In this document: positions 1 through 64,000 of the stretch, piece by piece
Layout: every line of letters starts with the position of its first letter
Position numbering within the stretch: position 1 is the stretch's first letter
Origin: Actinoplanes sp. L3-i22
GTDB taxonomy: Bacteria; Actinomycetota; Actinomycetes; Mycobacteriales; Micromonosporaceae
DNA: 64,000 bases
Assembly (NCBI RefSeq): GCF_019704555.1
Contig: NZ_AP024745.1
Location: 3,108,501 to 3,172,500 of the forward strand
Direction: 5' to 3'
Translations under genes and position numbers: made by a program
The notes under the pieces: model-generated
Told to the model about the DNA's origin: nothing
Databases searched by the model: none
The model's input: only the letters and a program-made list of their open reading frames with translations

Positions 1-20
1 GCGGAGAGGATGGGCCCCCG

Positions 21-221
21 GTGCTCCAGCTGATCATCTCGTACCTCATGACCTCGGAGCGACTCCCGGAGATCGTGTATCTCCTGGAGGTCGCCACGAC
101 GGTCCTCAAGTTCGTGGCCGCCCTGTGCGGCGCCGTGGCGAGGGTCGCGGTTCTCCTGGCGCGGATGCGCCGCCGTCGTATCCGGCGGCGTCGAGCCCAG
201 CGTCCCCCGACCGTCCGCTGA
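21..221 (+). CDS. Small basic hypothetical protein, possibly 5'-truncated
   Basis: I do not recognise this protein. From the GTG it has 66 residues: a hydrophobic stretch around residues 25-48 and a strongly basic Arg-rich tail, as in a small membrane-anchored or nucleic-acid-associated protein. The frame stays open to the left edge of the window, so the true start may lie outside and this may be the C-terminal end of a longer gene. No ribosome binding site is visible before the GTG. It could be a chance open frame. Confidence 0.3.
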   Translation: MLQLIISYLMTSERLPEIVYLLEVATTVLKFVAALCGAVARVAVLLARMRRRRIRRRRAQRPPTVR

Positions 222-331
222 GTCCGTCCACACTGTCGCACCCCGTCGGCCCGTCCCGGGTCGGCGGGGCGCTGTGTTTCACTCACCCGTTGCGGCGAGA
301 CTTTCGAACCGTTCGTGGGTATGCGGCCGTA

Positions 332-532
332 CTACGCGCCGAAGGCGCCGGCCCGGACCGCGGAGAGGAAGTGACCCCACTGAACGGCATCGCACTCGAC
401 GACACCGCCGGACGGGTCCTTGCTGTCCCGGATCAGCACGGTGTCGCCGGTGACGGCGACCTCGACGCAGTTGCCGTGCCCGCAGCGAGAGCTCTTGCGC
501 CAAACAGGCTGTGCCGGCGGCGTGTCGCTCAA
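332..532 (-). CDS. DUF397 domain protein
   Basis: The protein shows the DUF397 signature: a W-R-K-S-S motif followed by Cys, N-C-V-E-V-A, then a V-L-I-R-D-S-K core. I choose the TTG at 532 (66 aa) because GGGAGG lies four bases upstream; the frame is open to an ATG at 577, which would add 15 residues without family similarity. DUF397 genes in streptomycetes and relatives usually sit beside XRE-DUF5753 regulators (whiJ-type loci), and one is found here at 1541-2446. The biochemical role of DUF397 is unknown; a partner or antitoxin-like role with the XRE protein is the usual suggestion. Confidence 0.85.
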   Translation of the reverse strand: MSDTPPAQPVWRKSSRCGHGNCVEVAVTGDTVLIRDSKDPSGGVVECDAVQWGHFLSAVRAGAFGA

Positions 533-771
533 CGTGCCTCCCAGGTAGGTCGGCCGGCCGCCGGCGCGTGCGCGCACCGCTCAGCCGTCCGTGCGGTCTC
601 GTGGATCCGTCACCCCGGGTGCGAGATCGTCCCGGTCGGACAGGGATCCGGCAGCCCAGAGTGTAGATTCCTTTCGATGCAAGAGCTAGTCTGGTTTGGA
701 CTGCGGAACTGTAAGGAATATGCATCCCTGATCGGATTACCGCGCAGGTTCATGATTCCATTTCCGGCCTG

Positions 772-1140
772 GTGTCTCTTGTAGGATCCAGGCAGCAGAC
801 GGTGGGCGGCAAGGGCGGCCCGGGCGTGACGAGGTGGCTGGTGCGAACTGGTTCTTCCGACGGACCTACGTCCGTTCAAGAGCAGCAAGCGCATGAGCAG
901 GATCAACCGCCGACTGATCCCGCATCCACCGTTCGGTTGGTCTTCTACGCCGGTTGTACCGGGGTGGTCGCGATCGTGCTCGGCCGGGGCCTCGGCACCA
1001 CTCTTTTCCAGACGACAACGGCGAGGGCAATTGCCCTCGCCGTCATTGCGTTATTGGTGAGTGTCATCGGCGGCCTCGCTTGTGAACCCATTCTTTCCCG
1101 GTGGGATCAGCGCGTTAATGCCCGTCGCCACCGGATCTGA
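772..1140 (+). CDS. Hypothetical membrane protein
   Basis: No family recognised. The C-terminal half carries two hydrophobic segments (about residues 52-75 and 84-104) followed by a short basic tail, so a small two-pass membrane protein is likely. The start is uncertain: GTG at 772, 802 and 826 are all in frame and none has a convincing ribosome binding site. Its 3' end overlaps by 26 bases the end of the convergent small membrane protein gene on the other strand, which is of the same size and topology. Confidence 0.5.
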   Translation: MSLVGSRQQTVGGKGGPGVTRWLVRTGSSDGPTSVQEQQAHEQDQPPTDPASTVRLVFYAGCTGVVAIVLGRGLGTTLFQTTTARAIALAVIALLVSVIGGLACEPILSRWDQRVNARRHRI

Positions 1141-1429
1141 TCCGCCGCTTCCGCCGCACGATCCGCTTGGCCGTGGCCACCAGCAGGGTGAGCAGCGTGG
1201 ACGCGGCGAAGACCGGCGCCGTCCAGGGCAGCACCGCCAGGAAGCGGGTCAGGGCGATCAGGACGGCGGCGCTCGCGACCAGGAGCACGACGGCGCGCAG
1301 GAACATCCGGGCGTCGGTCAGGATCTCCCGGACCAGGCCCCAAAAGCCGACGAAGCCCGCCCGGGGCTTCGTCTCCTCGACCTCCGGCGCTGCGGTCCGG
1401 AAGGGCAGATCCCGATCCGTCTCGCTCAC
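1115..1429 (-). CDS. Hypothetical small membrane protein
   Basis: A 104-residue protein with an acidic N-terminus, two predicted membrane segments (about residues 42-67 and 70-88) and a basic Arg/Lys-rich C-terminus. The GTG start at 1429 overlaps the stop of a 20-codon frame (GTGA arrangement), suggesting translational coupling. It lies downstream of the XRE-DUF5753 regulator on the same strand with no terminator visible between them, so it may be its co-transcribed partner. Function unknown. Confidence 0.6.
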   Translation of the reverse strand: MSETDRDLPFRTAAPEVEETKPRAGFVGFWGLVREILTDARMFLRAVVLLVASAAVLIALTRFLAVLPWTAPVFAASTLLTLLVATAKRIVRRKRRIRSGGDGH

Positions 1430-1488
1430 GCCGGCTCCTCGGCGGACCGGGCGCCCCAGGCGCCCGGGTCGATCCCCAGGTGGATCAT
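1426..1488 (-). CDS. Possible 20-residue leader or micro-protein
   Basis: A frame of 20 codons starts at the ATG at 1488 with GGGGAGGAGG about six bases upstream, one of the strongest ribosome binding sites of this region. Its TGA overlaps the GTG start of the following membrane protein gene. It is too short to show a domain. It may be a real micro-protein or a leader that delivers ribosomes to the downstream gene. Confidence 0.4.
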   Translation of the reverse strand: MIHLGIDPGAWGARSAEEPA

Positions 1489-1540
1489 CAGCGCCTCCTC
1501 CCCTGTCCGCGCGTGATGTTTCCGCAGGTGCGAAGCCGGG

Positions 1541-2446
1541 TTACCGGATCGCGTCGATCGCGTGGTCCAGCAGTGCGTCCAGTTCGTCGCCGCGCACCGA
1601 GCGGGCCTGGATCGCCTCGAAGTTCGCCGTGAACCGCGTGAGGTGGGCCTCGTCCTGCGTGGTCAGCGACTCGCCGGCGGCGTTCTCCAGATAGAGCTGC
1701 GGCAGGTCCTCCGGGTCCTTGAAGCCCAGCATCACGAACGGCCCGGAGAGCGCGACGTGCGCGCCCGCGGCGAACGGCAGCACCCGCAGGTCGACCCGCT
1801 CGTGCCGGCTCATCGTCTTCAGGTGCTCCAGCTGACCGCGCATCACCGAGGTGTCGCCGGACTCGGCGCCGACCACCCGGCGGATCACCGCCTCGTCGAG
1901 CACGAACGACGCGAGCGTCATGCCGCCCTCCGCGAAGACCTGCTGACGCCATTCCCGCACTTCGATGATGCGCCGCGCCCGATCGGTCCGCGCGGCCTTC
2001 TCGTCGCCGGTGGCGGAATCGATTTCCAGGAGCGTGCGCATGACCGCTCCGGCGTATTCGGAGGTCTGCAGGAGACCCGGGACGAAAACGTTCTCGAATT
2101 CCCGCTCGGTGTCGGCGGTGATCTCGCTCTCCAGGAACGCCCGGAAGTCCTTCGAATGGATGTCGCTGATCTGCGGGAGGCTCCGGCGGCGGGCCACCTC
2201 GGCCATCTTCGCCAATTCCTCGAAGACGTCGCTGTCGGCCAGTCCGTAAAGGCCCATGAGGGCGTTCAGGTCGTTGAAGGAAATGCTGTTCTCGCCGGTC
2301 TCGATGCGGTGCACCTTGGACTGCGACCAGTGCATTTCCTTGGCGACGTCGGCCTGGGTGTAGGAAGTCTGCCGCCGAATTTCATTGAGCCGCCGGACCA
2401 GGCGCTTGCGCTTCAGTGCCGACTCCCGTCGCTCCCCTGCGCTCAT
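1541..2446 (-). CDS. XRE-family regulator with DUF5753 domain
   Basis: This 301-residue protein begins with a helix-turn-helix of the XRE type (about residues 16-72: YTQADVAKEMHWSQSKVHRIE) and continues with a DUF5753 domain (about 105-290, including the FVPGLLQTSEYA motif). This architecture belongs to the large actinobacterial WhiJ-like family, usually paired with a DUF397 gene, present here at 332-532. In family members the N-terminal domain binds DNA; the DUF5753 ligand or partner is unknown. Overlapping inverted repeats at 2525-2548, about 80 bases upstream, may be its own operator. Confidence 0.9.
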   Translation of the reverse strand: MSAGERRESALKRKRLVRRLNEIRRQTSYTQADVAKEMHWSQSKVHRIETGENSISFNDLNALMGLYGLADSDVFEELAKMAEVARRRSLPQISDIHSKDFRAFLESEITADTEREFENVFVPGLLQTSEYAGAVMRTLLEIDSATGDEKAARTDRARRIIEVREWRQQVFAEGGMTLASFVLDEAVIRRVVGAESGDTSVMRGQLEHLKTMSRHERVDLRVLPFAAGAHVALSGPFVMLGFKDPEDLPQLYLENAAGESLTTQDEAHLTRFTANFEAIQARSVRGDELDALLDHAIDAIR

Positions 2447-2807
2447 CTCGACATCCCACTACTCTCCGTGACTGGTGGTCGGGTTTCCCTCTCGCGTGTA
2501 ACCAGACTAACGCCGGGTCAGGCAATCTGCATATCGCAGATCGCATCTCGCAGTACCCCTCTGAGCTGCAGGTTTAACGAGCGGAAAGTTGGGTAAAGGG
2601 GGAGACTTTTGCCTGCGTGCGAAGCGGTCCGCATCACGGAGCGTGTTCCCTACCGGACAGTTCGGAGGAGCGGCCCGGTATGCGGATCAGCGCCGTCGCC
2701 CGGGTCGCCGGAAACCGGGCAAAGGCGTCAGCTTTTCAGCGAGTTCACAGGTGTCGCGCTTGTGCCGGGGCATCGGGCGGCGTAAAAGAACCGCCGCATT
2801 CCCCGAT
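2447..2807. other. Non-coding stretch upstream of the XRE gene
   Basis: About 360 bases with no gene I can support. It contains the presumed promoter and operator of the XRE gene at its left end. A plus-strand frame from an ATG at 2680 preceded by GGAGGAG runs into the antisense of the LysR gene and shows no domain. Close to the LysR stop a weak GGCGG/CCGCC hairpin with an A-rich loop (about 2770-2790) could be a terminator. Confidence 0.4.
2525..2548 (-). promoter_or_regulatory. Overlapping inverted repeats, candidate XRE operator
   Basis: ATCTGC and GCAGAT form a perfect 6-bp inverted repeat with a 5-base spacer (2525-2541), and AGAT/ATCT around CGC (2538-2548) overlaps it; a further CTCGCAG follows. 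Position about 80 bases upstream of the XRE start fits an autoregulatory site. Binding is inferred. Confidence 0.4.
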
Positions 2808-3740
2808 TCATTCCGGCGACGGCAATGCGGCCGCGGGAGTCCGCTCGGGATTCCGCGGGGCGGCCTGCTCGACGAGGACGTGGCGGCAGGCCTGGACCGC
2901 CGGAGTCAGCGGGCGGTCGCGATGGTGGATGACGCCGATCGGCGGGTGGGGTGGGGGCGCGTGCAGATTCCGTACCGTAATCGCCGGCCCTTGATCTTTC
3001 TCGGCGACCGACCGGGCCAGCAATGCGACGCCGAGGCCCGCGGCGACCAATTCCCGGATGCTCTGCGGGCTGTGCGTCTCGAACTGCACCTTCGCGGTGA
3101 AGCCGGCGGTCCGGGCCGCCTGGTCCAGGATCCACCGCAGCCCGCTGCCCGCGCCGAGGCAGACGAACGGCTCGTCGCGCAGCTCGCCGAGGGTGATCCG
3201 GCCGGCCCCGCCGAGCGGATGGCCCGGCGGCAGCGCCAGGACCAGCTGCTCGTCGGCGAGCGGGAGGGCCTCGAAACGGGCCGGCAGGTCGGCGTGGACC
3301 GGGCCGACGACCAGGTCCACCTCGCCGTTGTCGAGCGCCCCGAGCAGCCCGGTGACCAGGCCGGACCGCAGCCGCAGCGCGATGCCGGGGAACCGGTCGT
3401 GGAAGCGGGCCAGCGCGCCGGGCAGGTCGAACGGGCCGAGCACGGTGGTCGCGCCGACCGTCACCCGGCCGGTGACCACCGCGGTGATCTCGCCCATCTC
3501 CAGGCGCGCGCCGTCGAGCTCGGCGAGGATCCGGCGGGCCCGCGCCACGAACATCTCGCCGGCCGGGGTCAGCGCCACCCGGCGCGTGGTGCGGGCGAAC
3601 AGCGCGACGCCGAGCTCCGCCTCCAGCGCCCGGATCTGCGCGGAGACCGCCGACTGGGCGACGTGCAGGCGCTCGGCGGCGCGGGTGAATCCGCCGTAGC
3701 GGGCGACCGCCTCCACGTAGCTGAGTTGTCGGAGCTCCAC
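2808..3740 (-). CDS. LysR-family transcriptional regulator
   Basis: A 310-residue LysR regulator: winged helix-turn-helix at the N-terminus ([20 protein letters not shown]... [13 protein letters not shown]) and a substrate-binding domain from about residue 90. I choose the GTG at 3740, where LysR similarity begins, rather than the ATG at 3770, because a perfect 21-bp inverted repeat at 3744-3764 lies directly upstream and would otherwise be coding. The gene is divergent from an aldo/keto reductase, the usual arrangement for a LysR regulator and its target. The effector is unknown. The Pro-rich C-terminal tail looks non-conserved. Confidence 0.92.
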
Positions 3741-3743
3741 CCG

Positions 3744-3764
3744 TTCATCGTGCCGCACGATGAA
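3744..3764. promoter_or_regulatory. LysR operator in divergent promoter
   Basis: Perfect 9-bp inverted repeat, arms TTCATCGTG and CACGATGAA separated by CCG. It contains the T-N11-A pattern of LysR binding sites. It lies 3 bases upstream of the LysR start and 55 bases before the reductase start, so it can serve both autoregulation and control of the reductase. Confidence 0.65.
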
Positions 3765-3818
3765 TGCCATCGGGAACGTGTCTTGGACATATCAATCCGG
3801 CGGGACCAGGCTGGCTCC

Positions 3819-4778
3819 ATGTTCGCCACACAGATGGCCCGGGTCGGGCTCGGCTGCATGGGGTTCTCCCAGGCCTACGGCCCGGCCGACGACGACCGGT
3901 CGATCCTCACGATACGGGCGGCGCTGGATCGCGGGGTGACTCTGCTGGACACCGCGATGAGCTACGGCGCCGGCCACAACGAGCAGCTCGTCGGCCGGGC
4001 GATCGCGGGCCGGCGGGACGAGGTCGTGCTGGCCACCAAGTTCGGCATCGTCCGCGGGCCGGACGGGACCCGGCTCGACGCGCACCCGGATCGCGTGCGG
4101 TCCTACTGCGAGGCGTCCCTGCGCCGGCTCGGCACCGACGTGCTCGACGTCTACTACCTGCACCGGCCCGATCCGGCGGTGCCGATCGCGGACACCGTCG
4201 GCGCGATGGTCGAGCTCGTCGCGGACGGCACGGTGCGCCATCTCGGACTGTCCGAGGTGAGCCCGGACGACTTCGCGGCGGCCCGGGCCGTGCACCCGAT
4301 CGCGGCCGTGCAGACCGAGTGGTCGCTGGCCTGGCGCGAGCCCGAGGACGACATCGTCCCGGCGGCGCGGGCGGGCGGCGCCGGGATCGTCGCCTACAGC
4401 CCGCTCGGTCGCGGTCTGCTGACCGGCGCGCTGCCCGCGGGGCCCTTCGGCCCCGGCGACTTCCGCGCCGCGGACCCCCGGTTCGCCGGGGCCGCGCTGG
4501 CTGCCAACCTCGCGCTGGTCTCGGCATTGAAGACCAAGGCATTGGCGTACGGCGTCAGCACCGGTCAGCTGGCCCTCGCGTGGCTGCTGGCCCAGGGCGG
4601 GGACGTCGTCCCGATCCCGGGCAGCCGGAATCCGGCCCGGGTGCTGGCCAACCTGGCCGCGGCCGACGTGGTGCTGTCCACCGGGGACCTGGCCGAGTTG
4701 GACGCGGTCGCCCCGCGCTCGGCGTGGCGGGGCGACCGGCGATCGTTCGCGGCCTACAACACGTCCCGTACCGAATAA
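3819..4778 (+). CDS. Aldo/keto reductase
   Basis: A 319-residue AKR-family oxidoreductase that reduces aldehydes or ketones with NADPH. The tetrad is visible: Asp and Tyr in LLDTAMSYG, Lys in LATKFG, His in YYLHRPD; the C-terminal [11 protein letters not shown] motif fits NADPH binding. The frame is open far upstream, but similarity starts at the ATG at 3819, 55 bases after the LysR operator. The protein resembles the subgroup often annotated as pyridoxal or aryl-alcohol reductases; the substrate cannot be told from sequence. Expression is probably controlled by the divergent LysR protein. Confidence 0.92.
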
Positions 4779-4818
4779 TCGGTCTTTCAGGTTTTTATCG
4801 GTTTTTGTCGTGGCCGGG

Positions 4819-6129
4819 TCAGCGGACGGCCCGGAACGCCGCGCGCAGCTCGCTGGTGAACAGCTCCGGCTCCTCCCAGGCGGCGAAGTGCCCGCCCTTG
4901 GCCGGCTTGTTGTAGTAGCTCAGCGTCGGGTAGTACGCCTCGACCCAGCTGCGCGGCGCCTGGAACAGCTCACCCGGGAACGCGCTGAACCCGACCGGCA
5001 CGGTGATCGCCGGCGTCGCGCCGCCACCGGTCGCCGGCTGCGCGCTCTCCCAGTAGATCCGGGTCGCCGACACCCCGGTGTTGGTCAGCCAGTAGAGCGA
5101 GATGTTGTCCAGCACGTGGTCGCGGGTCAGGTTGCCGGCGGCCGCGCCACCCAGGAACGCCTGGGAGATCTTGGTGTAGCTGTCCGTGTCGTGGTCGAGC
5201 ATCCACGCCGCGAGGGCGACCGGCGAGTCGGACAGCGCGTACCCGATCGTCTCCGGCCGGGTCGACTGCTCCGAGATGTACGCGCTGCCGGTCGCCTGGA
5301 ACGCGGTGAGCGCGGCCTTCGCGGCCTGCTCCTCGGCGGTGCCGGTCGGCACCGGGGCGCCGCCGAGCGCCGGGAGCAGCAGGTTCATGTGGATGCCGGC
5401 CAGGCCCGCGGGCGCCAGCCGGGCCAGCGTGTCGGTGACCGCCGCGCCGACGTCGCCGCCCTGGGCCACGTACCTGGTGTAGCCGAGACGCTGCATCAGA
5501 GTCGCCCAGACCCCGGCGATCTTCGCCGCGCCCCAGCCGGTCTCGGTCGGCTGCTGGGTCAGGCCGTAACCCGGGATCGACGGGATGACCAGGTGGAACG
5601 CGTCCTTCGCGGAGCCGCCGAACCGGGTCGGGTCGGTGAGCGGGCCGGCCGCGTCCAGGAACTCCACGATCGAGCCCGGCCAGCCGTGCGTGACCAGCAG
5701 CGGCAGCGCGTCCCGGTGCGGCGACCGGACGTGCACGAAGTGGATGTCCAGCCCGTCGATCTCGGTGGTGAACTGCGGCAGCGCGTTCAGCTTCGCCTCG
5801 AAACGGCGCCAGTCGTAGCGGGTCGCCCAGTACTTGGCGACCGCCTGGGCGGTGGCCAGCTGCACGCCCTGCGAGCGGTCGGTGACCAGCTCCCGGCTGG
5901 GCCAGCGGGTCGAGCCGACCCGGTGGCGCAGCTCGGTGAGCCGGCTGGCCGGGATCGAGAGCCGGAACGGCTTGATCTTGTCGGAGGCGCCGGCGGTGGT
6001 GGCGGTGGCGGTGGCCGCGCTCGCCGGGGTGGCGCCCAGCGCGCCGGCGAACGTGGCGGTGGTGGCGACGGCGACGCCGGCCGCGAGGCCGCCCTGCAGA
6101 ACCGTGCGCCGGGAGGGGGTGATCGTCAT
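4819..6129 (-). CDS. Secreted epoxide hydrolase-like alpha/beta hydrolase
   Basis: A 436-residue protein with a twin-arginine signal (SRRTVLQGG, then an Ala-rich segment ending near ATPASA), an epoxide hydrolase N-terminal (EHN) domain (about residues 55-160) and an alpha/beta hydrolase fold. HGWPGS forms the oxyanion region, QGGDVG carries the expected Asp nucleophile, KGGHFAAWEEPE the catalytic His. Epoxide hydrolases convert epoxides to diols; activity here is inferred from family. The ATG at 6129 has AAGGGA seven bases upstream. It is the last gene of a three-gene same-strand set after the methyltransferase and TetR genes, with an 80-base gap. Confidence 0.88.
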   Translation of the reverse strand: MTITPSRRTVLQGGLAAGVAVATTATFAGALGATPASAATATATTAGASDKIKPFRLSIPASRLTELRHRVGSTRWPSRELVTDRSQGVQLATAQAVAKYWATRYDWRRFEAKLNALPQFTTEIDGLDIHFVHVRSPHRDALPLLVTHGWPGSIVEFLDAAGPLTDPTRFGGSAKDAFHLVIPSIPGYGLTQQPTETGWGAAKIAGVWATLMQRLGYTRYVAQGGDVGAAVTDTLARLAPAGLAGIHMNLLLPALGGAPVPTGTAEEQAAKAALTAFQATGSAYISEQSTRPETIGYALSDSPVALAAWMLDHDTDSYTKISQAFLGGAAAGNLTRDHVLDNISLYWLTNTGVSATRIYWESAQPATGGGATPAITVPVGFSAFPGELFQAPRSWVEAYYPTLSYYNKPAKGGHFAAWEEPELFTSELRAAFRAVR

Positions 6130-6209
6130 GGTGGTTCCCTTCGTGATCCGCTTCTCGGTACGAAGAGTGGCCGACCCGCCCGCCCCGGCGAGCCGGTGAA
6201 CACCACTGG

Positions 6210-6767
6210 TCACCCCCGGGCCGGCCCCGGGCCTTCCCCGGCCCGGGCGACCAGGGACTCGACGGCGCGGGCGAACGCCTCGTGGTCGACCGGCTCGTCC
6301 CAGGCGGTCTGCAGGACCAGGCCCTGATAGATCGCGATCAGCACGCGGGCCAGCGCGTCGTCGCCGCCCAGCGCTCCGGCGGCGGCCGCGCGGGGGCCGT
6401 CCACACCGGCCTTGACCAGGGCGAGGATCTCGGGGGAGCGGAGCGCCTCGGCCCACACCTGGACCCCCAGGCGGGCGTCGTCGCGGGCGGCCGGATCGCC
6501 GACCGAGCGGAGCAGGTCCAGATAGGCGGTCGCCGGGTCCGGGGCCAGGCGGGCGGCGCGCTGCTCGTGCCAGTCGGTGACGATCGCCGTGATCATGTCG
6601 TCCTTGCCGGTGAAGTACCGGTAGACCAGCCCGGCGCTGATCCCGGACTCGCGGACGATGTCCTGCATGGACGTCCGGTGAAAGCCGTCGCGGGCGAAGC
6701 ACCGGGCCGCCGCCTCGAGGATCTGCCGGCGGCGCGCGGCCAGGTGCTCGTCGCTGACCTTCGGCAT
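6210..6767 (-). CDS. TetR-family transcriptional regulator
   Basis: A 185-residue TetR repressor. The N-terminal helix-turn-helix is clear (RRRQILEAAARCFARDGFHRTSMQDIV, then ISAGLVYRYFTGKDDM); the C-terminal ligand domain is typical of the AcrR/TetR_C_6 class. The ATG overlaps the last base of the upstream methyltransferase stop (TGATG), so the two are co-translated. It probably controls this unit including the downstream epoxide-hydrolase-like gene; the ligand is unknown. Confidence 0.92.
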   Translation of the reverse strand: MPKVSDEHLAARRRQILEAAARCFARDGFHRTSMQDIVRESGISAGLVYRYFTGKDDMITAIVTDWHEQRAARLAPDPATAYLDLLRSVGDPAARDDARLGVQVWAEALRSPEILALVKAGVDGPRAAAAGALGGDDALARVLIAIYQGLVLQTAWDEPVDHEAFARAVESLVARAGEGPGPARG

Positions 6768-7630
6768 CAGAGGATCTCCGCCTTGGCGATCCGGTAGAAC
6801 TCGGCCGCCGGCTCGTGCCGGCCCAGCGGCGCCAGGTACTCCCGGGCGGCGTCGCGGGCGGACCGGTCCAGGGCCAGCCGCATGCCGCGGGCGGCGACGT
6901 ACCCCGGCAGCTCGGCCGGGTCGAACCCGAACGTCCAGGGCTCGCCGCCGGCGCGCACCACCGCGTGCCACTCGGCGACGCCGGGGACGTCACCGGTCAG
7001 GGCGGCCCGATCGACGTAGGTGAAGATCAGCTCGCTGCCGCTCGCCGTGCTGTCCGCGACCAGCCGCATCGTCGCGTCGACCGCCGCCGCGGTCAGATAG
7101 TTCGTCACGCCCTCCCAGACGACCACGGTCGGCTCCAGCGGCGCGAAGCCGGCCGCCCGCAGCGCCGCCGCGAGATCACCGGTGATCAGATCGACCGGGA
7201 CGAAGCGCACGTGCTCGCGTCGCGACGGATGCAGCAGCCGCTTCTTGGTGGCCTGGGTGGCCGGGTGATCGACCTCGAAGACCCGGGCCGCGCCGATGCC
7301 GGGCAGCCGGTAGGGCCGGCTGTCGAAGCCGGCGCCGAGCAGCACCACCTGCCGGGCGCCGTGGTCCAGCGCGGCCAGCGTCAGGTCGTCGATCAGGCGG
7401 GTGCGGGCCACCGCGGACGCGCGCGGCCCGGCCGGCCAGCGCCGGTCCAGGTACCGCTCGATCCGCCGGCCGAGGGCCGGCACCCGGGCCAGACCGGCGG
7501 CGAGGCGGTGGGTTCCGGTCAAAAAACTCTTCGCGTACGGGTCGTCGACGACCCGGTCCCGCCGGCGGGCCGTCTCCAGCGCCCGGAAGAGCGCCACGTG
7601 TTCCGCCGAGCGGCTCGTCTGGTTCCGCAT
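6767..7630 (-). CDS. SAM-dependent methyltransferase, LCM family
   Basis: A 287-residue class I methyltransferase of the leucine carboxyl methyltransferase-like (TIGR00027) family, common in mycobacteria and other actinobacteria. Visible: SAM-binding VVLLGAGFDSRPYRL (about residues 93-107), the acidic VFEVDHPATQ motif, and VVVWEGVTNYL further on. Members methylate carboxyl or hydroxyl groups of small molecules; the substrate is unknown. It is the first gene of the methyltransferase-TetR-epoxide hydrolase set, and its stop overlaps the TetR start by one base. Confidence 0.9.
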   Translation of the reverse strand: MRNQTSRSAEHVALFRALETARRRDRVVDDPYAKSFLTGTHRLAAGLARVPALGRRIERYLDRRWPAGPRASAVARTRLIDDLTLAALDHGARQVVLLGAGFDSRPYRLPGIGAARVFEVDHPATQATKKRLLHPSRREHVRFVPVDLITGDLAAALRAAGFAPLEPTVVVWEGVTNYLTAAAVDATMRLVADSTASGSELIFTYVDRAALTGDVPGVAEWHAVVRAGGEPWTFGFDPAELPGYVAARGMRLALDRSARDAAREYLAPLGRHEPAAEFYRIAKAEIL

Positions 7631-7673
7631 GCCGCCGATAATAATGAATGAACGTCCACTTTTCTAGCGGCTA

Positions 7674-9962
7674 CTACTGGACGACCTCGACCTCCAGCGC
7701 CGCCCGCTCCTCCAGCGCCGCGTCGATCAGGGCCGCCGGGCCCGGCTTGGCGAAGTAGTAGCCCTGCGCGTACCGGTAGCCGAGGGCCTCCAGCCGCACC
7801 GCCTGCTCGTAGGTCTCGACGCCCTCGGCCACCGCGCGCAGCCCGAGCGTCGCCGCGATCGTGCTCAGCGAGGTGGCGATCGCCTCCTGCTCGGCGGTGC
7901 CGTTCAGCTCGTCGATGAACGACTTGTCGACCTTCAGCGTGGTGACCGGGCAGGTCCGCAGCAGCGTCAGCGACGACTGCCCGGTGCCGAAGTCGTCCAG
8001 GGCCACCCCGACGCCGAGGCCGCGCAGCTCGTGGACGGTGCTCAGGGCCGCGCCGCCGCCGAAGACCGCGGTCTCGGTGATCTCCAGCGTGATCTTGTCG
8101 GGGTCCAGCCGGTACCGCGCCATGATCGAGGCGACCTGGTCCGGCAGCTCCGGGTCGAGCAGCTGCCGGGCCGACACGTTGATGTTGACCCGGGGCGCGC
8201 CGGCGCCGTACCGCGACTGCCACCGCGCCGCGTCGGCGCAGGCCGTCTCGATCACCCAGAGACCCAGGTCGAGGATCATCCCGGTCTGCTCGGCGACCGG
8301 GATGAACTCGACCGGGGAGACCGGCGGCCCGTCCGGCGGCGACCATCGGATCAGCGCCTCGACCCCGGTGATCCGGCCGCCGGGCAGCTCCACGATCGGC
8401 TGGTAGGCCAGGCGGAACTCGCCCATCTCCAGCCCCCGGCGCAGCGCCGCGGCCAGGTCGGCGTCGTGCTGCGCGGTGTCGTCGAGCTCGGCGGTGTGCT
8501 CCTGGAAGTGGTTGGCGCCGGCCCGCTTGGCCGACTTGAGCGCCAGCTCGGCCCGGCGCAGCAGGTCCGGGACCGCCTCGTCGCGCCCGGCCGCCACCCC
8601 GACGGTGACCGTGACCAGCAGGTCGTGCCCGTCCACCTGCAGCGGCTGCCGGAACGCGCGGACCAGCCGCTCGCCCAGGTGCCCCGCGTCGCCGGGGACC
8701 AGGATGCCGAACTCGTCGCCGAGCAGCCGGGCGACGAACGCGTCCGGGCCGAACGTCTCGGCGATCCGGGCCGCGGCCGCCCGCAGCAGCGCGTCGCCCC
8801 GCTCGTCGCCGAGCCGGTCGTTGAGCGTGCCGAAGCCGTCCAGGTCGCCGACCGCGACCGCGCCCGGCTCGGTGCGCTCCTGCAGGGTGGCGGCGAACAT
8901 CCGCCGGTTCGGGAGACCGGTCAGGTCGTCGTGGTTGGCCCGCTCCTCCAGCTGGTCGAGCAGCACGGTGTTGTCCGACAGGGCGGCGATCTGGCGGATC
9001 ACCACGAGCGTGATCAGCACGACCGAGCCCCCGGCCAGCCCGGGCGGCAGGTACCCGAGGTGCAGGGTGACGAAGATCAGCATGCCGACGGTGATCGCGA
9101 CGGCGGCGTACGGCACCACGTTGATCCGGCGCCACCGGCGCAGCCGGCCGGCGTTCCTCGGCCGGGCCGGCCGCCCGACCGAGCGGATCTGCGAGTGCGC
9201 GGCCAGCGCGAACATGAGCCCGAGCGGCGCCAGCACGATCGCCGTGACGCTCAGGTGCGGGAAGCCCTGGAACACCGGGTAGAGCAGCCAGGAGATCGGC
9301 GGGAGCAGGCCGGCCGGGGCGAGGAACCAGAGCGCCGGGCCGTGCACCGGACCCGCGCCGGTGATGCCGACCCGGATCACCGCCAGGATCGCGGTGACCG
9401 CCGTGACCAGCATGATCAGCATCATGCTGACGTGCAGCCCGGGCATCACCGGCCCGGCCCCCGGCGGGACGCCCCCGCCGATCGGGAAACTGCCCACGAA
9501 GTGTGTGATGAGCAGCGCCGCGGCCACCCCGACGACCGCGATGTCCAGGCAGGTCGCCAGGTTCGCCCGCCAGGTGCGCCGGGGGCGGGGGAGCCGGGCC
9601 ATCGCGTACCCGGCGATCGCCACCGACCCCAGGTAGCAGCCGGCGCTGAACATGTTCATCGAGCTCAGGTGCCCGGCGAGCACGGTCTGCGTGGCGTGGC
9701 TGACGGTGCCGGCGGTGAGGACGGCGGTCGCGACCGTCAGCCGCCGCCAGAACCGCCGGGCGCTGCCCGGGCTCACCGCGGCGGCGACCCGGGCGGACCA
9801 CGTCGCGGTGGCGGTCGCCGCGATCGCGGCCGGCCAGAGCAGCCAGGCCGGGGCGTCGCCGAACAGCCCGGCGACGGCCAGGAGCGCGGTGAGCGCGACC
9901 CAGACCGCGGCCAGGAGCACGAGACGCGCGGCCACCAGGGCCGGTCCTTCCGTGCGTCGCAT
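7674..9962 (-). CDS. Membrane-bound GGDEF-EAL cyclic-di-GMP protein
   Basis: A 762-residue protein: about eight to nine membrane segments (residues 10-330), a GGDEF domain (about 345-495) and an EAL domain (about 510-745). The EAL side keeps the phosphodiesterase residues: VEALIRW, NVSARQL, LEITE, ALDDFGTG, LKVDKSFI, AEGVET, QGYYFAKP. The GGDEF motif reads LGDEF and no RxxD inhibitory site is seen, so cyclase activity may be lost or weak. The likely role is degradation or sensing of cyclic-di-GMP in response to a membrane signal. It stands alone, 43 bases upstream of the methyltransferase unit on the same strand. Confidence 0.93.
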   Translation of the reverse strand: MRRTEGPALVAARLVLLAAVWVALTALLAVAGLFGDAPAWLLWPAAIAATATATWSARVAAAVSPGSARRFWRRLTVATAVLTAGTVSHATQTVLAGHLSSMNMFSAGCYLGSVAIAGYAMARLPRPRRTWRANLATCLDIAVVGVAAALLITHFVGSFPIGGGVPPGAGPVMPGLHVSMMLIMLVTAVTAILAVIRVGITGAGPVHGPALWFLAPAGLLPPISWLLYPVFQGFPHLSVTAIVLAPLGLMFALAAHSQIRSVGRPARPRNAGRLRRWRRINVVPYAAVAITVGMLIFVTLHLGYLPPGLAGGSVVLITLVVIRQIAALSDNTVLLDQLEERANHDDLTGLPNRRMFAATLQERTEPGAVAVGDLDGFGTLNDRLGDERGDALLRAAAARIAETFGPDAFVARLLGDEFGILVPGDAGHLGERLVRAFRQPLQVDGHDLLVTVTVGVAAGRDEAVPDLLRRAELALKSAKRAGANHFQEHTAELDDTAQHDADLAAALRRGLEMGEFRLAYQPIVELPGGRITGVEALIRWSPPDGPPVSPVEFIPVAEQTGMILDLGLWVIETACADAARWQSRYGAGAPRVNINVSARQLLDPELPDQVASIMARYRLDPDKITLEITETAVFGGGAALSTVHELRGLGVGVALDDFGTGQSSLTLLRTCPVTTLKVDKSFIDELNGTAEQEAIATSLSTIAATLGLRAVAEGVETYEQAVRLEALGYRYAQGYYFAKPGPAALIDAALEERAALEVEVVQ

Positions 9963-10045
9963 GCTCCACCGCCGTTCGCCGTTTGGTTGCAGATCAGGTG
10001 ACCTGCCAGATCGGCGTATCGAGCGGCAAACTGAGGAAGAAAAAA

Positions 10046-10089
10046 GTACGGGCGTGACGCGTTCCCCCCGGATCGCGTCACGCCCGTAC
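10046..10089 (-). terminator. Intrinsic terminator of the alpha-glucosidase gene
   Basis: Perfect 16-bp stem, GTACGGGCGTGACGCG with its complement, 12-base loop, followed on the minus strand by a run of six T. It lies 45 bases after the alpha-glucosidase stop. Confidence 0.9.
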
Positions 10090-10133
10090 CCCGCCCACCC
10101 GCACCGTCCGAGGGTGGCCGGGTTGATTTCAGC

Positions 10134-11822
10134 TCAGAGCTGCCACCACACCGTGGTGTCCGGCGGCAGCACGACCTCGTCCGGTCCGGCCTCGACCGGC
10201 CCGCTGGCGAGCAGCAGCTCGCCGGGGCGGCCCAGGGTCACCGGCCGGTCGCTCATGTTGACCGTGCAGCGGAACACCGGCGCGCCGGCGACCGCCCGCT
10301 CGAAGGCGAGCACCCCGGCCGGCGCGGTCACCCAGCGCAGGTTGTCGATCGGCTGCAGGGCCGGGCTGTCCCGGCGGACGGCGAGCGCCCGGCGGTACAG
10401 CTCCAGCGTCGAGTCCGGCACGCCGGCCTGCGCGGCCACGCTCAGCCCGGCCCAGGACGCGGGCTGCGGGAGCCAGCTGCCACCGCCGGCCGGGCCGAAG
10501 CCGTACGGCGCCACGTCCCCGCTCCACGGGATCGGCACCCGGCAGCCGTCGCGGTACCCGTCCTGGCCGTCGGCCCGGTGGAACGCCGGGTCCTGACGGG
10601 CCTCCGGCGGCAGGTCCAGGACCTCGGGCAGGCCCAGCTCCTCACCCTGGTACAGGTACGCCGAGCCGGGCAGCGCCAGCATCAGCGCGCTGGCCGCCCG
10701 GGCCCGCCGCAGCGCGGCCGCGTCGTCGACGGCGAGCGCCTTGCGGCCGGCCACCTCGCCCTCGCCGGTCTGCATCAGCCGGGTGGTGTGCCGGACCACG
10801 TCGTGGTTGGAGAGCGTCCAGGTGGTCGGCGCCCCGACCGCGCCCATCGCGGCCAGCGAGTCGTCGATCATCTGGCGCTGCTCGTGCGGGTTCCACGCGG
10901 TGCCCAGGTAGCTGAAGTTGAACGCCTGGTGCAGCTCGTCCGGGCGGACGTAGTGCGAGACCCGGGCCAGGTTCGGCGCCCACGCCTCGGCGACCGCGAT
11001 CCGGTCGCCCGGGTACTCGTCGAGGATCCGCCGCCACGCGCGGTAGATCTCGTGCACGCCGTCCCGGTCGAAGCACGGGCTCTCGCCGACGCCCAGCAGG
11101 TGCCATTCGGCGTCCGAACCGACGTCCGGCAGACCGTTCTCCTTGATCAGGCCGTGTGCCACGTCGATCCGGAAGCCGTCGACGCCCAGGTCGAGCCAGA
11201 ACCGGAGGATGGTCTTGAACTCGTCGCGGACCGCCGGGTGCTCCCAGTTGAAGTCCGGCTGCTCGGCGGCGAACAGGTGCAGGTACCAGTCGCCGGGGGT
11301 GCCGTCCGGGTTCGTGGTCCGGGTCCAGGCCGGGCCGCCGAAGATCGACGGCCAGTCGTTCGGCGGCAGCTCGCCGCTCTCGCCCTTGCCGGGGCGGAAG
11401 TGGTAGCGCTCGCGGAACAGCGAGCCGGGGCCCTCGGCGAGCGCCTTCTGGAACCACTCGTGCTGGTCGGACGAGTGGTTGGGGACCAGGTCGACGATCA
11501 CCCGCAGGCCGAGTGCGTGGGCGCCGGTGATCAGCTCGGAGGCGTCGGCGACGGTGCCGAAGATCGGGTCGACGGTCCGGTAGTCCGAGACGTCGTAACC
11601 CGCGTCCGCCTGCGGCGACGCGTAGAACGGGGAGAGCCAGACCGCATCAACCCCAAGATCTTTGAGGTACGGCAGTCGGGCCGTGATGCCCGGCAGATCC
11701 CCGATGCCGTCGCCGTTCGAGTCGGCGAAGCTGCGCGGGTAGATCTGGTAGATGACCGCATTGCGCCACCAGGAAGCCGGTGGCGCCTCGACGGTGGGCG
11801 GTGCGACCAATTGATCAGTCAT
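10134..11822 (-). CDS. GH13 alpha-glucosidase
   Basis: A 562-residue cytoplasmic enzyme of the oligo-1,6-glucosidase/alpha-glucosidase branch of GH13. The barrel motifs are intact: DLVPNHSS, GFRIDVAHG with nucleophile Asp220, AVAEAW with acid/base Glu279, and SNHDVVRH with Asp341. No signal peptide. It would release glucose from maltose, maltodextrins or isomaltose; the exact linkage is open. The neighbouring LacI gene and the CTTGCAG palindrome in its promoter suggest control like the maltose regulon of streptomycetes, and the sugar ABC transporter at 54.8-58.2 kb is a possible supplier of substrate. Confidence 0.93.
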   Translation of the reverse strand: MTDQLVAPPTVEAPPASWWRNAVIYQIYPRSFADSNGDGIGDLPGITARLPYLKDLGVDAVWLSPFYASPQADAGYDVSDYRTVDPIFGTVADASELITGAHALGLRVIVDLVPNHSSDQHEWFQKALAEGPGSLFRERYHFRPGKGESGELPPNDWPSIFGGPAWTRTTNPDGTPGDWYLHLFAAEQPDFNWEHPAVRDEFKTILRFWLDLGVDGFRIDVAHGLIKENGLPDVGSDAEWHLLGVGESPCFDRDGVHEIYRAWRRILDEYPGDRIAVAEAWAPNLARVSHYVRPDELHQAFNFSYLGTAWNPHEQRQMIDDSLAAMGAVGAPTTWTLSNHDVVRHTTRLMQTGEGEVAGRKALAVDDAAALRRARAASALMLALPGSAYLYQGEELGLPEVLDLPPEARQDPAFHRADGQDGYRDGCRVPIPWSGDVAPYGFGPAGGGSWLPQPASWAGLSVAAQAGVPDSTLELYRRALAVRRDSPALQPIDNLRWVTAPAGVLAFERAVAGAPVFRCTVNMSDRPVTLGRPGELLLASGPVEAGPDEVVLPPDTTVWWQL

Positions 11823-11845
11823 GGCGTGGAACGCTAGCAGGCAAC

Positions 11846-11857
11846 TAACACGTGTTA
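11846..11857. promoter_or_regulatory. 12-bp palindrome before the alpha-glucosidase
   Basis: TAACACGTGTTA is a perfect palindrome with central CG, 24 bases upstream of the alpha-glucosidase start. Together with the second palindrome 23 bases further upstream it probably marks the operator region for the LacI-type protein, or a second regulator. Confidence 0.5.
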
Positions 11858-11880
11858 CATAGCTGGACGGCTGCTTTCTT

Positions 11881-11898
11881 GCTGCAAGTTCTTGCAGC
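11881..11898. promoter_or_regulatory. MalR-type operator
   Basis: GCTGCAAGTTCTTGCAGC is a perfect 8-bp inverted repeat around TT. The half-site CTTGCAG is the motif known for MalR-type LacI regulators of maltose genes in Streptomyces. A half-site match, GTTCTTGCAG, recurs at 12978-12987 inside the first codons of the LacI gene. Confidence 0.65.
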
Positions 11899-11905
11899 CG
11901 TTCCG

Positions 11906-13045
11906 CTACGCCGGTTTTGTGGCTGAATCGCGCACAATCAGCGACGTGCCAAGTGTCTGGTGCGGATGCTGGTCCTCACCCCGGATCGCCGAGATGAGGA
12001 AGTCCGCGGCGATCCGGCCCTTGGTCACGATCGGCTGCCGGACCGTGGTCAGTCCCGGACGGAACCAGGCCGACTCGGACAGGTCGTCGAAGCCGGTCAC
12101 CGACACGTCGCCGGGGACGTCGAAGCCGAGCTCGCGCAGCGCGTCGACGGCGCCGTAGGCGAGCACGTCGGAGAGCGCCAGGATCGCCGTCGGGCGCGCC
12201 GCCATCAGCCCGGCCGTCGCCCGGTAGCCGTCGCCGCGGGTCGCCGGCACCTCGGCCAGCGTCACGTCGGCCATGGTCATCCCGACGTCGGCGAGCGCGT
12301 CCCCGATCCCGGCCAGGCGCCGCCCGAGCGGCCCCTGGTAGCCGCGGGTGGCCACGTCCGGACCCGGGTCGATGGAGAGCACCGCGATCTGCCGGTGCCC
12401 GAGTTCCAGCAGGTAGCGGGCCACCTCCCGGGCCCCGCCCCGGTCGTCCACCTCGACGTGCGGGGCGCCCTCGTGCCGGTCCGAGTCGATCAGCACGAAC
12501 GGGATCCCGCGCCGGTCCAGCTCGGCCACCTCGCCCCGGTCGATCTCCAGCCCGCAGACCACGAAGCCGTCCACCGCGGCGTACGGGATCGCCTTGAGCA
12601 CCGAGTCCCGCAGCGGCGGGGTCAGCAGCAGGGTGTAGCCCTCCCGGTCGCAGACCTGCCCGGCGCCCATCAGGAATCTCGCGTAGTACGGGTTGTCCAG
12701 GATCTGCGCCAGCCGCTGCGGCAGCAGCACCCCGATCGAGTTCGTCGTCCCGGCCTGCAGCATCCGCCCGAGCGTGCTCGGCGTGTACCCGAGCTGCTCG
12801 GCGGCGGCCAGGATCCGCTCCCGGGTGGCGGCCGAGATCCGCTGCGGATTGTTGAACGCGAACGACACCGCCGACCGCGACACCCCGGCCGCCGCGGCGA
12901 CGTCGCTGGAGGTGGTTTTGCCGCTTTTAATGGGATTCTGCGTCGCCGGTTTTGCTTCGCTCTTGAAAATCTTGGCGGTTCTTGCAGGGGCCGTTCTCGG
13001 GCGCTTGGAAGGCGTGTTCACGGCCTTCTTCGGCGGCATCGGCAC
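11906..13045 (-). CDS. LacI-family transcriptional regulator
   Basis: A 379-residue LacI/GalR regulator with an unusual Lys/Pro/Thr-rich N-terminal extension of about 45 residues, followed by the helix-turn-helix (TSSDVAAAAGVSRSAVSFAFN) and the hinge (LGYTPSTLGRML), then a periplasmic-binding-protein-like effector domain (SIGVLLP onward). It lies directly upstream of the alpha-glucosidase on the same strand and probably represses it through the palindromes at 11846-11898. A matching half-site inside its own 5' coding part hints at autoregulation. The inducer is probably an alpha-glucoside. Confidence 0.92.
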   Translation of the reverse strand: MPMPPKKAVNTPSKRPRTAPARTAKIFKSEAKPATQNPIKSGKTTSSDVAAAAGVSRSAVSFAFNNPQRISAATRERILAAAEQLGYTPSTLGRMLQAGTTNSIGVLLPQRLAQILDNPYYARFLMGAGQVCDREGYTLLLTPPLRDSVLKAIPYAAVDGFVVCGLEIDRGEVAELDRRGIPFVLIDSDRHEGAPHVEVDDRGGAREVARYLLELGHRQIAVLSIDPGPDVATRGYQGPLGRRLAGIGDALADVGMTMADVTLAEVPATRGDGYRATAGLMAARPTAILALSDVLAYGAVDALRELGFDVPGDVSVTGFDDLSESAWFRPGLTTVRQPIVTKGRIAADFLISAIRGEDQHPHQTLGTSLIVRDSATKPA

Positions 13046-13070
13046 TCCCCGGGTCGGCGCTCACCATAAC

Positions 13071-15035
13071 TCAGGACGCCGGCCGGTCACCGCGTCCCAC
13101 GTCGCCCAGGAACCGCGTGATCACCTTCCGCAGCTCGGCCGGCGGCTCGGCCAGGCAGCGCGCCAGCTCACCGGCGGCCGACGTCTTGCCGTAGCCCTCC
13201 TTGAGGAAACGCAGGAACACCGCCCGCAGAACCTCCTCGCCGGGCGCCAGCAGCCGCCAGTCCGCCTCCCAACGCGCCTCGATGTCGGCCCGGACCCGCT
13301 CCCACTCGGCCCGGATCCGGGCCTCGATCTGCTCGCGATCGAGCACGTTCGCCATCACCGCGGTGACCATCTCGTCGACGGAACCGACGTTCCTGGCGAG
13401 CCGGCCCCGGGACTGGTTGTCGACCAGCCGCATCACGGGCAGGCACGCGGCCACCGACTTGATGATCACCTTCGGCTTCTGCTCGTCCGCTGCCTCCCGC
13501 ACGGCGGTCGCGACCTCGGCCGGATCGGCCTCGACGCCCCGGCCCGCGAAGAAGGTCGTCAGCGCGGCCGGGTCGAGCAGGTAGTTCTCGATCTCCCGGC
13601 GCTCCAGGACGTGAACGGCCTTCTGGGCCCGCAGCTTTCGCAGCTCTTCGTCGGGGAGCTCATCGTGGTCGCGGAGGTACAGGACAGTCCGGTCGAGGCG
13701 GTCCGCCATCCGGATCCACTCGTCCAGCATTCCGGCGAACCGGGCGTTGCTCCCGCCCTGCCCGACGATCACGGCGTTGCGTGGGTCCTCGATCAGCTCG
13801 GGCCACCAGGCCGCCAGGACGTCTCGGTCGCTCGGACCCTCGACCAGCAGGATCCGCTCCGCCGACAGCACGTCACTGGTCCGGACGCCGAGCGCGGCCA
13901 GCACGTCGGCCAGCCCGGGATCGGCCCGGGTGATCGTGGAGGCGCCGGCTGAACGCCGTACCAAATAGGTCAGATTTTGATCGTTTCCGCTGTCCAGGAA
14001 GATCGGCGAGTGCGTGGTCAGGACGAACAGCCGGTCCTGGGACCAGCGGCGGAACATGCCCAGCATGGCTCGCTGCGCGGCCGGGTGCAGGGCCGTCTCC
14101 GGTTCCTCGATCGCCACGAAACCGGCCTGCGGCTGGGCCTCGCCGACCAGCGCGGCGAGCAGCACCTGCTCGACGCCGGTGCCCAGGTCCCGCAGGTTGT
14201 GCCGGTGCTCGGGGAACTCGGCGTCCTCGAAGGTGACCGCCAGCCCGGTGTCGTCCACCGAGGTACGCAGCGTGCCGACCTCGGGCAGGACCGTTGCGAC
14301 CAGCGCCTGCAGACGTTCCCAGGCACGCGATCTGTTGGTCTGCAGATCGTGCAGGACGGCCGCCAGGTTCTGTCCCGAGTGCTCCAGATCGTGGGCGAGC
14401 TCGAACGGCTGGGACCTCGGGGCGCCACCGCGCGCCGCGGGAAAGTGGAAGTAACTCCTACGCCAGTGCAGGAGAAGCTCGGCAAGCCCGGAGAGTGGCC
14501 CTAGGAAAGGTGGCCGCACCAGATATGTGACGTCGCTGCCTGCGGGCGCCTGAGCCAGAATTTCATCCAAGGGCCCCGCTCCCTGGCGGGCGACCCGCAG
14601 GAACGCATCCACTTTTCCGGCGCGGTTGAGCTCGATGATCGAGGCCTTGAGCTCACCGTTGTTGGCGGATGAGGCGACCTGAATCGCCCGCACCGGGCCG
14701 GCCCGGCCGCTACTGAAAGTCCACTCGACCCAGTCGTCGATGCCCGATGCGATCCTTGCGGCGAGACCGACGGGCGGCGTCTCGCCTCGGGGCGCTATCA
14801 GTGCCCGGTCGGCCTCGGTCAGTGCGAAACGAGCGCGGATCCGGAGCTGGCCGCCGGCCATGTGCCGGATGCTGTTCGGGGTTTCGAGGCCGGCGACCAC
14901 GTCGAGTGCGGAGAGCAGGCTGCTCTTGCCGACACTGTTCGGGCCGGCCAGCATCACCAGGCCGGTCGCCGGGAAGTCGATCGTCGTGTCGCGGAAGGCG
15001 CGGAAGTTCTCCACGGTCAGGCGCTGCAGGTGCAC
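13071..15035 (-). CDS. OLD-like AAA ATPase with Toprim domain
   Basis: A 654-residue protein. Residues 1-50 carry an SMC/RecF-type N-terminus with Walker A GPNSVGKSS (31-39); Walker B is AIEEPETALHP (about 308-318) with the H-loop His342 in TTHSP. A Toprim domain follows (LLVEGPSDRD with Glu399 and Asp403; LRDHDE with Asp456 and Asp458). This is the OLD family layout: ATPase plus Toprim nuclease. OLD proteins serve in phage interference or DNA repair. No UvrD-like partner (GajB) or toxin gene is adjacent, so this would be a class 1, single-gene OLD. Start GTG at 15035 without strong ribosome binding site. Confidence 0.88.
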   Translation of the reverse strand: MHLQRLTVENFRAFRDTTIDFPATGLVMLAGPNSVGKSSLLSALDVVAGLETPNSIRHMAGGQLRIRARFALTEADRALIAPRGETPPVGLAARIASGIDDWVEWTFSSGRAGPVRAIQVASSANNGELKASIIELNRAGKVDAFLRVARQGAGPLDEILAQAPAGSDVTYLVRPPFLGPLSGLAELLLHWRRSYFHFPAARGGAPRSQPFELAHDLEHSGQNLAAVLHDLQTNRSRAWERLQALVATVLPEVGTLRTSVDDTGLAVTFEDAEFPEHRHNLRDLGTGVEQVLLAALVGEAQPQAGFVAIEEPETALHPAAQRAMLGMFRRWSQDRLFVLTTHSPIFLDSGNDQNLTYLVRRSAGASTITRADPGLADVLAALGVRTSDVLSAERILLVEGPSDRDVLAAWWPELIEDPRNAVIVGQGGSNARFAGMLDEWIRMADRLDRTVLYLRDHDELPDEELRKLRAQKAVHVLERREIENYLLDPAALTTFFAGRGVEADPAEVATAVREAADEQKPKVIIKSVAACLPVMRLVDNQSRGRLARNVGSVDEMVTAVMANVLDREQIEARIRAEWERVRADIEARWEADWRLLAPGEEVLRAVFLRFLKEGYGKTSAAGELARCLAEPPAELRKVITRFLGDVGRGDRPAS

Positions 15036-15178
15036 CGTCGCATCGGATCACAGTGGAATGCGGGTTCCAAGCGGCCTTTCGGGTGACGGGCCGGTCGGCG
15101 TGACGCGGAGGCATGACTTGGCCGGGGGCGGGTATGAGGGGGGTCGAGACGGACTTCAACTCCTCCCGGAGGTGCGCG

Positions 15179-15352
15179 ATGGCTTTTGACGACAAGGTTG
15201 ACAACAAGGCCGAGGAAGTCGGCGGCAAGGTCAAGGAAGGTGTCGGCAAGGCCACGGACGACGAGCAGCTCGAGGCCGAGGGCAAGGCGGACCAGGCCAG
15301 CTCGCACGTCAAGCAGGCCGGCGAGAAGATCAAGGACATCTTCAAGTCCTGA
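15179..15352 (+). CDS. CsbD-family stress protein
   Basis: A 57-residue, highly charged, Lys/Glu-rich protein with the CsbD repeat pattern (DKVDNKAEEVGGKVKEGVGKA, then EGKADQASSHVKQAGEKIKD). CsbD-like proteins are abundant general-stress proteins, intrinsically helical, of unknown mechanism. The ATG at 15179 has GGAGG seven bases upstream; the longer open frame from 15113 has no support. It is monocistronic, closed by a hairpin. Confidence 0.92.
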   Translation: MAFDDKVDNKAEEVGGKVKEGVGKATDDEQLEAEGKADQASSHVKQAGEKIKDIFKS

Positions 15353-15366
15353 CGCACGGGTGCGGG

Positions 15367-15398
15367 AACGGGCCGGGGCCGCGAGGTCCCGGCCCGTT
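15367..15398. terminator. Bidirectional terminator, csbD-like / sulfite oxidase
   Basis: Perfect 11-bp stem AACGGGCCGGG with its complement and a 10-base loop, followed by TTTG. It sits between two converging genes. Confidence 0.8.
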
Positions 15399-15400
15399 TG

Positions 15401-16615
15401 TCAGGCCGCGGTCACCGGCACCCGGACGACCGCGTCGAACAGGTAGCCGAGCGTGTTCAACCGGGCCACCTCCGGCTGGGTGTCGCCGTGCACGTCGGTG
15501 GCCCGGGCCAGCAACTCGTAGGCGCCGGCCGCCGGCCGCCAGTCCAGCTCCCAGCGCTGCCACGCGCCGTCGTGCGACGGGCCGTGGAACCGGGCGGGCC
15601 GCCAGGTCGCGCCGCCGTCGGTGCTCACCTCGACCTTGCGGATCGGGCCGCCGGCCGACCAGGACCGCCCGGTCAGCCGAACCCGCCGGCCGGCCGTGAA
15701 CGTCGTCCCCGGGTCCAGCTCGAACGCGCTCTTGATCACCTGCCGGTCGAAGGGCAGGCCGTCGGCCGGGAACTCCGGGCCGAACAGGCGGTAGAACTGG
15801 GTGTTCCACGGGGAGAAGAGCGGCTCGGCGGAGACCTCGATCCGGCCCACCCACTTGATCGAGGCGATGCCGATCCAGTGCGGCACGATCACCCGGACCG
15901 GGGCGCCGTGGTCGGGCGGCAGCGGCTCGCCGTTCATCTCGTAGGCGAGCAGCACGTCGTCGAGCGCCTTGGCGAGCGGCATCGGGCGGCGCACCGGGCC
16001 CAGGTCGACGCCGCCGGTCACGTAGTTCGGGTCGAGGCCGCTGGGCTGCACGTCGACCGCGTCCCGGCGGAGACCCGCCCGGCGCAGGACGGTGGACAGC
16101 CGGACCCCGCGCCAGCGGGCGACGCCGACGGCGCCGAGGCCCCACGCCGTACCGGAAACGCTCTGGCCCTGCTGCTTGCTGTAGTAGCCGCGGCCGTTCC
16201 CGGCGCATTCGACGGTGACCGCGCGGGTCTCCGCCGGCAGGCGGCGAAGGTCTCGCAGGTCGAAGTGGGCGGCGTCGCCGCGCAGGCCGGAGCCGGAGAT
16301 CTCCAGATGCCACCCGGCGGCGTCGATGATCGGCGTGCTGGTGTGGTTGCGCACGAAGAAGCGGTCGATCGGCACGTAGTAGCCCTGGTCCTTCAGCGCC
16401 GACCAACGGGTTTCCGCGTTCGTGCCGAGGACGGTGAACAGCTCCGGCGGCAGCGGCTTCACGATCGGGCCGGCGGCCTGCGCCGGACTCGGCACGAGGC
16501 CGGCCACGCCGGCCGCCGCGGCCAGCGCGAACAGATCGCGGCGGGAGAATCCGCGGGCCCGGCCGGCCGCCCAGTCCCGCAGCCGGGACTCGTCATATCC
16601 AGACTCATCGATCAT
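15401..16615 (-). CDS. Exported sulfite oxidase-family molybdoenzyme
   Basis: A 404-residue protein with a twin-arginine signal (FSRRDLFALAAAAG, cleavage near AQA), a molybdopterin-binding sulfite-oxidase domain (about residues 60-270) and the C-terminal Mo-co dimerisation domain (about 280-400). The molybdenum-ligating Cys is in VECAGNGRGYY. No heme domain. Sulfite oxidation to sulfate is the family reaction; the divergent ssuD gene, 47 bases away, whose enzyme releases sulfite, supports this substrate. The electron acceptor is unknown. Confidence 0.9.
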   Translation of the reverse strand: MIDESGYDESRLRDWAAGRARGFSRRDLFALAAAAGVAGLVPSPAQAAGPIVKPLPPELFTVLGTNAETRWSALKDQGYYVPIDRFFVRNHTSTPIIDAAGWHLEISGSGLRGDAAHFDLRDLRRLPAETRAVTVECAGNGRGYYSKQQGQSVSGTAWGLGAVGVARWRGVRLSTVLRRAGLRRDAVDVQPSGLDPNYVTGGVDLGPVRRPMPLAKALDDVLLAYEMNGEPLPPDHGAPVRVIVPHWIGIASIKWVGRIEVSAEPLFSPWNTQFYRLFGPEFPADGLPFDRQVIKSAFELDPGTTFTAGRRVRLTGRSWSAGGPIRKVEVSTDGGATWRPARFHGPSHDGAWQRWELDWRPAAGAYELLARATDVHGDTQPEVARLNTLGYLFDAVVRVPVTAA

Positions 16616-16662
16616 GCCAGGGATCCTATCGAGTCCATGGGAATAATAGGTAGAGTCCGGGC

Positions 16663-17799
16663 ATGGACTTCCACTGGTTTCTTCCCACCAACGGCGACAG
16701 CCGGGACATCGTCGGCGGCGGTCACGGCACCCCGGTCGGGTCGGCCGGCGGGGTGCGGCCGCTGACCATCGGCTACCTCGGGCAGATCGCGCGCAGCGCC
16801 GAGCAGCTCGGCTTCGTCGGCGCGCTCACCCCGACCGGTGCCTGGTGCGAGGACGCGTGGCTGACCACCGCGATGCTGACCGAGGTCACCGAGCGGCTGA
16901 AGTTCCTGGTCGCGTTCCGGCCGGGGCTGATCTCGCCGACCCTGGCCGCGCAGATGTCGTCGACGTTCCAGCGGCTGTCCGGCGGGCGGCTGCTGCTCAA
17001 CGTGGTGACCGGCGGGGAGTCCAGCGAGCAGCGGCAGTTCGGCGATTTCCTCGACAAGGACTCGCGCTACGCGCGGACCGCCGAATTTCTCACGGTGGTC
17101 CGTGGGTTGCTGCGGGGAGAGACGATTTCGTACGACGGGGAGCACGTCCACGTCGAGAACGCTCGCCTGTCACGCGTGCCGGAGATCCAGCCCACCGTGT
17201 ACTTCGGCGGCTCCTCGAAAGCGGCCGGCCCGGTCGCCGCCGAGCACGCCGACGTCTACCTGACCTGGGGCGAGCCGCCCGCGCAGGTCGCCGAGAAGCT
17301 GGCCTGGATCCGGTCGCTGAAGCCGGACATGAGGTTCGGCATCCGCCTGCACGTGATCACCCGGGACACCGCCGACGCGGCCTGGGCGGAGGCGGCCCGC
17401 CTGCTGCAGAACGTCTCCGAGAAGGACATCGCCGGCGTCCAGGCCGGGCTGCGGACGAGCGAGTCGGAGGGCCAGCGCCGGATGATCGAGCTGCACGGCG
17501 GGAACCGCGACGGCCTGGTCGTGTCGCCGAACCTGTGGGCCGGCGTGGGCCTGGTCCGCGGCGGCGCCGGGACCGCCCTGGTCGGCAGCCACACCGAGGT
17601 CGCGGACCGGCTCGAGGAGTACGCGGCGCTCGGCATCTCGGAGTTCATCCTGTCCGGTTATCCGCACCTGGAGGAGGCGTACTGGTTCGGCGAGGGCGTC
17701 CTGCCGGAGCTGCGGCGCCGCGGCCGCTGGCAGCACCCGGCCGGCGAGAAGAACACGACACCGGCCGCCATCCCGTTCGCCGGCGTCCCGTCCCGGTGA
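16663..17799 (+). CDS. ssuD: FMNH2-dependent alkanesulfonate monooxygenase
   Basis: A 378-residue luciferase-like monooxygenase closely matching SsuD: it starts with FHWFLPTNGDSR, has GFVGALTPTGAWCEDAW, FLVAFRPGLISPT, the GGRLLLNVVTGG phosphate-binding loop and the conserved C-terminal SGYPHLEEAYWFGEGVLP. SsuD cleaves alkanesulfonates to an aldehyde and sulfite, using reduced FMN from a separate reductase. No SsuE reductase or SsuABC transporter is nearby. The divergent sulfite oxidase would remove the sulfite formed. Confidence 0.94.
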   Translation: MDFHWFLPTNGDSRDIVGGGHGTPVGSAGGVRPLTIGYLGQIARSAEQLGFVGALTPTGAWCEDAWLTTAMLTEVTERLKFLVAFRPGLISPTLAAQMSSTFQRLSGGRLLLNVVTGGESSEQRQFGDFLDKDSRYARTAEFLTVVRGLLRGETISYDGEHVHVENARLSRVPEIQPTVYFGGSSKAAGPVAAEHADVYLTWGEPPAQVAEKLAWIRSLKPDMRFGIRLHVITRDTADAAWAEAARLLQNVSEKDIAGVQAGLRTSESEGQRRMIELHGGNRDGLVVSPNLWAGVGLVRGGAGTALVGSHTEVADRLEEYAALGISEFILSGYPHLEEAYWFGEGVLPELRRRGRWQHPAGEKNTTPAAIPFAGVPSR

Positions 17800-17830
17800 G
17801 GTCGGGGGCGGCGCTGAGCCGCCCCCGACC
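17800..17830. terminator. Bidirectional terminator, ssuD / MMPL transporter
   Basis: Perfect 13-bp stem GGTCGGGGGCGGC with complement and loop GCTGA, between two converging genes. Confidence 0.8.
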
Positions 17831-17835
17831 ACCGC

Positions 17836-19872
17836 TCACTTCTTGTCGGCGTGCTCCGGCAGCTTCGCCCGGTCGACCTCGTCCCAGTCGGCGCGGACCG
17901 CCGGCGTCGGGCCGCCGACCTGGTCCGGGGCCTGCGGGCGGCCCGGCCACCAGAAGCGGTCGCCGAGGATCGTGGCCAGGGCCGGGACCAGCACCGTCCG
18001 GACGAGCAGCGTGTCCAGCAGGACGCCGATCATCACGATCACGCCGATCTGGGTCAGGGTGATCACCGGCAGGACCCCGAGCACCGCGAACACCGCCGCC
18101 AGCAGGATGCCCGCGCTGGTGATCACCGCCCCGGTGACCGCCACCGCGTGGATCATGCCGGCCCGGGTGCCGCGCTTGCCGGCCTCCTCCCGCGCCCGGG
18201 TGACCAGGAAGATGTTGTAGTCCACCCCGAGCGCGACCAGGAACAGGAACGAGAAGAGCGGCACCTGGTTGTCCAGCGCATGGCCGAACAGGAACGACCC
18301 GGCCCCGAGCGCCGCCCCGTAGCTGATGATCACCGTGACGATCAGCAGCAGCGGCGCGACCAGCGCGCGGAGCAGCAGGATCAGCACGAGCAGCACCACC
18401 AGCAGGATCACCGGAGCGATGACGATCAGGTCGTGCCGGGTCGCGTTCCGGGTGTCCAGGCTGGTCGCCACGCTGCCGCCGACGAGCGCCTCGCCGTCGA
18501 GCGACGAGCGCAGCGCCCGGATCGCGTCGAACGCCTGCGTGGTGTCCGGCGCCGCGTTCAGGATCACCTGGATGCTGGCCTGGGAGGTGGTCTGCTCGGC
18601 GAGCCGGGCCTGCGCCACCCCGGGCGTCGCGGTGATCGTCGCGAGCACCGCCTGGGCCCGGTCCGGGCTGGTCAGCACGACGGTCGGGCTGGCCGCGCCG
18701 GCCGGGAAGTACTTCGACAGCGTCTCCAGGCCGGCCACCGACTCGGACTCGACCCGGAACTGCTCGGTCTGCGACAGCCCGAGCCGGGTGCCGAGGCCGC
18801 CGGCGGAGAGCACCCCGAGGATGATCACCGAGGCCACGGTCACCACGATCGGCCGGCGGGCGACCCCGTGCGCGACCCGCGCCCACAGTCCCTTCTCCGC
18901 CTCGACGCCGCCGGTGCCGACCCGCGGCACGAACGGCCAGAACAGCCCGCGCCCGCAGGCCACCAGCGCGGCCGGGAGCACCAGCAGCGCGAAGAGCGCG
19001 GCGACCGCGATGCCGGCCGCGGCCGTGACGCCCAGCGACACGTTGCTCTGCAGGCTGGCCAGCAGCAGCGTGAGCAGGCTCAGGATGACCGTGCCGGCGC
19101 TCGCCGCGATGGCCGGCCCGGCCCCGCGCAGTGCCTTGGCCATCGCCTCGAACCGGTTCTCGTGGTGGTGCAGCTCCTCCCGGTAGCGGGAGATCAGCAG
19201 CAGCGCGTAGTCGGTGCCCGCGCCGAACACCAGCACGGTCACGATGCCGGTGGTGGAGCCGCTCACCGGCAGGCTGGTGTGCTGGGAGATCAGTGCGATC
19301 ACCCCGGTGGAGACCCGGTCGGCGAGCCCGACCACGATCAGCGGGACCAGCCAGAGCAGCGGGCTGCGGTAGGTGACCAGCAGCAGCAGCGCGACCACCA
19401 CCACGGTGACCAGCAGCAGCCGGGTGTTCGCCCCGGTGAAGCTGTCGGCCAGGTCGGCGCTGAACCCGGCCCCGCCGGTGACCTGCGCGGTCACGTCGGC
19501 GGGCAGCCCGGCCCGGGCCTTGGCGCGCAGGTCGGCGACCTGCTTGATGGTCTCCTCGGACGAGACGCCGGCCGGCAGCGGCACCGAGATGATCGCGGCC
19601 TTCCGGTCCGCGCTGAGGATCGGCAGGCCCAGTGGCGTGACCGTGGCCAGGTCGGCGTCGGTCAGCGCCTGGCCGCCCTTCGCGACCACGATCAGGGCCG
19701 CGCTCGTCCGGCCGGAGGGCAGCTCCTTCTGCAGTTGAGCCACCCGGGTGGACTCGGCGGACGACGGCAGCGAGGCGTTCGGGTCGTTGGTGACCTTGGC
19801 CGACCCGGAGAGGCCGATCACCAGACCGCCGAGCACCAGGGCCAGGAGCAGTGATGCCCATGCCCGTCTCAT
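17836..19872 (-). CDS. MMPL-family (RND) transporter
   Basis: A 678-residue membrane protein with two MMPL halves: an N-terminal anchor, a large extracellular loop, a bundle of six segments including the G-x-x-x-D motif (FGAGTDYALLLISRYREEL), a second loop and a second bundle (ALGVDYNIFLVTRAREEAG). MMPL proteins export lipids or drugs using the proton gradient. The ATG at 19872 has GGAGG five bases upstream; the longer frame to 19938 runs through the operator and is rejected. It is divergent from a MarR gene over a perfect operator, which suggests inducible drug or lipid export. Confidence 0.92.
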   Translation of the reverse strand: MRRAWASLLLALVLGGLVIGLSGSAKVTNDPNASLPSSAESTRVAQLQKELPSGRTSAALIVVAKGGQALTDADLATVTPLGLPILSADRKAAIISVPLPAGVSSEETIKQVADLRAKARAGLPADVTAQVTGGAGFSADLADSFTGANTRLLLVTVVVVALLLLVTYRSPLLWLVPLIVVGLADRVSTGVIALISQHTSLPVSGSTTGIVTVLVFGAGTDYALLLISRYREELHHHENRFEAMAKALRGAGPAIAASAGTVILSLLTLLLASLQSNVSLGVTAAAGIAVAALFALLVLPAALVACGRGLFWPFVPRVGTGGVEAEKGLWARVAHGVARRPIVVTVASVIILGVLSAGGLGTRLGLSQTEQFRVESESVAGLETLSKYFPAGAASPTVVLTSPDRAQAVLATITATPGVAQARLAEQTTSQASIQVILNAAPDTTQAFDAIRALRSSLDGEALVGGSVATSLDTRNATRHDLIVIAPVILLVVLLVLILLLRALVAPLLLIVTVIISYGAALGAGSFLFGHALDNQVPLFSFLFLVALGVDYNIFLVTRAREEAGKRGTRAGMIHAVAVTGAVITSAGILLAAVFAVLGVLPVITLTQIGVIVMIGVLLDTLLVRTVLVPALATILGDRFWWPGRPQAPDQVGGPTPAVRADWDEVDRAKLPEHADKK

Positions 19873-19887
19873 GAAGCCTCCAAAACA

Positions 19888-19912
19888 AAGAATCTCGACA
19901 ATCGAGATTCTT
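19888..19912. promoter_or_regulatory. MarR operator, 11-bp arms
   Basis: Perfect inverted repeat: left arm AAGAATCTCGA, spacer CAA, right arm TCGAGATTCTT. It lies 15 bases upstream of the MMPL start and 34 bases before the MarR start, placing both under one site. Confidence 0.8.
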
Positions 19913-19946
19913 ACCCAACCGGACGGGATCTGCAACACTTACCCTC

Positions 19947-20444
19947 GTGGAGGAAACGGATGCCCCCGTAGGGGAAACGATGGAACGGCGGCGCCTGCGC
20001 TCCCGGCTCGTCGACCTGCTCAACGCGTACGCCAGCGAGGCCAACCACATCGGGCACGCCTTCGCCGGTCGCAACCACCTGCACGGCCCCGACCTGCACG
20101 CACTGCTCGCGGTGATGCACGCCGAGCGGGCCGGTGTGCCGCTGACCCCGGGCCGGCTCGGCGAGACGATGGGGCTCTCCTCCGGCGCCACCACCGCGAT
20201 GATCGACCGGCTCGAACGCGACGGGCACCTGCGCCGGACGCGGGAGAGCACCGATCGGCGGGTCGTGCACCTGCGCTACGGCGAGTCCGGGATGGCGCTG
20301 GCGCAGGCCTTCTTCACCCCGCTGGCGCCGCGCACCGACCTGGTGATGGCCGGGTTCGACGTGGCCGAGCTGCAGGTCGTCGAGCGGTTCGTGCAGGGCA
20401 TGGTCGAGACGCTGCTGAACTACCGCGACGAGCTCCGCGGATAA
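19947..20444 (+). CDS. MarR-family regulator of the MMPL transporter
   Basis: A 165-residue MarR protein with winged helix-turn-helix (LTPGRLGETMGLSSGATTAMIDRLERDGHL and the wing RRTRESTDRRVVHL). The start is uncertain: GTG at 19947 or ATG at 19980, the latter with AGGGGAAA just before it; similarity begins near the latter. The divergent MMPL transporter and the palindrome between them define the likely regulon: repression released by the transporter's substrate. Confidence 0.9.
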   Translation: MEETDAPVGETMERRRLRSRLVDLLNAYASEANHIGHAFAGRNHLHGPDLHALLAVMHAERAGVPLTPGRLGETMGLSSGATTAMIDRLERDGHLRRTRESTDRRVVHLRYGESGMALAQAFFTPLAPRTDLVMAGFDVAELQVVERFVQGMVETLLNYRDELRG

Positions 20445-20507
20445 CGCAACTGGGCCGCAACGTGCGGTTCGCCCAGCTCGGCCACCGCGCCGCCGATCTA
20501 CCAACTC

Positions 20508-21362
20508 GTGCGAACCGAGCCCCTGCTGTCCCAGGCCGACGACCTCCTCGCCCGTGGTCGTGCGCAGAACGCCGCCAACCTGCTGGCGCCGATCGTCGGG
20601 CGCCAGCCCGAGAACGTCGACGCCTGGCACCGGATGGCCCGGGCCCACCTGGCGATGGGCGACCTGGAGGCCGGCCTGCGCGCCGCCCGGGCCGCGTGGC
20701 ACTTCGACCCGCACGGGCCGGAGACGCTCTTCTGGCTCAGCACCGCGGCGACCGAGCTCGGCCGGCACCGCGAGGCGATCGAGGCCGCGCTGTCCGCCTG
20801 CCGCGAGGACCCGGGCAACCCGCGCCTGCACCACCGGCTCGCCGACGCCCAGCTGGCGGCCGGCCGGGTGGGGGACGCCCTGGACGGCCTGAAGATCGCG
20901 ATCGAGCTGGCCGGCTACGACGCGAACCTGCACGTCACCTACGGCCGGGCGCTGTTCGCGGCGGGTCGCCCGCTGAGCGCCCGCGAGTCGATCGGGCGGG
21001 CGCTGGCCCTGGAGCCCGGCCACACCGGCGCGCACCGGACCCTGGCCCTGTTCGAGATCGCGATGGAGTCCGTGGTCGACGCGCCGTCGCTGGCCCAGGC
21101 CGCCGACGAGTTCGCCCAGTCGCTGCGGGTCGGTCCCAAGGGTCGCGTCGACGAGCGGGCGATCCTCGCCCGGGACGCCATCGGTTACGCCGCCCGGGTC
21201 AGTCTGACCTGGTGCCTGATCGCCCTGCTGGTCCTCGGTGTGCTGAGCGCGACCTCGCTGGTCGCCGTCCCGGCCGGCCTCTACCTGGTGCTGCTCTGCC
21301 TCGGCGCCCTCGCCGCCTGCGGCGCGGTGGTCTTCCGGTCCGCTCTCCGCCGCCGGCTTTAG
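20508..21362 (+). CDS. TPR-repeat protein with C-terminal membrane segments
   Basis: A 284-residue protein. Residues 1-190 form about five tetratricopeptide repeats (for example LAPIVGRQPENVDAWHRMARAHLAMGD and the matching AALSACREDPGNPRLHHRLADAQLAAGR). Residues about 225-280 hold two membrane segments, so the repeats face the cytoplasm or the exterior from a membrane anchor. TPR domains mediate protein contacts; the partner is unknown. GTG start, 63 bases after the MarR gene on the same strand. Confidence 0.8.
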   Translation: MRTEPLLSQADDLLARGRAQNAANLLAPIVGRQPENVDAWHRMARAHLAMGDLEAGLRAARAAWHFDPHGPETLFWLSTAATELGRHREAIEAALSACREDPGNPRLHHRLADAQLAAGRVGDALDGLKIAIELAGYDANLHVTYGRALFAAGRPLSARESIGRALALEPGHTGAHRTLALFEIAMESVVDAPSLAQAADEFAQSLRVGPKGRVDERAILARDAIGYAARVSLTWCLIALLVLGVLSATSLVAVPAGLYLVLLCLGALAACGAVVFRSALRRRL

Positions 21363-21399
21363 AGCATTCAAGACAATTTGCCGTACGGCGTCAGCCCGG

Positions 21400-21810
21400 T
21401 CACCCAGCCGCGAGCTGCCGCAGGATGCGCCCGAGGGTGGCCCGATCGGTCTCGTCCAGCGCGGCGAACAGCCGCTCGCTGGCGGCGGCCCGGGCCGCCC
21501 TGATCTCGCTGCCGGTGGTCCGCCCCTGCTCGGTGAGCGCGACCAGCGTCGCGCGGCGGTCGTCCGGGTCGGGCCGGCGCACGACCAGCCCCCGCTCCTG
21601 AAGATCGTCGACCACCTCGGTCGCCGAGCGCGGGGCGATCCGCAGCCGCTCGGCGAGCGCGCTGAGCCGCATCTCGCCGTCGGACATCAGCCGGCTCAGC
21701 GCCCGGCCCTGCGACGGCGCGATGCCCCAGGGCTCCATCTCCCGCTTGGCGTGCTCCCGCATCCGCCGGCTGACCGCCCAGAACGCCTCGTGCAACGACT
21801 CTTCCTCCAC
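21400..21810 (-). CDS. MarR-family transcriptional regulator
   Basis: A 136-residue MarR protein with HTH (MRLSALAERLRIAPRSATEVVDDLQERGLV) and wing (RRPDPDDRRATLVALTEQG). It is divergent from an ABC exporter gene across 80 bases that contain a TGAGGT/ACCTCA palindrome. The pair resembles MarR-controlled multidrug ABC exporters; repression of the exporter is inferred. Confidence 0.92.
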   Translation of the reverse strand: MEEESLHEAFWAVSRRMREHAKREMEPWGIAPSQGRALSRLMSDGEMRLSALAERLRIAPRSATEVVDDLQERGLVVRRPDPDDRRATLVALTEQGRTTGSEIRAARAAASERLFAALDETDRATLGRILRQLAAG

Positions 21811-21849
21811 GGGAACAAGCTATCAGGGATTACCGTTGTTCCCTCATGT

Positions 21850-21862
21850 TGAGGTAACCTCA
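21850..21862. promoter_or_regulatory. Probable MarR operator
   Basis: TGAGGTAACCTCA, 6-bp arms around a single A, centred in the divergent MarR/ABC exporter intergenic region, 28 bases before the exporter start. Confidence 0.6.
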
Positions 21863-21890
21863 GCTTGTTCACGACGTACAGAGGAAGGCT

Positions 21891-23708
21891 TTGCTCTTGG
21901 CCGAGAAACCAGGCCGGGGCGCGGGACGCACCGTGACCCCCGCGGAGAAGGCGCAAGCCAAATCCGTCTCACTGCGCCGCATCGGCGCGTTGTTCAACGG
22001 TCACCGCAAGCAGCTCACGCTGGTGGTGGCGATCATCGTGGTGGCGTCCGTGCTCGGCATGGCGTCGCCGTTCCTGCTCCGCGAGATCATCGACGTGGCC
22101 CTGCCGCAGAGCGACCTGCGCCTGCTGTCCTGGCTGGTGGCCGGCATGATCGTGGTCGCCGCGATCACGTCCGTGCTCGGCGTGCTGCAGACCTGGATCT
22201 CGACCACCGTCGGCCAGCGGGTCATGCATCGGCTGCGCGTCGACGTCTTCAGCCACCTGCAGCGGCAGTCGGTCGGCTTCTTCACCCGCACCCGCACCGG
22301 CGAGGTGCAGTCCCGGATCACCAACGACATCGGCGGCATGCAGTCCGTGGTCACCTCGACCGCGACCAGCATCGCGGCCAACCTGACCACTGTGGTCGCC
22401 ACCATCGTCGCGATGGTCGCGCTGACCTGGCAGCTCACCCTGATCTCGCTGCTCGTGCTGCCGCCGGCGATCCTGCTCACCCGCCGCGTCGCCCGGATGC
22501 GGCAGAAGATCACCGCCGCCCGCCAGCGCGAGCTGGCCGAGCTCAACGTGATCATCGAGGAGGGCCTGTCGATCAACGGCATCCAGCTCTCCAAGACGAT
22601 GGGCGCCGGCGACGCGCAGATCACCCGGTTCACCGGCTCGTCCGGCCGGCTGATCGACCTGGAGCTGCGCTCCGAGCTGGCCGGTCGCTGGCGGATGGCC
22701 GCCATGAACATCATCTTCGCGGTCATCCCGGCGACCATCTACCTGGCCGCGGGCCTGCCGTTCGCGGCCGGCGCGATGAGCATCGGCACCCTGGTCGCGT
22801 TCACCGCGCTGCAGGGGAACCTGTTCCGCCCGCTGATGAGCCTGCTCGACGTGAGCGTGACGATGACCAGCTCGCTGGCGCTGTTCGCGCGGATCTTCGA
22901 ATACCTGGACCTGCCGGTCGAGATCGCCTCCCCGGCGAACCCGGTGCGCCTTGAAGATGTCCGCGGCCACCTGCGATTCGAGGATGTGACCTTTGCGTAC
23001 GACGGTCGCTCGCCGGCTGCGCTCTCCGGGGTGACCCTGGACGTTCCCGCCGGCAGTTCGCTCGCCCTGGTGGGGGAGACCGGATCGGGGAAGAGCACGA
23101 CCGCCGCACTGATCGCGCGCCTGCACGACCCGACCTCGGGCCGGGTCACCATCGACGGCGTCTCGCTCCGCGACCTTGATCTTTCCGATTTGTCGGACAT
23201 AGTGGGCGTGGTGAGCCAGGAGACCTACCTGCTGCACACCACGATCCGGGAGAACCTGCGCTACGCGAAGCCGTCCGCGACCGACGCGGAGATCGAGGCG
23301 GCCTGCCGGGCCGCGCAGATCCACACGCTGGTCAGCGGCCTGCCGGAGGGGTACGACACGATGGTCGGCTCGCGCGGCCACCGGTTCTCCGGCGGCGAGA
23401 AGCAGCGCATCGCGATCGCCCGCACGCTGCTGCGGGACCCGCGGATCCTGGTCCTCGACGAGGCGACCAGCGCCCTGGACAACGAGACCGAGCGGGCCGT
23501 GCAGCGCGCGTTCGACGAGCTGTCCCGTGGCCGGACCACGGTGACCATCGCGCACCGCCTGTCCACGGTCCGGGACGCCGACCAGATCGTCGTCCTCGAC
23601 CACGGCCGGATTTTGGAGTCCGGTGACCACGACACGCTGATCGGGGCCGGCGGGCGGTATGCGGTGCTCGCCCGCGCCGGGCAGCCGTCCACCGTTGACG
23701 CTTCGTGA
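21891..23708 (+). CDS. ABC exporter, fused membrane and ATPase domains
   Basis: A 605-residue half-transporter: six membrane segments (about residues 40-320) and a nucleotide-binding domain (about 355-590) with Walker A GETGSGKST, signature FSGGEKQRIAIART, Walker B ILVLDEATSALD and H-loop IAHRLST. It works as a dimer in the multidrug or lipid export class. The start is TTG at 21891 or 21897; GAGGAAGG lies at 21881-21888 and fits both, and no ATG is available in frame before the first membrane segment. Regulation by the divergent MarR protein is likely. Confidence 0.93.
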   Translation: MLLAEKPGRGAGRTVTPAEKAQAKSVSLRRIGALFNGHRKQLTLVVAIIVVASVLGMASPFLLREIIDVALPQSDLRLLSWLVAGMIVVAAITSVLGVLQTWISTTVGQRVMHRLRVDVFSHLQRQSVGFFTRTRTGEVQSRITNDIGGMQSVVTSTATSIAANLTTVVATIVAMVALTWQLTLISLLVLPPAILLTRRVARMRQKITAARQRELAELNVIIEEGLSINGIQLSKTMGAGDAQITRFTGSSGRLIDLELRSELAGRWRMAAMNIIFAVIPATIYLAAGLPFAAGAMSIGTLVAFTALQGNLFRPLMSLLDVSVTMTSSLALFARIFEYLDLPVEIASPANPVRLEDVRGHLRFEDVTFAYDGRSPAALSGVTLDVPAGSSLALVGETGSGKSTTAALIARLHDPTSGRVTIDGVSLRDLDLSDLSDIVGVVSQETYLLHTTIRENLRYAKPSATDAEIEAACRAAQIHTLVSGLPEGYDTMVGSRGHRFSGGEKQRIAIARTLLRDPRILVLDEATSALDNETERAVQRAFDELSRGRTTVTIAHRLSTVRDADQIVVLDHGRILESGDHDTLIGAGGRYAVLARAGQPSTVDAS

Positions 23709-23818
23709 CCCTTGTCGTGCCTGACCGCTCGCCTGGCCGACGTCACCAGCCGCGCGCTTGGTCGCGTACCAAATCCGGTTTTGCGGTTTTGTTCGGTATG
23801 GGCCGCCGATCGGGCTGA

Positions 23819-24571
23819 TCAATTGCGGGCGACGACCGCCCACACGCGATGTGGCACGGCGAGGTCGCCGGGTGGGATCAGCGCGGTCAGCTCGGCCGAG
23901 AAGCGCTCGACCGCCGGGGGTGGCAGGCTCGCCGCGACGCCGGCGCTGGCGCGGATCCGGCCCACCCAGGACTCCCGGGTGTACGGCACGTCGACGTCGA
24001 ACGAGAACGTCTCCACCCCGCTGAAACCGGCCGTGCGCAGGTCGGTGAGCCAGCGCGGGTACAGGCCGGTGCCGCCGGACAGCGCCCAGCCCGGGTTGTG
24101 CGCCCGGATCAGCCGCTCGGTGACCTCGACCAGGTTGCCCGGCAGCGGCAGCCAGTCGAAGTGCGCGATCACGATCCGGCCGCCCGGGCGGAGCAGCCGG
24201 CGCGCCTCGGCGGCGGCCTCGTCCCCGCGGAACCAGTGCCAGCACTGACCGGCCGTGACCACGTCGAACGAGGCGTCCGGCAGGCCGGTCTCCTCGGCGG
24301 CGCCGGTGACGTAGGTGATGCTCAGACCGGCCTCGCGAGTCAACCGGCGGGCCTGCTCCAGGAGTGGCTCGGCCGGATCAAGACCGGTCACGTCGGCGCC
24401 GCGGGTCGCGAAGAGGCGGGCCAGGCTGCCGGTTCCGGTGCCGAGGTCCAGCACGCGCTGCCCGGCTTCGCCGATCCGGTACGGGGTCAGCCGCTCCAGC
24501 AGCGCCGCCGGGAATCCGGCCCGGTGCCGGGCGTAGTCGGCAGCCGTCCGCCCGAAATCCACCGCGCTCAT
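23819..24571 (-). CDS. Class I SAM-dependent methyltransferase
   Basis: A 250-residue methyltransferase of the UbiE/Methyltransf_11 type. Motif I is VLDLGTGTGSLARLFA, then GLDPAEPLLEQAR, SFDVVTAGQCWHWF, and LRPGGRIVIAHFDWLPLPGN. The Q-C/A-W-H-W-F signature is typical of small-molecule methyltransferases resembling trans-aconitate and related enzymes; the substrate is unknown. The ATG overlaps the stop of the upstream citrate synthase gene (ATGA), so the two are translationally coupled. This suggests a carboxylic acid product of the citrate synthase branch as a possible substrate, as inference only. Confidence 0.88.
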   Translation of the reverse strand: MSAVDFGRTAADYARHRAGFPAALLERLTPYRIGEAGQRVLDLGTGTGSLARLFATRGADVTGLDPAEPLLEQARRLTREAGLSITYVTGAAEETGLPDASFDVVTAGQCWHWFRGDEAAAEARRLLRPGGRIVIAHFDWLPLPGNLVEVTERLIRAHNPGWALSGGTGLYPRWLTDLRTAGFSGVETFSFDVDVPYTRESWVGRIRASAGVAASLPPPAVERFSAELTALIPPGDLAVPHRVWAVVARN

Positions 24572-25677
24572 GCGTTGCGCTCCACCGCGGACGCCCAGCC
24601 CGGCAGGTCCGCGGCCTCGCGCGAACCCGGCCCCACATAGTCCGCCGACGGGCGGATGAGCTTGCCGAGGCGCTTCTGCTCCAGGATGTGCGCGCTCCAT
24701 CCGGCCGTCCGCGCGCACGTGAACAGCGAGCTGAACAGCTCGGCCGGCACGCCCGCGAAGTCCAGCACCACCGCCGCCCAGAACTCGACGTTCGTCTCCA
24801 GCACCCGGTCCGGCTTGCGCTCACGCAACTCGGCCAGCGCCGCCAGCTCCAACTCGCGGGCCACCTCGAAGCGCGGCGCGCCCAGCTCGAACGCCGCCTC
24901 GCGCAGGATCCGGGCCCGCGGGTCCTCGGCTCGGTAGACGGCGTGACCGAAACCCATCAGCCGGCGGCCGCCGTCCAGGACGCTCCGCACGTAGGCCCGC
25001 GCGTCCCCGGACCGCTCCACCGCCTCGATCATGCCGAGCACCCGGGCCGGCGCGCCGCCGTGCAGCGGCCCGGACAGCGCCGCGATCGCCGCCGACACGC
25101 AGGCCGGGACGTCCGCACCGGTGCTCGCGACGACCCGGGCGGTGAACGTGGACGCGTTCATGCCGTGCTCGGCGGCACACACCCAGTACCGGTCGAGGGC
25201 CGCCACGTGCCGCGGATCCGGCTCGCCCTGCCAGCGGATCATGAACTGCTCGGTGGCGTTGCGTCCCGCGTCGACCAGGCGCTGCGGGACGACGGCGGCC
25301 TGCGGTCCGCGGGCGGCTTGCGCCACGAACGAGAGGACCATCACCGACGTACGGGCGAGATCGTCCCGTGCCCGCACGTCGTCGACGTCGATGAGCTGGC
25401 GCAGCCCCCAGTGCGGCGCGAGCATCGACACCGCGGCCTGCGCGTCGACCCGGACGTCGCCGGAGCGCACCGGGATCGGGAACGGCTCGGCGGGCGGTAG
25501 CGCGCGATGGAAGTCCCCGTCGGCGAGCAGCCCCCACACGTCGCCGAAGGAGACGTGGCCGGCCAGCGAGCGGAGGTCGACCCCGCGGTACCGGAGCGAC
25601 CCGCCGTCACGGTCGGGTTCAGCGATCTCGGTGTCGAACGCGACGACACCGGCAAGTCCTGGGTTGACAGTCAACAT
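24568..25677 (-). CDS. Citrate synthase, CitA-like
   Basis: A 369-residue citrate/2-methylcitrate synthase-type protein. The first two catalytic positions are kept: His206 in LSGPLHGG and His245 in GFGHAVYRAEDPRA. At the position of the usual catalytic Asp (N-V-D-F) it has Glu298 in TNVEFW, which I recall as a feature of CitA-type second citrate synthases in actinobacteria, but this should be checked. The C-terminus CARTAGWSAHILEQKRLGKLIRPSA is canonical. Start ATG at 25677, from where similarity begins. Divergent from a second, HTH-fused citrate synthase. Confidence 0.9.
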   Translation of the reverse strand: MLTVNPGLAGVVAFDTEIAEPDRDGGSLRYRGVDLRSLAGHVSFGDVWGLLADGDFHRALPPAEPFPIPVRSGDVRVDAQAAVSMLAPHWGLRQLIDVDDVRARDDLARTSVMVLSFVAQAARGPQAAVVPQRLVDAGRNATEQFMIRWQGEPDPRHVAALDRYWVCAAEHGMNASTFTARVVASTGADVPACVSAAIAALSGPLHGGAPARVLGMIEAVERSGDARAYVRSVLDGGRRLMGFGHAVYRAEDPRARILREAAFELGAPRFEVARELELAALAELRERKPDRVLETNVEFWAAVVLDFAGVPAELFSSLFTCARTAGWSAHILEQKRLGKLIRPSADYVGPGSREAADLPGWASAVERNA

Positions 25678-25732
25678 GACCTCACGATTCGTCTTGACGT
25701 CTGGCCGGTCAATGTTGATCCGGTCAACATGA
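25663..25732. promoter_or_regulatory. TTGAC/GTCAA repeat cluster in the citrate synthase divergent promoter
   Basis: GTTGACAGTCAAC (25663-25675) is a perfect 6-bp inverted repeat next to the ATG of the first citrate synthase. GTCAACATGA occurs twice, at 25670-25679 and 25723-25732, and TCAATGTTGA lies at 25709-25718. The half-site GTCAA/TTGAC thus recurs across the whole 67-base divergent promoter, suggesting cooperative binding of one regulator. Confidence 0.55.
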
Positions 25733-25744
25733 GAGGATCCGCAC

Positions 25745-27115
25745 ATGCGGCAGTTCCTCACCACCGAGCAGGTCGCGGAGCGGCTCGGCGTCAAACCGGC
25801 GACGGTCTACGCGTACGTCAGCCGGGGTCTGCTGCCCAGCCGGCGCAATGCGGCCGGCAAGGCCAGCCTGTTCGCGAAGGCCGACGTCGACGCGCTGATC
25901 GCCGGGCGGAAACGGGTCACCCCGAACATTCAGACCGGCATCACGCTGATCCGGGACGGCGGCCTGTTCTACCGCGGCCAGGACGCGACCGCGCTCGCCC
26001 GGACGTCGACCTACGAGGCGGTCGCCAACCTGCTCTGGACCGGGGAGCTCGACCACACGCCGTTCCGGGCCGACCCGGAGCTGGTCGCGCTGGCGACATC
26101 GGTCGGCGCGCTGCTCCCCGCGTCCGCGCGTCTCACCGACCGGCTGCGGGTCACCGTCGCGGCCGTCGCGGCGGCGGATCCGCTGCGCTTCGACACCGCT
26201 CCGGCCGCGGTCCAGGCCACCGGCCGCACCCTGACCGCGACGATGGTCGCCGCCCTCCCACCCCGCGCCCGGCCCGCCGGTTCACCTCGCGACCAGCCGG
26301 CCGGGAGCACCGCCGGTTCACCGCATGACCAACCGGCCGCGGCCCCTTCCGGCTTACTTCATGATCAATCTGGCGCACGCCCTCCCGGCGACCAGCCACT
26401 GCCGTCGTCGCAGGCACGATCCGATGCCGACGGTGCTGCCGCCGCCACCGGGGACGACCGTCTGTCCGCGGCTGCAGCTGCGGCAAGGGAGTCGGTGGGC
26501 GCGCTGTTGTGGCCACGGCTGACCGCACTGCCGATGTCCGAAACCGAGCGGCGGGTCCTGGAGGCCGCGCTGATCCTGCTGGCCGACCACGACATCGCGG
26601 CGTCGACGCTGGCCGCGCGGGTCGCCGCCTCGACCCGCGCGCATCCCTACGCGGTGGTCAGCGCGGGCCTCGCCGCCCTGGACGGGCCGTTGCACGGTGC
26701 GGCCAGCGAATACGTCCATCCGCTGCTGGTCCGCGCGGTCGCCGGGGAGGACCCGGTGGCGATCGTCTCCGAGCACCTGCGGGTCAGCGGCGGGATCCCC
26801 GGGTTCGGACATCCGCTCTACCCGTCCGGGGATCCGCGGGCCACCGCCCTGTTCGCCCTGCTCGGCGACCATCCGGTGGGGGACGCCGCGACCCGGCTGG
26901 CGGACGCGGTCCGTACCCGATCGGGGATTCTCCCCAACATCGACCTGGCGCTGGCCGCCCTCGCCCTGCGCTACGACATGCCGCCGGACGCCGGCGAGGC
27001 GATCTTCGCCGTCGCCCGCACCGCGGGCTGGCTGGCGCACGCCCTGGAGGAGTACGCGAACCGAGCCGCCCGCTTCCGCCCGACGGGCCAGTACTCCGGC
27101 CGCCCACCGGCCTGA
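25745..27115 (+). CDS. Citrate synthase with N-terminal helix-turn-helix domain
   Basis: A 456-residue protein. Residues 1-60 form a MerR/excisionase-like helix-turn-helix (LTTEQVAERLGVKPATVYAYVSRGLLPSRR). The rest is a citrate synthase: small N-terminal domain (about 62-170), a Pro/Ala/Gly/Asp-rich insertion (about 172-245), then the catalytic region with His317 (LDGPLHGA), His356 (GFGHPLY) and Asp400 (LPNIDL). All three catalytic residues are kept. HTH-fused citrate synthases occur in actinobacteria; the DNA-binding head may make it a metabolic sensor that regulates the divergent citrate synthase. The insertion is encoded by imperfect direct repeats. Confidence 0.9.
   Translation: MRQFLTTEQVAERLGVKPATVYAYVSRGLLPSRRNAAGKASLFAKADVDALIAGRKRVTPNIQTGITLIRDGGLFYRGQDATALARTSTYEAVANLLWTGELDHTPFRADPELVALATSVGALLPASARLTDRLRVTVAAVAAADPLRFDTAPAAVQATGRTLTATMVAALPPRARPAGSPRDQPAGSTAGSPHDQPAAAPSGLLHDQSGARPPGDQPLPSSQARSDADGAAAATGDDRLSAAAAAARESVGALLWPRLTALPMSETERRVLEAALILLADHDIAASTLAARVAASTRAHPYAVVSAGLAALDGPLHGAASEYVHPLLVRAVAGEDPVAIVSEHLRVSGGIPGFGHPLYPSGDPRATALFALLGDHPVGDAATRLADAVRTRSGILPNIDLALAALALRYDMPPDAGEAIFAVARTAGWLAHALEEYANRAARFRPTGQYSGRPPA
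26268..26400 (+). repeat. Imperfect repeats coding the linker of the HTH-citrate synthase
   Basis: GCCGGTTCACC followed by a GACCA(G/A)CCGGCC block recurs at about 26277-26304 and 26310-26337, with more degenerate copies after it. It encodes A-G-S-P-x-D-Q-P-A units inside the citrate synthase fold, so this stretch has grown by local duplication and is probably a disordered surface loop. Confidence 0.6.
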
Positions 27116-27132
27116 ACGGCCCTCGACGGAGT

Positions 27133-27164
27133 CCGGTGGCCGTCTCGCCGGGGACGGCCACCGG
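27133..27164. terminator. Bidirectional terminator
   Basis: Perfect 12-bp stem CCGGTGGCCGTC with complement and an 8-base loop, between the converging citrate synthase and nitroreductase genes. Confidence 0.75.
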
Positions 27165-27173
27165 TGGGGAACG

Positions 27174-27812
27174 CTAGGCCTGGTAGCGGTCGTGGAAGAC
27201 CACCTCGTCCAGCGGCCGCCGCTTCGGCTCGGCCCAGCGGCCCTGGCTCGGGTAGCCGAGCGGGATGATCGCCATGGTCAGGGCGTTCTCCGGGAGGCCG
27301 AGCAGCTGCCGCACGTCCTCCTCGTGGCCGATGTGCAGGGTGGTCAGCGTGGACCCGATGCCGTGCGCCCGCGCGGCCAGCATCAGGTGCTGGACCGCGC
27401 CGTAGATCGACGACCCGAGGCGCGGGTTGGCGGACTTCGCGGCGCCCAGGATCACCGGGACGATCCAGACCGGGGCCTCCTCGAAGTGGGCGGCCAGGTG
27501 GTCGGCGGCGAGGAAGCTGCGCTTGCTCATCGGGCCGTCGCCCGGGGCGTTCAGGATCTCGTCGCGCCGGGAGCCGTAGTGCCGGTGCCAGCCCTCGCGG
27601 TACCAGTCGGCGATCTGCTTCTTCGTCTCCGGGTCGCGGACCACGATCCAGACCCACGGCTGGCTGTTGCCGCCGGACGGCCCGCGGATCGCGGCGTCCA
27701 GGATCGCGCGGACGATGTCGTCGGCGATCGGCTCGGTGGAGAGGTAACGGCGGGCGGGCGTGGAGTGCAGCGCCTCCAGCAGTCCGAGGTCCTGCGGCGC
27801 GGGGTTGGTCAT
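27174..27812 (-). CDS. Nitroreductase-family oxidoreductase
   Basis: A 212-residue FMN-dependent nitroreductase: ARRYLSTEPIADDIVRAILDAAIRGPSGGNSQPW at the N-terminus carries the FMN-contacting Arg and Ser/Asn residues, and the C-terminal GYPSQGRW-x-PKRRPLDEVV is typical. It reduces nitroaromatics, quinones or an unknown natural substrate with NAD(P)H. It starts nine bases after the lipoprotein gene on the same strand and is probably co-transcribed with it. Confidence 0.9.
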   Translation of the reverse strand: MTNPAPQDLGLLEALHSTPARRYLSTEPIADDIVRAILDAAIRGPSGGNSQPWVWIVVRDPETKKQIADWYREGWHRHYGSRRDEILNAPGDGPMSKRSFLAADHLAAHFEEAPVWIVPVILGAAKSANPRLGSSIYGAVQHLMLAARAHGIGSTLTTLHIGHEEDVRQLLGLPENALTMAIIPLGYPSQGRWAEPKRRPLDEVVFHDRYQA

Positions 27813-27821
27813 GATCGGAGC

Positions 27822-28292
27822 CTAAGCGGTTGTCCAGGCCAGGACCGTGCCGGCGGGTGAGGTGACCTGGATCTGGGCGCCGGTGGCCGCCGCCCGGCCG
27901 AACGGGATCTGCCAGGTCCGGGTGACCCCCACGTGCAGGGTGAGCCCGACCGGCGGGGTCGAGCGGGCGACGAGCGGGGCGGTGTCCGGGCCGGTGGCGT
28001 TGCGGAGGCGGACCTGGGCCGGGCCGAACTCGTACGTCCCGCGCAGCACCCGGACGGTCACCCGGATCGTGGCCGGGTCGCCGTCGGCGAGGTCCACGGT
28101 CACCCGGGCGGCCAGCTCCGGCGTGCGGACGTCCTGACCGGAACCGACCGGCTCGGCCGCGCTGACCGGGGCGGAGGCCGCGGCCGGGGTGACCGTTGGG
28201 GTGGGCGCCGACGACGGGTCCGGACCGCAGCCGGCCATGGATCCTCCGATCAGCGCGGCGATCATGAATGTCGCTCTGCGCATGTATTCCAT
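27822..28292 (-). CDS. Putative lipoprotein
   Basis: About 156 residues: a short basic N-terminus, a hydrophobic stretch and a lipobox S-M-A-G-C (Cys about residue 22), a Pro/Ala/Thr/Ser-rich linker, then a beta-rich domain of about 100 residues. Attachment to the outer face of the membrane is likely. The start could be the ATG at 28292 (AAGG four bases upstream) or 28283; the frame is open further to 28337. No family recognised. Confidence 0.72.
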   Translation of the reverse strand: MEYMRRATFMIAALIGGSMAGCGPDPSSAPTPTVTPAAASAPVSAAEPVGSGQDVRTPELAARVTVDLADGDPATIRVTVRVLRGTYEFGPAQVRLRNATGPDTAPLVARSTPPVGLTLHVGVTRTWQIPFGRAAATGAQIQVTSPAGTVLAWTTA

Positions 28293-28488
28293 CAAACCTT
28301 GGCTGCCAGGTTCCGCAACTCCCCGAGAGAGGGACATTCGGGAGGATGACGTCGCTGACCAGGCATTATCGCCCGTCCGATGTCGACATCCCGACTTCCG
28401 GAAAATACCGCAGATCCGAAAAATCCGGCAGCGGGCCGATGCCAGCGAACAGACACCGGTGCGGAAGAACAGAACCGCAGATGGGGCG

Positions 28489-28524
28489 GGGTCCGGATGG
28501 CGCCCCCTCGCGCCACCCGGACCC
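28489..28524 (-). terminator. Terminator of the FMO-SDR-hydrolase operon
   Basis: 15-bp stem with one mismatch, GGGTCCGGATGGCGC against GCGCCACCCGGACCC, loop of six, seven bases after the hydrolase stop. Confidence 0.7.
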
Positions 28525-28530
28525 CGGTTC

Positions 28531-29370
28531 TCAGGCCGCTACCGAGGCGAGCATCGGCCGGACCAGCCCGGCGAACTCGTCCGGGCGTTCGATCTGCGGC
28601 ATGTGTCCGGTCTCCGGGAACATGTGTGATTTCGCGTGCGGGAACGCCGCCCGGGCCGCGGCGAGGTGGTGACTGGGAAGGATCAGGTCCCGCTCGCCCC
28701 AGACGATCATCGTGGGCTTCTCCGTGCCGGCCAGCGCGGCGAGCAGCGCGGACCGCCAGGCCGGCGCCACCCCGCGGAACCCGCCGAGCGCCTGGGCGAT
28801 CTCCAGGTAGACCGCCGCGAAGTCGGGCTGCCGGGCGATCCGGATCGCCATCTCGACCCGCTCCGGGGTGACCAGCGCGCGGTCCCGGAACAGGGTCCGC
28901 TCGACGCGCGGCGCGGTCCGCCGGTCGATCCGGCGGAGCATCTGCCGGCCGAGCCCGGGCACCGACAGCACGCGCAGCGTCCAGGTCACCTCCTTGCCGA
29001 ACCCGGCACTGTTGACCAGGGTCAGCGTGGTCACCCGGGCCGGGTCGGCGGCGAGCATCGTCATCGACACCGCGCCGCCGAGCGAGTTGCCCATCAGGTG
29101 CACCGGGCGGGTCTCGCCGAGCGCGTCGAGGGTCGCCCACACGCCGTCGGCCAGGACCGGCAGGGTGGTCGGCGGCGCGAACCGCTGGGACAGCCCGAAG
29201 CCCGGCATGTCGACGCTGATCACCCGGTACGAGTCGTCGAACCGGGCGTGCTGCAGCGCCCAGTCCTCCAGGCTGCGCCCGATCCCGTGCAGCAGCACCA
29301 CCGGGGGCGCCGCCGGGTCCCCGCTCTCGTGGAAGCGGATGCGCGAACCCCGTACGTCCAAGTAGTTCAT
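28531..29370 (-). CDS. Alpha/beta hydrolase
   Basis: A 279-residue alpha/beta hydrolase of the esterase/MhpC type: oxyanion HGIGRS, nucleophile elbow GNSLGG, acidic WGERDLILP, and catalytic His in PETGHMPQIERP. No signal peptide. Its ATG overlaps the SDR stop (ATGA), making it the last gene of a five-gene coupled operon. After Baeyer-Villiger oxidation of a ketone by the monooxygenase, an esterase would open the resulting ester or lactone; this role is an inference from context. Confidence 0.9.
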   Translation of the reverse strand: MNYLDVRGSRIRFHESGDPAAPPVVLLHGIGRSLEDWALQHARFDDSYRVISVDMPGFGLSQRFAPPTTLPVLADGVWATLDALGETRPVHLMGNSLGGAVSMTMLAADPARVTTLTLVNSAGFGKEVTWTLRVLSVPGLGRQMLRRIDRRTAPRVERTLFRDRALVTPERVEMAIRIARQPDFAAVYLEIAQALGGFRGVAPAWRSALLAALAGTEKPTMIVWGERDLILPSHHLAAARAAFPHAKSHMFPETGHMPQIERPDEFAGLVRPMLASVAA

Positions 29371-30233
29371 CGATCCGCACCCACCCTGGACCGGCCCGCG
29401 GCCTTGACCGAGGCGGACGTCAGTCTTCGGATGATGTCGGCGGAGCCGACCGGGAGCAGGCGCTGCAGCAGGTCCGGGCCCTTCGCGTTGGCGGCGATCA
29501 GCAGCCGGGCCTTCCGGCGCTCGGTGGCCCGCAGGATCTGCTCGGCGGCCTTGCCGGCCGGGAAGCTGAGCAGCGCGGCGAACAGTTTGCGGGTCGGCGC
29601 GACGTCGGACTCCGGCACCCCGGTGCCGATCAGCGCGCTCTCCGCGATCCGGGTGCGGATACCGCCCGGGTGCACGGTGGTGACGCCGACGCCGTTCTCG
29701 AACAGCTCGCCGCGCAGCGACTCGCTGAGGCCGCGCAGGGCGAACTTGCTCGCGCAGTACGCGCTCTGGCCGGGCGGCGCGATCAGGCCGAAGAGGCTGG
29801 AGACGTTCACCAGGTGGCCGCCGGGCTCGGCGGTCAGGGCGGGCAGCAGCGCGTGGGTCAGCAGCATCGGCGCGCGGAAGTTCACGTTCATCACGTGCTC
29901 GAACTGGTCCACGCTGACCTGGTCGAAACGGCCGCCGAGCGCGACCCCGGCGTTGTTGATCAGCAGGCCCAGGGAGGCCGGGACCCGGCTCGCGACCAGG
30001 TCGACCGCGGCCCGGTCGGACAGGTCGGCGACGATCGTCTCCACCGACAGCCCCGGATGCGCGCCGCGGATCCGGGCGGCGACCGGCTCCAGCCGGGCCG
30101 CGTCGACGTCGACCAGGATCAGGTCGCTGCCGCGCTGCGCCAGGCCGTAGGCGAGCTGTTCACCGATGCCGCTGGCCGCGCCGGTGAGCACCGCGGTGCG
30201 GCCGGCGAACCGGTAGGGATCAAGACGGGTCAT
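29367..30233 (-). CDS. Short-chain dehydrogenase/reductase
   Basis: A 288-residue SDR: nucleotide-binding TGAASGIGEQLAYGL, INNAGVALGG, catalytic Ser in NVSSLFG and the Y-x-x-x-K in SAYCASKFAL. It oxidises an alcohol or reduces a ketone with NAD(P). Start ATG at 30233 overlaps the monooxygenase stop by one base (TGATG). It resembles the SDR of mycobacterial mymA-type operons, where FMO, hydrolase and SDR genes also cluster. In this operon it could make the ketone substrate of the monooxygenase. Confidence 0.92.
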   Translation of the reverse strand: MTRLDPYRFAGRTAVLTGAASGIGEQLAYGLAQRGSDLILVDVDAARLEPVAARIRGAHPGLSVETIVADLSDRAAVDLVASRVPASLGLLINNAGVALGGRFDQVSVDQFEHVMNVNFRAPMLLTHALLPALTAEPGGHLVNVSSLFGLIAPPGQSAYCASKFALRGLSESLRGELFENGVGVTTVHPGGIRTRIAESALIGTGVPESDVAPTRKLFAALLSFPAGKAAEQILRATERRKARLLIAANAKGPDLLQRLLPVGSADIIRRLTSASVKAAGRSRVGADR

Positions 30234-31690
30234 CAGACCACCTCTGTGTGGGGGACGGGAGCGGTACGCCGGGCGAAGGTCATGTCCCGGGTGACGTCGG
30301 CGCGGGGCGTGGTGAGCACGTCCCGCAGGTAGTTCTGCCGGACCAGCCACGGGTCCTTGTCGCCCTGCCGCGGGAACTTGTCGAGGGCGCGCTGCACGTA
30401 CCCGGACGAGAGGTCGAGCAGCGGCCGGCCGGTGCCGGACGGGCGGGTCGGGGTGGCGACCGCCGCGCCGGTGCGGTCCATGTGGTCGAGCAGTTTGAGC
30501 ACGTACCGGTGGGCGAGGTCGGCGCGCAGCGTCCAGGACGCGTTGACGTAGCCGATGCAGTACGCGAAGTTCGGCACCCCGGAGAGCATCATGCCGCGAT
30601 AGGCCGCCTGCTGACCGATCTCGATCGGCGTGCCGTCGAGGCTGACCCGCACCCCGCCGACCGGCAGCAGCGACAGCCCGGTCGCCGAGACCACCACGTC
30701 CGCCGGCAGCACCGCGCCGGACCGCAGCCGGATCCCCTCCGGGACGAACGCGTCGATGTGGTCGGTCACCACCGACGCGCGGCCGGACGTGATCGCGCGG
30801 AACAGGTCGCCGTCCGGGATCACGCAGAGCCGCTGGTCCCACGGATCGTAGCGGGGCTTGAAGTGCTCCTCGACGTACCCCGGGTTCTTCAGGAACCGGC
30901 CGGCGATGCCCTGCAGCACCCGGCGGACCTGCTTCGGGCGCTTCCGTGCGACCTGGTAGAACAGCTGCGTGACCAGGACGTTCTTGGCGCGGGCGACCCG
31001 GTTCGCGGCCTTCGGCGGCAGGACCCGGCGGGCCAGGTTCGCGATCGCGTCGCGGTTCGGGAGCGGGATGACGTACGTCGGGGACCGCTGCAGCATCGTG
31101 ACGTGCCGCGCGTCGGCCGCCATCGCCGGGACGAGGGTGACCGCGGTCGCGCCGCTGCCGATCACGACGACCGATTTGTCCCTATAATCCAGGTCGTCCG
31201 GCCAGAATTGCGGATGCACAACCGTGCCACTAAAGCTGGACAAATCCGGAAAATCCGGCTGGTAGCCGGTCGTGTAGTCGTAGTAGCCGGCGCAGGCGTA
31301 CAGGAACCGGGCGGTGTAGACGTCACCGTTCTCCGCCGTCAGCGTCCAGCGGCTGTCCGTCGACGACCAGTCGGCGCTCACCACCCGGGTGCCAAACCGG
31401 ATATGTCCGGTAATCCCGGCCTCGGCAGCCGTCTCCTCGATGTACCGCCGGATCTTCTCCCCGCTCGCCAGCGACTCCGGCTCCCGCCACGGCCGGAACG
31501 GATACCCCAGCGTGAACATGTCCGAATCGGATCGCACCCCGGGGTACCGGAACAGATCCCACGTCCCGCCGATCGCGTCCCGCGCCTCCAGGATCACGTA
31601 GGTGTCCCGCGGCCGCCGTTCCCGCAATCGCCACGCGGCCCCGATCCCGGACATCCCGGCCCCGATGATCACCACGTCGAAGTCATTCAT
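30233..31690 (-). CDS. Flavin monooxygenase, Baeyer-Villiger type
   Basis: A 485-residue FAD/NADPH monooxygenase of the EthA/MymA group: FAD site IGAGMSGIGAAWRL, NADPH site IGSGATAVTLVPAMA, and the Baeyer-Villiger fingerprint FSGTVVHPQFWPDD. It inserts oxygen next to a ketone carbonyl or oxidises S/N atoms; the substrate here is unknown, probably a lipid ketone. It overlaps the DUF4873 gene by eight bases and the SDR gene by one, within a TetR-headed operon. Confidence 0.93.
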   Translation of the reverse strand: MNDFDVVIIGAGMSGIGAAWRLRERRPRDTYVILEARDAIGGTWDLFRYPGVRSDSDMFTLGYPFRPWREPESLASGEKIRRYIEETAAEAGITGHIRFGTRVVSADWSSTDSRWTLTAENGDVYTARFLYACAGYYDYTTGYQPDFPDLSSFSGTVVHPQFWPDDLDYRDKSVVVIGSGATAVTLVPAMAADARHVTMLQRSPTYVIPLPNRDAIANLARRVLPPKAANRVARAKNVLVTQLFYQVARKRPKQVRRVLQGIAGRFLKNPGYVEEHFKPRYDPWDQRLCVIPDGDLFRAITSGRASVVTDHIDAFVPEGIRLRSGAVLPADVVVSATGLSLLPVGGVRVSLDGTPIEIGQQAAYRGMMLSGVPNFAYCIGYVNASWTLRADLAHRYVLKLLDHMDRTGAAVATPTRPSGTGRPLLDLSSGYVQRALDKFPRQGDKDPWLVRQNYLRDVLTTPRADVTRDMTFARRTAPVPHTEVV

Positions 31691-31988
31691 GGGCTGCCAC
31701 CGGAAACCAGGGCGGCGTTCCGGAACCGCTGATCCGCACGCCGCCCCACGGGTCGGGCTCGCTGAGCTTCACCGGCGTCGCCGGCGCCCCCGGGATCGCG
31801 ATGACCGCCGCACGCAGCCCGGCGCCGACCAGTTCCCGCAGCTCGTCGACCGGATTCGTGCGCCCGGCCCAGCGGAACCGCCCCTCGATCGGCTCGAAGT
31901 GCGCGGACATCCGCACCTCGACCGCCACCGGTGGACCGTCCCCGGGCTGGAGCGTCGCCGGCCCCCGATACTCTTCCTCGTCCGTCAC
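31683..31988 (-). CDS. DUF4873 domain protein
   Basis: A 101-residue protein recognised as DUF4873 by its YRGPATL start, VEVRMSAHFEPIEGRFRWAGR core and the final GxPPW. DUF4873 is usually found next to, or fused to, flavin monooxygenases, as here, and may be an accessory or substrate-binding module; function is unproven. I place the start at the GTG at 31988, which overlaps the TetR stop (GTGA) like the other junctions of this operon; an ATG at 32000 is the alternative but has no proper spacing to a ribosome binding site. Confidence 0.78.
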   Translation of the reverse strand: MTDEEEYRGPATLQPGDGPPVAVEVRMSAHFEPIEGRFRWAGRTNPVDELRELVGAGLRAAVIAIPGAPATPVKLSEPDPWGGVRISGSGTPPWFPVAAHE

Positions 31989-32668
31989 GTGGTCGCCCAT
32001 CCTTCCTGCTGAGCCGCGAACCCGCCGGGCGTGTCGGCCGCGCGGTTGATCCCCGCGACCCCACCCCAGAGGAATGTCGTCAGGTACTCGCCGAGCGCCT
32101 CCCGGCTGATCGGCTGCTGCTGCCGGAGCCACCAGTCGCCGACCGACTGGACGTAGCCGACGACGCCGTACGCCCACGGCAGCGCGGCGCCGGAGTCCAG
32201 CCCGCGGGCCCGCAGCCGGTCGCCGAAGATCCGGGCCAGGCCGCTGGCCACGGTGTCCACCACGTCCGCGACCACGTCCCGGTGCCGGGCGATGTCCGGC
32301 TGGTGGACGACGAACCGGTACAGGTTCAGATCGCCCTCGATGTGCGCCAGGTAGACGTTGATCGCGGCGGCGATCGCGGCCCGCTCCTCGCGCACCGACG
32401 CGACCGCCGGGACCATCGCCTCCAGCACCATCGCGCCGGCCGCCTGCCCGACCGCCAGCCACAGCTCCGACTTGTCGGCGAAGTACCGGTACAGCACCGG
32501 CTTGCTGACGCCGGCGTGCGCGGCGATCGCCTCCATGCCGACCTCCGGCCCGTGCTGCCGGATCGCCTCGACCGCCGCGGCGGTGAGTTCGGCGCGGCGC
32601 TGCTCGCGATGACCGTCCCATCGACCGCGGCGGCCGTCGGTGTTGACGGGGGGAGTGACCGAGTTCAT
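31985..32668 (-). CDS. TetR-family transcriptional regulator
   Basis: A 227-residue TetR regulator: HTH in RRAELTAAAVEAIRQHGPEVGMEAIAAHAGVSKPVLYRYFADK and a TetR_C domain resembling lipid-linked mycobacterial regulators. Start ATG at 32668; the frame is open 12 codons upstream but that stretch holds the operator. First gene of the DUF4873-FMO-SDR-hydrolase operon and divergent from the diiron gene, so it probably controls both through the GTTAC repeats at 32679-32699. Confidence 0.9.
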   Translation of the reverse strand: MNSVTPPVNTDGRRGRWDGHREQRRAELTAAAVEAIRQHGPEVGMEAIAAHAGVSKPVLYRYFADKSELWLAVGQAAGAMVLEAMVPAVASVREERAAIAAAINVYLAHIEGDLNLYRFVVHQPDIARHRDVVADVVDTVASGLARIFGDRLRARGLDSGAALPWAYGVVGYVQSVGDWWLRQQQPISREALGEYLTTFLWGGVAGINRAADTPGGFAAQQEGWATT

Positions 32669-32678
32669 AGTACTAGAA

Positions 32679-32699
32679 GTAACTGTTACCGCCGGTAAC
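32679..32699. promoter_or_regulatory. TetR operator, overlapping GTTAC palindromes
   Basis: GTAACTGTTAC (32679-32689) and GTTACC/GGTAAC around GCC (32685-32699) overlap, giving three GTTAC half-sites in 21 bases, 11 bases upstream of the TetR start and 38 before the diiron start. Confidence 0.6.
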
Positions 32700-32736
32700 G
32701 TCAATAGTTGGCAACGTCAAGCTTCTTGGAGGGCCG

Positions 32737-33630
32737 ATGTCAGTGACCGATCGGGACCGCACGGCCACCAGGCTGCTGCGATCGTCCGCCGAGCACTCCT
32801 ACGACCCGTCGATCGAGATCGACTGGGAGGCCCCGTTCGTCGCGGGGAAGTACTTCGTCCCGGTGCACCGCTCCAGCCTCTACGGCACCGCGCTCTGGGA
32901 CCGGCTGACCGAGGAACAGCGGATCGAGCTCACCAAGCACGAGGTGGCCAGCATCGCCGGTCTCGGCGTCTGGTTCGAGACGATCCTGATGCAACTGCTC
33001 ATCCGCGGCTACTTCAAGCAGGACCCGACCGCCCCGCACGCGCAGTACGCGCTCACCGAGATCGGCGACGAGTGCCGCCACTCGGTGATGTTCGGCAAGA
33101 TGATCGCCCGGCTGGACACCCCGGTCTACCGCCCCGAGGGCGTCAACCAGATGCTCGGCAAGTGGATCGCGCACACCGCGACCGGCCCGCGGATGTTCGC
33201 CGCGATCCTGATCGCCGAGGAGATCCTGGACACCCTGCAGCGCGAGGCGATGGCCGACGAGACCGTGCAGCCCCTGGTCCGGATGGTCTCCCGGATCCAC
33301 GTCGTCGAGGAGGCGCGGCACGTCCGCTTTGCCCGCGAGGAGCTCGCCCGCCAGATCCGCTCGGCCGGCAAGTCCCGCCTGGCCTTCGACAAACTCGTCA
33401 TCGGCCGCGCCGCCTACCTCACCGGCACCCGCCTGATCGACCCGCGCGTCTACCGCGCCGTCGGCATCTCCCCGGAGGAGGGCGTCCGCGCCGCCCGCGC
33501 CAATCCCCACCACCAGGAGACGATGCGCTGGGCCGGCGAACGCATCGTCGCCTTCCTCGCCGACCTGGACCTCATCGGCGGCGGCCCCGCCAAGGCCCTC
33601 TGGAAAGCCTCCGGCCTCCTACCCCGCTGA
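32737..33630 (+). CDS. AurF-like diiron oxygenase
   Basis: A 297-residue helical protein of the AurF (p-aminobenzoate N-oxygenase) / DUF455-like diiron family. Metal-ligand patterns match: ExxH in DECRHS (Glu112, His115), Glu161/162 in AEEIL, and HxxxExxH in HVVEEARH (His188, Glu192, His195); Glu69 or Glu81 could be the remaining ligand. It would activate oxygen for N- or C-oxygenation. Start ATG at 32737 with a GGAGGG ribosome binding site. Divergent from a TetR-headed FMO operon, suggesting a shared oxidative pathway for a lipid or secondary metabolite. Confidence 0.85.
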   Translation: MSVTDRDRTATRLLRSSAEHSYDPSIEIDWEAPFVAGKYFVPVHRSSLYGTALWDRLTEEQRIELTKHEVASIAGLGVWFETILMQLLIRGYFKQDPTAPHAQYALTEIGDECRHSVMFGKMIARLDTPVYRPEGVNQMLGKWIAHTATGPRMFAAILIAEEILDTLQREAMADETVQPLVRMVSRIHVVEEARHVRFAREELARQIRSAGKSRLAFDKLVIGRAAYLTGTRLIDPRVYRAVGISPEEGVRAARANPHHQETMRWAGERIVAFLADLDLIGGGPAKALWKASGLLPR

Positions 33631-33905
33631 CCCGCTCACCCCGGCGACTCCTTCACCTTCCGCCCGCTCACCCCGGCGATTTCCTCGCCTTCCGCCCGCT
33701 CACCCCGGCGATTTCCTCGCCTTCCGCCCGCTCACCCCCGGCGATTTCCTCGCCTTCCGCCCGCTCACCCCCGGCGATTTCCTCGCCTTCCGCCCGCTCA
33801 CCCCCGGCGATTTCCTCGCCTTCCGCCCGCTCACCCCCGGCGATTTCCTCGCCCTCCGCCCCGCGCGCACCCGGCGATCCTTCGCCCGCTCGCACCCCGG
33901 CGACT
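33631..33905. repeat. 32/33-bp tandem repeat array
   Basis: Directly after the diiron gene stop lie seven consecutive copies of a unit CGCCCGCTCACCCC(C)GGCG followed by ATTTCCTCGCCTTC, then one degenerate copy. Copies start at 33631 (partial), 33661, 33693, 33725, 33758, 33791 and 33824; the first full ones are 32 bases and later ones 33, through one extra C. There are no spacers, so it is not CRISPR. The minus strand reads through as an 11-residue repeat, but nothing supports translation. Confidence 0.9.
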
Positions 33906-33951
33906 CAGCGCGCTCCCGCACCTCTCCGCCCGCCGAGAAGCCCCGAAGCCG

Positions 33952-33986
33952 GCGCGGCCCGCGTCCTCCGAAGACGCGGGCCGCGC
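33952..33986. terminator. Long GC-rich hairpin, probable terminator
   Basis: Perfect 14-bp stem GCGCGGCCCGCGTC with complement and loop CTCCGAA, after the tandem array; likely ends transcripts from the diiron gene. Confidence 0.7.
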
Positions 33987-34000
33987 TGCCCCAACTGCCC

Positions 34001-34154
34001 AAAATCAAAATCAAATTCATCATTGCCACGGCTGCGGCCAATAACTGACCGCCGCTCCCGCGGGGACCCTTCCGGGCCTCGCTGGCCGCTGGCGCGTCCA
34101 AAACGCGAGCCCCTCCAGGGCGACGTCCGCGGGTGGTTGCGGTTCGCAAAGACC
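34001..34154 (+). repeat. Dispersed intergenic repeat, copy A
   Basis: About 150 bases shared with 36811-36960 (opposite orientation) and 47235-47380. Common blocks, in order: AATTCATT-like start, CTGCGGCCAATAACTGA, CGCTCCCGCGGGGACCCTTC then CGGGCCTCGC, then AGGGCGACGTCC and GGGTGGTTGCGGT. The 9-bp hairpin of the other copies has one mismatch here. It starts 15 bases after the long hairpin at 33952-33986. Confidence 0.85.
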
Positions 34155-34437
34155 TGAGACCCGGTGATCACGAGACGGTCCGCGAGTGATCTGTGCGATG
34201 ACGGCCCGCCTCCCGGGCTGCCGCTACGTTCGGCGCTCATCGGGTGGCTCGGTGTGAACGAGGTGAGGGAGATCCCCGGGTGCGGAACGGTTTCCGAACG
34301 GTTGCCGATGGCCGAGTGCCGGGCGGCTGGCCGGGACCGGCTGAGGGGCCGAGGGATCGAGACCTACGGACGGTTCTGCGGCGCGTGCGGGCGTGCCAGA
34401 TTGGCGCCTGACGAATGCCGGATCGGGAGAGGGATCG
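34155..34437. other. Intergenic, nothing recognised
   Basis: The stretch between repeat copy A and the small gene at 34438 contains no frame with support, no strong hairpin and no recognised site. It presumably holds the promoter of that small gene. Confidence 0.4.
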
Positions 34438-34653
34438 ATGGACGACGCGCTGGTGGCCTACAACGCCGGACGGGTGGACGGGGCTGCCGGAACCCGCGAC
34501 CCACAGATCGCCGACGACCCGGAGATCGGCCCGGACTACCGGATCGGCCTGCTCGACGGCCGGATCGCCGCCTTCCACATGCTCAAGGAACTCCGCGACG
34601 TCTTCGGCACCACCGACCCCCTCTTCGAACACCCCGACGACCCCCGCCAGTAG
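34438..34653 (+). CDS. Small acidic hypothetical protein
   Basis: A 71-residue acidic protein starting at the ATG at 34438, with GAGAGGG seven bases upstream; codon use has the expected GC-rich third positions. It contains AGRVDGAAGTRDPQIADDPEIGPDYRIGLLDGRIAAF, predicted largely helical with a short conserved-looking core. I do not recognise a family. It stands alone between repeat-rich stretches. Confidence 0.6.
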   Translation: MDDALVAYNAGRVDGAAGTRDPQIADDPEIGPDYRIGLLDGRIAAFHMLKELRDVFGTTDPLFEHPDDPRQ

Positions 34654-35282
34654 TCCCGCGGCCGTTTGCGCCCGTTTCGCCCGCGAGATCAGGTGCCACT
34701 GCTGGAGCGCGCCAGTGAGCCCGCTCGCAGTCGTTCGCCGAGGGCGACTCGCCGCCCATGTTGACCCGGCGCCGCCCGGCGACCTGCATGATCTGTCGCG
34801 CCGGGCCGTCTGTTGCGCCGGGCCGTCTGTTGCGCCGGGCCGTCTGTTGCGCCGGGCCGTCTGTTGCGCCGGGCCGTCTGTCGCGCCGGGTCGCTTTTTG
34901 CGCCGGGCCGCCTGTCACGTCGGCGGCGCGGGCGCCGGGTCCACGCCGCTGATCACGAGGGTGTCGTCCGGGACCCGGGTCGCGGGCGGGTCCGCGTCGT
35001 GCCGTGCAGGGTCCGCCTGACGTCGTCGATGTGCTCAGCCATCCGCCGAGTTTCCGGCCCGCCGTCGTTCCGGTGCGGGCGAATCCCGAGAGGCCAGGTC
35101 GCCGGCTGGTGGTCGGGGCCGTTTCCGGGTCGCGGAGAGAGCCCTGGACACCAGACGGATAAGTCGGGCGAATCGGTGGCGGGCGGACGGGGGTCCCGGT
35201 GTGGGCGGGGGAGGGAGACTGGGGCATGGCCGGGTGGATGGTGGCTGGTCACAAGCGGGTTCGGTGGGGAAGTGAGTCGGCG
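34654..35282. other. Repeat-bearing intergenic region upstream of nnaR
   Basis: More than 600 bases without a gene I can support. It contains the 17-bp tandem array (34799-34917). A minus-strand frame from an ATG at 35042 (29 codons) and several longer overlapping frames lack ribosome binding sites and domains. The right end leads into the GlnR-box-like site and promoter of the HemD-type regulator. Confidence 0.5.
34799..34917. repeat. 17-bp tandem repeat array, seven copies
   Basis: Unit CGCCGGGCCGTCTGTTG, copies starting at 34799, 34816, 34833, 34850, 34867, 34884 and 34901. The first four are identical; the last three carry one to five changes. A unit length not divisible by three fits non-coding DNA. 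Confidence 0.92.
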
Positions 35283-35320
35283 TTATCACCACGGAAACAT
35301 TTGCCTACCGTTCCCGAAAT
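35283..35320 (+). promoter_or_regulatory. GlnR-box-like site upstream of nnaR
   Basis: TTATC-n6-GAAAC-n6-CTACC-n6-GAAAT: two strong GAAAC-type half-sites 22 bases apart with exact 6-base spacings and weaker GTnAC-type half-sites. This is the layout of actinobacterial GlnR boxes. It ends 50 bases before the start codon. nnaR is a known GlnR target in Streptomyces coelicolor. Confidence 0.5.
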
Positions 35321-35370
35321 CAGGTCTTAGGACTCTTGCAGCGAAGACGGCAGCACGGGATGGGGACTGG

Positions 35371-36471
35371 ATGACCGAGGGCGCACTGAGCGGCTTCACC
35401 GTGGCGGTCACCGCGGAGCGACGCCGCAGTGAGATGACCGCGTTGCTGGAGCGGCGCGGGGCGCGGGTGGTCAGCGCACCGGCGATCACCATCGTGCCCC
35501 TGATCGACGACGACGCGCTGCGGGCGTCGACCGAGGCGTGCATCGGCCTGGAGCCGCATCTGGTGATCGCGACCACCGGGTTCGGGTTCCGGGGCTGGCT
35601 GGAGGCGGCCGAGGGCTGGGGTCTGGGTGACACGCTGCGCGCGTCGCTGAACGGCGCCAAGATCATCGCTCGGGGGCCGAAGCCGTGCGGGGCGATCCGG
35701 GCGGCCGGGCTCACCGAGGACTGGGCCGCCAAGACGGAGGGCTCCGAGGAGGTGCTCGAACGGCTGCTGCACGACGGGGTGTCCGGGCAGCGGATCGTGG
35801 TGCAGGAGCACGGCGAGCCGCAGGTCGAGTTCGTGAACGCGCTGCGTGCGGCGGGTGCCGCGGTCGTCGAGGTGCCGGTGTACCGGTGGGCGCTGCCGCC
35901 CGACGTCGCCCCGGTGCGCCGGCTGACCGAGCAGGTCGCGGCCGGGCAGATCGACGCGGTGACGTTCACCAGCGCGCCGGCGGTGAAGGCGTTCCTGCAG
36001 ATCGCCGGAGACACGCACGCCGATGTGCTGGCCGCGTTCCGGGCCGGGACACTGGCCGCCTGCGTCGGGCCGGTGACCGCGGCGCCGCTGGTCGAGCGGG
36101 ACGTCCCGGTGGTGATGCCGGAGCGGTTCCGGCTCGGCGCGCTGATCAAGACGGTCACCGACGAGCTGCCGAAGCGGGCGGTGCGGCTGCGGGTGGCGGG
36201 TTCGGTCCTGGAGGTGCGGGGCCATGCCGCGCTGATCGACGGCGTGACCCACACGCTGGCGCCGGCCGCGATGGCGATCCTGGCGTCGCTGGCCCGCCGG
36301 CCCGGCGCGGTGGTCTCCAAGGATCAGCTCGCGGCGGCCCTGCCCCGGGGCAACGACGGGCACGCCGTGGACGTGGCGGTGGCCCGGCTGCGGGCCGCGC
36401 TCGGCTCCGGCAAACACATCGAGACGGTCATCAAACGCGGCTACCGCCTCCGCCTGGACGAAGCCGCCTGA
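35371..36471 (+). CDS. nnaR: NnaR-like regulator: uroporphyrinogen-III synthase domain plus winged helix
   Basis: A 366-residue protein with an N-terminal HemD-like domain (about residues 1-265; GFTVAVTAERR, HLVIATTGFGFRGW, VTFTSAPAVKAFL) and a C-terminal OmpR/PhoB-type winged helix (about 275-365; LAPAAMAILASLARRPGAVVSKDQL, then HAVDVAVARLRAAL and VIKRGYRL). This is the architecture of NnaR, the nitrate/nitrite assimilation regulator of streptomycetes and mycobacteria. Its position ahead of chelatase, nirBD and narK fits. Whether the HemD domain still makes uroporphyrinogen III or only senses a tetrapyrrole is open. Confidence 0.9.
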   Translation: MTEGALSGFTVAVTAERRRSEMTALLERRGARVVSAPAITIVPLIDDDALRASTEACIGLEPHLVIATTGFGFRGWLEAAEGWGLGDTLRASLNGAKIIARGPKPCGAIRAAGLTEDWAAKTEGSEEVLERLLHDGVSGQRIVVQEHGEPQVEFVNALRAAGAAVVEVPVYRWALPPDVAPVRRLTEQVAAGQIDAVTFTSAPAVKAFLQIAGDTHADVLAAFRAGTLAACVGPVTAAPLVERDVPVVMPERFRLGALIKTVTDELPKRAVRLRVAGSVLEVRGHAALIDGVTHTLAPAAMAILASLARRPGAVVSKDQLAAALPRGNDGHAVDVAVARLRAALGSGKHIETVIKRGYRLRLDEAA

Positions 36472-36478
36472 CCGGGCC

Positions 36479-36763
36479 GCGCCGCGGGACGCCGTCCCGT
36501 TGCGGAGCCGCTTGAATGACTGCGCCGCGGGACGCCCTCCCGCACTTCAGCCGCGGTGCCTGATGCCTTTGCCGGGCCCGCCGTCCACCTGGTGAACCCG
36601 GCCGCCGCGCCGGGCTCGCCACCAACGGTGCCGCCCGATGTCTTTGCCGGGCCGCCATCCCGCCCGGCAACGGAGCCGGCGAGGTTTCCCGCCGAAAGCT
36701 CACCGCCTCGGCTGGTCCTCAGGGTTGTTCCAGGGTGTCTGAAGCAGCCCTGAGGACCAGCCG
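36479..36763. repeat. Cluster of short direct repeats and a 16-bp stem hairpin
   Basis: GCGCCGCGGGACGCC occurs at 36479-36493 and 36522-36536; CTTTGCCGGGCC at 36567-36578 and 36642-36653, each within longer similar blocks. CGGCTGGTCCTCAGGG (36709-36724) pairs perfectly with 36748-36763 across a 23-base loop. The hairpin may end nnaR transcripts; the direct repeats are unexplained. Confidence 0.8.
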
Positions 36764-36810
36764 GGACCGTGACACGCGGCTGGGCCGGGAGCACGGATCG
36801 GCTCGCGTGG

Positions 36811-36960
36811 GTCCTTTGAAACCGCGACCACCCACGGACATCGCCCTGTAGGGCCTCGCGTTCTGGGCGCCCCGCGCCCTGCGAGGCCCGGAAGGGTCCC
36901 CGCGGGAGCGGCGATCTGTACCCCGGCGGACATAGGCAATGAATTTCTTGATCTTGATGG
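36811..36960 (-). repeat. Dispersed intergenic repeat, copy C (inverted)
   Basis: Minus-strand copy of the element at 34001 and 47235. Nearly identical to the 47 kb copy from the CGCTCCCGCGGGG block to the GGGCGA-TGTCC block, with the 9-bp stem GGGCCTCGC/GCGAGGCCC intact; it lacks the CTGCGGCCAATAACTGA block, replaced by unrelated bases. Its edge lies 18 bases from the sirohydrochlorin chelatase start. Confidence 0.85.
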
Positions 36961-36977
36961 TTCTGGAGGGGATCGCC

Positions 36978-37655
36978 GTGACCACCCTGATTGCTGTTGC
37001 TCATGGCACGCGCTCCGCGAACGGGCGGCGCCAGCTGCAGGAACTCGCCGCCGCGGTGGCGCGGAAGCGGCGCGGGCTCGATGTGCGGCTCTGCTACGTG
37101 GACGTGCAGGAGCCGAAGGTTTCCGCGATCGTGCCGACCGTGCGGGACGCGGTGGTCGTGCCGCTGCTGCTGTCCTGCGGATATCACGTGCGGGTGGACA
37201 TCGCGGAGGCCGTCGCGGGCACCGGGATTCCGGTGACCGCGCCGCTCGGGCCGGATCCGGTGCTGCTCGGCAGCATGCTCGGGAACCTGCCGCCGGCGGA
37301 CGCGATCGTGCTGGCCGCGGCCGGGTCGTCGGATCCGGGCTGGCGCGCCGATGTGGAGGGTGTCGCGACCCGGCTGCCGGGTGGGGCGCGCGTCGGCTAC
37401 GTCTCCGGGACCGGGCCGCGCGTGCCGGACGTGGTCGCCCAGCTGCGGCGCGAGGGTGCGCGACGGATCGCGATCGCCGCGTATCTGCTGGCCGACGGAC
37501 TGTTCTACCGGTCGTTGAGCGAGGCCGGCGCGGACTCGGTGACGCCGCCGCTGTGCCGGGACGCGGCCGTGGCGGACCTGGTGCTGAGCCGATTCGACGG
37601 CGCCTTTGTTAACGCGGAAGACGGGCGCCTCACAACCGTCGGTAGCCGTTTGTAG
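36978..37655 (+). CDS. Sirohydrochlorin ferrochelatase, CbiX/SirB family
   Basis: A 225-residue chelatase with two CbiX repeats. Visible: LIAVAHGTRS with the catalytic His, VPLLLSCGYHVRVDI with a second His, and the C-terminal half LAAAGSSDPGWR and AAYLLADGLFYRSL. It inserts iron into sirohydrochlorin to make siroheme, the cofactor of the adjacent NirB. The GTG at 36978 has GGAGGGG seven bases upstream; an ATG at 36939 lies inside the dispersed repeat and is rejected. Confidence 0.88.
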   Translation: MTTLIAVAHGTRSANGRRQLQELAAAVARKRRGLDVRLCYVDVQEPKVSAIVPTVRDAVVVPLLLSCGYHVRVDIAEAVAGTGIPVTAPLGPDPVLLGSMLGNLPPADAIVLAAAGSSDPGWRADVEGVATRLPGGARVGYVSGTGPRVPDVVAQLRREGARRIAIAAYLLADGLFYRSLSEAGADSVTPPLCRDAAVADLVLSRFDGAFVNAEDGRLTTVGSRL

Positions 37656-37774
37656 TCACATCGGGTGCGGTCCGGTTGTAGGGATTTCCGAACAACAGCG
37701 TCACCGCAAGTGGTCTTCCGGGTTAACGCCACGCCGCCAGAGTTCATTGCACACGGCCAGAAGGGACCGACGCA

Positions 37775-40228
37775 GTGACTCAGAAGCTTGTCGTCATCGG
37801 CAACGGCATGGCGGGAGCCCGGACGGTCGAGGAGATCCTCGCCCGGCACGGGGACTTCTCCGTGACGATGTTCGGTGACGAGCCCTACGGCAACTACAAC
37901 CGGATCATGTTGTCCAACCTGCTCGCCGGGGTGGAGACGGAAGAGGGCATCTTCCTCAACGACCTCGCCTGGTACCGGGACAACGGGATCACGCTGAACG
38001 CCGGCGTCAAGATCGAGCGGATCGACGCCGCGGCCAGGATCGTCCACGACAGCAACGGCGGGGCCACCCCCTACGACAAGCTGATCATCGCGACCGGCAG
38101 CTACTCGTGGACGCCGCCGATGAAGAACGTGCACAACCCGAAGCGCGGCTACCACCAGGGCGTCTTCGCGTTCCGCACGCTCGACGACACGCGCGGCATG
38201 ATCCGCTACGCCCGGGACCACGAGCGCGCGGTCGTGATCGGCGGCGGCCTGCTCGGCCTGGAGGCGGCACGCGGACTGCAGAACCACGTCAGCCACGTGA
38301 CCCTGCTGCACGCCATGGGTCACCTGATGGAACGCCAGCTCGACCCGAAGGCCGGCCAGATGCTGCAGGCCAGCGTCGAGGGCAAGCTCGGGATCAACGT
38401 GATCACCAACGCGATGACCAGCGAGATCCTCGGCAAGGACAAGGTCACCGGGGTGAAGCTGGCCGACGGCACGGTCATCGAGTGCGACGTGGTGGTGATC
38501 GCCGCCGGGATCCGGCCGAACACCGAGATGGTGGCGAACAGCGGCCTGCCGGTCGAGCGCGGCATCGTGGTCGACGACCAGATGCGCGTCCAGGGCCACG
38601 AGGACGTCTACTCGGTCGGCGAGTGCGCGCAGCATCGCGGCAGCCTGTACGGCCTGGTCGCGCCGCTGTGGGACCAGGCGAAGGTGCTGGCCGACCACAT
38701 CACCGGCACGTCCGGGGTGGCGTACACCGGCTCGAAGCTGCACACCAAGCTCAAGGTCGCCGGCATCGACGTCGCCTCGATGGGGCTGATCGCCCCGGAG
38801 CACGACGAGGACGAGGTGATCGTCTACAACGAGCCGAAGAAGGGCGTCTACAAGCAGCTGATCATCCGGAACGACGTGCTGGTCGGCGCGACGCTGGTGG
38901 GGGACAACAGCAAGGCCGCGTCGCTGATCCAGCACTTCGACCGGGGCACCGCCCTTCCCGAGGAGCGCTCGTCGCTGATCTTCGACATCGGGGGAGCGGT
39001 CGAGGAGTCGCCCGAGGACATGCCCGACGACGCCCAGGTCTGCAACTGCAACGGGGTCAGCAAGGGCGCGATCTGCGGGGTGGTGGCCGGCGGGTGCGGG
39101 ACGGTCAGCGGGGTGATGGACAAGACCCGCGCCGGTAAGGGCTGCGGTACCTGCAAGCCGCTGGTCCAGCGGATCGTCGAGTGGGCGAACGGCGGTGCGG
39201 CCGAAGAGGATCCGGCCGCGTCCTGGTACGTCCCCGGCGTGCCGATGCCGAAGTCGGAACTTATGGCTTCGATTCGGAAATACCGCCTCACCAGTGTCTC
39301 CTCGGTCTTTGCGAAGCTCGCGCCGGGCGGGGAGGACGCCAAGAGCAAGATGGGCCTCGCGTCGCTGCTGAAGATGATGTGGGGCGCGGACTACGTCGAC
39401 GAGCGCGACGCCCGGTTCATCAACGACCGGGTGCACGCCAACATCCAGCGCGACGGCACCTTCTCGGTGGTCCCGCAGATGAAGGGCGGCGTCACCACCC
39501 CGGCCCAGCTCCGCAAGATCGCCGAGGTGGCCGAGAAGTACGACGTGCCGATGGTCAAGCTCACCGGCGGCCAGCGGATCGACCTGCTCGGGGTGCCGAA
39601 GGAGAAGCTGCCGGCGATGTGGGCGGACCTGGACATGCCGTCCGGGTACGCCTACGCCAAGAGTTTCCGCACCGTGAAGACCTGTGTCGGCTCGGACTTC
39701 TGCCGGTTCGGGGTCGGTGACTCGACCGCGCTGGGCATCGCGCTCGAGGAGCGGTACCAGGGCCTCGAGGGGCCCGGGAAGATGAAGCTCGCGGTCAGCG
39801 GGTGTCCGCGGAACTGCGCCGAGTCGTACGTCAAGGACCTGGGTGTGGTCGCGATCGACGGCGGCCGGTGGGAGATCTACGTCGGCGGCGCGGCCGGCGC
39901 CCACATCCGTAAGGGCGATCTGCTCACCACGGTCGGCTCGGCCGAAGAGGTGATCCGGCTGACCGGGCGCTTCCTGCAGTACTACCGGGAGAACGCGAAC
40001 TGGCTGGAGCGGACCTACGCGTTCGTGCCGCGGATCGGCGTCGACCGGATCCGGGAGATCGTCGTCGACGACACGGACGGCATCGCCGCCGCCCTGGACG
40101 CCGCGGTCGAGGAGGCCGTGCAGTCGTACCAGGATCCCTGGAAGGAGCGGGCCGAGCCGGCCACGCCCGGCCAGTTCCGTACCTCCCTTCCGCTGATCGT
40201 CCTTCCTCAGGTTCCGGTGCGCTCATGA
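37775..40228 (+). CDS. nirB: Assimilatory nitrite reductase (NADH), large subunit
   Basis: An 817-residue NirB. Order: FAD/NADH domain (about 1-400; VVIGNGMAGARTVEEI, VIGGGLLGLEAARGL), a BFD-like [2Fe-2S] domain (CNCNGVSKGAIC, then GCGTC, about 425-465), and the ferredoxin-like and siroheme/[4Fe-4S] domains (TCVGSDFCRFG and SGCPRNCAES with the four cluster Cys). It reduces nitrite to ammonium. GTG start with AAGGGA upstream. It overlaps nirD by four bases. Siroheme supply comes from the upstream chelatase. Confidence 0.96.
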   Translation: MTQKLVVIGNGMAGARTVEEILARHGDFSVTMFGDEPYGNYNRIMLSNLLAGVETEEGIFLNDLAWYRDNGITLNAGVKIERIDAAARIVHDSNGGATPYDKLIIATGSYSWTPPMKNVHNPKRGYHQGVFAFRTLDDTRGMIRYARDHERAVVIGGGLLGLEAARGLQNHVSHVTLLHAMGHLMERQLDPKAGQMLQASVEGKLGINVITNAMTSEILGKDKVTGVKLADGTVIECDVVVIAAGIRPNTEMVANSGLPVERGIVVDDQMRVQGHEDVYSVGECAQHRGSLYGLVAPLWDQAKVLADHITGTSGVAYTGSKLHTKLKVAGIDVASMGLIAPEHDEDEVIVYNEPKKGVYKQLIIRNDVLVGATLVGDNSKAASLIQHFDRGTALPEERSSLIFDIGGAVEESPEDMPDDAQVCNCNGVSKGAICGVVAGGCGTVSGVMDKTRAGKGCGTCKPLVQRIVEWANGGAAEEDPAASWYVPGVPMPKSELMASIRKYRLTSVSSVFAKLAPGGEDAKSKMGLASLLKMMWGADYVDERDARFINDRVHANIQRDGTFSVVPQMKGGVTTPAQLRKIAEVAEKYDVPMVKLTGGQRIDLLGVPKEKLPAMWADLDMPSGYAYAKSFRTVKTCVGSDFCRFGVGDSTALGIALEERYQGLEGPGKMKLAVSGCPRNCAESYVKDLGVVAIDGGRWEIYVGGAAGAHIRKGDLLTTVGSAEEVIRLTGRFLQYYRENANWLERTYAFVPRIGVDRIREIVVDDTDGIAAALDAAVEEAVQSYQDPWKERAEPATPGQFRTSLPLIVLPQVPVRS

Positions 40229-40536
40229 AGACCACATCGCTCGTCAATCTCGGACCGGTCACCGACATCCCGTTGGGCGAGGGGCGTACCTACGCCGTCG
40301 ACGGGGACATGATCGCGATCTTCCGCCTGCGCGACAGCTCCCTGCGCGCGGTCTCGGCGATCTGCCCGCACAAGGGCGGCCCGCTGGCGGACGGGCAGAT
40401 CGACAACGCGGTCGTCGTTTGCCCCCTGCACCTGTTCGCCTGGGACCTCGCCACCGGGTGTTCCCAGTCAGGCCAGCCCCCGATCAACGTCTACCCGGTA
40501 CGGGAAGACGACGGTCACATCCTTTTGGGAGACTGA
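40225..40536 (+). CDS. nirD: Nitrite reductase small subunit, Rieske-type
   Basis: A 103-residue Rieske-fold protein with CPHKGGPL and CPLHLFAWDL, the two Cys-His pairs of a [2Fe-2S] centre; in many NirD proteins these are lost, so retention is notable. It partners NirB. Its ATG overlaps the nirB stop (ATGA), and narK follows two bases after its own stop. Confidence 0.94.
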   Translation: MKTTSLVNLGPVTDIPLGEGRTYAVDGDMIAIFRLRDSSLRAVSAICPHKGGPLADGQIDNAVVVCPLHLFAWDLATGCSQSGQPPINVYPVREDDGHILLGD

Positions 40537-40538
40537 TC

Positions 40539-41876
40539 ATGACTGCCATAGCTGTCGAGCGTCCTTCATCCGCCACCCTCAAGGGCCACTGGATCGACGA
40601 CTGGAACCCCGAGGACCCGGCATTCTGGGCCAACGGCGGGTCCAAGATCGCCAAGCGCAACCTGATCTTCTCGATCTTCTCCGAGCACATCGGCTTCTCG
40701 GTGTGGTCGCTCTGGTCGGTGATGGTGCTCTTCCTCGGCCCGCAGTACGGCTTCGACCCGGCCCAGAAGTTCCTGCTCACCGCCGTGCCGACGCTGGTCG
40801 GGGCGGGGCTGCGGATCCCGTACACGTTCGCGGTGGCCCGGTTCGGCGGCCGCAACTGGACCATCATCAGCGCGTCCCTGCTGCTCATCCCGTCGGTCCT
40901 GGCGGCGTTCCTGATCCAGCCGGGCGTCTCGTTCACCACGCTGGTGCTGCTGGCCGCGACGGCCGGGGTCGGCGGCGGCAACTTCGCCTCCTCGATGGCG
41001 AACATCAACGCGTTCTTCCCGAACCGCTACAAGGGCTGGGCGCTCGGCATCAACGCCGGCGGCGGCAACATCGGCGTCGCCGCGGTGCAGCTGGTCGGCC
41101 TGTTCACGCTGGCCGTCTTCGGCGCCGGGCACCCGGGGATCGTGGCCGGCATCTACATCCCGCTGATCGTGCTCGCCACGCTCGGCTCGGCGATCTGGAT
41201 GGACAACCTCAGCCAGGCCCGCAACGAGAAGCGCGGCATGCGGGACGCGGTGCGGGAGGGGCACGCCTGGGTGATGTCGCTGCTCTACATCGGCACGTTC
41301 GGCTCGTTCATCGGCTTCGGGTTCGCGTTCGGGCAGGTCCTGCAGGTGCAGTTCGCGACCCAGTTCAACACCCCGATCAAGGCGGCCTACCTGACCTTCC
41401 TCGGGCCGCTGCTCGGGTCGCTGATCCGGCCGGTGGGCGGGGCGCTCGCCGACCGGCTGGGCGGGGCGAAGGTCACGTTCGTCAACTTCATCGCGATGGG
41501 GCTCGGCGCGAGCGTCGTCCTGATCGCGGCCCAGCAGCGGTCGCTGCCGCTGTACATCGCCGGGTTCATCAGCCTGTTCGTGCTGAGCGGGCTGGGCAAC
41601 GGCTCGACGTACAAGATGATTCCGGCGATCTTCAAGGCGAAGTACGCCGGCGACGACCACCAGGCGCGGCGGATCTCCGGTGCGGTGATCGGCCTCGCCG
41701 GGGCGATCGGCGCGGTCGGCGGGGTGCTCGTCAACCTGGCGTTCCGGCAGTCGTTCCTGGCCTACAAGGACGCGGACGCGGCGTACCTGGGGTTCATCGC
41801 GTTCTACGCGCTCTGCGTGATCGTCACCTGGGCGGTCTACCTGCGACCCGGCGCCCGCCAGGCGATCGCGGTCTGA
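40539..41876 (+). CDS. narK: Nitrate/nitrite transporter, MFS NNP family
   Basis: A 445-residue, 12-segment major facilitator of the nitrate-nitrite porter family: an N-terminal WNPEDPAFWANGG, the FFP-N-x-Y/KG motif in INAFFPNRYKGWALGINAGGGNIGVA (first NNP signature) and a second glycine-rich signature GLAGAIGAVGGVLVN. It imports nitrate or nitrite or exports nitrite. ATG at 40539 with GGGAG upstream. No nitrate reductase gene is present in the window, so nitrate reduction would need a gene elsewhere. Confidence 0.94.
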   Translation: MTAIAVERPSSATLKGHWIDDWNPEDPAFWANGGSKIAKRNLIFSIFSEHIGFSVWSLWSVMVLFLGPQYGFDPAQKFLLTAVPTLVGAGLRIPYTFAVARFGGRNWTIISASLLLIPSVLAAFLIQPGVSFTTLVLLAATAGVGGGNFASSMANINAFFPNRYKGWALGINAGGGNIGVAAVQLVGLFTLAVFGAGHPGIVAGIYIPLIVLATLGSAIWMDNLSQARNEKRGMRDAVREGHAWVMSLLYIGTFGSFIGFGFAFGQVLQVQFATQFNTPIKAAYLTFLGPLLGSLIRPVGGALADRLGGAKVTFVNFIAMGLGASVVLIAAQQRSLPLYIAGFISLFVLSGLGNGSTYKMIPAIFKAKYAGDDHQARRISGAVIGLAGAIGAVGGVLVNLAFRQSFLAYKDADAAYLGFIAFYALCVIVTWAVYLRPGARQAIAV

Positions 41877-41888
41877 GTCCCGCGTCAG

Positions 41889-41919
41889 GTGGCCCGGTGC
41901 GCTGTCGGCACCGGGCCAC
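41889..41919 (+). terminator. Terminator of the nirB-nirD-narK operon
   Basis: Perfect 12-bp stem GTGGCCCGGTGC with complement and loop GCTGTCG, 12 bases after the narK stop. Confidence 0.82.
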
Positions 41920-42144
41920 CGGCGTCTCCGGTCCCCAAGATTTCGCACTCAGTGTGCGGCGCCCGGTTTGACGTTTGATAGATGCGTAATGAGCTGCGGA
42001 AATGCACGATTGATCTAGCTTGATCGAAGATCGAATTGCACAACGGCGTCACCTGATCGTGGACGTGTGTCGCCAACCGGAAAGATCCGCGATCCATATG
42101 ATCAGTTTGTCCGAAATTGCCTTTATGAACGAAAAGGTGATCCG

Positions 42145-42540
42145 ATGAACAAGCTGATCCGTGGGTTCGCGATGTCCGGCCTGGCCGCCGCCGCGGGCCT
42201 GGTCATGACCGCCGGCCCGGCCGCCGCGTCGTCCGCCGCCCACGCCACGCCGGAGGCCAAGCCCAAGGCGCCGGCCGCCGCACAGGCGAAGTCCCGCTCC
42301 CGGGTGCTCGGTTTCTACCGCAGCTCCGGGGCGTGTCACCGGGACGGCCAGCGCGGCGAGTTCCGTCGCCAGTGGACCGACCACGACTGCATCCCGGTCC
42401 GGGAGGGCTTCCGGCGCGGCTACGCGCTGAAGGTCTACTACGGCTGGGGTGGTCCCGGCTCGCACGACATGCACGATCACGACCACGGCCCGCACGACAT
42501 GCACGACCACGGCCCGCACGGCCCGTGGAAGAAGAACTGA
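42145..42540 (+). CDS. Secreted protein with His/Asp-rich tail
   Basis: A 131-residue protein with a Sec signal (cleavage near GPAAASSA), an Ala/Pro/Lys-rich spacer, a central region with two Cys (SSGACHRDG and TDHDCIPVREGF), and a C-terminal tail repeating H-D-M-H-D-H and G-P-H. The spacing suggests a disulfide and a metal-binding tail for copper, zinc or nickel. AAGGTGA precedes the ATG at 42145. No family recognised. The gene is alone and closed by a strong hairpin. Confidence 0.78.
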   Translation: MNKLIRGFAMSGLAAAAGLVMTAGPAAASSAAHATPEAKPKAPAAAQAKSRSRVLGFYRSSGACHRDGQRGEFRRQWTDHDCIPVREGFRRGYALKVYYGWGGPGSHDMHDHDHGPHDMHDHGPHGPWKKN

Positions 42541-42555
42541 GCGGATTCGTCGCAC

Positions 42556-42595
42556 GGCCGAGGGCCGCATCCTTTCCGGGGTGCGGCCCTCGGCC
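42556..42595 (+). terminator. Terminator of the His-rich protein gene
   Basis: Perfect 14-bp stem GGCCGAGGGCCGCA with complement and a 12-base loop, 15 bases after the stop. Confidence 0.85.
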
Positions 42596-42717
42596 ATTGC
42601 CGTTGCTCGCGGTCAGATCATTTCGCGGTACGGCGTCAGCCGGGCCCCCGCATTCACGCGCGAGGTTTACGCCACACCAATCCGGGAATGTCATATTTTT
42701 TCTGGACAATTCTGGCC

Positions 42718-42745
42718 GAACGGATGATTCGCGAATGGTCCGTTC
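42718..42745 (-). terminator. Possible terminator of the ABC-2 operon
   Basis: GAACGGA/TCCGTTC with an inner ATTCG/CGAAT stem, three bases after the permease stop; an A-rich stretch lies downstream on the minus strand. Weaker than the others. Confidence 0.45.
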
Positions 42746-42747
42746 CG

Positions 42748-44535
42748 CTATTGCCCGGCGGTGAGTGGGCGCCGCCCCCAGAGAACCAGCCCGGTCAGCA
42801 GCATCGCCGCCCCGAGCGCGACCATCCCCAGCGCCACCCCGGTCCGCGCGTCCCCGCCCAGGTGCGACGCCGCGATCCAGCCCCCGTGTGCCCCCAGGAC
42901 CAGCACCAGCAGCCCCTGCGGCAGCACCGGGATCCACCCGGCCGTGAGCAGGACCAGCGCCCACGCGGTCGACCGGTTCTCCCGGTACCACCCGGGATCC
43001 CAGGTCAGCGGAACCGCCGGCGGCGGTGGCGCGCTGCGGTCCCCGGCGGCGGCCAGGATCTCGGTGCCCCGCCGGGCGAGCCGGTCGTCGGCCAGCCAGA
43101 GGGCACCCCGCCCGACCGCCACGCCGGTCACCAGGCCGACGATCGGCGCGAGCCAGCGCAGCCCGCCCGGCCCCCAGACGGCCAGGGCGAACGCCGGCGC
43201 GGCGGCCAGCAGCGGCCCGGTCATGGCGAGCAGCACGCTGATGATGTCGGTCGGGTTGTCGGCGGCGGTCGGGTGCCGCACGTCGCGGACCGGGCGGACC
43301 CGCAGCAGCGCCACCCAGACCGGGGTGGACGCGCCGGCGCCGAGCACCGCGGGCAGCACGGCCAGCGCCGGGAGCGGGTCCACGCCCGGGGCGACCAGGA
43401 TCCCGGCGACGGTCAGCAGCACGCCGATCGGCAGCGCGAGGAGCAGCCAGGCCAGCGCCCGGCCCCGCGTCTCGGCGCCGGTGCCGCCCGGGGTGAGCAG
43501 CGGCATCCACAGCGCGGTGCCGTCCAGGCCGACCAGGCTCGCCGCCATCCCCGCGGCCCACAGCACGGCGAGCGGACCGGCCCAGGGCGCGAGCAGGGTC
43601 ACGTGGGCGAGCAGGGGCAGCAGGCCGAGCAGGAGCCCGTAGACGACCGCGAACGTCAGGTACTGCAGCCGCAGCGGATGCCGTACCCAGGAGAGCAGTT
43701 CCCGGACCGTGACCGCGCGGATCGGACCCGGGGTCGCGCTGAACCGCGCGCGGTTGGTCGCCGGCCGGCGCGGGCTGAACGGCGCACCGGCCGTGATCAC
43801 CCGGCGGACCAGCAGGGCGTACGCGGCGACGCCGCCCCCGACCAGCAGGGCCAGCCCGAGCAGCAGAGCGGTCGCGACGAGCGGCGTCGCGGTGGCCGCG
43901 GCCAGCGGCCAGTCGCTCGGGATCCGCTCCAGCGCGGCGAAGGTGGCCGGCGGCGGCCCGGTGATCAGCAGCAGGCCGATCCAGGGGGCCACCGCCCAGA
44001 CGGAGCCGGAGACGCCCATCACCGCGCCGGTGAACAGTCCGGTGAGGACGGCGCCGACCGGCCCGGCGGCCCGCCCGACGGCTTCGACGGCGACGGCCGA
44101 GCCGGTCAGGCCGAGCAGCCAGAGCAGGACCGCCCCGAGTGCGGCGACCGCGGCCGCGCCGGGGCCGTGCTCGACCGCGGCGTGCACCGGCAGCGCGGCC
44201 AGGGCCAGGAGCGAGACGGCCGGGCCGATGCCGAGGGCCGACGCGGCGAGCAGGCCGATCGTCATCGGGGCGGCCGTGATCGGCTCGAGGCGCAGCTGGG
44301 CCGGGCGCAGCCGGCCGCGGGTCCCGCCGAGCAGCAGCGGGAGGACGATCCAGCCGAGGACCCAGGCCCCGGTGAGGATGGTGAGGGTGTGCCGGTCGCC
44401 GGTCACGGCGTACCGCAGGAGCCAGCCGGCCGCCAGCAGGCCGGCCAGCGCCGCGACCATCGGCGCCGGGTTCTCCCGCAGCGCGCGGCGCAGCATCGTC
44501 CACCGCATCCGGGCCAGCGTGGGGACCGCGCTCAT
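42748..44535 (-). CDS. ABC transporter membrane subunit
   Basis: A 595-residue, very hydrophobic protein with about 12-14 membrane segments, arranged as two similar halves, as in large ABC-2-type permeases of actinobacteria. No catalytic motif. Its ATG overlaps the stop of the ATPase gene (ATGA), so the two form one exporter. The substrate is unknown. Confidence 0.82.
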   Translation of the reverse strand: MSAVPTLARMRWTMLRRALRENPAPMVAALAGLLAAGWLLRYAVTGDRHTLTILTGAWVLGWIVLPLLLGGTRGRLRPAQLRLEPITAAPMTIGLLAASALGIGPAVSLLALAALPVHAAVEHGPGAAAVAALGAVLLWLLGLTGSAVAVEAVGRAAGPVGAVLTGLFTGAVMGVSGSVWAVAPWIGLLLITGPPPATFAALERIPSDWPLAAATATPLVATALLLGLALLVGGGVAAYALLVRRVITAGAPFSPRRPATNRARFSATPGPIRAVTVRELLSWVRHPLRLQYLTFAVVYGLLLGLLPLLAHVTLLAPWAGPLAVLWAAGMAASLVGLDGTALWMPLLTPGGTGAETRGRALAWLLLALPIGVLLTVAGILVAPGVDPLPALAVLPAVLGAGASTPVWVALLRVRPVRDVRHPTAADNPTDIISVLLAMTGPLLAAAPAFALAVWGPGGLRWLAPIVGLVTGVAVGRGALWLADDRLARRGTEILAAAGDRSAPPPPAVPLTWDPGWYRENRSTAWALVLLTAGWIPVLPQGLLVLVLGAHGGWIAASHLGGDARTGVALGMVALGAAMLLTGLVLWGRRPLTAGQ

Positions 44536-45287
44536 CCGGGGATCAGCCAGGTCAGCTCGGCGGTGCCGGGCGCGTCGGCGCCGACGAGCTCGACGAAGCG
44601 CTCCTCCAGGCCGGCCGGGCCGGCCACCTCGCGGACCGGGCCGGCCGCGACGACCCGGCCCTGGTGGATCACCGTGACGTCGTCGCACATCTGCTCGACC
44701 AGCAGCATCGAGTGGGTGGACAGGACGGTCGTGCCGCCGCCGGCCACGAACCGGCGCAGCACCCGGCGGATCGCCGCGGCCGACACCGGGTCGACCGCCT
44801 CGAACGGCTCGTCGAGCACGAGCAGCCGCGGCGCGTGCAGCAGGGCCTGGGCGAGCCCGACCTTCTTGCGGGTGCCGGTGGAGCAGTCCGCGAGCGGCGT
44901 GGCGGCGCCCTTGGCCAGGCCGAGCACCTCGATCAACTCGGCGATCCGGTCGGCCGGGGCGGGGACGCCGCGCAGCCCCGCGCAGTAGTGCAGCAGCTCG
45001 GCGCCGGTGAGCCGCTCCGGGAAGTCCAGCCCGTCCGGCAGCACCCCGGTCAGCGCCCGGGCCCGCGGCCGGTCGGCGAGCGCGTCGCCGCCGAGCAGCC
45101 GGATCGTGCCGGCGTCCGGGCTGATCAGGCCGACCGCCATCCCGATCGTCGTCGACTTGCCGGCGCCGTTCGGCCCGACGATCCCGTGGAACGTTCCCGG
45201 TCGCACGGTGAGATCGACGTGATCCACCGCCCGGTACGTCCCGAAGGTCTTGGTCAGACCACGAATTTCCAGTGCGGCGTCATTCAC
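44532..45287 (-). CDS. ABC transporter ATPase
   Basis: A 251-residue nucleotide-binding protein of the CcmA/ABC-2 type: Walker A GPNGAGKST, signature CSTGTRKKVGLAQAL (the variant usual in this type), Walker B LLVLDEPFEAVDP and H-loop STHSM. It powers the membrane subunit encoded immediately downstream. It is divergent from the secreted protease gene over 56 bases. Confidence 0.92.
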   Translation of the reverse strand: MNDAALEIRGLTKTFGTYRAVDHVDLTVRPGTFHGIVGPNGAGKSTTIGMAVGLISPDAGTIRLLGGDALADRPRARALTGVLPDGLDFPERLTGAELLHYCAGLRGVPAPADRIAELIEVLGLAKGAATPLADCSTGTRKKVGLAQALLHAPRLLVLDEPFEAVDPVSAAAIRRVLRRFVAGGGTTVLSTHSMLLVEQMCDDVTVIHQGRVVAAGPVREVAGPAGLEERFVELVGADAPGTAELTWLIPG

Positions 45288-45343
45288 AGGTTTACCCTAG
45301 TCAATGGCTTCCCAACGGTGGGGGTCAATGGAAATGTGTCCAC

Positions 45344-47233
45344 ATGAGATGGCGAACCCCTTTCCTGGCGACGCTCGTCGTGGCGCTGGTGACGGCGTCG
45401 GCGGGACCCGCCGGTGCGGCCGCGGCCTCGCCGCGCCTCGGCTACCTGGACCCCGGCGGCCAGCCCCGCCTGACCGAGAAGGTGCCGGTCAACGTGGTCT
45501 TCGTCGGCTACACGCCGAAGCGCTCGGACTTCCTCGCCGGGCTGTCGAAGACCTACGAGCCGGTGGTCCGCTCCCGGCTGGCCTACGGCGTGACCGAGAA
45601 GCTCGGCATCACCTACACCTACGACTACAAACTCAAATATACCGACAAGTCCTATCAGGACTCGTTCTTCCGGCAGCTCGGCAAGCTCGCCACCCCGGCC
45701 CCGCTGACCGCGTACCAGCAGGCCTACAACGACCAGGCGAAGAACGTCCTGGACATCACGTCCAACAACTACATCGACGCGCCGACCGTCGAGAAGTGGC
45801 TGGCCTTCCACCCGCCGGCCGGCGTGGACACCCGGCGCGACACGATCTACTTCATCAACTGGTACGGGCGCTCGGACTTCAAGTTCCACGTCTACACCAA
45901 GACCGGTGAGCCGGACCCGGACACCGGCTACGACTTCGGCAAGAACCGGGACAGCCGCAAGCTGATCGCCTGGGGCGGGACGACCGCCGACGACGAGGAG
46001 ACCGGTCTCGGCGCGACCCGGCGGGTCTGGTTCCACGACCTGTCGGCCGGCCCGGAGTCCTGGACGTCCAACTACGACGTGGACAACGCGGACGTGGACG
46101 GCGACGGCGTCCCGGACTACCGGATGCCGCCGATCTGGGAGTACACCGGGAACGGCTTCCGGGACCCGAGCGAGCTTACCGGCGACCTCAGCAAGATCAC
46201 CCGCTACGTGGCGCTGAACCTGCTGATGACCACGTCCCCGCTCTACCCGGTCGAGCTGCCCGGCGCGACCATGCCGAAGAGCATCAACGTGGACAGCAAC
46301 ACCTACGAGGGCTGGGCCGGGGTCGACGCCTCGAAGCAGTACCTCAAGCCGAAGCTGGTCACCCAGGAGCTGTCCGAGCTGCGCTGGCGCAACCGGCTCA
46401 GCGAGGACCAGCAGGATCTGCCGTACACCGCCGAGAACCAGGCCTGCTACCTCGGCGAGCTGGCCGACGAGTCGTGCTACCCGGACTCCGGCTACCCGGC
46501 GTTCGCCAACCTCTACCTCTACACCCGCGACCACCTCGCCGGCGTGCTCGACGGCAGGGCCGACTACGAGGTGCCGGTCTTCAACTACGCGGTCGGCGCG
46601 GGCATCGGCGTGCCGGCCCTCGGCTACGCCGACGACGACTGGGCGACCGGCGACCAGTCCTACGTCTTCTCGTTCATCTCGCCCGAGGTCGTCGCCAGCG
46701 GCTACGGCCTGACCACCACCCAGATCCACGAGGTCGGCCACCACCTGGGCATGTCGCACCCGCACGACGGCTACGACAGCGCCACCGGCGTCGACTACGG
46801 CCCGTCCGGCGACTTCCTGTTCGCCAACGCCGGCGACGAGAACAACACGATGATGAGCTACATCGACCTGAACTGGGACTTCAGCCAGTTCGACCGGGAC
46901 AACAGCGACCGCTTCCTGACCGCCGCCTACTGGGAGGCGGCGAACCGGGTGGCCGCGACCGTGCCGAAGGGCAAGGGCTACACCTCGCTGCGGGTGGCCG
47001 ACGCGCTGCTCGCCCTCTCCTCGAAGGCGTTCGCGAACCACGACTACCGGGCCGCGTACACCCTCGCCGAGAAGGCCTACTACAGCGTCGCCGCGATCCC
47101 GGGCGCCGGCACCGCCAAGGTCCAGGCCCAGCTCACGGCCGAGGCCAGCGCCGCCCGCAAGAACACCGACATCCACGACCCGCACGAGTTCATCGACACC
47201 CTCGCCCCGGACAGCCCGAGAAGCCAACCCTGA
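45344..47233 (+). CDS. Secreted zinc metalloprotease-like protein
   Basis: A 629-residue protein with a Sec signal (MRWRTPFLATLVVAL, cleavage near GAAAAS). The zinc motif HEVGHHLGMSH is at residues 462-472, an HExxHxxGxxH metzincin-type site, followed by a candidate Met-turn NTMMSY at 501-506. The N-terminal 400 residues have no similarity I recognise, though a D-V-D-G-D-G-V-P-D segment resembles a calcium loop. It probably cleaves extracellular proteins. Its stop is followed within two bases by the dispersed repeat copy B. Confidence 0.8.
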   Translation: MRWRTPFLATLVVALVTASAGPAGAAAASPRLGYLDPGGQPRLTEKVPVNVVFVGYTPKRSDFLAGLSKTYEPVVRSRLAYGVTEKLGITYTYDYKLKYTDKSYQDSFFRQLGKLATPAPLTAYQQAYNDQAKNVLDITSNNYIDAPTVEKWLAFHPPAGVDTRRDTIYFINWYGRSDFKFHVYTKTGEPDPDTGYDFGKNRDSRKLIAWGGTTADDEETGLGATRRVWFHDLSAGPESWTSNYDVDNADVDGDGVPDYRMPPIWEYTGNGFRDPSELTGDLSKITRYVALNLLMTTSPLYPVELPGATMPKSINVDSNTYEGWAGVDASKQYLKPKLVTQELSELRWRNRLSEDQQDLPYTAENQACYLGELADESCYPDSGYPAFANLYLYTRDHLAGVLDGRADYEVPVFNYAVGAGIGVPALGYADDDWATGDQSYVFSFISPEVVASGYGLTTTQIHEVGHHLGMSHPHDGYDSATGVDYGPSGDFLFANAGDENNTMMSYIDLNWDFSQFDRDNSDRFLTAAYWEAANRVAATVPKGKGYTSLRVADALLALSSKAFANHDYRAAYTLAEKAYYSVAAIPGAGTAKVQAQLTAEASAARKNTDIHDPHEFIDTLAPDSPRSQP

Positions 47234-47234
47234 G

Positions 47235-47380
47235 CAAAATCCAGAGATTCATTTCCGACGCTGCGGCCAATAACTGATCGTCGCTCCCGCGGGGACCCTT
47301 CCGGGCCTCGCAGGGCGCGGGGCGCCCAGAACGCGAGGCCCTACAGGGCGACGTCCGAGGGTGGTTGCGGTCTTTAAAAC
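47235..47380 (+). repeat. Dispersed intergenic repeat, copy B
   Basis: Third copy of the element also at 34001 and 36811. It keeps the CTGCGGCCAATAACTGA block of copy A and the whole GC-rich core of copy C. The stem GGGCCTCGC (47303-47311) pairs with GCGAGGCCC (47333-47341), enclosing a GGGCGC/GCGCCC inner stem. It begins immediately after the protease stop. Confidence 0.87.
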
Positions 47381-47397
47381 CCAAAAGCGGAGGAACC

Positions 47398-47433
47398 GAA
47401 CGGCTCACGGGTCCGGGCACTCGTGAGCCGTTC
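47398..47433. terminator. Terminator after the protease gene
   Basis: Perfect 12-bp stem GAACGGCTCACG with complement and a 12-base loop, between repeat copy B and the FtsX operon. Confidence 0.78.
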
Positions 47434-47474
47434 CCATCTGGCAAGATCCGCCGCATGCTCGAACCGGGGCGCCG

Positions 47475-50357
47475 ATGGCGCTGATCCTCCGGCGTGCGGC
47501 AGCGGCGCGGGGGCTGCTCGCCGCAGCCGCCGCGGTCATGATCGCCGCAGTGCTCCTGCTCACCGGCCTCACCGCCTACGCCGCCGCCTCGGCCGGCGCC
47601 GGCGTGCGGGCCGCGGTCGCGATCGCCGATCCGGACGAGCTGTCCGTGCTGGTCCGCGGCGCGCTCGGCGCCGACCCGCAGGCCCGCGACGCGGCGATCC
47701 GGAAGGCCTACCCCGGCGCGCGGGTCAGCGCCGCCCAGTACGGCTCCGGCTGGGCCGTCAAGGGCCCCGCCGGAACCGCCGTCCCGGACTCGTCCGGTGT
47801 CGTCTACGCCTCGCTGATCCGCCTCGACGACCTGAGCGCCCACGCCGACCTGGTCTCGGGCGCCTGGCCGGCCGGGCCGAAACAGGTCGCGCTCGCCGAG
47901 CCGGCCGCCATCGCGCTCGGGCTCACCAGCGGGAAGACGCTGCGGCTGGAGGACCGGCGGACCGGCCGGGTGACCGCCCGCACGGTCAGCGCCGTGTGGC
48001 GCCCCAGGGACGCCGCCGACCCGTACTGGCTGCTCACCCCGGACGTCGCCGGCGGTCACCTGCCGCAGACGTCGACCTACGGGCCGATCGTCAGCTCCGA
48101 GCCGGGCTTCTTCACCGGCGCGTCCGGCGGCTGGCTGGTCGAACCGGACCTCGCCGCGCCGACGCTGGACTCGGTGCGCCGTACCGCCGCGGCAGTGACC
48201 TCGACCCGGGCGAACCTGCCGCAGGTCAGCGGCCTGGGGGCGTCGGCGACGATCAACACCGGCCTGCCCGACCTGGCCGACCGCCTGGACCGCGCCGACC
48301 TGGTCCGCCGCTCCACCCTGGTCACGCCGATGCTGCTGGTCGTGGTCCTCGGCGGCTACGCGCTGTCGCTGGTCGCGGTCCTGCTCGCGGAGTCCCGGCG
48401 CGGCGAGACCGCGCTGCTGCGGGCCCGCGGCGCGTCCCGCCGTCAGCTGACCGGCCTGGCCGCCGTCGAAGCGCTCGCCCTGGTGCTCCCGGCCGCCGCG
48501 ATCGGCGCCCCGCTGGCCGTCACCCTGCTGCGCCTGCGCTACCCCGAGGTGCGGCTGGACGCCGGGGTGTGGCTGGTCGGCGCCCTGGTCGCGGTCGGTG
48601 GCCTGCTCGCGCTGACCGCGCCGGCGACCCGCCGCGGCGGCACCTACCTCGCCGAGACCTCGAGCCGCCGGCGCCTGCCGATGCTGCGCCGGGCCGGCCT
48701 GGACCTGGCCGTGGTCGCGCTGGCCGCGCTCGGCTGGCTGCAGCTGCGGCAGTACTCGGCGCCGGCCGCCGCGGGCGGCCTGGGCATCGACCCGCTGCTC
48801 GCCGCGGCCCCCACGCTCGGCGTGCTGACCGGCGCGGTCCTCGCGATCCGCCTGCTCCCGCCGGTCGCCCGGCTCGCCGCGGCCCGCCTGAACCGCGGCC
48901 GCGCCCGGGCCTCGCTGCTCGGCACCTGGCAGGCCGGGCGCCGCTCGCAGGCCGGCCCGATGGTGATGCTCGCCCTCGCGGTCGCCGCCGCCACCGTCTC
49001 CTGGTGCCTGGCCGCGACCGCCGAGCAGTCCCGGGTCGACCAGGCGGTCCAGGAGACCGGGGCGGACCTGCGCCTGGTCGAGGCCGGCGGCATCGCGCCC
49101 GCCGGCCGGGCCGAGGAGCTGGCGAAACTGCCCGGCGTCCGGGCCGTGGTCCCGGCCTGGCGCGACTCGGTGACGCTGACCGCCGGCAAGGACCCGGCCG
49201 AGGTGGTCGCCCTGGACGCGGCCGCCGCCGCGTCCACCGGCACCGTCCAGGCCCGCGACGACACCACCGGCGGCCCGGTCGGCGCGCTGATCGCGAAGCT
49301 CGCGGCGGCCGGCGGCGCAGGGACCACCCCGACACTGCGGCCCGGCCGGATCGTCAGCGACGGACCGGCCCGCACCACCGCGATCTTCGCCGACGGGCGC
49401 CGCGCCGACCTCGGCACCAGCGACCGCGGCACGCCGATCCGGCTCACCACGACCGTCCCCGGCCTGCTCGGCTTCCGGGTCGAGGCGATCGGCGAGAAGA
49501 CCGTGCACTGGCGGATCAGTGGCCAGGACGGCTACTGGCAGTCGGCCGCGGCGAACCCGTTGATCGGCCCCACCTTCCCGATCGAGGGCAGCGTCTCGCT
49601 CGTGCAGAAAGCGGACTGGAAGCCGGTGCCGATCGCGATCACCCCGGCCACCCGGGCCGCGCTCGGCGACTTCAGCCAGCTCCAGGTCGGTGGTGTGTCG
49701 GTGCCGGTCACCGTGATCGCCACCGTCGACCAGGTGCCCGGCACGACCGCCGCGGCGGCGATCCTCGCCGACCGGGGCGCGCTGGACGCCCGGCTCTTCC
49801 AGGGCTACGGCATCCTGCACGGCACCGGCGAGTGGTGGATCAGCGGGCATCCGGACCCCACCGGGCTGTCCGGCCTGCAGGTCTTCGACCAGCGGGCGCT
49901 CGCCGCCGGCGGGGACCCGTTCGGCGACGCGGCCCGGGTCGCGCTGTTCGGTGCCGCGCTCGGCGCGATGCTGCTCGCCGCGGCCGGCATCGCCGCGGAC
50001 GCCCGGGCCACCGCCCGGCACCGCTCGGTCGAGCTGGCCGTGCTGAACACGCTCGGCGCCGGCCCGCGGCTGCTGGCCCGCTCGATGATCGTCGAGCAGG
50101 CGCTGCTGGCCGGGTTGGGCGCGCTCGCCGGCCTCGGCGTCGGCCTGCTGGTCGCGGCCGCGATGGCGCCGCTGCTGGTGCTCACCCCGGCGGCCCGCCG
50201 CCCGGTGCCGGACGCGCTCCTGGAAGTCCTCTGGGGCCGGACCGTCGGCAGCGCCGTCCTGCTGGTCGTGATCGCCCTCGGGGTCAGCGCGATCACCGCG
50301 GTGTCCGCCACCCGGCGCCTCCCGGCGTCCCGCCTGCGTCTGGGGGAGGACCGATGA
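47475..50357 (+). CDS. FtsX-like ABC permease, first subunit
   Basis: A 960-residue permease with an N-terminal membrane segment, a large extracellular MacB-like region, a block of four segments near residues 275-420 including the FtsX motif AESRRGETALLRARGASRRQLTGL, a second extracellular region and a C-terminal block (about 810-955). Long actinobacterial FtsX proteins serve lipoprotein, peptide or cell-envelope export. ATG at 47475, weak ribosome binding site. It overlaps the second permease by four bases. Confidence 0.9.
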   Translation: MALILRRAAAARGLLAAAAAVMIAAVLLLTGLTAYAAASAGAGVRAAVAIADPDELSVLVRGALGADPQARDAAIRKAYPGARVSAAQYGSGWAVKGPAGTAVPDSSGVVYASLIRLDDLSAHADLVSGAWPAGPKQVALAEPAAIALGLTSGKTLRLEDRRTGRVTARTVSAVWRPRDAADPYWLLTPDVAGGHLPQTSTYGPIVSSEPGFFTGASGGWLVEPDLAAPTLDSVRRTAAAVTSTRANLPQVSGLGASATINTGLPDLADRLDRADLVRRSTLVTPMLLVVVLGGYALSLVAVLLAESRRGETALLRARGASRRQLTGLAAVEALALVLPAAAIGAPLAVTLLRLRYPEVRLDAGVWLVGALVAVGGLLALTAPATRRGGTYLAETSSRRRLPMLRRAGLDLAVVALAALGWLQLRQYSAPAAAGGLGIDPLLAAAPTLGVLTGAVLAIRLLPPVARLAAARLNRGRARASLLGTWQAGRRSQAGPMVMLALAVAAATVSWCLAATAEQSRVDQAVQETGADLRLVEAGGIAPAGRAEELAKLPGVRAVVPAWRDSVTLTAGKDPAEVVALDAAAAASTGTVQARDDTTGGPVGALIAKLAAAGGAGTTPTLRPGRIVSDGPARTTAIFADGRRADLGTSDRGTPIRLTTTVPGLLGFRVEAIGEKTVHWRISGQDGYWQSAAANPLIGPTFPIEGSVSLVQKADWKPVPIAITPATRAALGDFSQLQVGGVSVPVTVIATVDQVPGTTAAAAILADRGALDARLFQGYGILHGTGEWWISGHPDPTGLSGLQVFDQRALAAGGDPFGDAARVALFGAALGAMLLAAAGIAADARATARHRSVELAVLNTLGAGPRLLARSMIVEQALLAGLGALAGLGVGLLVAAAMAPLLVLTPAARRPVPDALLEVLWGRTVGSAVLLVVIALGVSAITAVSATRRLPASRLRLGEDR

Positions 50358-52993
50358 TCGTCCTGCGCCGTGCCCGCGCCTTTCTCGGGCAGCTGCTGCT
50401 GCTCGCGGTGCTCGGCGGGCTGACCGCGTTCCTGGTCTCCGGCCCGGCCCGGCTGGCCAACGGCCGTACCGACGACGGCCTGCGCGGTGACATCCGCAAG
50501 CTGGCCGCCGCCAACCGCGACCTCACCTTCTCCGGCGTGCACGCCGGCGGGGAGGTGAGCTCGGCGACCGCGGCCGGCCGGCTCCCGGTGATCCAGGAGG
50601 GGCTGCGCGCCCCGCTGCCGAGCCTGATCGACGGCTCCTGGTACATCGCCGAGACCGGGCTGAACCCGATCCTGCCCACCGGCTCCCCGTCCAAGTCCTG
50701 CCCGAACGTGGCGGTGCTGCGCTACGAGCCGGCCACCGCCGCGGCGATCCGGATCGTCGGCGGGCGGGCCGCCGCCTCCGGTGAGATCCCCGAGGTGATG
50801 GTCGGCGAGGACGCGGCCCAGGCGCTCGGGCTCAAGGTCGGCGACCGGATCACCATGAGCACCCGGTTCGCCGACACCCGGATGCGCGTCTCCGGCGTGT
50901 TCGCCCCGGCGAACCCGGCCGACCCGGTCTGGTCCGACCAGCAGCTGGTCAAGGGCGGCTGCCCGAACCCGCTGGACGGCCTCCGGGAGGAGGCGACGCT
51001 GCTCACCGACCTGCCCGGCGCCCGGACGGCCGGCGCCGAGCTCGACGACCTCACCGACCGGTGGCGGTACCGGCTGGACGAGAACCGGATCACCGCCGAC
51101 CAGGTGGACACGCTGACCAAGGCGGTCGCCGAGACCCGGCGCACCCCGCCGGAGAAGACCTCGATCCAGAGCAGCGTGGACAACACGCTCGCCGACTTCG
51201 ACGGGCAGGTACGGGCGGTGCAGTCGCTGCTCGCGGTGGTGCAGGCCGGCATCCTGGCCACCGCGGCCGGGCTGATCCTGCTGGCCGCGCGGCTGATGAC
51301 GGACCGCCGGCGGGCCGAGTTCGCCCTGCTCCGGGCCCGTGGCGGCGCGGTCCGCGCGGTGGCCGCCCGGACCCTGCAGGAGGTGCTGGTCGTGGTCCCG
51401 GCCGCGATCGCGCTCGGCTGGCTGGGCGGCACGCTCGTGCCCGGCCGGGCCGACGACGTCGAGCCGGTGCTGGTCGGGCTGGTGGCGCTGCTGACGGTGC
51501 TGGCCGCGCCGGTCGCCGCGGCCCTGGCCGCCCACCGCCCGTCGTTCTCCGGGCACCGGACCGACGCCGCCACCCGCCCGTCGCCGCGCCGGCTGACCGC
51601 CGAGGGTTTCCTCGTGCTGCTCGCGGCCGGCGCCGTCTACCTGGTCCGGCTGCGCGGGTTGAGCTCGGGGGCGGGCGTGGATCCGTACCTGATCGGGGCT
51701 CCTGTTCTTCTTGCCCTGGCCGCTTCGGTGGTGGCGCTGCGCGGGGTGCCGGTCCCGCTGCGCTGGGCCGGGCGGATCGCGGCCCGGGCCCGCGGCGCGA
51801 TCGCCTTCCTCGGGCTCAGCGGCGCCGGGCGCGCGCCGCTGCACTCCGGACCGCTCGCCGTGCTGGTCGTGGCGATCGCGACCGGCCTGTTCACCGGCAC
51901 CGTGACCAGCACCGTCAGCAGCGCCCGGGACCGTGCCGCGAACCTGGCGGTGCCGGCCGACGCGGTGGTCAGCGGCTTCTACTTCACCCCGGAGACCGCC
52001 CAGCGGATCGCCGCGCTGCCGCACGTCAGCCGGGCCACGCCGATGCTGCTCTCGGCCGGCTCCGAGGTGCGCGGCGACGCGAGCGTCAACATCCTGCAGG
52101 GCGAGGCGATGGTGGTGGACGCGGCCACCGCCGGGCTGGACCTGCCGGCCGTGCTCACCGGCGCGGTCAAGACCACCGGGCCGGTGCCCGCGGTCCTGTC
52201 GCCGCACCTGGCCGCCCAGGTCGGGACCGGCGGCACGGTCGAGGTGCTGGGCCGGGCCTACAAGTTCACCGTCGCCGGGGTCAGCGCCCAGGTGCCCGGC
52301 CTGCCCGCCGGGACGCGGGACTTCCTCGTGCTGCCGCAGCAGGCCATGCCGATCCCGGACTACCAGCCGGTCCAGCCGAACCGGATCCTGGTCGACGGCG
52401 CCGGGTTCGACCAGGCGCAGCTCCGGGCGACCGCCGACGCCGGCCAGGTCGAGCAGCTCAAACGGGCCACCGGGCGGGTCATCGAGGCCGGTCAGCTGGC
52501 CGTGCCGGCGAGCGTGGTCACCTGGCGGTCGTACCGGGCCGGGCTGGACAACCAGGGCGTCGACGGCGCGCTGAGCTTCACCTTCACGGCCGGGATGATC
52601 GCGGCGGCGGTGCTGTCGCTGACCGCGGTGGCGCTCGCCGTGCTGACCGGGGCACCGGCCCGGGGCCGGACGCTGTCCCGGCTGCGGACCATGGGCCTGT
52701 CCCCGGGGCAGGGCCGGCGCCTGCTGATCTTCGAGCTGGTGCCGCTGATCGCGGTGGCGGTGGTCGCCGGCGGCCTGGCCGGGTTCGCGCTGCCCTCGCT
52801 GATCGGGCCGGCGCTGGACCTGGGCGGGTTCACCGCCGGGGTCACCGCCGGGACCAGGCTCGACCCGTGGTTCGCCGGCGGGGTGCTGGCCCTGGCCGTC
52901 GTCGCGGTGATCGCCGCGCTCGCCGTGGAGAACGTCGCCAACCGTCGTCTGCGCCTCGGTACGGTGCTGCGGCTCGGAGAGGAGCAGTCGTGA
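50354..52993 (+). CDS. FtsX-like ABC permease, second subunit
   Basis: An 879-residue FtsX-type permease of the same layout: N-terminal segment, extracellular region with SGEIPEVMVGEDAAQALGLKVGD (MacB-like), membrane block containing TDRRRAEFALLRARGGAVRAVAARTL, second extracellular region and C-terminal block. The ATG overlaps the previous stop (ATGA); its own stop overlaps the ATPase start (GTGA). The two permeases probably form a heterodimer. Confidence 0.9.
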   Translation: MIVLRRARAFLGQLLLLAVLGGLTAFLVSGPARLANGRTDDGLRGDIRKLAAANRDLTFSGVHAGGEVSSATAAGRLPVIQEGLRAPLPSLIDGSWYIAETGLNPILPTGSPSKSCPNVAVLRYEPATAAAIRIVGGRAAASGEIPEVMVGEDAAQALGLKVGDRITMSTRFADTRMRVSGVFAPANPADPVWSDQQLVKGGCPNPLDGLREEATLLTDLPGARTAGAELDDLTDRWRYRLDENRITADQVDTLTKAVAETRRTPPEKTSIQSSVDNTLADFDGQVRAVQSLLAVVQAGILATAAGLILLAARLMTDRRRAEFALLRARGGAVRAVAARTLQEVLVVVPAAIALGWLGGTLVPGRADDVEPVLVGLVALLTVLAAPVAAALAAHRPSFSGHRTDAATRPSPRRLTAEGFLVLLAAGAVYLVRLRGLSSGAGVDPYLIGAPVLLALAASVVALRGVPVPLRWAGRIAARARGAIAFLGLSGAGRAPLHSGPLAVLVVAIATGLFTGTVTSTVSSARDRAANLAVPADAVVSGFYFTPETAQRIAALPHVSRATPMLLSAGSEVRGDASVNILQGEAMVVDAATAGLDLPAVLTGAVKTTGPVPAVLSPHLAAQVGTGGTVEVLGRAYKFTVAGVSAQVPGLPAGTRDFLVLPQQAMPIPDYQPVQPNRILVDGAGFDQAQLRATADAGQVEQLKRATGRVIEAGQLAVPASVVTWRSYRAGLDNQGVDGALSFTFTAGMIAAAVLSLTAVALAVLTGAPARGRTLSRLRTMGLSPGQGRRLLIFELVPLIAVAVVAGGLAGFALPSLIGPALDLGGFTAGVTAGTRLDPWFAGGVLALAVVAVIAALAVENVANRRLRLGTVLRLGEEQS

Positions 52994-53925
52994 CTTCTGA
53001 TCTTGCTGATCTGGAGAGGCGGGCTGCGGAACGGGCCGTGGCCCGGGCCGGGGGACAGGACCGGCTCAGCGGGCACATCGTCTGCGACGGGCTGGTCCGG
53101 ATCTTCCGGACCGAGGGCGTCGAGGTGGTCGCGCTGCAGGGCCTGGACCTGGTCGTCGACCGCGGTGAGCTGCTCGCGGTGGTCGGCGCGTCCGGCTCCG
53201 GCAAGTCGACGATGCTGAACATCCTGTCCGGGCTGGACGAGCCGACCGCCGGGATCGCCAAGGTGGCCGGCTTCGACCTGCTCGGCATGACCGCGAAGAA
53301 GCGTCTCGAGTACCGCCGCCGGATCGTCGGGTTCGTCTGGCAGCAGACCGCGCGGAACCTGCTGCCGTACCTGACCGCTCGGGAGAACGTCGAGCTGCCG
53401 ATGCGGCTGGCCGGCACCCGGCGCCGGCGGAAGGCGGACGAGCTGCTGGAGATGGTCGGTGTCGCGCATCGCGCGGGGGCCCGGCCGGCCGAGATGTCCG
53501 GTGGTGAGCAGCAGCGGGCCGCGGTCGCGGTCGCCCTGGCCAACGACCCCGAGGTGCTCTTCGCCGACGAGCCGACCGGTGAGCTGGACGAGGCCACCGC
53601 CGACGAGGTCTTCGGCGCGCTGCGGACGGTCAACGCCGAGCTCGGGGTCACCGTCGTGGTGGTCACCCACGACCGGGCCGTGGCCGACCAGGTCCGCCGC
53701 GCGGTCGCGATCCGGGACGGGAAAACCGCTTCGGAGGTACGGCGTTCCGCCCGGCTCGCCGAGGACGGCACCGAGCACCACGTCTCCGAGGAGTACGCGG
53801 TGCTGGACCGGGCCGGTCGCCTGCAGCTGCCGGCCGCCTTCGTCGAGGCCCTGGAGCTGCGGGACCGCGTCCGCCTCAACCTCGAGCCCGACCACGTCGA
53901 AGTCCGTCCGGGGGAGTCATCATGA
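52990..53925 (+). CDS. ABC ATPase (MacB/LolD type) with AbrB-like C-terminal tail
   Basis: A 311-residue ATPase. Residues about 25-250 are a LolD/MacB-type domain: Walker A GASGSGKST, Q-loop FVWQQT, signature MSGGEQQRAAVAVAL, Walker B VLFADEPTGELD, H-loop VTHDRAV. The last 45 residues (AVLDRAGRLQLPAAFVEAL, then LRDRVRLNLEPDHVEVRP) resemble a SpoVT/AbrB swapped-hairpin domain, unusual on an ABC ATPase. GTG start coupled to the permease stop. It likely energises the two FtsX permeases together with the next gene. Confidence 0.9.
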   Translation: MTSDLADLERRAAERAVARAGGQDRLSGHIVCDGLVRIFRTEGVEVVALQGLDLVVDRGELLAVVGASGSGKSTMLNILSGLDEPTAGIAKVAGFDLLGMTAKKRLEYRRRIVGFVWQQTARNLLPYLTARENVELPMRLAGTRRRRKADELLEMVGVAHRAGARPAEMSGGEQQRAAVAVALANDPEVLFADEPTGELDEATADEVFGALRTVNAELGVTVVVVTHDRAVADQVRRAVAIRDGKTASEVRRSARLAEDGTEHHVSEEYAVLDRAGRLQLPAAFVEALELRDRVRLNLEPDHVEVRPGESS

Positions 53926-54599
53926 GCGTCGTCGAGGTGTCCGGGCTGTCGCGTGCCTACGGGACCGGCGAGCGTGTCGTGCACGCGCTGTCCGAGGTGT
54001 CGTTCAGCGCCGCGAAGGGCGAGCTGGTCGCCGTCCGGGGCCGCTCCGGCGCCGGCAAGACCACCCTGCTGAACCTGATCGGCGGCCTGGACCGCCCGTC
54101 CACCGGCCGGATCGCGGTCGCCGGGAAGGACGTCACCGGCGCGGCCGAGTCCGACCTGCTGGAGTTGCGCCGGGACACGATCGGCTTCGTGTTCCAGTCG
54201 TTCGGCCTGATCCCGATCCTGTCCGCGGCGGAGAACGTCAGCATCCCGATGCGCCTGGCCAGACGGGACCCGCGCGAGCGCGACGAGCGGGTGTCGGTCC
54301 TGCTGGAGCTGGTCGGCCTCGGCGGCCAGGCGAACCAGCGCCCCGGCGAGCTCTCCGGCGGCCAGCAGCAGCGCGTCTCGCTGGCCCGGGCGCTGGCCAA
54401 CGACCCGGACCTGCTGATCGCCGACGAGCCGACCGGTCAGCTCGACTCGGACACCGGCCGCGCGATCATGGACCTGCTCCGCGCGGTGGTCGACGCCCGG
54501 GGCATGACCGCCCTGGTCGCCACCCACGACCCCAACCTGATCGACCGCGCCGACCGGGTCCTCAGCCTGCGCGACGGCCGGCTGGTCGACTCCCTCTGA
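53922..54599 (+). CDS. ABC ATPase, MacB/LolD type
   Basis: A 225-residue ATPase: Walker A GRSGAGKTT, Q-loop FVFQSFGLIP, signature LSGGQQQRVSLARAL, Walker B LLIADEPTGQLD, H-loop ATHDPN. Its ATG overlaps the previous stop (ATGA). As last gene of the four-gene unit it completes a transporter with two permeases and two ATPases. Either each permease has its own ATPase or they form one heteromeric complex. Confidence 0.93.
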   Translation: MSVVEVSGLSRAYGTGERVVHALSEVSFSAAKGELVAVRGRSGAGKTTLLNLIGGLDRPSTGRIAVAGKDVTGAAESDLLELRRDTIGFVFQSFGLIPILSAAENVSIPMRLARRDPRERDERVSVLLELVGLGGQANQRPGELSGGQQQRVSLARALANDPDLLIADEPTGQLDSDTGRAIMDLLRAVVDARGMTALVATHDPNLIDRADRVLSLRDGRLVDSL

Positions 54600-54729
54600 C
54601 CGCCCCTGGGCGAGCGCAGGGCGCGGGGTGAGTGGGCCGCAGCGTCGCGGCGTGTGGCGACGGGGGTGCGGGGGTGCGGTCGGGGCGCGGCTACGGCCGT
54701 ACCCAAGAAGGGTTTGCCGGAAAAGCGAA

Positions 54730-54760
54730 CCGGGGCCGCACCCGAAAGGCGCGACCCCGG
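54730..54760. terminator. Terminator between converging ABC operons
   Basis: CCGGGGCCGC pairs with GCGACCCCGG, 10 bp with one mismatch and an 11-base loop; the minus strand continues into a short T-rich stretch. Confidence 0.6.
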
Positions 54761-54781
54761 CCGGGGTGGAACTGCGAGCGC

Positions 54782-55696
54782 TCAGCCCTTGACGCTGCCC
54801 GCGAGCAGGCCGCGGACGAAGTACCGCTGGAGGAGCAGGAACACCGTCACCGGCACGATGATCGAGACGAACGTGCCGGACGACAGCAGGTGCCAGGCCG
54901 TGCCGCGGGTACCGGTGAGGTTGGCCAGCTGCAGGGTGATCGGGGCGACCGTGTCGCCGCCGCCGGCGAAGACCAGGGCGACCAGCAGGTCGTTCCAGAC
55001 CCACAGGAACTGGAAGATGCCGAAGGCCGCCAGGGCCGGGGTGAGCAGCGGCAACATCACCTTGAAGAAGATCGACACGTGGCCCGCGCCGTCCACCCGG
55101 GCCGCCTCGATGAGGGTCGCCGGGATCTCCTTGATGAAGTTGTGCAGCAGGTAGATCGCCAGCGGCAGGGCGAACGTGGAGTGCGCCAGCCACAGCGGCC
55201 AGAACGTCCCGCTGATGCCGGCCTTCACGAAGAGGGTCAGCAGCGGGATCAGGGTGACCTGCAGCGGGACGATCTGCAGGGCGAAGACCGCGACGAACAG
55301 GATGTTCTTGCCGCGGAAGTTGATCCAGGCGAACGCGTACGCCGCCAGCGAGGCCAGCGCGAGCGGGATCAGCACCGAGGGGATGCAGATGATCAGCGAG
55401 TTGACGAAGTAGGTGCCCAGGTTGACCCCGGTGTCACTGTCGAAGACCGCGCGGTAGTTGTCCAGCGTCACCTCGGGGTTGGTGAAGAACGTCCACCAGC
55501 CCGTCCGCTTGATGGCCAGCTCCGGGCGGAACGACGAGAGCAGCAGACCGAACGTCGGGAGCGTCCACAGGATCGCGATCACGATCGCGGCCAGCGACGC
55601 CCACGGCGAGCTGAGCCGCTTCTTGGCCCTCGCGGCGGGGCTTTCGGGAACAGCCTTGAGTTCCGGCGTGGTCGCCAGCGGTGTGGCCGTCATCAT
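54782..55696 (-). CDS. Sugar ABC transporter permease, MalG type
   Basis: A 304-residue inner-membrane permease with six segments and the EAA loop EAARVDGAGHVSIFFKVMLPLL, the contact site for the ATPase. It resembles AglG/MalG proteins. ATG at 55696 overlaps the stop of the other permease (ATGA). No ATPase gene accompanies the operon, as is common in actinobacteria where one MsiK-type ATPase serves several sugar importers. Confidence 0.92.
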   Translation of the reverse strand: MMTATPLATTPELKAVPESPAARAKKRLSSPWASLAAIVIAILWTLPTFGLLLSSFRPELAIKRTGWWTFFTNPEVTLDNYRAVFDSDTGVNLGTYFVNSLIICIPSVLIPLALASLAAYAFAWINFRGKNILFVAVFALQIVPLQVTLIPLLTLFVKAGISGTFWPLWLAHSTFALPLAIYLLHNFIKEIPATLIEAARVDGAGHVSIFFKVMLPLLTPALAAFGIFQFLWVWNDLLVALVFAGGGDTVAPITLQLANLTGTRGTAWHLLSSGTFVSIIVPVTVFLLLQRYFVRGLLAGSVKG

Positions 55697-56682
55697 GCCT
55701 CCTGACGGACTTGGCGGATGTTGTACACGATGATCGGGATGACCAGGATGAACAGCACCACGGCGAGCGCCGCGGCCAGACCCTGGTTGTCGGCCCGGAT
55801 GAGCTGGCTGTAGAACTCGTTGGCGATGACGCTGGTCTTGAAGTTACCGCCGGTCATCGTGCGGACCACGTCGAACACCTTGAGCGTGCCGATCGCCAGC
55901 GTGGTCAGCACCACCACGATGGTGGTCCGGACGCTGGGCAGCGTGATCTTGAAGAACATGCTCCACGGGTTGACGCCGTCGAGGCGGGCGGCCTCGATGA
56001 TCTCGTCCGGGATCGCCTTGATCGCGGCCGAGAGGATCGTCATCGCGAAGCCGCACTGGATCCAGATGAACACCACGATCAGCAGCAGGGTGTTCAGGTG
56101 CCAGACCCCGCCGTCGGTGATCAGCAGGTTGACCGGCTTGCCGCCGAGCCAGACGAAGATCTGGTTGAGCAGCCCGATCTGCTTCACGTTGGGCTGGTCG
56201 ACGCGGTACTCGTAGACGAACTTCCAGATCACGCCGGCGGCCACCATCGAGATCGCCATCGGCAGGAAGACCAGCGCCTTGGCGAGCGACTCGAACCGGG
56301 ACTTGTCGACCAGGATCGCGTAGATCAGGCCGATCCCGGTGGCGAACGGCGGGACCAGCAGCACCCAGATGATGGTGTTGCCCAGCACCTGGAGCTGGTC
56401 CTTGTCGGTCAGGATCGTCTTGTAGTTGTCGACGCCGATGAACGAGCTGCCCTGCGCGTCGAAGAACGACTCGTAGACGGTCCGCAGGCCGGGGTAGACC
56501 AGGCCGACGGCCAGCAGCAGCACGACCGGGAGCAGGTAGAGGTAGCCGACCCAGTTGTCGGCGCGCTTGCCGCGGACCCGGCTGGCAAAGAAGAGGATGA
56601 CTCCCATGACGGCGGCGAACAGCAGCAGCGCGGCCAGCATCTGGAGAAGTTTTTCAGGGGTGGTGCTCGCAGTGGAAAACAC
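55693..56682 (-). CDS. Sugar ABC transporter permease, MalF type
   Basis: A 329-residue permease with a long N-terminal part (an extra segment before the six-segment core, as in AglF) and the EAA loop EAARLDGVNPWSMFFKITLPSV. It starts with GTG at 56682. It forms the membrane channel with the MalG-type partner. It is separated from the binding-protein gene by a strong hairpin. Confidence 0.92.
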   Translation of the reverse strand: MFSTASTTPEKLLQMLAALLLFAAVMGVILFFASRVRGKRADNWVGYLYLLPVVLLLAVGLVYPGLRTVYESFFDAQGSSFIGVDNYKTILTDKDQLQVLGNTIIWVLLVPPFATGIGLIYAILVDKSRFESLAKALVFLPMAISMVAAGVIWKFVYEYRVDQPNVKQIGLLNQIFVWLGGKPVNLLITDGGVWHLNTLLLIVVFIWIQCGFAMTILSAAIKAIPDEIIEAARLDGVNPWSMFFKITLPSVRTTIVVVLTTLAIGTLKVFDVVRTMTGGNFKTSVIANEFYSQLIRADNQGLAAALAVVLFILVIPIIVYNIRQVRQEA

Positions 56683-56726
56683 GCGACCCGGACCTCCTTC
56701 GTGTTTCCGAGGGGAAAGAGGGCGAT

Positions 56727-56761
56727 GGCCGGCCGGGATGCTGGACGCATCCCGGCCGGCC
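56727..56761 (-). terminator. Hairpin between binding-protein and permease genes
   Basis: Perfect 15-bp stem GGCCGGCCGGGATGC with complement and loop TGGAC, 16 bases after the binding-protein stop and 45 before the permease start. It probably acts as a partial terminator or 3' stabiliser so that binding protein exceeds permeases. Confidence 0.82.
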
Positions 56762-56777
56762 TCGGAGTACTAACTGC

Positions 56778-58151
56778 TTACTTCTTGGGCCACGCGGCTT
56801 CGATGTTGTTCACCGTGGTCTGCGTGTCCTGACCGGTGATCCAGGCCGTGGCCTGCTTCCAGAACGCGTTCGAGCCGACCGCGGCGGGCATCTGGTCCGA
56901 GCCGTCGAACCGGAACTGCGCGTTCGGGTCCTGCAGGATCTTCGCGGAGAGCGCGTCGATCGGGTTGGTCAGGTTCTCGATCTTGAGACCCTTGTTGGCG
57001 CTCACCCAGCCGCTCGACGCCTTGGCCTTGAGGTTCGCCCAGGTGTCGGTGGAGAGGAAGTACTGGAACGCCTTGACCTCGGGACGGTCGGCGAAGGCCA
57101 GCACGAACTCGCCACCACCCAGAACCGGCTTCGACGAGGCGTCCTTGCCCGGCAGGTAGAAGGCGTAGATGTCGCCGTCTTCCGCGATCTTGGTGCCCTT
57201 GGGGAAGTTCGCCGCGTAGAACGAGGCCTGGCGGTGCAGCGAGCAGGTGCCCTCGAGGATCTGCAGGCCGGCGTCCTGGAACGTGGTGGACGCGATGCTC
57301 TTGATGTCGCCGAGACCGCCGTTGACGTACTTGTCGTTCTTCAGGTACGAGCCGACCGCGTCCCACGCCGCGATGTCCTCGGGGCTGTTGAACGGGGTCT
57401 CGTGCTTGACCCACTTGTCGTACGCGTCCACGCCGTTGAGGCGCAGCATGAAGTCCTCGACCCAGTCGGTGACCGGCCAGCCGGTGGCGTCACCGGAGCC
57501 GATGCCCGCACACCACGGCTTGGAGCCGGTTGCGGCGATCTTGTCGCTGAGGGTCTTCAGCTCGTCCAGCGTGGTCGGGACGGTGTAGCCCTTCTCGGTG
57601 AACTCCTTGGGGGAGTACCACACGAGGGACTTCACGTTGGCGCCCAGCGGCGCGGCATAGAACTTGCCGTCGACCGTGCCGTACGCCTTCCAGTCCTTGC
57701 CGAACCACTTGTCGGTGTTGTCGGCGACCTCCTTGGGGGCCTCGACCGCCTTACCGGTGGCGACCAGCTGCTGCAGCAGACCCGGCTGCGGAACATATGC
57801 CAGGTCCGGCGGGTTGCCGGCCTTCGCCCGCACCAGGATCTGGGTCTCGAAGGACTTGTCGCCCTCGTACTTGATCGTGACGCCGGTGCACTTCTCGAAA
57901 GGCTCGTACGACTTCTTCTGCGGGGTGTCCTCCGGCGTGACGATGCCGGTGTAGACCGAGACCGTCTTGCCCTTGAGGTCGCCGAACTGGGTGAACTGCG
58001 CGCAGTCGATGCCTGACGCCGAAGTATCGGTGGAACCGCTCGTGTCGTCGCTCTTGTCGCCGCCACACGCGGCCAGGCTGAAGATCAGCCCGGCGCTGAG
58101 GGCACCGGCGAGCGCGACTCGAGATCGCGAACTCCCACTGTGACCGAACAT
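56778..58151 (-). CDS. Sugar ABC transporter substrate-binding lipoprotein
   Basis: A 457-residue family 1 extracellular solute-binding protein. Lipobox S-L-A-A-C around residue 30 after a basic start and hydrophobic core; then a mature domain with VYTGIVTPEDTPQKKSYEPFEKCTG and NPPDLAYVPQPGLLQQL typical of AglE-like alpha-glucoside binders. The ATG at 58151 has AGGGAG five bases upstream; the frame to the TTG at 58220 is rejected. The substrate, probably an alpha-glucoside such as maltose or trehalose, is an inference. Confidence 0.92.
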   Translation of the reverse strand: MFGHSGSSRSRVALAGALSAGLIFSLAACGGDKSDDTSGSTDTSASGIDCAQFTQFGDLKGKTVSVYTGIVTPEDTPQKKSYEPFEKCTGVTIKYEGDKSFETQILVRAKAGNPPDLAYVPQPGLLQQLVATGKAVEAPKEVADNTDKWFGKDWKAYGTVDGKFYAAPLGANVKSLVWYSPKEFTEKGYTVPTTLDELKTLSDKIAATGSKPWCAGIGSGDATGWPVTDWVEDFMLRLNGVDAYDKWVKHETPFNSPEDIAAWDAVGSYLKNDKYVNGGLGDIKSIASTTFQDAGLQILEGTCSLHRQASFYAANFPKGTKIAEDGDIYAFYLPGKDASSKPVLGGGEFVLAFADRPEVKAFQYFLSTDTWANLKAKASSGWVSANKGLKIENLTNPIDALSAKILQDPNAQFRFDGSDQMPAAVGSNAFWKQATAWITGQDTQTTVNNIEAAWPKK

Positions 58152-58210
58152 ACCGCTCCCTATGTCTTGACGCGCCTCCGGCGTCTGGCGACGCCGCCGT
58201 CCGAAGCGCT

Positions 58211-58315
58211 TCTTGACCAACAGTCAAGAGGTAACCAGCAAGTTGCGCAATGATTTCCGCGTGATCGAGTCGGTAACGATATAGCTGCGATGGCGGGGCA
58301 CCTTAACCGGTTAAG
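58211..58315. promoter_or_regulatory. Three palindromes upstream of the sugar transporter
   Basis: TCTTGAC/GTCAAGA with a 5-base spacer (58211-58229), TTGCGCAA (58243-58250) and CTTAACCGGTTAAG (58302-58315) lie 60 to 165 bases before the binding-protein start. The last two have the central CG of LacI-family operators. Which one is the operator cannot be decided by eye. Confidence 0.5.
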
Positions 58316-58489
58316 AAGATTGACGGAAGAGTCTACTTGCGCTGGGACTCTTTAAACCGATTTATCCGGACTAAGGGATCATGGTACGAGCGGTGAGTCG
58401 GTTTTGTTGGGCTTCCTGAGAACCCATCTGATACGCCGTTCGCGGGAACCCACTTCACGCCCCAACTGGAGAAGCCCGGACAAAAGGAA

Positions 58490-58516
58490 ACCGCCGTGGC
58501 GAATCGCCACGGCGGT
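58490..58516. terminator. Terminator of the UDP-glucose dehydrogenase gene
   Basis: Perfect 12-bp stem ACCGCCGTGGCG with complement and loop AAT, 23 bases after the stop on the minus strand. Confidence 0.82.
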
Positions 58517-58539
58517 CGGGTGGAACGGGGGAGCGGCGG

Positions 58540-59904
<1,365 letters not shown>

Positions 59905-60213
59905 GCAATCTCCTCCACCGCTACGCCGGGCCGTCGTCACGCCGTGTACCGGTCAATTCGCCGCCGATGGCTGCGGGCCCGACCGGTAGGTGCTGGCCCG
60001 CGCATTCCGCCGAATGATACACAGCCGCCTCTCCAGCAACTTGTCGCAGCTCACGGCACTCGAATCCGAGGAAACCGCGCTGACCAGGGGTGTTACCCCG
60101 GTCGTCGTAGATCGAACCTCGTCGTTCACCCAAATGTTGCTCTCCGTAGTTGAACGGCGACGGGTCACGCATGTTTCAGGTTCTTGACAGGAAGATGACG
60201 GGGACGGACGCTT
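59905..60213. other. Divergent intergenic region, ugd / cellulase operon
   Basis: About 300 bases without a gene. A TTGACA (60184-60189) suitable as a -35 element lies upstream of the CebR box; the -10 element expected 17 bases later is not convincing. No riboswitch or RNA gene recognised. Confidence 0.45.
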
Positions 60214-60227
60214 TGGGAGCGCTCCCA
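60214..60227. promoter_or_regulatory. CebR operator upstream of the cellulase operon
   Basis: TGGGAGCGCTCCCA matches exactly the 14-bp palindrome bound by CebR, the cellobiose-responsive LacI-type repressor of cellulase genes in Streptomyces and Thermobifida. It lies 32 bases before the GH74 start, downstream of the presumed -35. Confidence 0.85.
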
Positions 60228-60259
60228 CCTTCATGTACGTCGATGGAAGGTATCCCCCT

Positions 60260-62917
60260 ATGAGAAGGTCCCCCGGCGGCGCCCTGGTCGCCGCACTGGT
60301 GGTCGCCGCCACCGCGGTCGCCGTCGTCACCACCGGGCCGATGTCCGCCACGGCGGCCGGCACCGACCCGTACGCCTGGAAGAACGTCCGGATCGACGGC
60401 GGGGGCTTCGTTCCCGGTGTGGTCTTCAACCCGGGCGAGCAGAACCTGATCTACGCGCGCACCGACATCGGCGGCGCGTACCGCTGGACCCAGTCGACCC
60501 AGAGCTGGACCCCGTTGCTGGACTGGGTGGGCCAGGACGACTGGGGTCACAACGGCGTGCTGAGCATCGCCCCCGACCCGGTGCAGACCGGCCGGGTCTA
60601 CGCCGCGGTCGGCATGTACACCAACAGCTGGGACCCGAACAACGGCGCCATCCTCCGGTCCACCGACAAGGGTGCCACCTGGGCGCAGACCAACCTGCCC
60701 TTCAAGATCGGCGGCAACATGCCCGGGCGGGGCATGGGCGAGCGGCTCGCGGTCGACCCGGTGAACGACAAGAACGTCTACTTCGCGGCCGAGGGCGGCA
60801 ACGGCCTCTGGCGCAGCACCGACTACGGCGTCACCTGGGCAAAAGTGGGAAATTTCCCGAATGTCGGAAACTACGTTCAGGATCCCACGGACACCAACAA
60901 CTACCTGAACCAGAACCAGGGCCTGACCTGGGTCACCTTCGGCGCGGCCGGCCGGATCTTCGTCGGCGTGGCGGACAAGGACAATCCGGTATATACGAGT
61001 ACGGATAGCGGCGCCACCTGGAGCCGGGTCGCCGGTCAGCCGACCGGCTATCTAGCCCACAAGGGCGTTATTTCCGGAAATTACCTCTTCATCGCGACCA
61101 GTGACACCGGCGGCCCCTACGACGGCGGAGCGGGCCAGGTCTATCGCCTGGACCTCACGACCGGCGCCTGGACGGACATTTCGCCCACCCCGGTCGCCGA
61201 CCGCTACTACGGCTACTCCGGCCTGACCGTGGACAAGCAGCACCCCGGCACGCTCATGGTCGCCACCCAGATCTCCTGGTGGCCGGACGCGATCTTCTTC
61301 CGCAGCACCGACTACGGCGCCACCTGGACCCGCGCCTGGGACTGGACCAGCTACCCGAGCCGCTCCAAGCGCTACACCCTGGACATCTCGGCGAACCCGT
61401 GGCTGGACTTCAACAGCACCGCGCAGGCGCCCGAGGAGAGCCCGAAGCTCGGCTGGATGAACGAGTCGCTCGCGATCGACCCGTTCGACTCGAACCGGAT
61501 GCTCTACGGCACCGGCGCCACCCTCTACGGCACCACCGACCTGACCAAGTGGGACTCCGGCGGCACGATCACCATCAAGCCGACCGCCAAGGGCATCGAG
61601 GAGACCGCGGTCCTCGACCTGGCCAGCCCGCCCACCGGCGCGCCGCTGGTCAGCGCGCTCGGTGACGTCGGCGGCTTCTACCACGCCGATCTCGACACGG
61701 TGCCGGCCAACTTCCACGACACCCCGAGCCTGGGCAGCAACACCAGCCTGGACTTCGCCGAGCTCAGCCCGAGCTTCTTCGTCCGGGTAGGCAACGCCGA
61801 CGCGGCGCCGCACATCGGCATCTCCAACGACGGCGGCAAGACCTGGTACCAGGGTCAGGAGCCGTCCGGAGTGACCGGCGGCGGCACCGTCGCGGTCGGC
61901 GCCGACGCGAACAACGTGGTCTGGTCGCCGGCCGGCACCGGCGTCTACTACTCGACCACCCGGGGCAGCACCTGGACCGCCTCGACCGGGCTCCCGGCCG
62001 GCGCGATCGTCGAGAGCGACCGGGTCAACCCCAAGACCTTCTTCGCGTACGCCGCCGGCAAGTTCTACACCAGCACGGACGGCGGCGCCACGTTCACCGC
62101 GCAGTCGGTGGCCCTGCCGACGACCGGGCGCCTGCACCTGAAGGCCGTCCCGGGCGTCACCGGCGAGGTCTGGGTGGCCGGCGGCACCGGCCTGCTCCGC
62201 TCCACCGACGCGGGCAAGACCTTCACCTCGGTCTCGAACACCGTCACCGAGGGCGTCAACGTCGCGTTCGGCAAGGCCGCGCCGGGCGCCACCCACCCGG
62301 CGGTCTTCCTGGTCGGCACGGTGGACGGGGTCGACGGCGTGTTCCGCTCCGACGACACCGGCGCCACCTGGGTCCGGATCAACGACGACAAGCACCAGTA
62401 CGGCAACGCCGGCGACGCCCTGGCCGGCGACCCGCGCATCTGGGGTCGCGTCTACCTGGGCACGAACGGCCGCGGCATCCTCTACGCCGACCGCACCGGC
62501 CCGGTCCCGTCGGCGTCGGCCACCTCCGCCTCGCCGTCGCCCTCGGTGACCCCGTCCGCCTCGGTCTCACCCTCGGCCTCCCCGTCCACGTCCCCCTCCA
62601 CCGGGGCCGGCTGCACCGCGGTCTACAAGGTGACCGGCTCCTGGACCGGCGGCTTCCAGGGCGAGGTCACGGTCACCAACAACGGGACTTCGGCCACCAC
62701 CGGCTGGACCGTCAAGTGGACCTGGACGGCCGGCCAGACCGTCACCCAGAGCTGGGGCGGGACCGCCACCCAGTCCGGCACCGCGGTGACCGTCACCAAC
62801 GCGTCCTACAACGGCGCGCTCGCGTCCGGGGCATCCACCACGTTCGGATTCCTCGGCGGCACCACCGGCACCACCAATCCCGTCCCGTCCCCCGTCTCCT
62901 GCTCCCGCGTCCCCTAG
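60260..62917 (+). CDS. Secreted GH74 xyloglucanase with CBM2
   Basis: An 885-residue secreted enzyme: signal peptide (about 1-35), GH74 catalytic region made of two seven-bladed propellers (about 36-750) with many S-T-D-x-G-x-T-W sialidase-type repeats, a Ser/Pro/Thr linker (about 755-785) and a C-terminal CBM2 (GCTAVYKVTGSWTGGFQGEVTVTN) with conserved Trp and the Cys pair. DIGGAYRW and the N-terminal blades fit GH74. It hydrolyses xyloglucan or other beta-1,4-glucans. The ATG at 60260 follows GGAAGG; a CebR box lies just upstream. First gene of an operon with the following cellulase. Confidence 0.95.
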   Translation: MRRSPGGALVAALVVAATAVAVVTTGPMSATAAGTDPYAWKNVRIDGGGFVPGVVFNPGEQNLIYARTDIGGAYRWTQSTQSWTPLLDWVGQDDWGHNGVLSIAPDPVQTGRVYAAVGMYTNSWDPNNGAILRSTDKGATWAQTNLPFKIGGNMPGRGMGERLAVDPVNDKNVYFAAEGGNGLWRSTDYGVTWAKVGNFPNVGNYVQDPTDTNNYLNQNQGLTWVTFGAAGRIFVGVADKDNPVYTSTDSGATWSRVAGQPTGYLAHKGVISGNYLFIATSDTGGPYDGGAGQVYRLDLTTGAWTDISPTPVADRYYGYSGLTVDKQHPGTLMVATQISWWPDAIFFRSTDYGATWTRAWDWTSYPSRSKRYTLDISANPWLDFNSTAQAPEESPKLGWMNESLAIDPFDSNRMLYGTGATLYGTTDLTKWDSGGTITIKPTAKGIEETAVLDLASPPTGAPLVSALGDVGGFYHADLDTVPANFHDTPSLGSNTSLDFAELSPSFFVRVGNADAAPHIGISNDGGKTWYQGQEPSGVTGGGTVAVGADANNVVWSPAGTGVYYSTTRGSTWTASTGLPAGAIVESDRVNPKTFFAYAAGKFYTSTDGGATFTAQSVALPTTGRLHLKAVPGVTGEVWVAGGTGLLRSTDAGKTFTSVSNTVTEGVNVAFGKAAPGATHPAVFLVGTVDGVDGVFRSDDTGATWVRINDDKHQYGNAGDALAGDPRIWGRVYLGTNGRGILYADRTGPVPSASATSASPSPSVTPSASVSPSASPSTSPSTGAGCTAVYKVTGSWTGGFQGEVTVTNNGTSATTGWTVKWTWTAGQTVTQSWGGTATQSGTAVTVTNASYNGALASGASTTFGFLGGTTGTTNPVPSPVSCSRVP

Positions 62918-62929
62918 GAGGACACCCCC

Positions 62930-64000
62930 GTGAGACCGTCCTGGTTTTTGAGGAGCCAACGCCTGCGACGCAGGCTGGCCGTCCTCGGCGTCGCCGTCCT
63001 GGGCGCCGGCGCGGCCTTCGTCGCCGGCGGGCCACCCGCCTACGCCGCCGCCGGCTGCGCCGTCGTCTACAAGGTGCAGAGTCAGTGGACCGGAGGGTTC
63101 ACCGGCGACATCGCCATCACCAACTCCGGTGACCCGCTGACGTCCTGGAAGCTCGAGTACGACTTCCCGGACGCCGCCCAGAAGGTCACCCAGGGCTGGA
63201 GCGGCGTCTACGCCCAGTCCGGCCAGCACGTCACGATCACCAACGCGTCCTGGAACGGCACGCTCGGCACCGGGGCCTCCACCAGCACCGGTTTCAACGG
63301 GACGTTCGGCTCCACCAACCCGGTGCCGACCGCGTTCACGCTGAACGGGGCGCCCTGCAACGGCTCGGCCGCCGCGCCGACCGTGGCGATCAGCAGCCCG
63401 GCCGCGAACACCCGCTACACCGCGCCGGCGTCGATCCCGATCGCGGCCACCGCCACCCCGGCGAGCGGGCAGAGCATCGCGAAGGTCGAGTTCTACCACG
63501 ACGGCCTGCTGCTCGGCACCGACACGGCCGCGCCGTACGCGTACACCTGGACCGGCGTGCCGGCCCAGACCGCGGCCTACCACCTGCAGGCCATCGCGTA
63601 CGACAGCGCCGGCATCAAGAGCACCACCGCCGACGTGCCGGTCTTCGTGGACGCCTCGACCAGCCCGGCGATCGTCGCCGACGCCACGTCGGCGACCCTC
63701 GAGCCCGGGGCGAGCGGGTCGTTCAAGGTCGCGCTGAGCGCGGCGCCGAGCGCGAACGTCACCGTCGCGGTGGCCCGCAGCGCCGGCTCCACCGCGGTCA
63801 CCGCCACCCCGGCCACGCTCACCTTCACCTCGTCGAACTGGAGCACCGGCCAGGCCGTCACGATCGCGGCGGCCAGTACGGCGACGGTCGGCGACACGGC
63901 CACGATCACGGCGACGTCCAGCGGGTACACCGCGGCGAACGTCGCGGTGACGGTGGTCAAGGCCGGCGCGGTCGACGCCCGGTTCACCCAGATGTACAAC
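62930..64000 (+). CDS. Secreted cellulase with N-terminal CBM2, probably GH48 (partial)
   Basis: The gene starts with GTG at 62930, AGGAGG eight bases upstream, 12 bases after the GH74 stop, and runs off the window end with no stop in 357 codons. It has a basic signal peptide, a CBM2 (GCAVVYKVQSQWTGGFTGDIAITN to about residue 145), an Ig-like module (PTVAISSPAANTRYTAPA, KVEFYHDGLLLGTDT) and a Calx-beta-like module (ATLEPGASGSFKVALSAAPS). The last visible residues, DARFTQMYN, look like the opening of GH48 exocellulases (R-F-x-x-M-Y-x-K-I-K-x-P). The catalytic domain lies outside, so the GH48 call is inference. Confidence 0.8.
   Translation, partial: MRPSWFLRSQRLRRRLAVLGVAVLGAGAAFVAGGPPAYAAAGCAVVYKVQSQWTGGFTGDIAITNSGDPLTSWKLEYDFPDAAQKVTQGWSGVYAQSGQHVTITNASWNGTLGTGASTSTGFNGTFGSTNPVPTAFTLNGAPCNGSAAAPTVAISSPAANTRYTAPASIPIAATATPASGQSIAKVEFYHDGLLLGTDTAAPYAYTWTGVPAQTAAYHLQAIAYDSAGIKSTTADVPVFVDASTSPAIVADATSATLEPGASGSFKVALSAAPSANVTVAVARSAGSTAVTATPATLTFTSSNWSTGQAVTIAAASTATVGDTATITATSSGYTAANVAVTVVKAGAVDARFTQMYN

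What the first reader, a model, noticed from the sequence alone, without database searches (positions are those of the whole stretch)
34001..47380. Dispersed ~150-bp intergenic repeat, three copies with a conserved hairpin
Three intergenic stretches (34001-34154 plus, 36811-36960 minus, 47235-47380 plus) share the same sequence over about 150 bases, none within a credible gene. The GC-rich core of the 36.8 and 47.2 kb copies is almost identical, including a 9-bp stem GGGCCTCGC/GCGAGGCCC with an inner GGGCGC/GCGCCC stem; copy A has one stem mismatch. Copies lie at the ends of transcription units: two bases after a stop codon, next to a terminator-like hairpin, and 18 bases before a start codon. 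Three copies in 13 kb predict many genome-wide. It may be a REP/MITE-like element, an RNA-level element, or a structured small RNA.
Basis: seen in the sequence. Interest (0 to 1): 0.72.

Follow-up and report, generated by a model that had tools for sequence, protein, structure and literature searches.

The report
Dispersed covarying hairpin repeat in Actinoplanes
This bacterium's chromosome carries roughly two hundred copies of a 150-base hairpin-forming sequence, mostly at the ends of genes, that keeps its folded shape across related species and looks like a small parasitic repeat with no known engine of its own.

Summary
Copies A, B and C are real and intergenic. They belong to a family with 185 matches (up to 3 mismatches) to a 21-base core in the 12.01-Mb genome (control 0 and 1), about 216 by extrapolation. 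It is nearly confined to Actinoplanes: 53 of 67 genus genomes match; a 200-genome family sample gave 28 genomes in the genus and 1 marginal outside. The hairpin is kept by compensatory change: in 31 sequences from 30 genomes, 71 pair cells changed on both sides against 24.8 in shuffles, while an AGAAC bulge and flanking motifs hardly vary. Sites are filled or empty between species. In several comparisons sequence follows the genome more than the site, though one ortholog pair contradicts this. No Y1/RAYT gene in this genome, no target duplication, no U-tract at B or C, no Rfam match at gathering score. Best reading: a new ERIC/BOX-like non-autonomous repeat, moved in trans by an unknown factor and retained at gene 3' ends. 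Mobility, strand, transcription and enzyme remain unshown.

The parts
34001..34154 (+). Copy A, left-module type a; stem arms 34074-34082 and 34105-34113 (one mismatch)
   Evidence: an element in the same orientation at the syntenic place in G169 and, by position 5' of the same gene, in A. cyaneus and G137
36811..36960 (-). Copy B, left-module type b; stem arms 36851-36859 and 36881-36889
   Evidence: same intergenic region filled in the same orientation in G159 (A. cyaneus), G169, G177, G180 (A. palleronii) and without an element in G178, G197, G137, G183, G186 (names by contig match)
47235..47380 (+). Copy C, left-module type a, 2 nt after the TGA stop at 47231-47233; 25 bp between the aligned flanks and no element in G197
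47235..47259 (+). A/T-rich 5' leader of copy C (family consensus about ATCAAGATCAAATTCTTCATTGCC), variable, recognisable in most genus members aligned
47303..47341 (+). Central hairpin of copy C: outer arms 47303-47311/47333-47341, inner arms 47313-47318/47322-47327, AGAAC bulge 47328-47332
   Evidence: compensatory changes; bulge nearly invariant (copy A has AAAAC)
36700..36772 (.). Second hairpin repeat (GGCTGG...CCAGCC) on the 3' side of copy B; an optional neighbour, tandem in G169
   Evidence: within 300 nt of the 3' side in 9 of 115 copies, of the 5' side in 0 of 115

Best explanation
It is a family of non-autonomous, structured interspersed repeats of about 150 bp (A/T-rich leader, alternative left modules, covarying GC-rich hairpin with a nearly fixed AGAAC bulge, alternative right ends), nearly confined to Actinoplanes. 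I infer that it spread by insertion, mobilised in trans by an enzyme not identified here that recognises the hairpin or its fixed motifs. Copies survive mainly at gene 3' ends, where they do least harm. Recombination among copies mixes the modules and makes copies within one genome resemble each other. Shown: copy number, structure conservation, mosaic variation, filled and element-free sites, higher average likeness within than between genomes, absence of a Y1 transposase. Inferred: mobility, the enzyme, gene conversion rather than re-insertion, and selection as the cause of placement.
For: 185 core matches, strand-balanced 93/92. 14 copies in 464 kb here against 8, 3 (one partial) and 0 in 400 kb of three relatives. 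Of 10 of the 14 sites with bracketing synteny in each relative, 5 hold an element in G169, 1 in G178 and 0 in G197. Low-copy species branch among high-copy ones, though several deep nodes are weak. 71 haplotypes in 115 copies; all 8 combinations of 2 left modules and 4 right-end classes occur and these ends are only weakly linked (z 2.5). Five orthologous pairs are 79-87% identical against a 90% mean within this genome. In A. cyaneus the copies at sites A and B are 93% identical to each other but 79% to their orthologs here. 66 of 115 copies lie between convergent genes against 19% of intergenic bases, as for pneumococcal BOX, RUP and SPRITE (PMC3049150 section 6).
Against: No transposition event, target duplication or mobilising enzyme was found; IS110 and reverse-transcriptase genes do not track copy number in ten clade genomes. 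Homogenisation is not uniform: the site-B copies of G169 and G177 are 91% identical to each other, while sites A and B within G169 are only 75%; and one of the five ortholog pairs is the best match on the G169 side (ranks 2, 4, 1, 7 and 5 of 8). Linkage does not simply fall with distance: the left module is linked to a base near the far end (z 7.9). The convergent-gene excess is not reproduced in the unselected regional set: 4 of 14 convergent, 9 tandem, 1 divergent (p 0.05 against the 115). The 115 were chosen for closeness to the core. Identical orientation at 5 of 5 shared sites with different internal sequence could also mean repeated insertion at a hotspot. Strong retention of the hairpin could mean host function.
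Confidence: 0.57

Rival explanations
1. A host-serving RNA element: a 3'-UTR hairpin that ends, stabilises or processes transcripts of the upstream or convergent genes; the conserved bulge is a protein or RNase site.
For: Compensatory changes keep the hairpin while the bulge hardly varies. Leader within 30 nt of, or overlapping, the upstream stop in 59 of the 92 copies whose upstream gene is co-oriented. C or U opposite G in the outer helix fits a plus-strand RNA.
Against: Almost absent in close relatives (2 hits each in G183 and G197). No U-tract at B or C. Copy C sits between the stop and a neighbouring GC-rich hairpin that has a counterpart in the element-free site of G197 (read by eye). 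A frequent C-A pair in the main stem fits the opposite strand. Folding of single copies is not above shuffles.
Confidence: 0.22
2. A DNA-level chromosome site: the double-stranded or extruded hairpin binds an architectural or replication protein, and copies are kept for genome organisation.
For: Uneven along the chromosome, with 0 of the 100 listed exact core places at 4-5 Mb (chi-square over 11 bins p 1.7e-4). Nearly fixed motifs beside a covarying stem suit protein recognition. A DnaA-box-like site lies within 300 nt on the 3' side of 10 of 115 copies and on the 5' side of none.
Against: No replichore strand bias (43 of 100, p 0.19, origin assumed at the contig start). 14 of 67 genus genomes have no match. 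Uneven spacing also follows if copies persist mainly in the conserved part of the chromosome.
Confidence: 0.1

Closest known systems
ERIC (enterobacterial repetitive intergenic consensus)
   Same: Intergenic, predicted to fold as one long stem-loop, copy number varying widely between taxa (passages of PMC10969869 and PMC2267715); 127-bp imperfect palindrome from recall and a table row
   Different: Different lineage; GC-rich; alternative end modules. No direct sequence comparison with ERIC was run, and enterobacterial genomes were not searched here
Pneumococcal BOX / RUP / SPRITE
   Same: Modular or structured interspersed repeats, over-represented between convergent genes, about half of the sites shared by all strains (PMC3049150 section 6)
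   Different: Here the modules are alternative ends rather than tandem boxB units; different phylum and GC-rich. No direct sequence comparison was run
REP/BIME with RAYT
   Same: High-copy intergenic hairpin
   Different: About 150 bp rather than 20-40 bp, and no Y1 transposase in the host genome

Membership tests
REP (RAYT-associated) | 20-40 bp palindrome (abstract as shown in the listing, PMC3733652) | tested here: not met
   Conserved stretch about 150 bp
REP (RAYT-associated) | RAYT / Y1_Tnp gene in the genome | tested here: not met
   PF01797: 0 in this genome and 0 in high-copy G169, G177 and G137, but present in high-copy G159, G178 and G180; 21 of 67 genus genomes in all
REP (RAYT-associated) | Unpaired GTAG or CGTC tag at one end | not tested
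   Not examined systematically
MITE | Terminal inverted repeats | tested here: not met
   Ends read about ATCAAGATCAAATTC and CGGTTTCAAAGGACCC in the base profile, not inverted copies; judged by eye
MITE | Target-site duplication | tested here: inconclusive
   No flank-to-flank repeat above shuffles in 115 copies, but the ends are fuzzy and element-free sites have diverged
MITE | AT-rich (as stated in PMC3049150) | tested here: not met
   GC 0.70-0.78 in the core of 14 copies of this genome
ERIC-like / BOX-like short interspersed repeat (kind, not sequence family) | Dispersed, intergenic, structured, filled or element-free between relatives | tested here: met
BOX | Mosaic of exchangeable modules | tested here: met
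   All 8 left by right combinations occur, z 2.5; but left module linked to one far base, z 7.9
Intrinsic terminator | Stem followed by U-tract | tested here: not met
   0 sites around copies B and C; copy A not scanned
Known Rfam RNA family | Match at gathering score | tested here: not met
   0 in the whole window; only matches far below gathering score around B

The most novel reading that the evidence does not exclude
The element spreads and overwrites its own copies by a homing-like process: the hairpin is cut by a host structure-specific nuclease, and repair from another copy converts it, giving genome-wide concerted evolution and module mixing without any transposase. It would be a selfish repeat driven by hairpin-triggered gene conversion.
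Probability: 0.1. Interest if true: 0.75.

Novelty: new variant of a known kind. Interest (0 to 1): 0.52.

Why it matters
The genus includes the acarbose producer SE50/110 (PMC3364876), and its intergenic sequence is shaped by a repeat family for which my searches found no published description. The family gives about 200 natural replicates in this genome plus filled and element-free syntenic sites among related species. That is good material for testing how bacterial short interspersed repeats spread without a recognisable transposase, and whether gene conversion keeps dispersed repeats alike.

Tried and rejected
Y1/RAYT mobiliser: rejected for this genome; the gene is also missing in high-copy G169, G177 and G137, though present in high-copy G159, G178 and G180. 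IS110 (PF02371): matches in 9 of 10 clade genomes, including low-copy G183 and G186, none in G197, 37 in G178, so no tracking. Reverse transcriptase (PF00078): 7 of 10, absent in high-copy G137 and G178. Target duplications: none above shuffles. Protein coding: rejected by length modulo 3; three of six frames lack stops in all 115 gap-stripped cores, which I put down to GC content. Strand by G-U versus A-C: inconclusive; the 21-mer selection froze the 5' arm, so one search is biased. Outer helix: two registers pair similarly, so only the inner hairpin is claimed. Plasmids and phages: no match with copy C. Papers: search listings, passages of five papers and one section of one of them; nothing on this family.

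Samples and drops: the 115 copies come from the 40 BLAST places and the 100 listed exact core places (85 further matches were counted but not listed), merged, plus neighbours in the same loci; 118 hits, 3 duplicates dropped. A3 left out weak relatives' hits (score under 25, L033, L034, duplicate L129). A4 used the best match of 29 relatives plus B and C; genomes without a strong match are not in it. Two of the eight markers were read on gap-stripped rows and are nearly uninformative.
Full report
CHECK. The three stretches align over about 150 bases (mean column identity 80% including short flanks) at the coordinates and strands given. B and C are nearly identical in the core; A departs at one outer-stem and one inner-stem pair. 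C begins 2 bases after a stop codon and B ends 18 bases before a GTG. In the whole 12,014,766-base genome a 21-base core with up to 3 mismatches occurs 93 times forward and 92 times reverse, against 0 and 1 for the reversed control. In an unselected 464-kb stretch around the window I find 14 copies, 12 of which carry that core within 3 mismatches, which extrapolates to about 216 copies.

ANATOMY. From 115 aligned copies, conservation starts about 31 nt before the core and fades about 16-18 nt into the right flank. Parts in order: an A/T-rich leader (about ATCAAGATCAAATTCTTCATTGCC, variable); a left module of two kinds (GCTGCGGCCAATAACTGATC type in 93, GTCCGCCGGGGTACAGATC type in 22); CGTCGCTCCCGCGGGGACCC; the hairpin; GGGCGACGTCCGNGGGTGG; and alternative right ends (TTGCGG 72, GCACGG 20, TCGCGG 13, other 10). 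Further repeats may follow: an ACGCGA-type extension in 45 of 115 and a GAACGGCCACC unit in 8 (looked for on the 3' side only); a second hairpin in 9 and a DnaA-box-like site in 10 on the 3' side, 0 and 0 on the 5' side.

STRUCTURE. On 28 mixed sequences the named hairpin has 43 cells changed on both sides against 10.7 in shuffles and 20 at the best slid control. On 31 sequences (best matches of 29 relatives plus B and C) it is 71 against 24.8, and 32 at the best slid control; covariation score 0.228 against 0.077 (0 of 500 shuffles), but the count of further pair types is not above shuffles (17 against 15.6, 133 of 500 reach it). The 9-bp stem is kept through forms such as CTTCGC/GCGAAG, CCGAGC/GCTCGG and GTGAGC/GCTCAC, while the AGAAC bulge and flanking motifs hardly change. 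The members were found with models or profiles, some carrying this structure, which leans towards it; the slid controls address that only partly. The outer helix is ambiguous (two registers). Single-copy folding is not better than shuffles. Which strand matters is unresolved: the outer helix tolerates C/U opposite G on the plus strand, yet a main-stem pair is often C-A on the plus strand, that is G-U on the minus strand.

DISTRIBUTION. With the covariance model R1, 53 of 67 genus genomes have a match at E 1e-3 or better. The genus is named from relatives' records, the nearest being A. palleronii and A. cyaneus; this species itself is not named. In 200 genomes of the family 29 match, 28 of them in the genus and 1 marginal outside it (E 3.9e-4). 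Plasmid and phage collections have none at BLASTN sensitivity with copy C. Of 80 named loci around the gene next to copies A and B, only those of A. palleronii and A. cyaneus hold an element. The 100 listed exact core places (complete only to 11.09 Mb) are uneven along the chromosome, with none at 4-5 Mb.

CONTEXT. In the sample of 115, 66 copies lie between convergent genes, 26 and 18 between tandem genes, 5 between divergent genes and 0 inside a gene; 26 overlap the end of a called gene, and in 8 of these the upstream ORF ends at a stop in the element. Convergent gaps hold 19% of intergenic bases here and 21-32% in the three relatives. The unselected regional set does not repeat the excess: 4 of 14 convergent, 9 tandem, 1 divergent (p 0.05 against the sample). 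Genes were called by my own codon-score script, so these numbers are approximate. A convergent-gene excess is also reported for pneumococcal repeats and read there as evidence of parasitic elements (PMC3049150 section 6).

HISTORY. At site B the element is present in the same orientation in G159 (A. cyaneus), G169, G177 and G180 (A. palleronii) and not found in five other members of the same clade. Of 14 regional copies, 10 can be bracketed by synteny in each of three relatives (different tens; the gaps between aligned flanks range from 21 bp to 3 kb): 5 hold an element in G169, 1 in G178 and 0 in G197. All 5 G169 pairs share orientation. The five ortholog pairs are 79-87% identical (mean 0.82) against 0.79 for all cross-species pairs, 0.90 within this genome and 0.85 within G169; within the 8 G169 copies the ortholog ranks 2, 4, 1, 7 and 5. 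In A. cyaneus the copies at sites A and B share a loop found in none of the other eight copies compared, are 93% identical to each other and 79% to their orthologs here. Against this, the site-B copies of G169 and G177 are 91% identical while sites A and B within G169 are 75%. So likeness follows the genome in some comparisons and the site in at least one: conversion among copies is supported but incomplete, and independent refilling of sites is not excluded. The left and right ends are weakly linked (z 2.5) and close markers strongly (z 13), but the left module is also linked to a base near the far end (z 7.9). Low-copy species branch within the high-copy clade, with several deep nodes of the two-gene tree weakly supported.

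MECHANISM. I looked for a mobiliser. Y1/RAYT transposase is absent from this genome and three other high-copy genomes; IS110 and reverse transcriptase do not track copy number in ten clade genomes. No target duplication is visible. The commitment is to a non-autonomous repeat moved in trans by an unidentified factor, kept at gene ends and partly homogenised by recombination, at 0.57. A host RNA function is the main rival (0.22), a DNA-binding or organisational site the next (0.1). On re-checking, the G169/G177 result and the z 7.9 linkage made me lower the main reading from 0.60 and the novel case from 0.12 to 0.10, and raise the RNA rival from 0.20.

NOVELTY. It works like ERIC or BOX repeats; whether it is related to them by sequence was not tested directly. 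It fails the size and transposase tests for REP and the inverted-repeat and composition tests for MITE. Literature searches and the passages I saw (PMC3733652, PMC3049150, PMC10969869, PMC2267715, PMC3364876; section 6 of PMC3049150) gave no description of it. The passages of the SE50/110 genome paper speak only of short repetitive contigs in general.

Noticed in passing
genome-wide in G000; listed members nearest the window at 3070817 and 3227388 (both outside it): A second dispersed family: two DnaA boxes (GTTRTCCACA...TCCACAG) at an almost constant spacing, in most of those seen in 464 kb followed by a GATCTTG...GACAAT-like stretch. 58 + 41 matches here, control 0/0. Genus counts run from 1 to 92 and correlate with (capped) hairpin-element counts, Spearman 0.59 over 67 genomes, not corrected for kinship. 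So many DnaA-box pairs away from oriC could titrate DnaA.
   Followed up: partly
36700-36772: Second hairpin repeat (GGCTGGTCCTCAGGG...CCCTGAGGACCAGCC), solitary here and tandem in G169; 3 copies in 464 kb of this genome, 12, 4 and 0 in 400 kb of G169, G178 and G197.
   Followed up: partly
33606-33900: Tandem minisatellite of 32-33 bp units upstream of copy A.
   Followed up: no
34775-34940: Tandem array of 17-bp units (GCGCCGGGCCGTCTGTT) between copies A and B.
   Followed up: no
47398-47433: Perfect 12-bp GC-rich hairpin without U-tract (GAACGGCTCACG...CGTGAGCCGTTC) right after copy C, with a similar hairpin in the element-free site of G197 (read by eye): the element seems inserted between the stop codon and this hairpin.
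   Followed up: partly
eight loci, e.g. L012, L019, L104: Upstream reading frames that run 40 nt into the element and end at the TGA in its CAATAACTGATC left module, so the element may have replaced gene C-termini.
   Followed up: no
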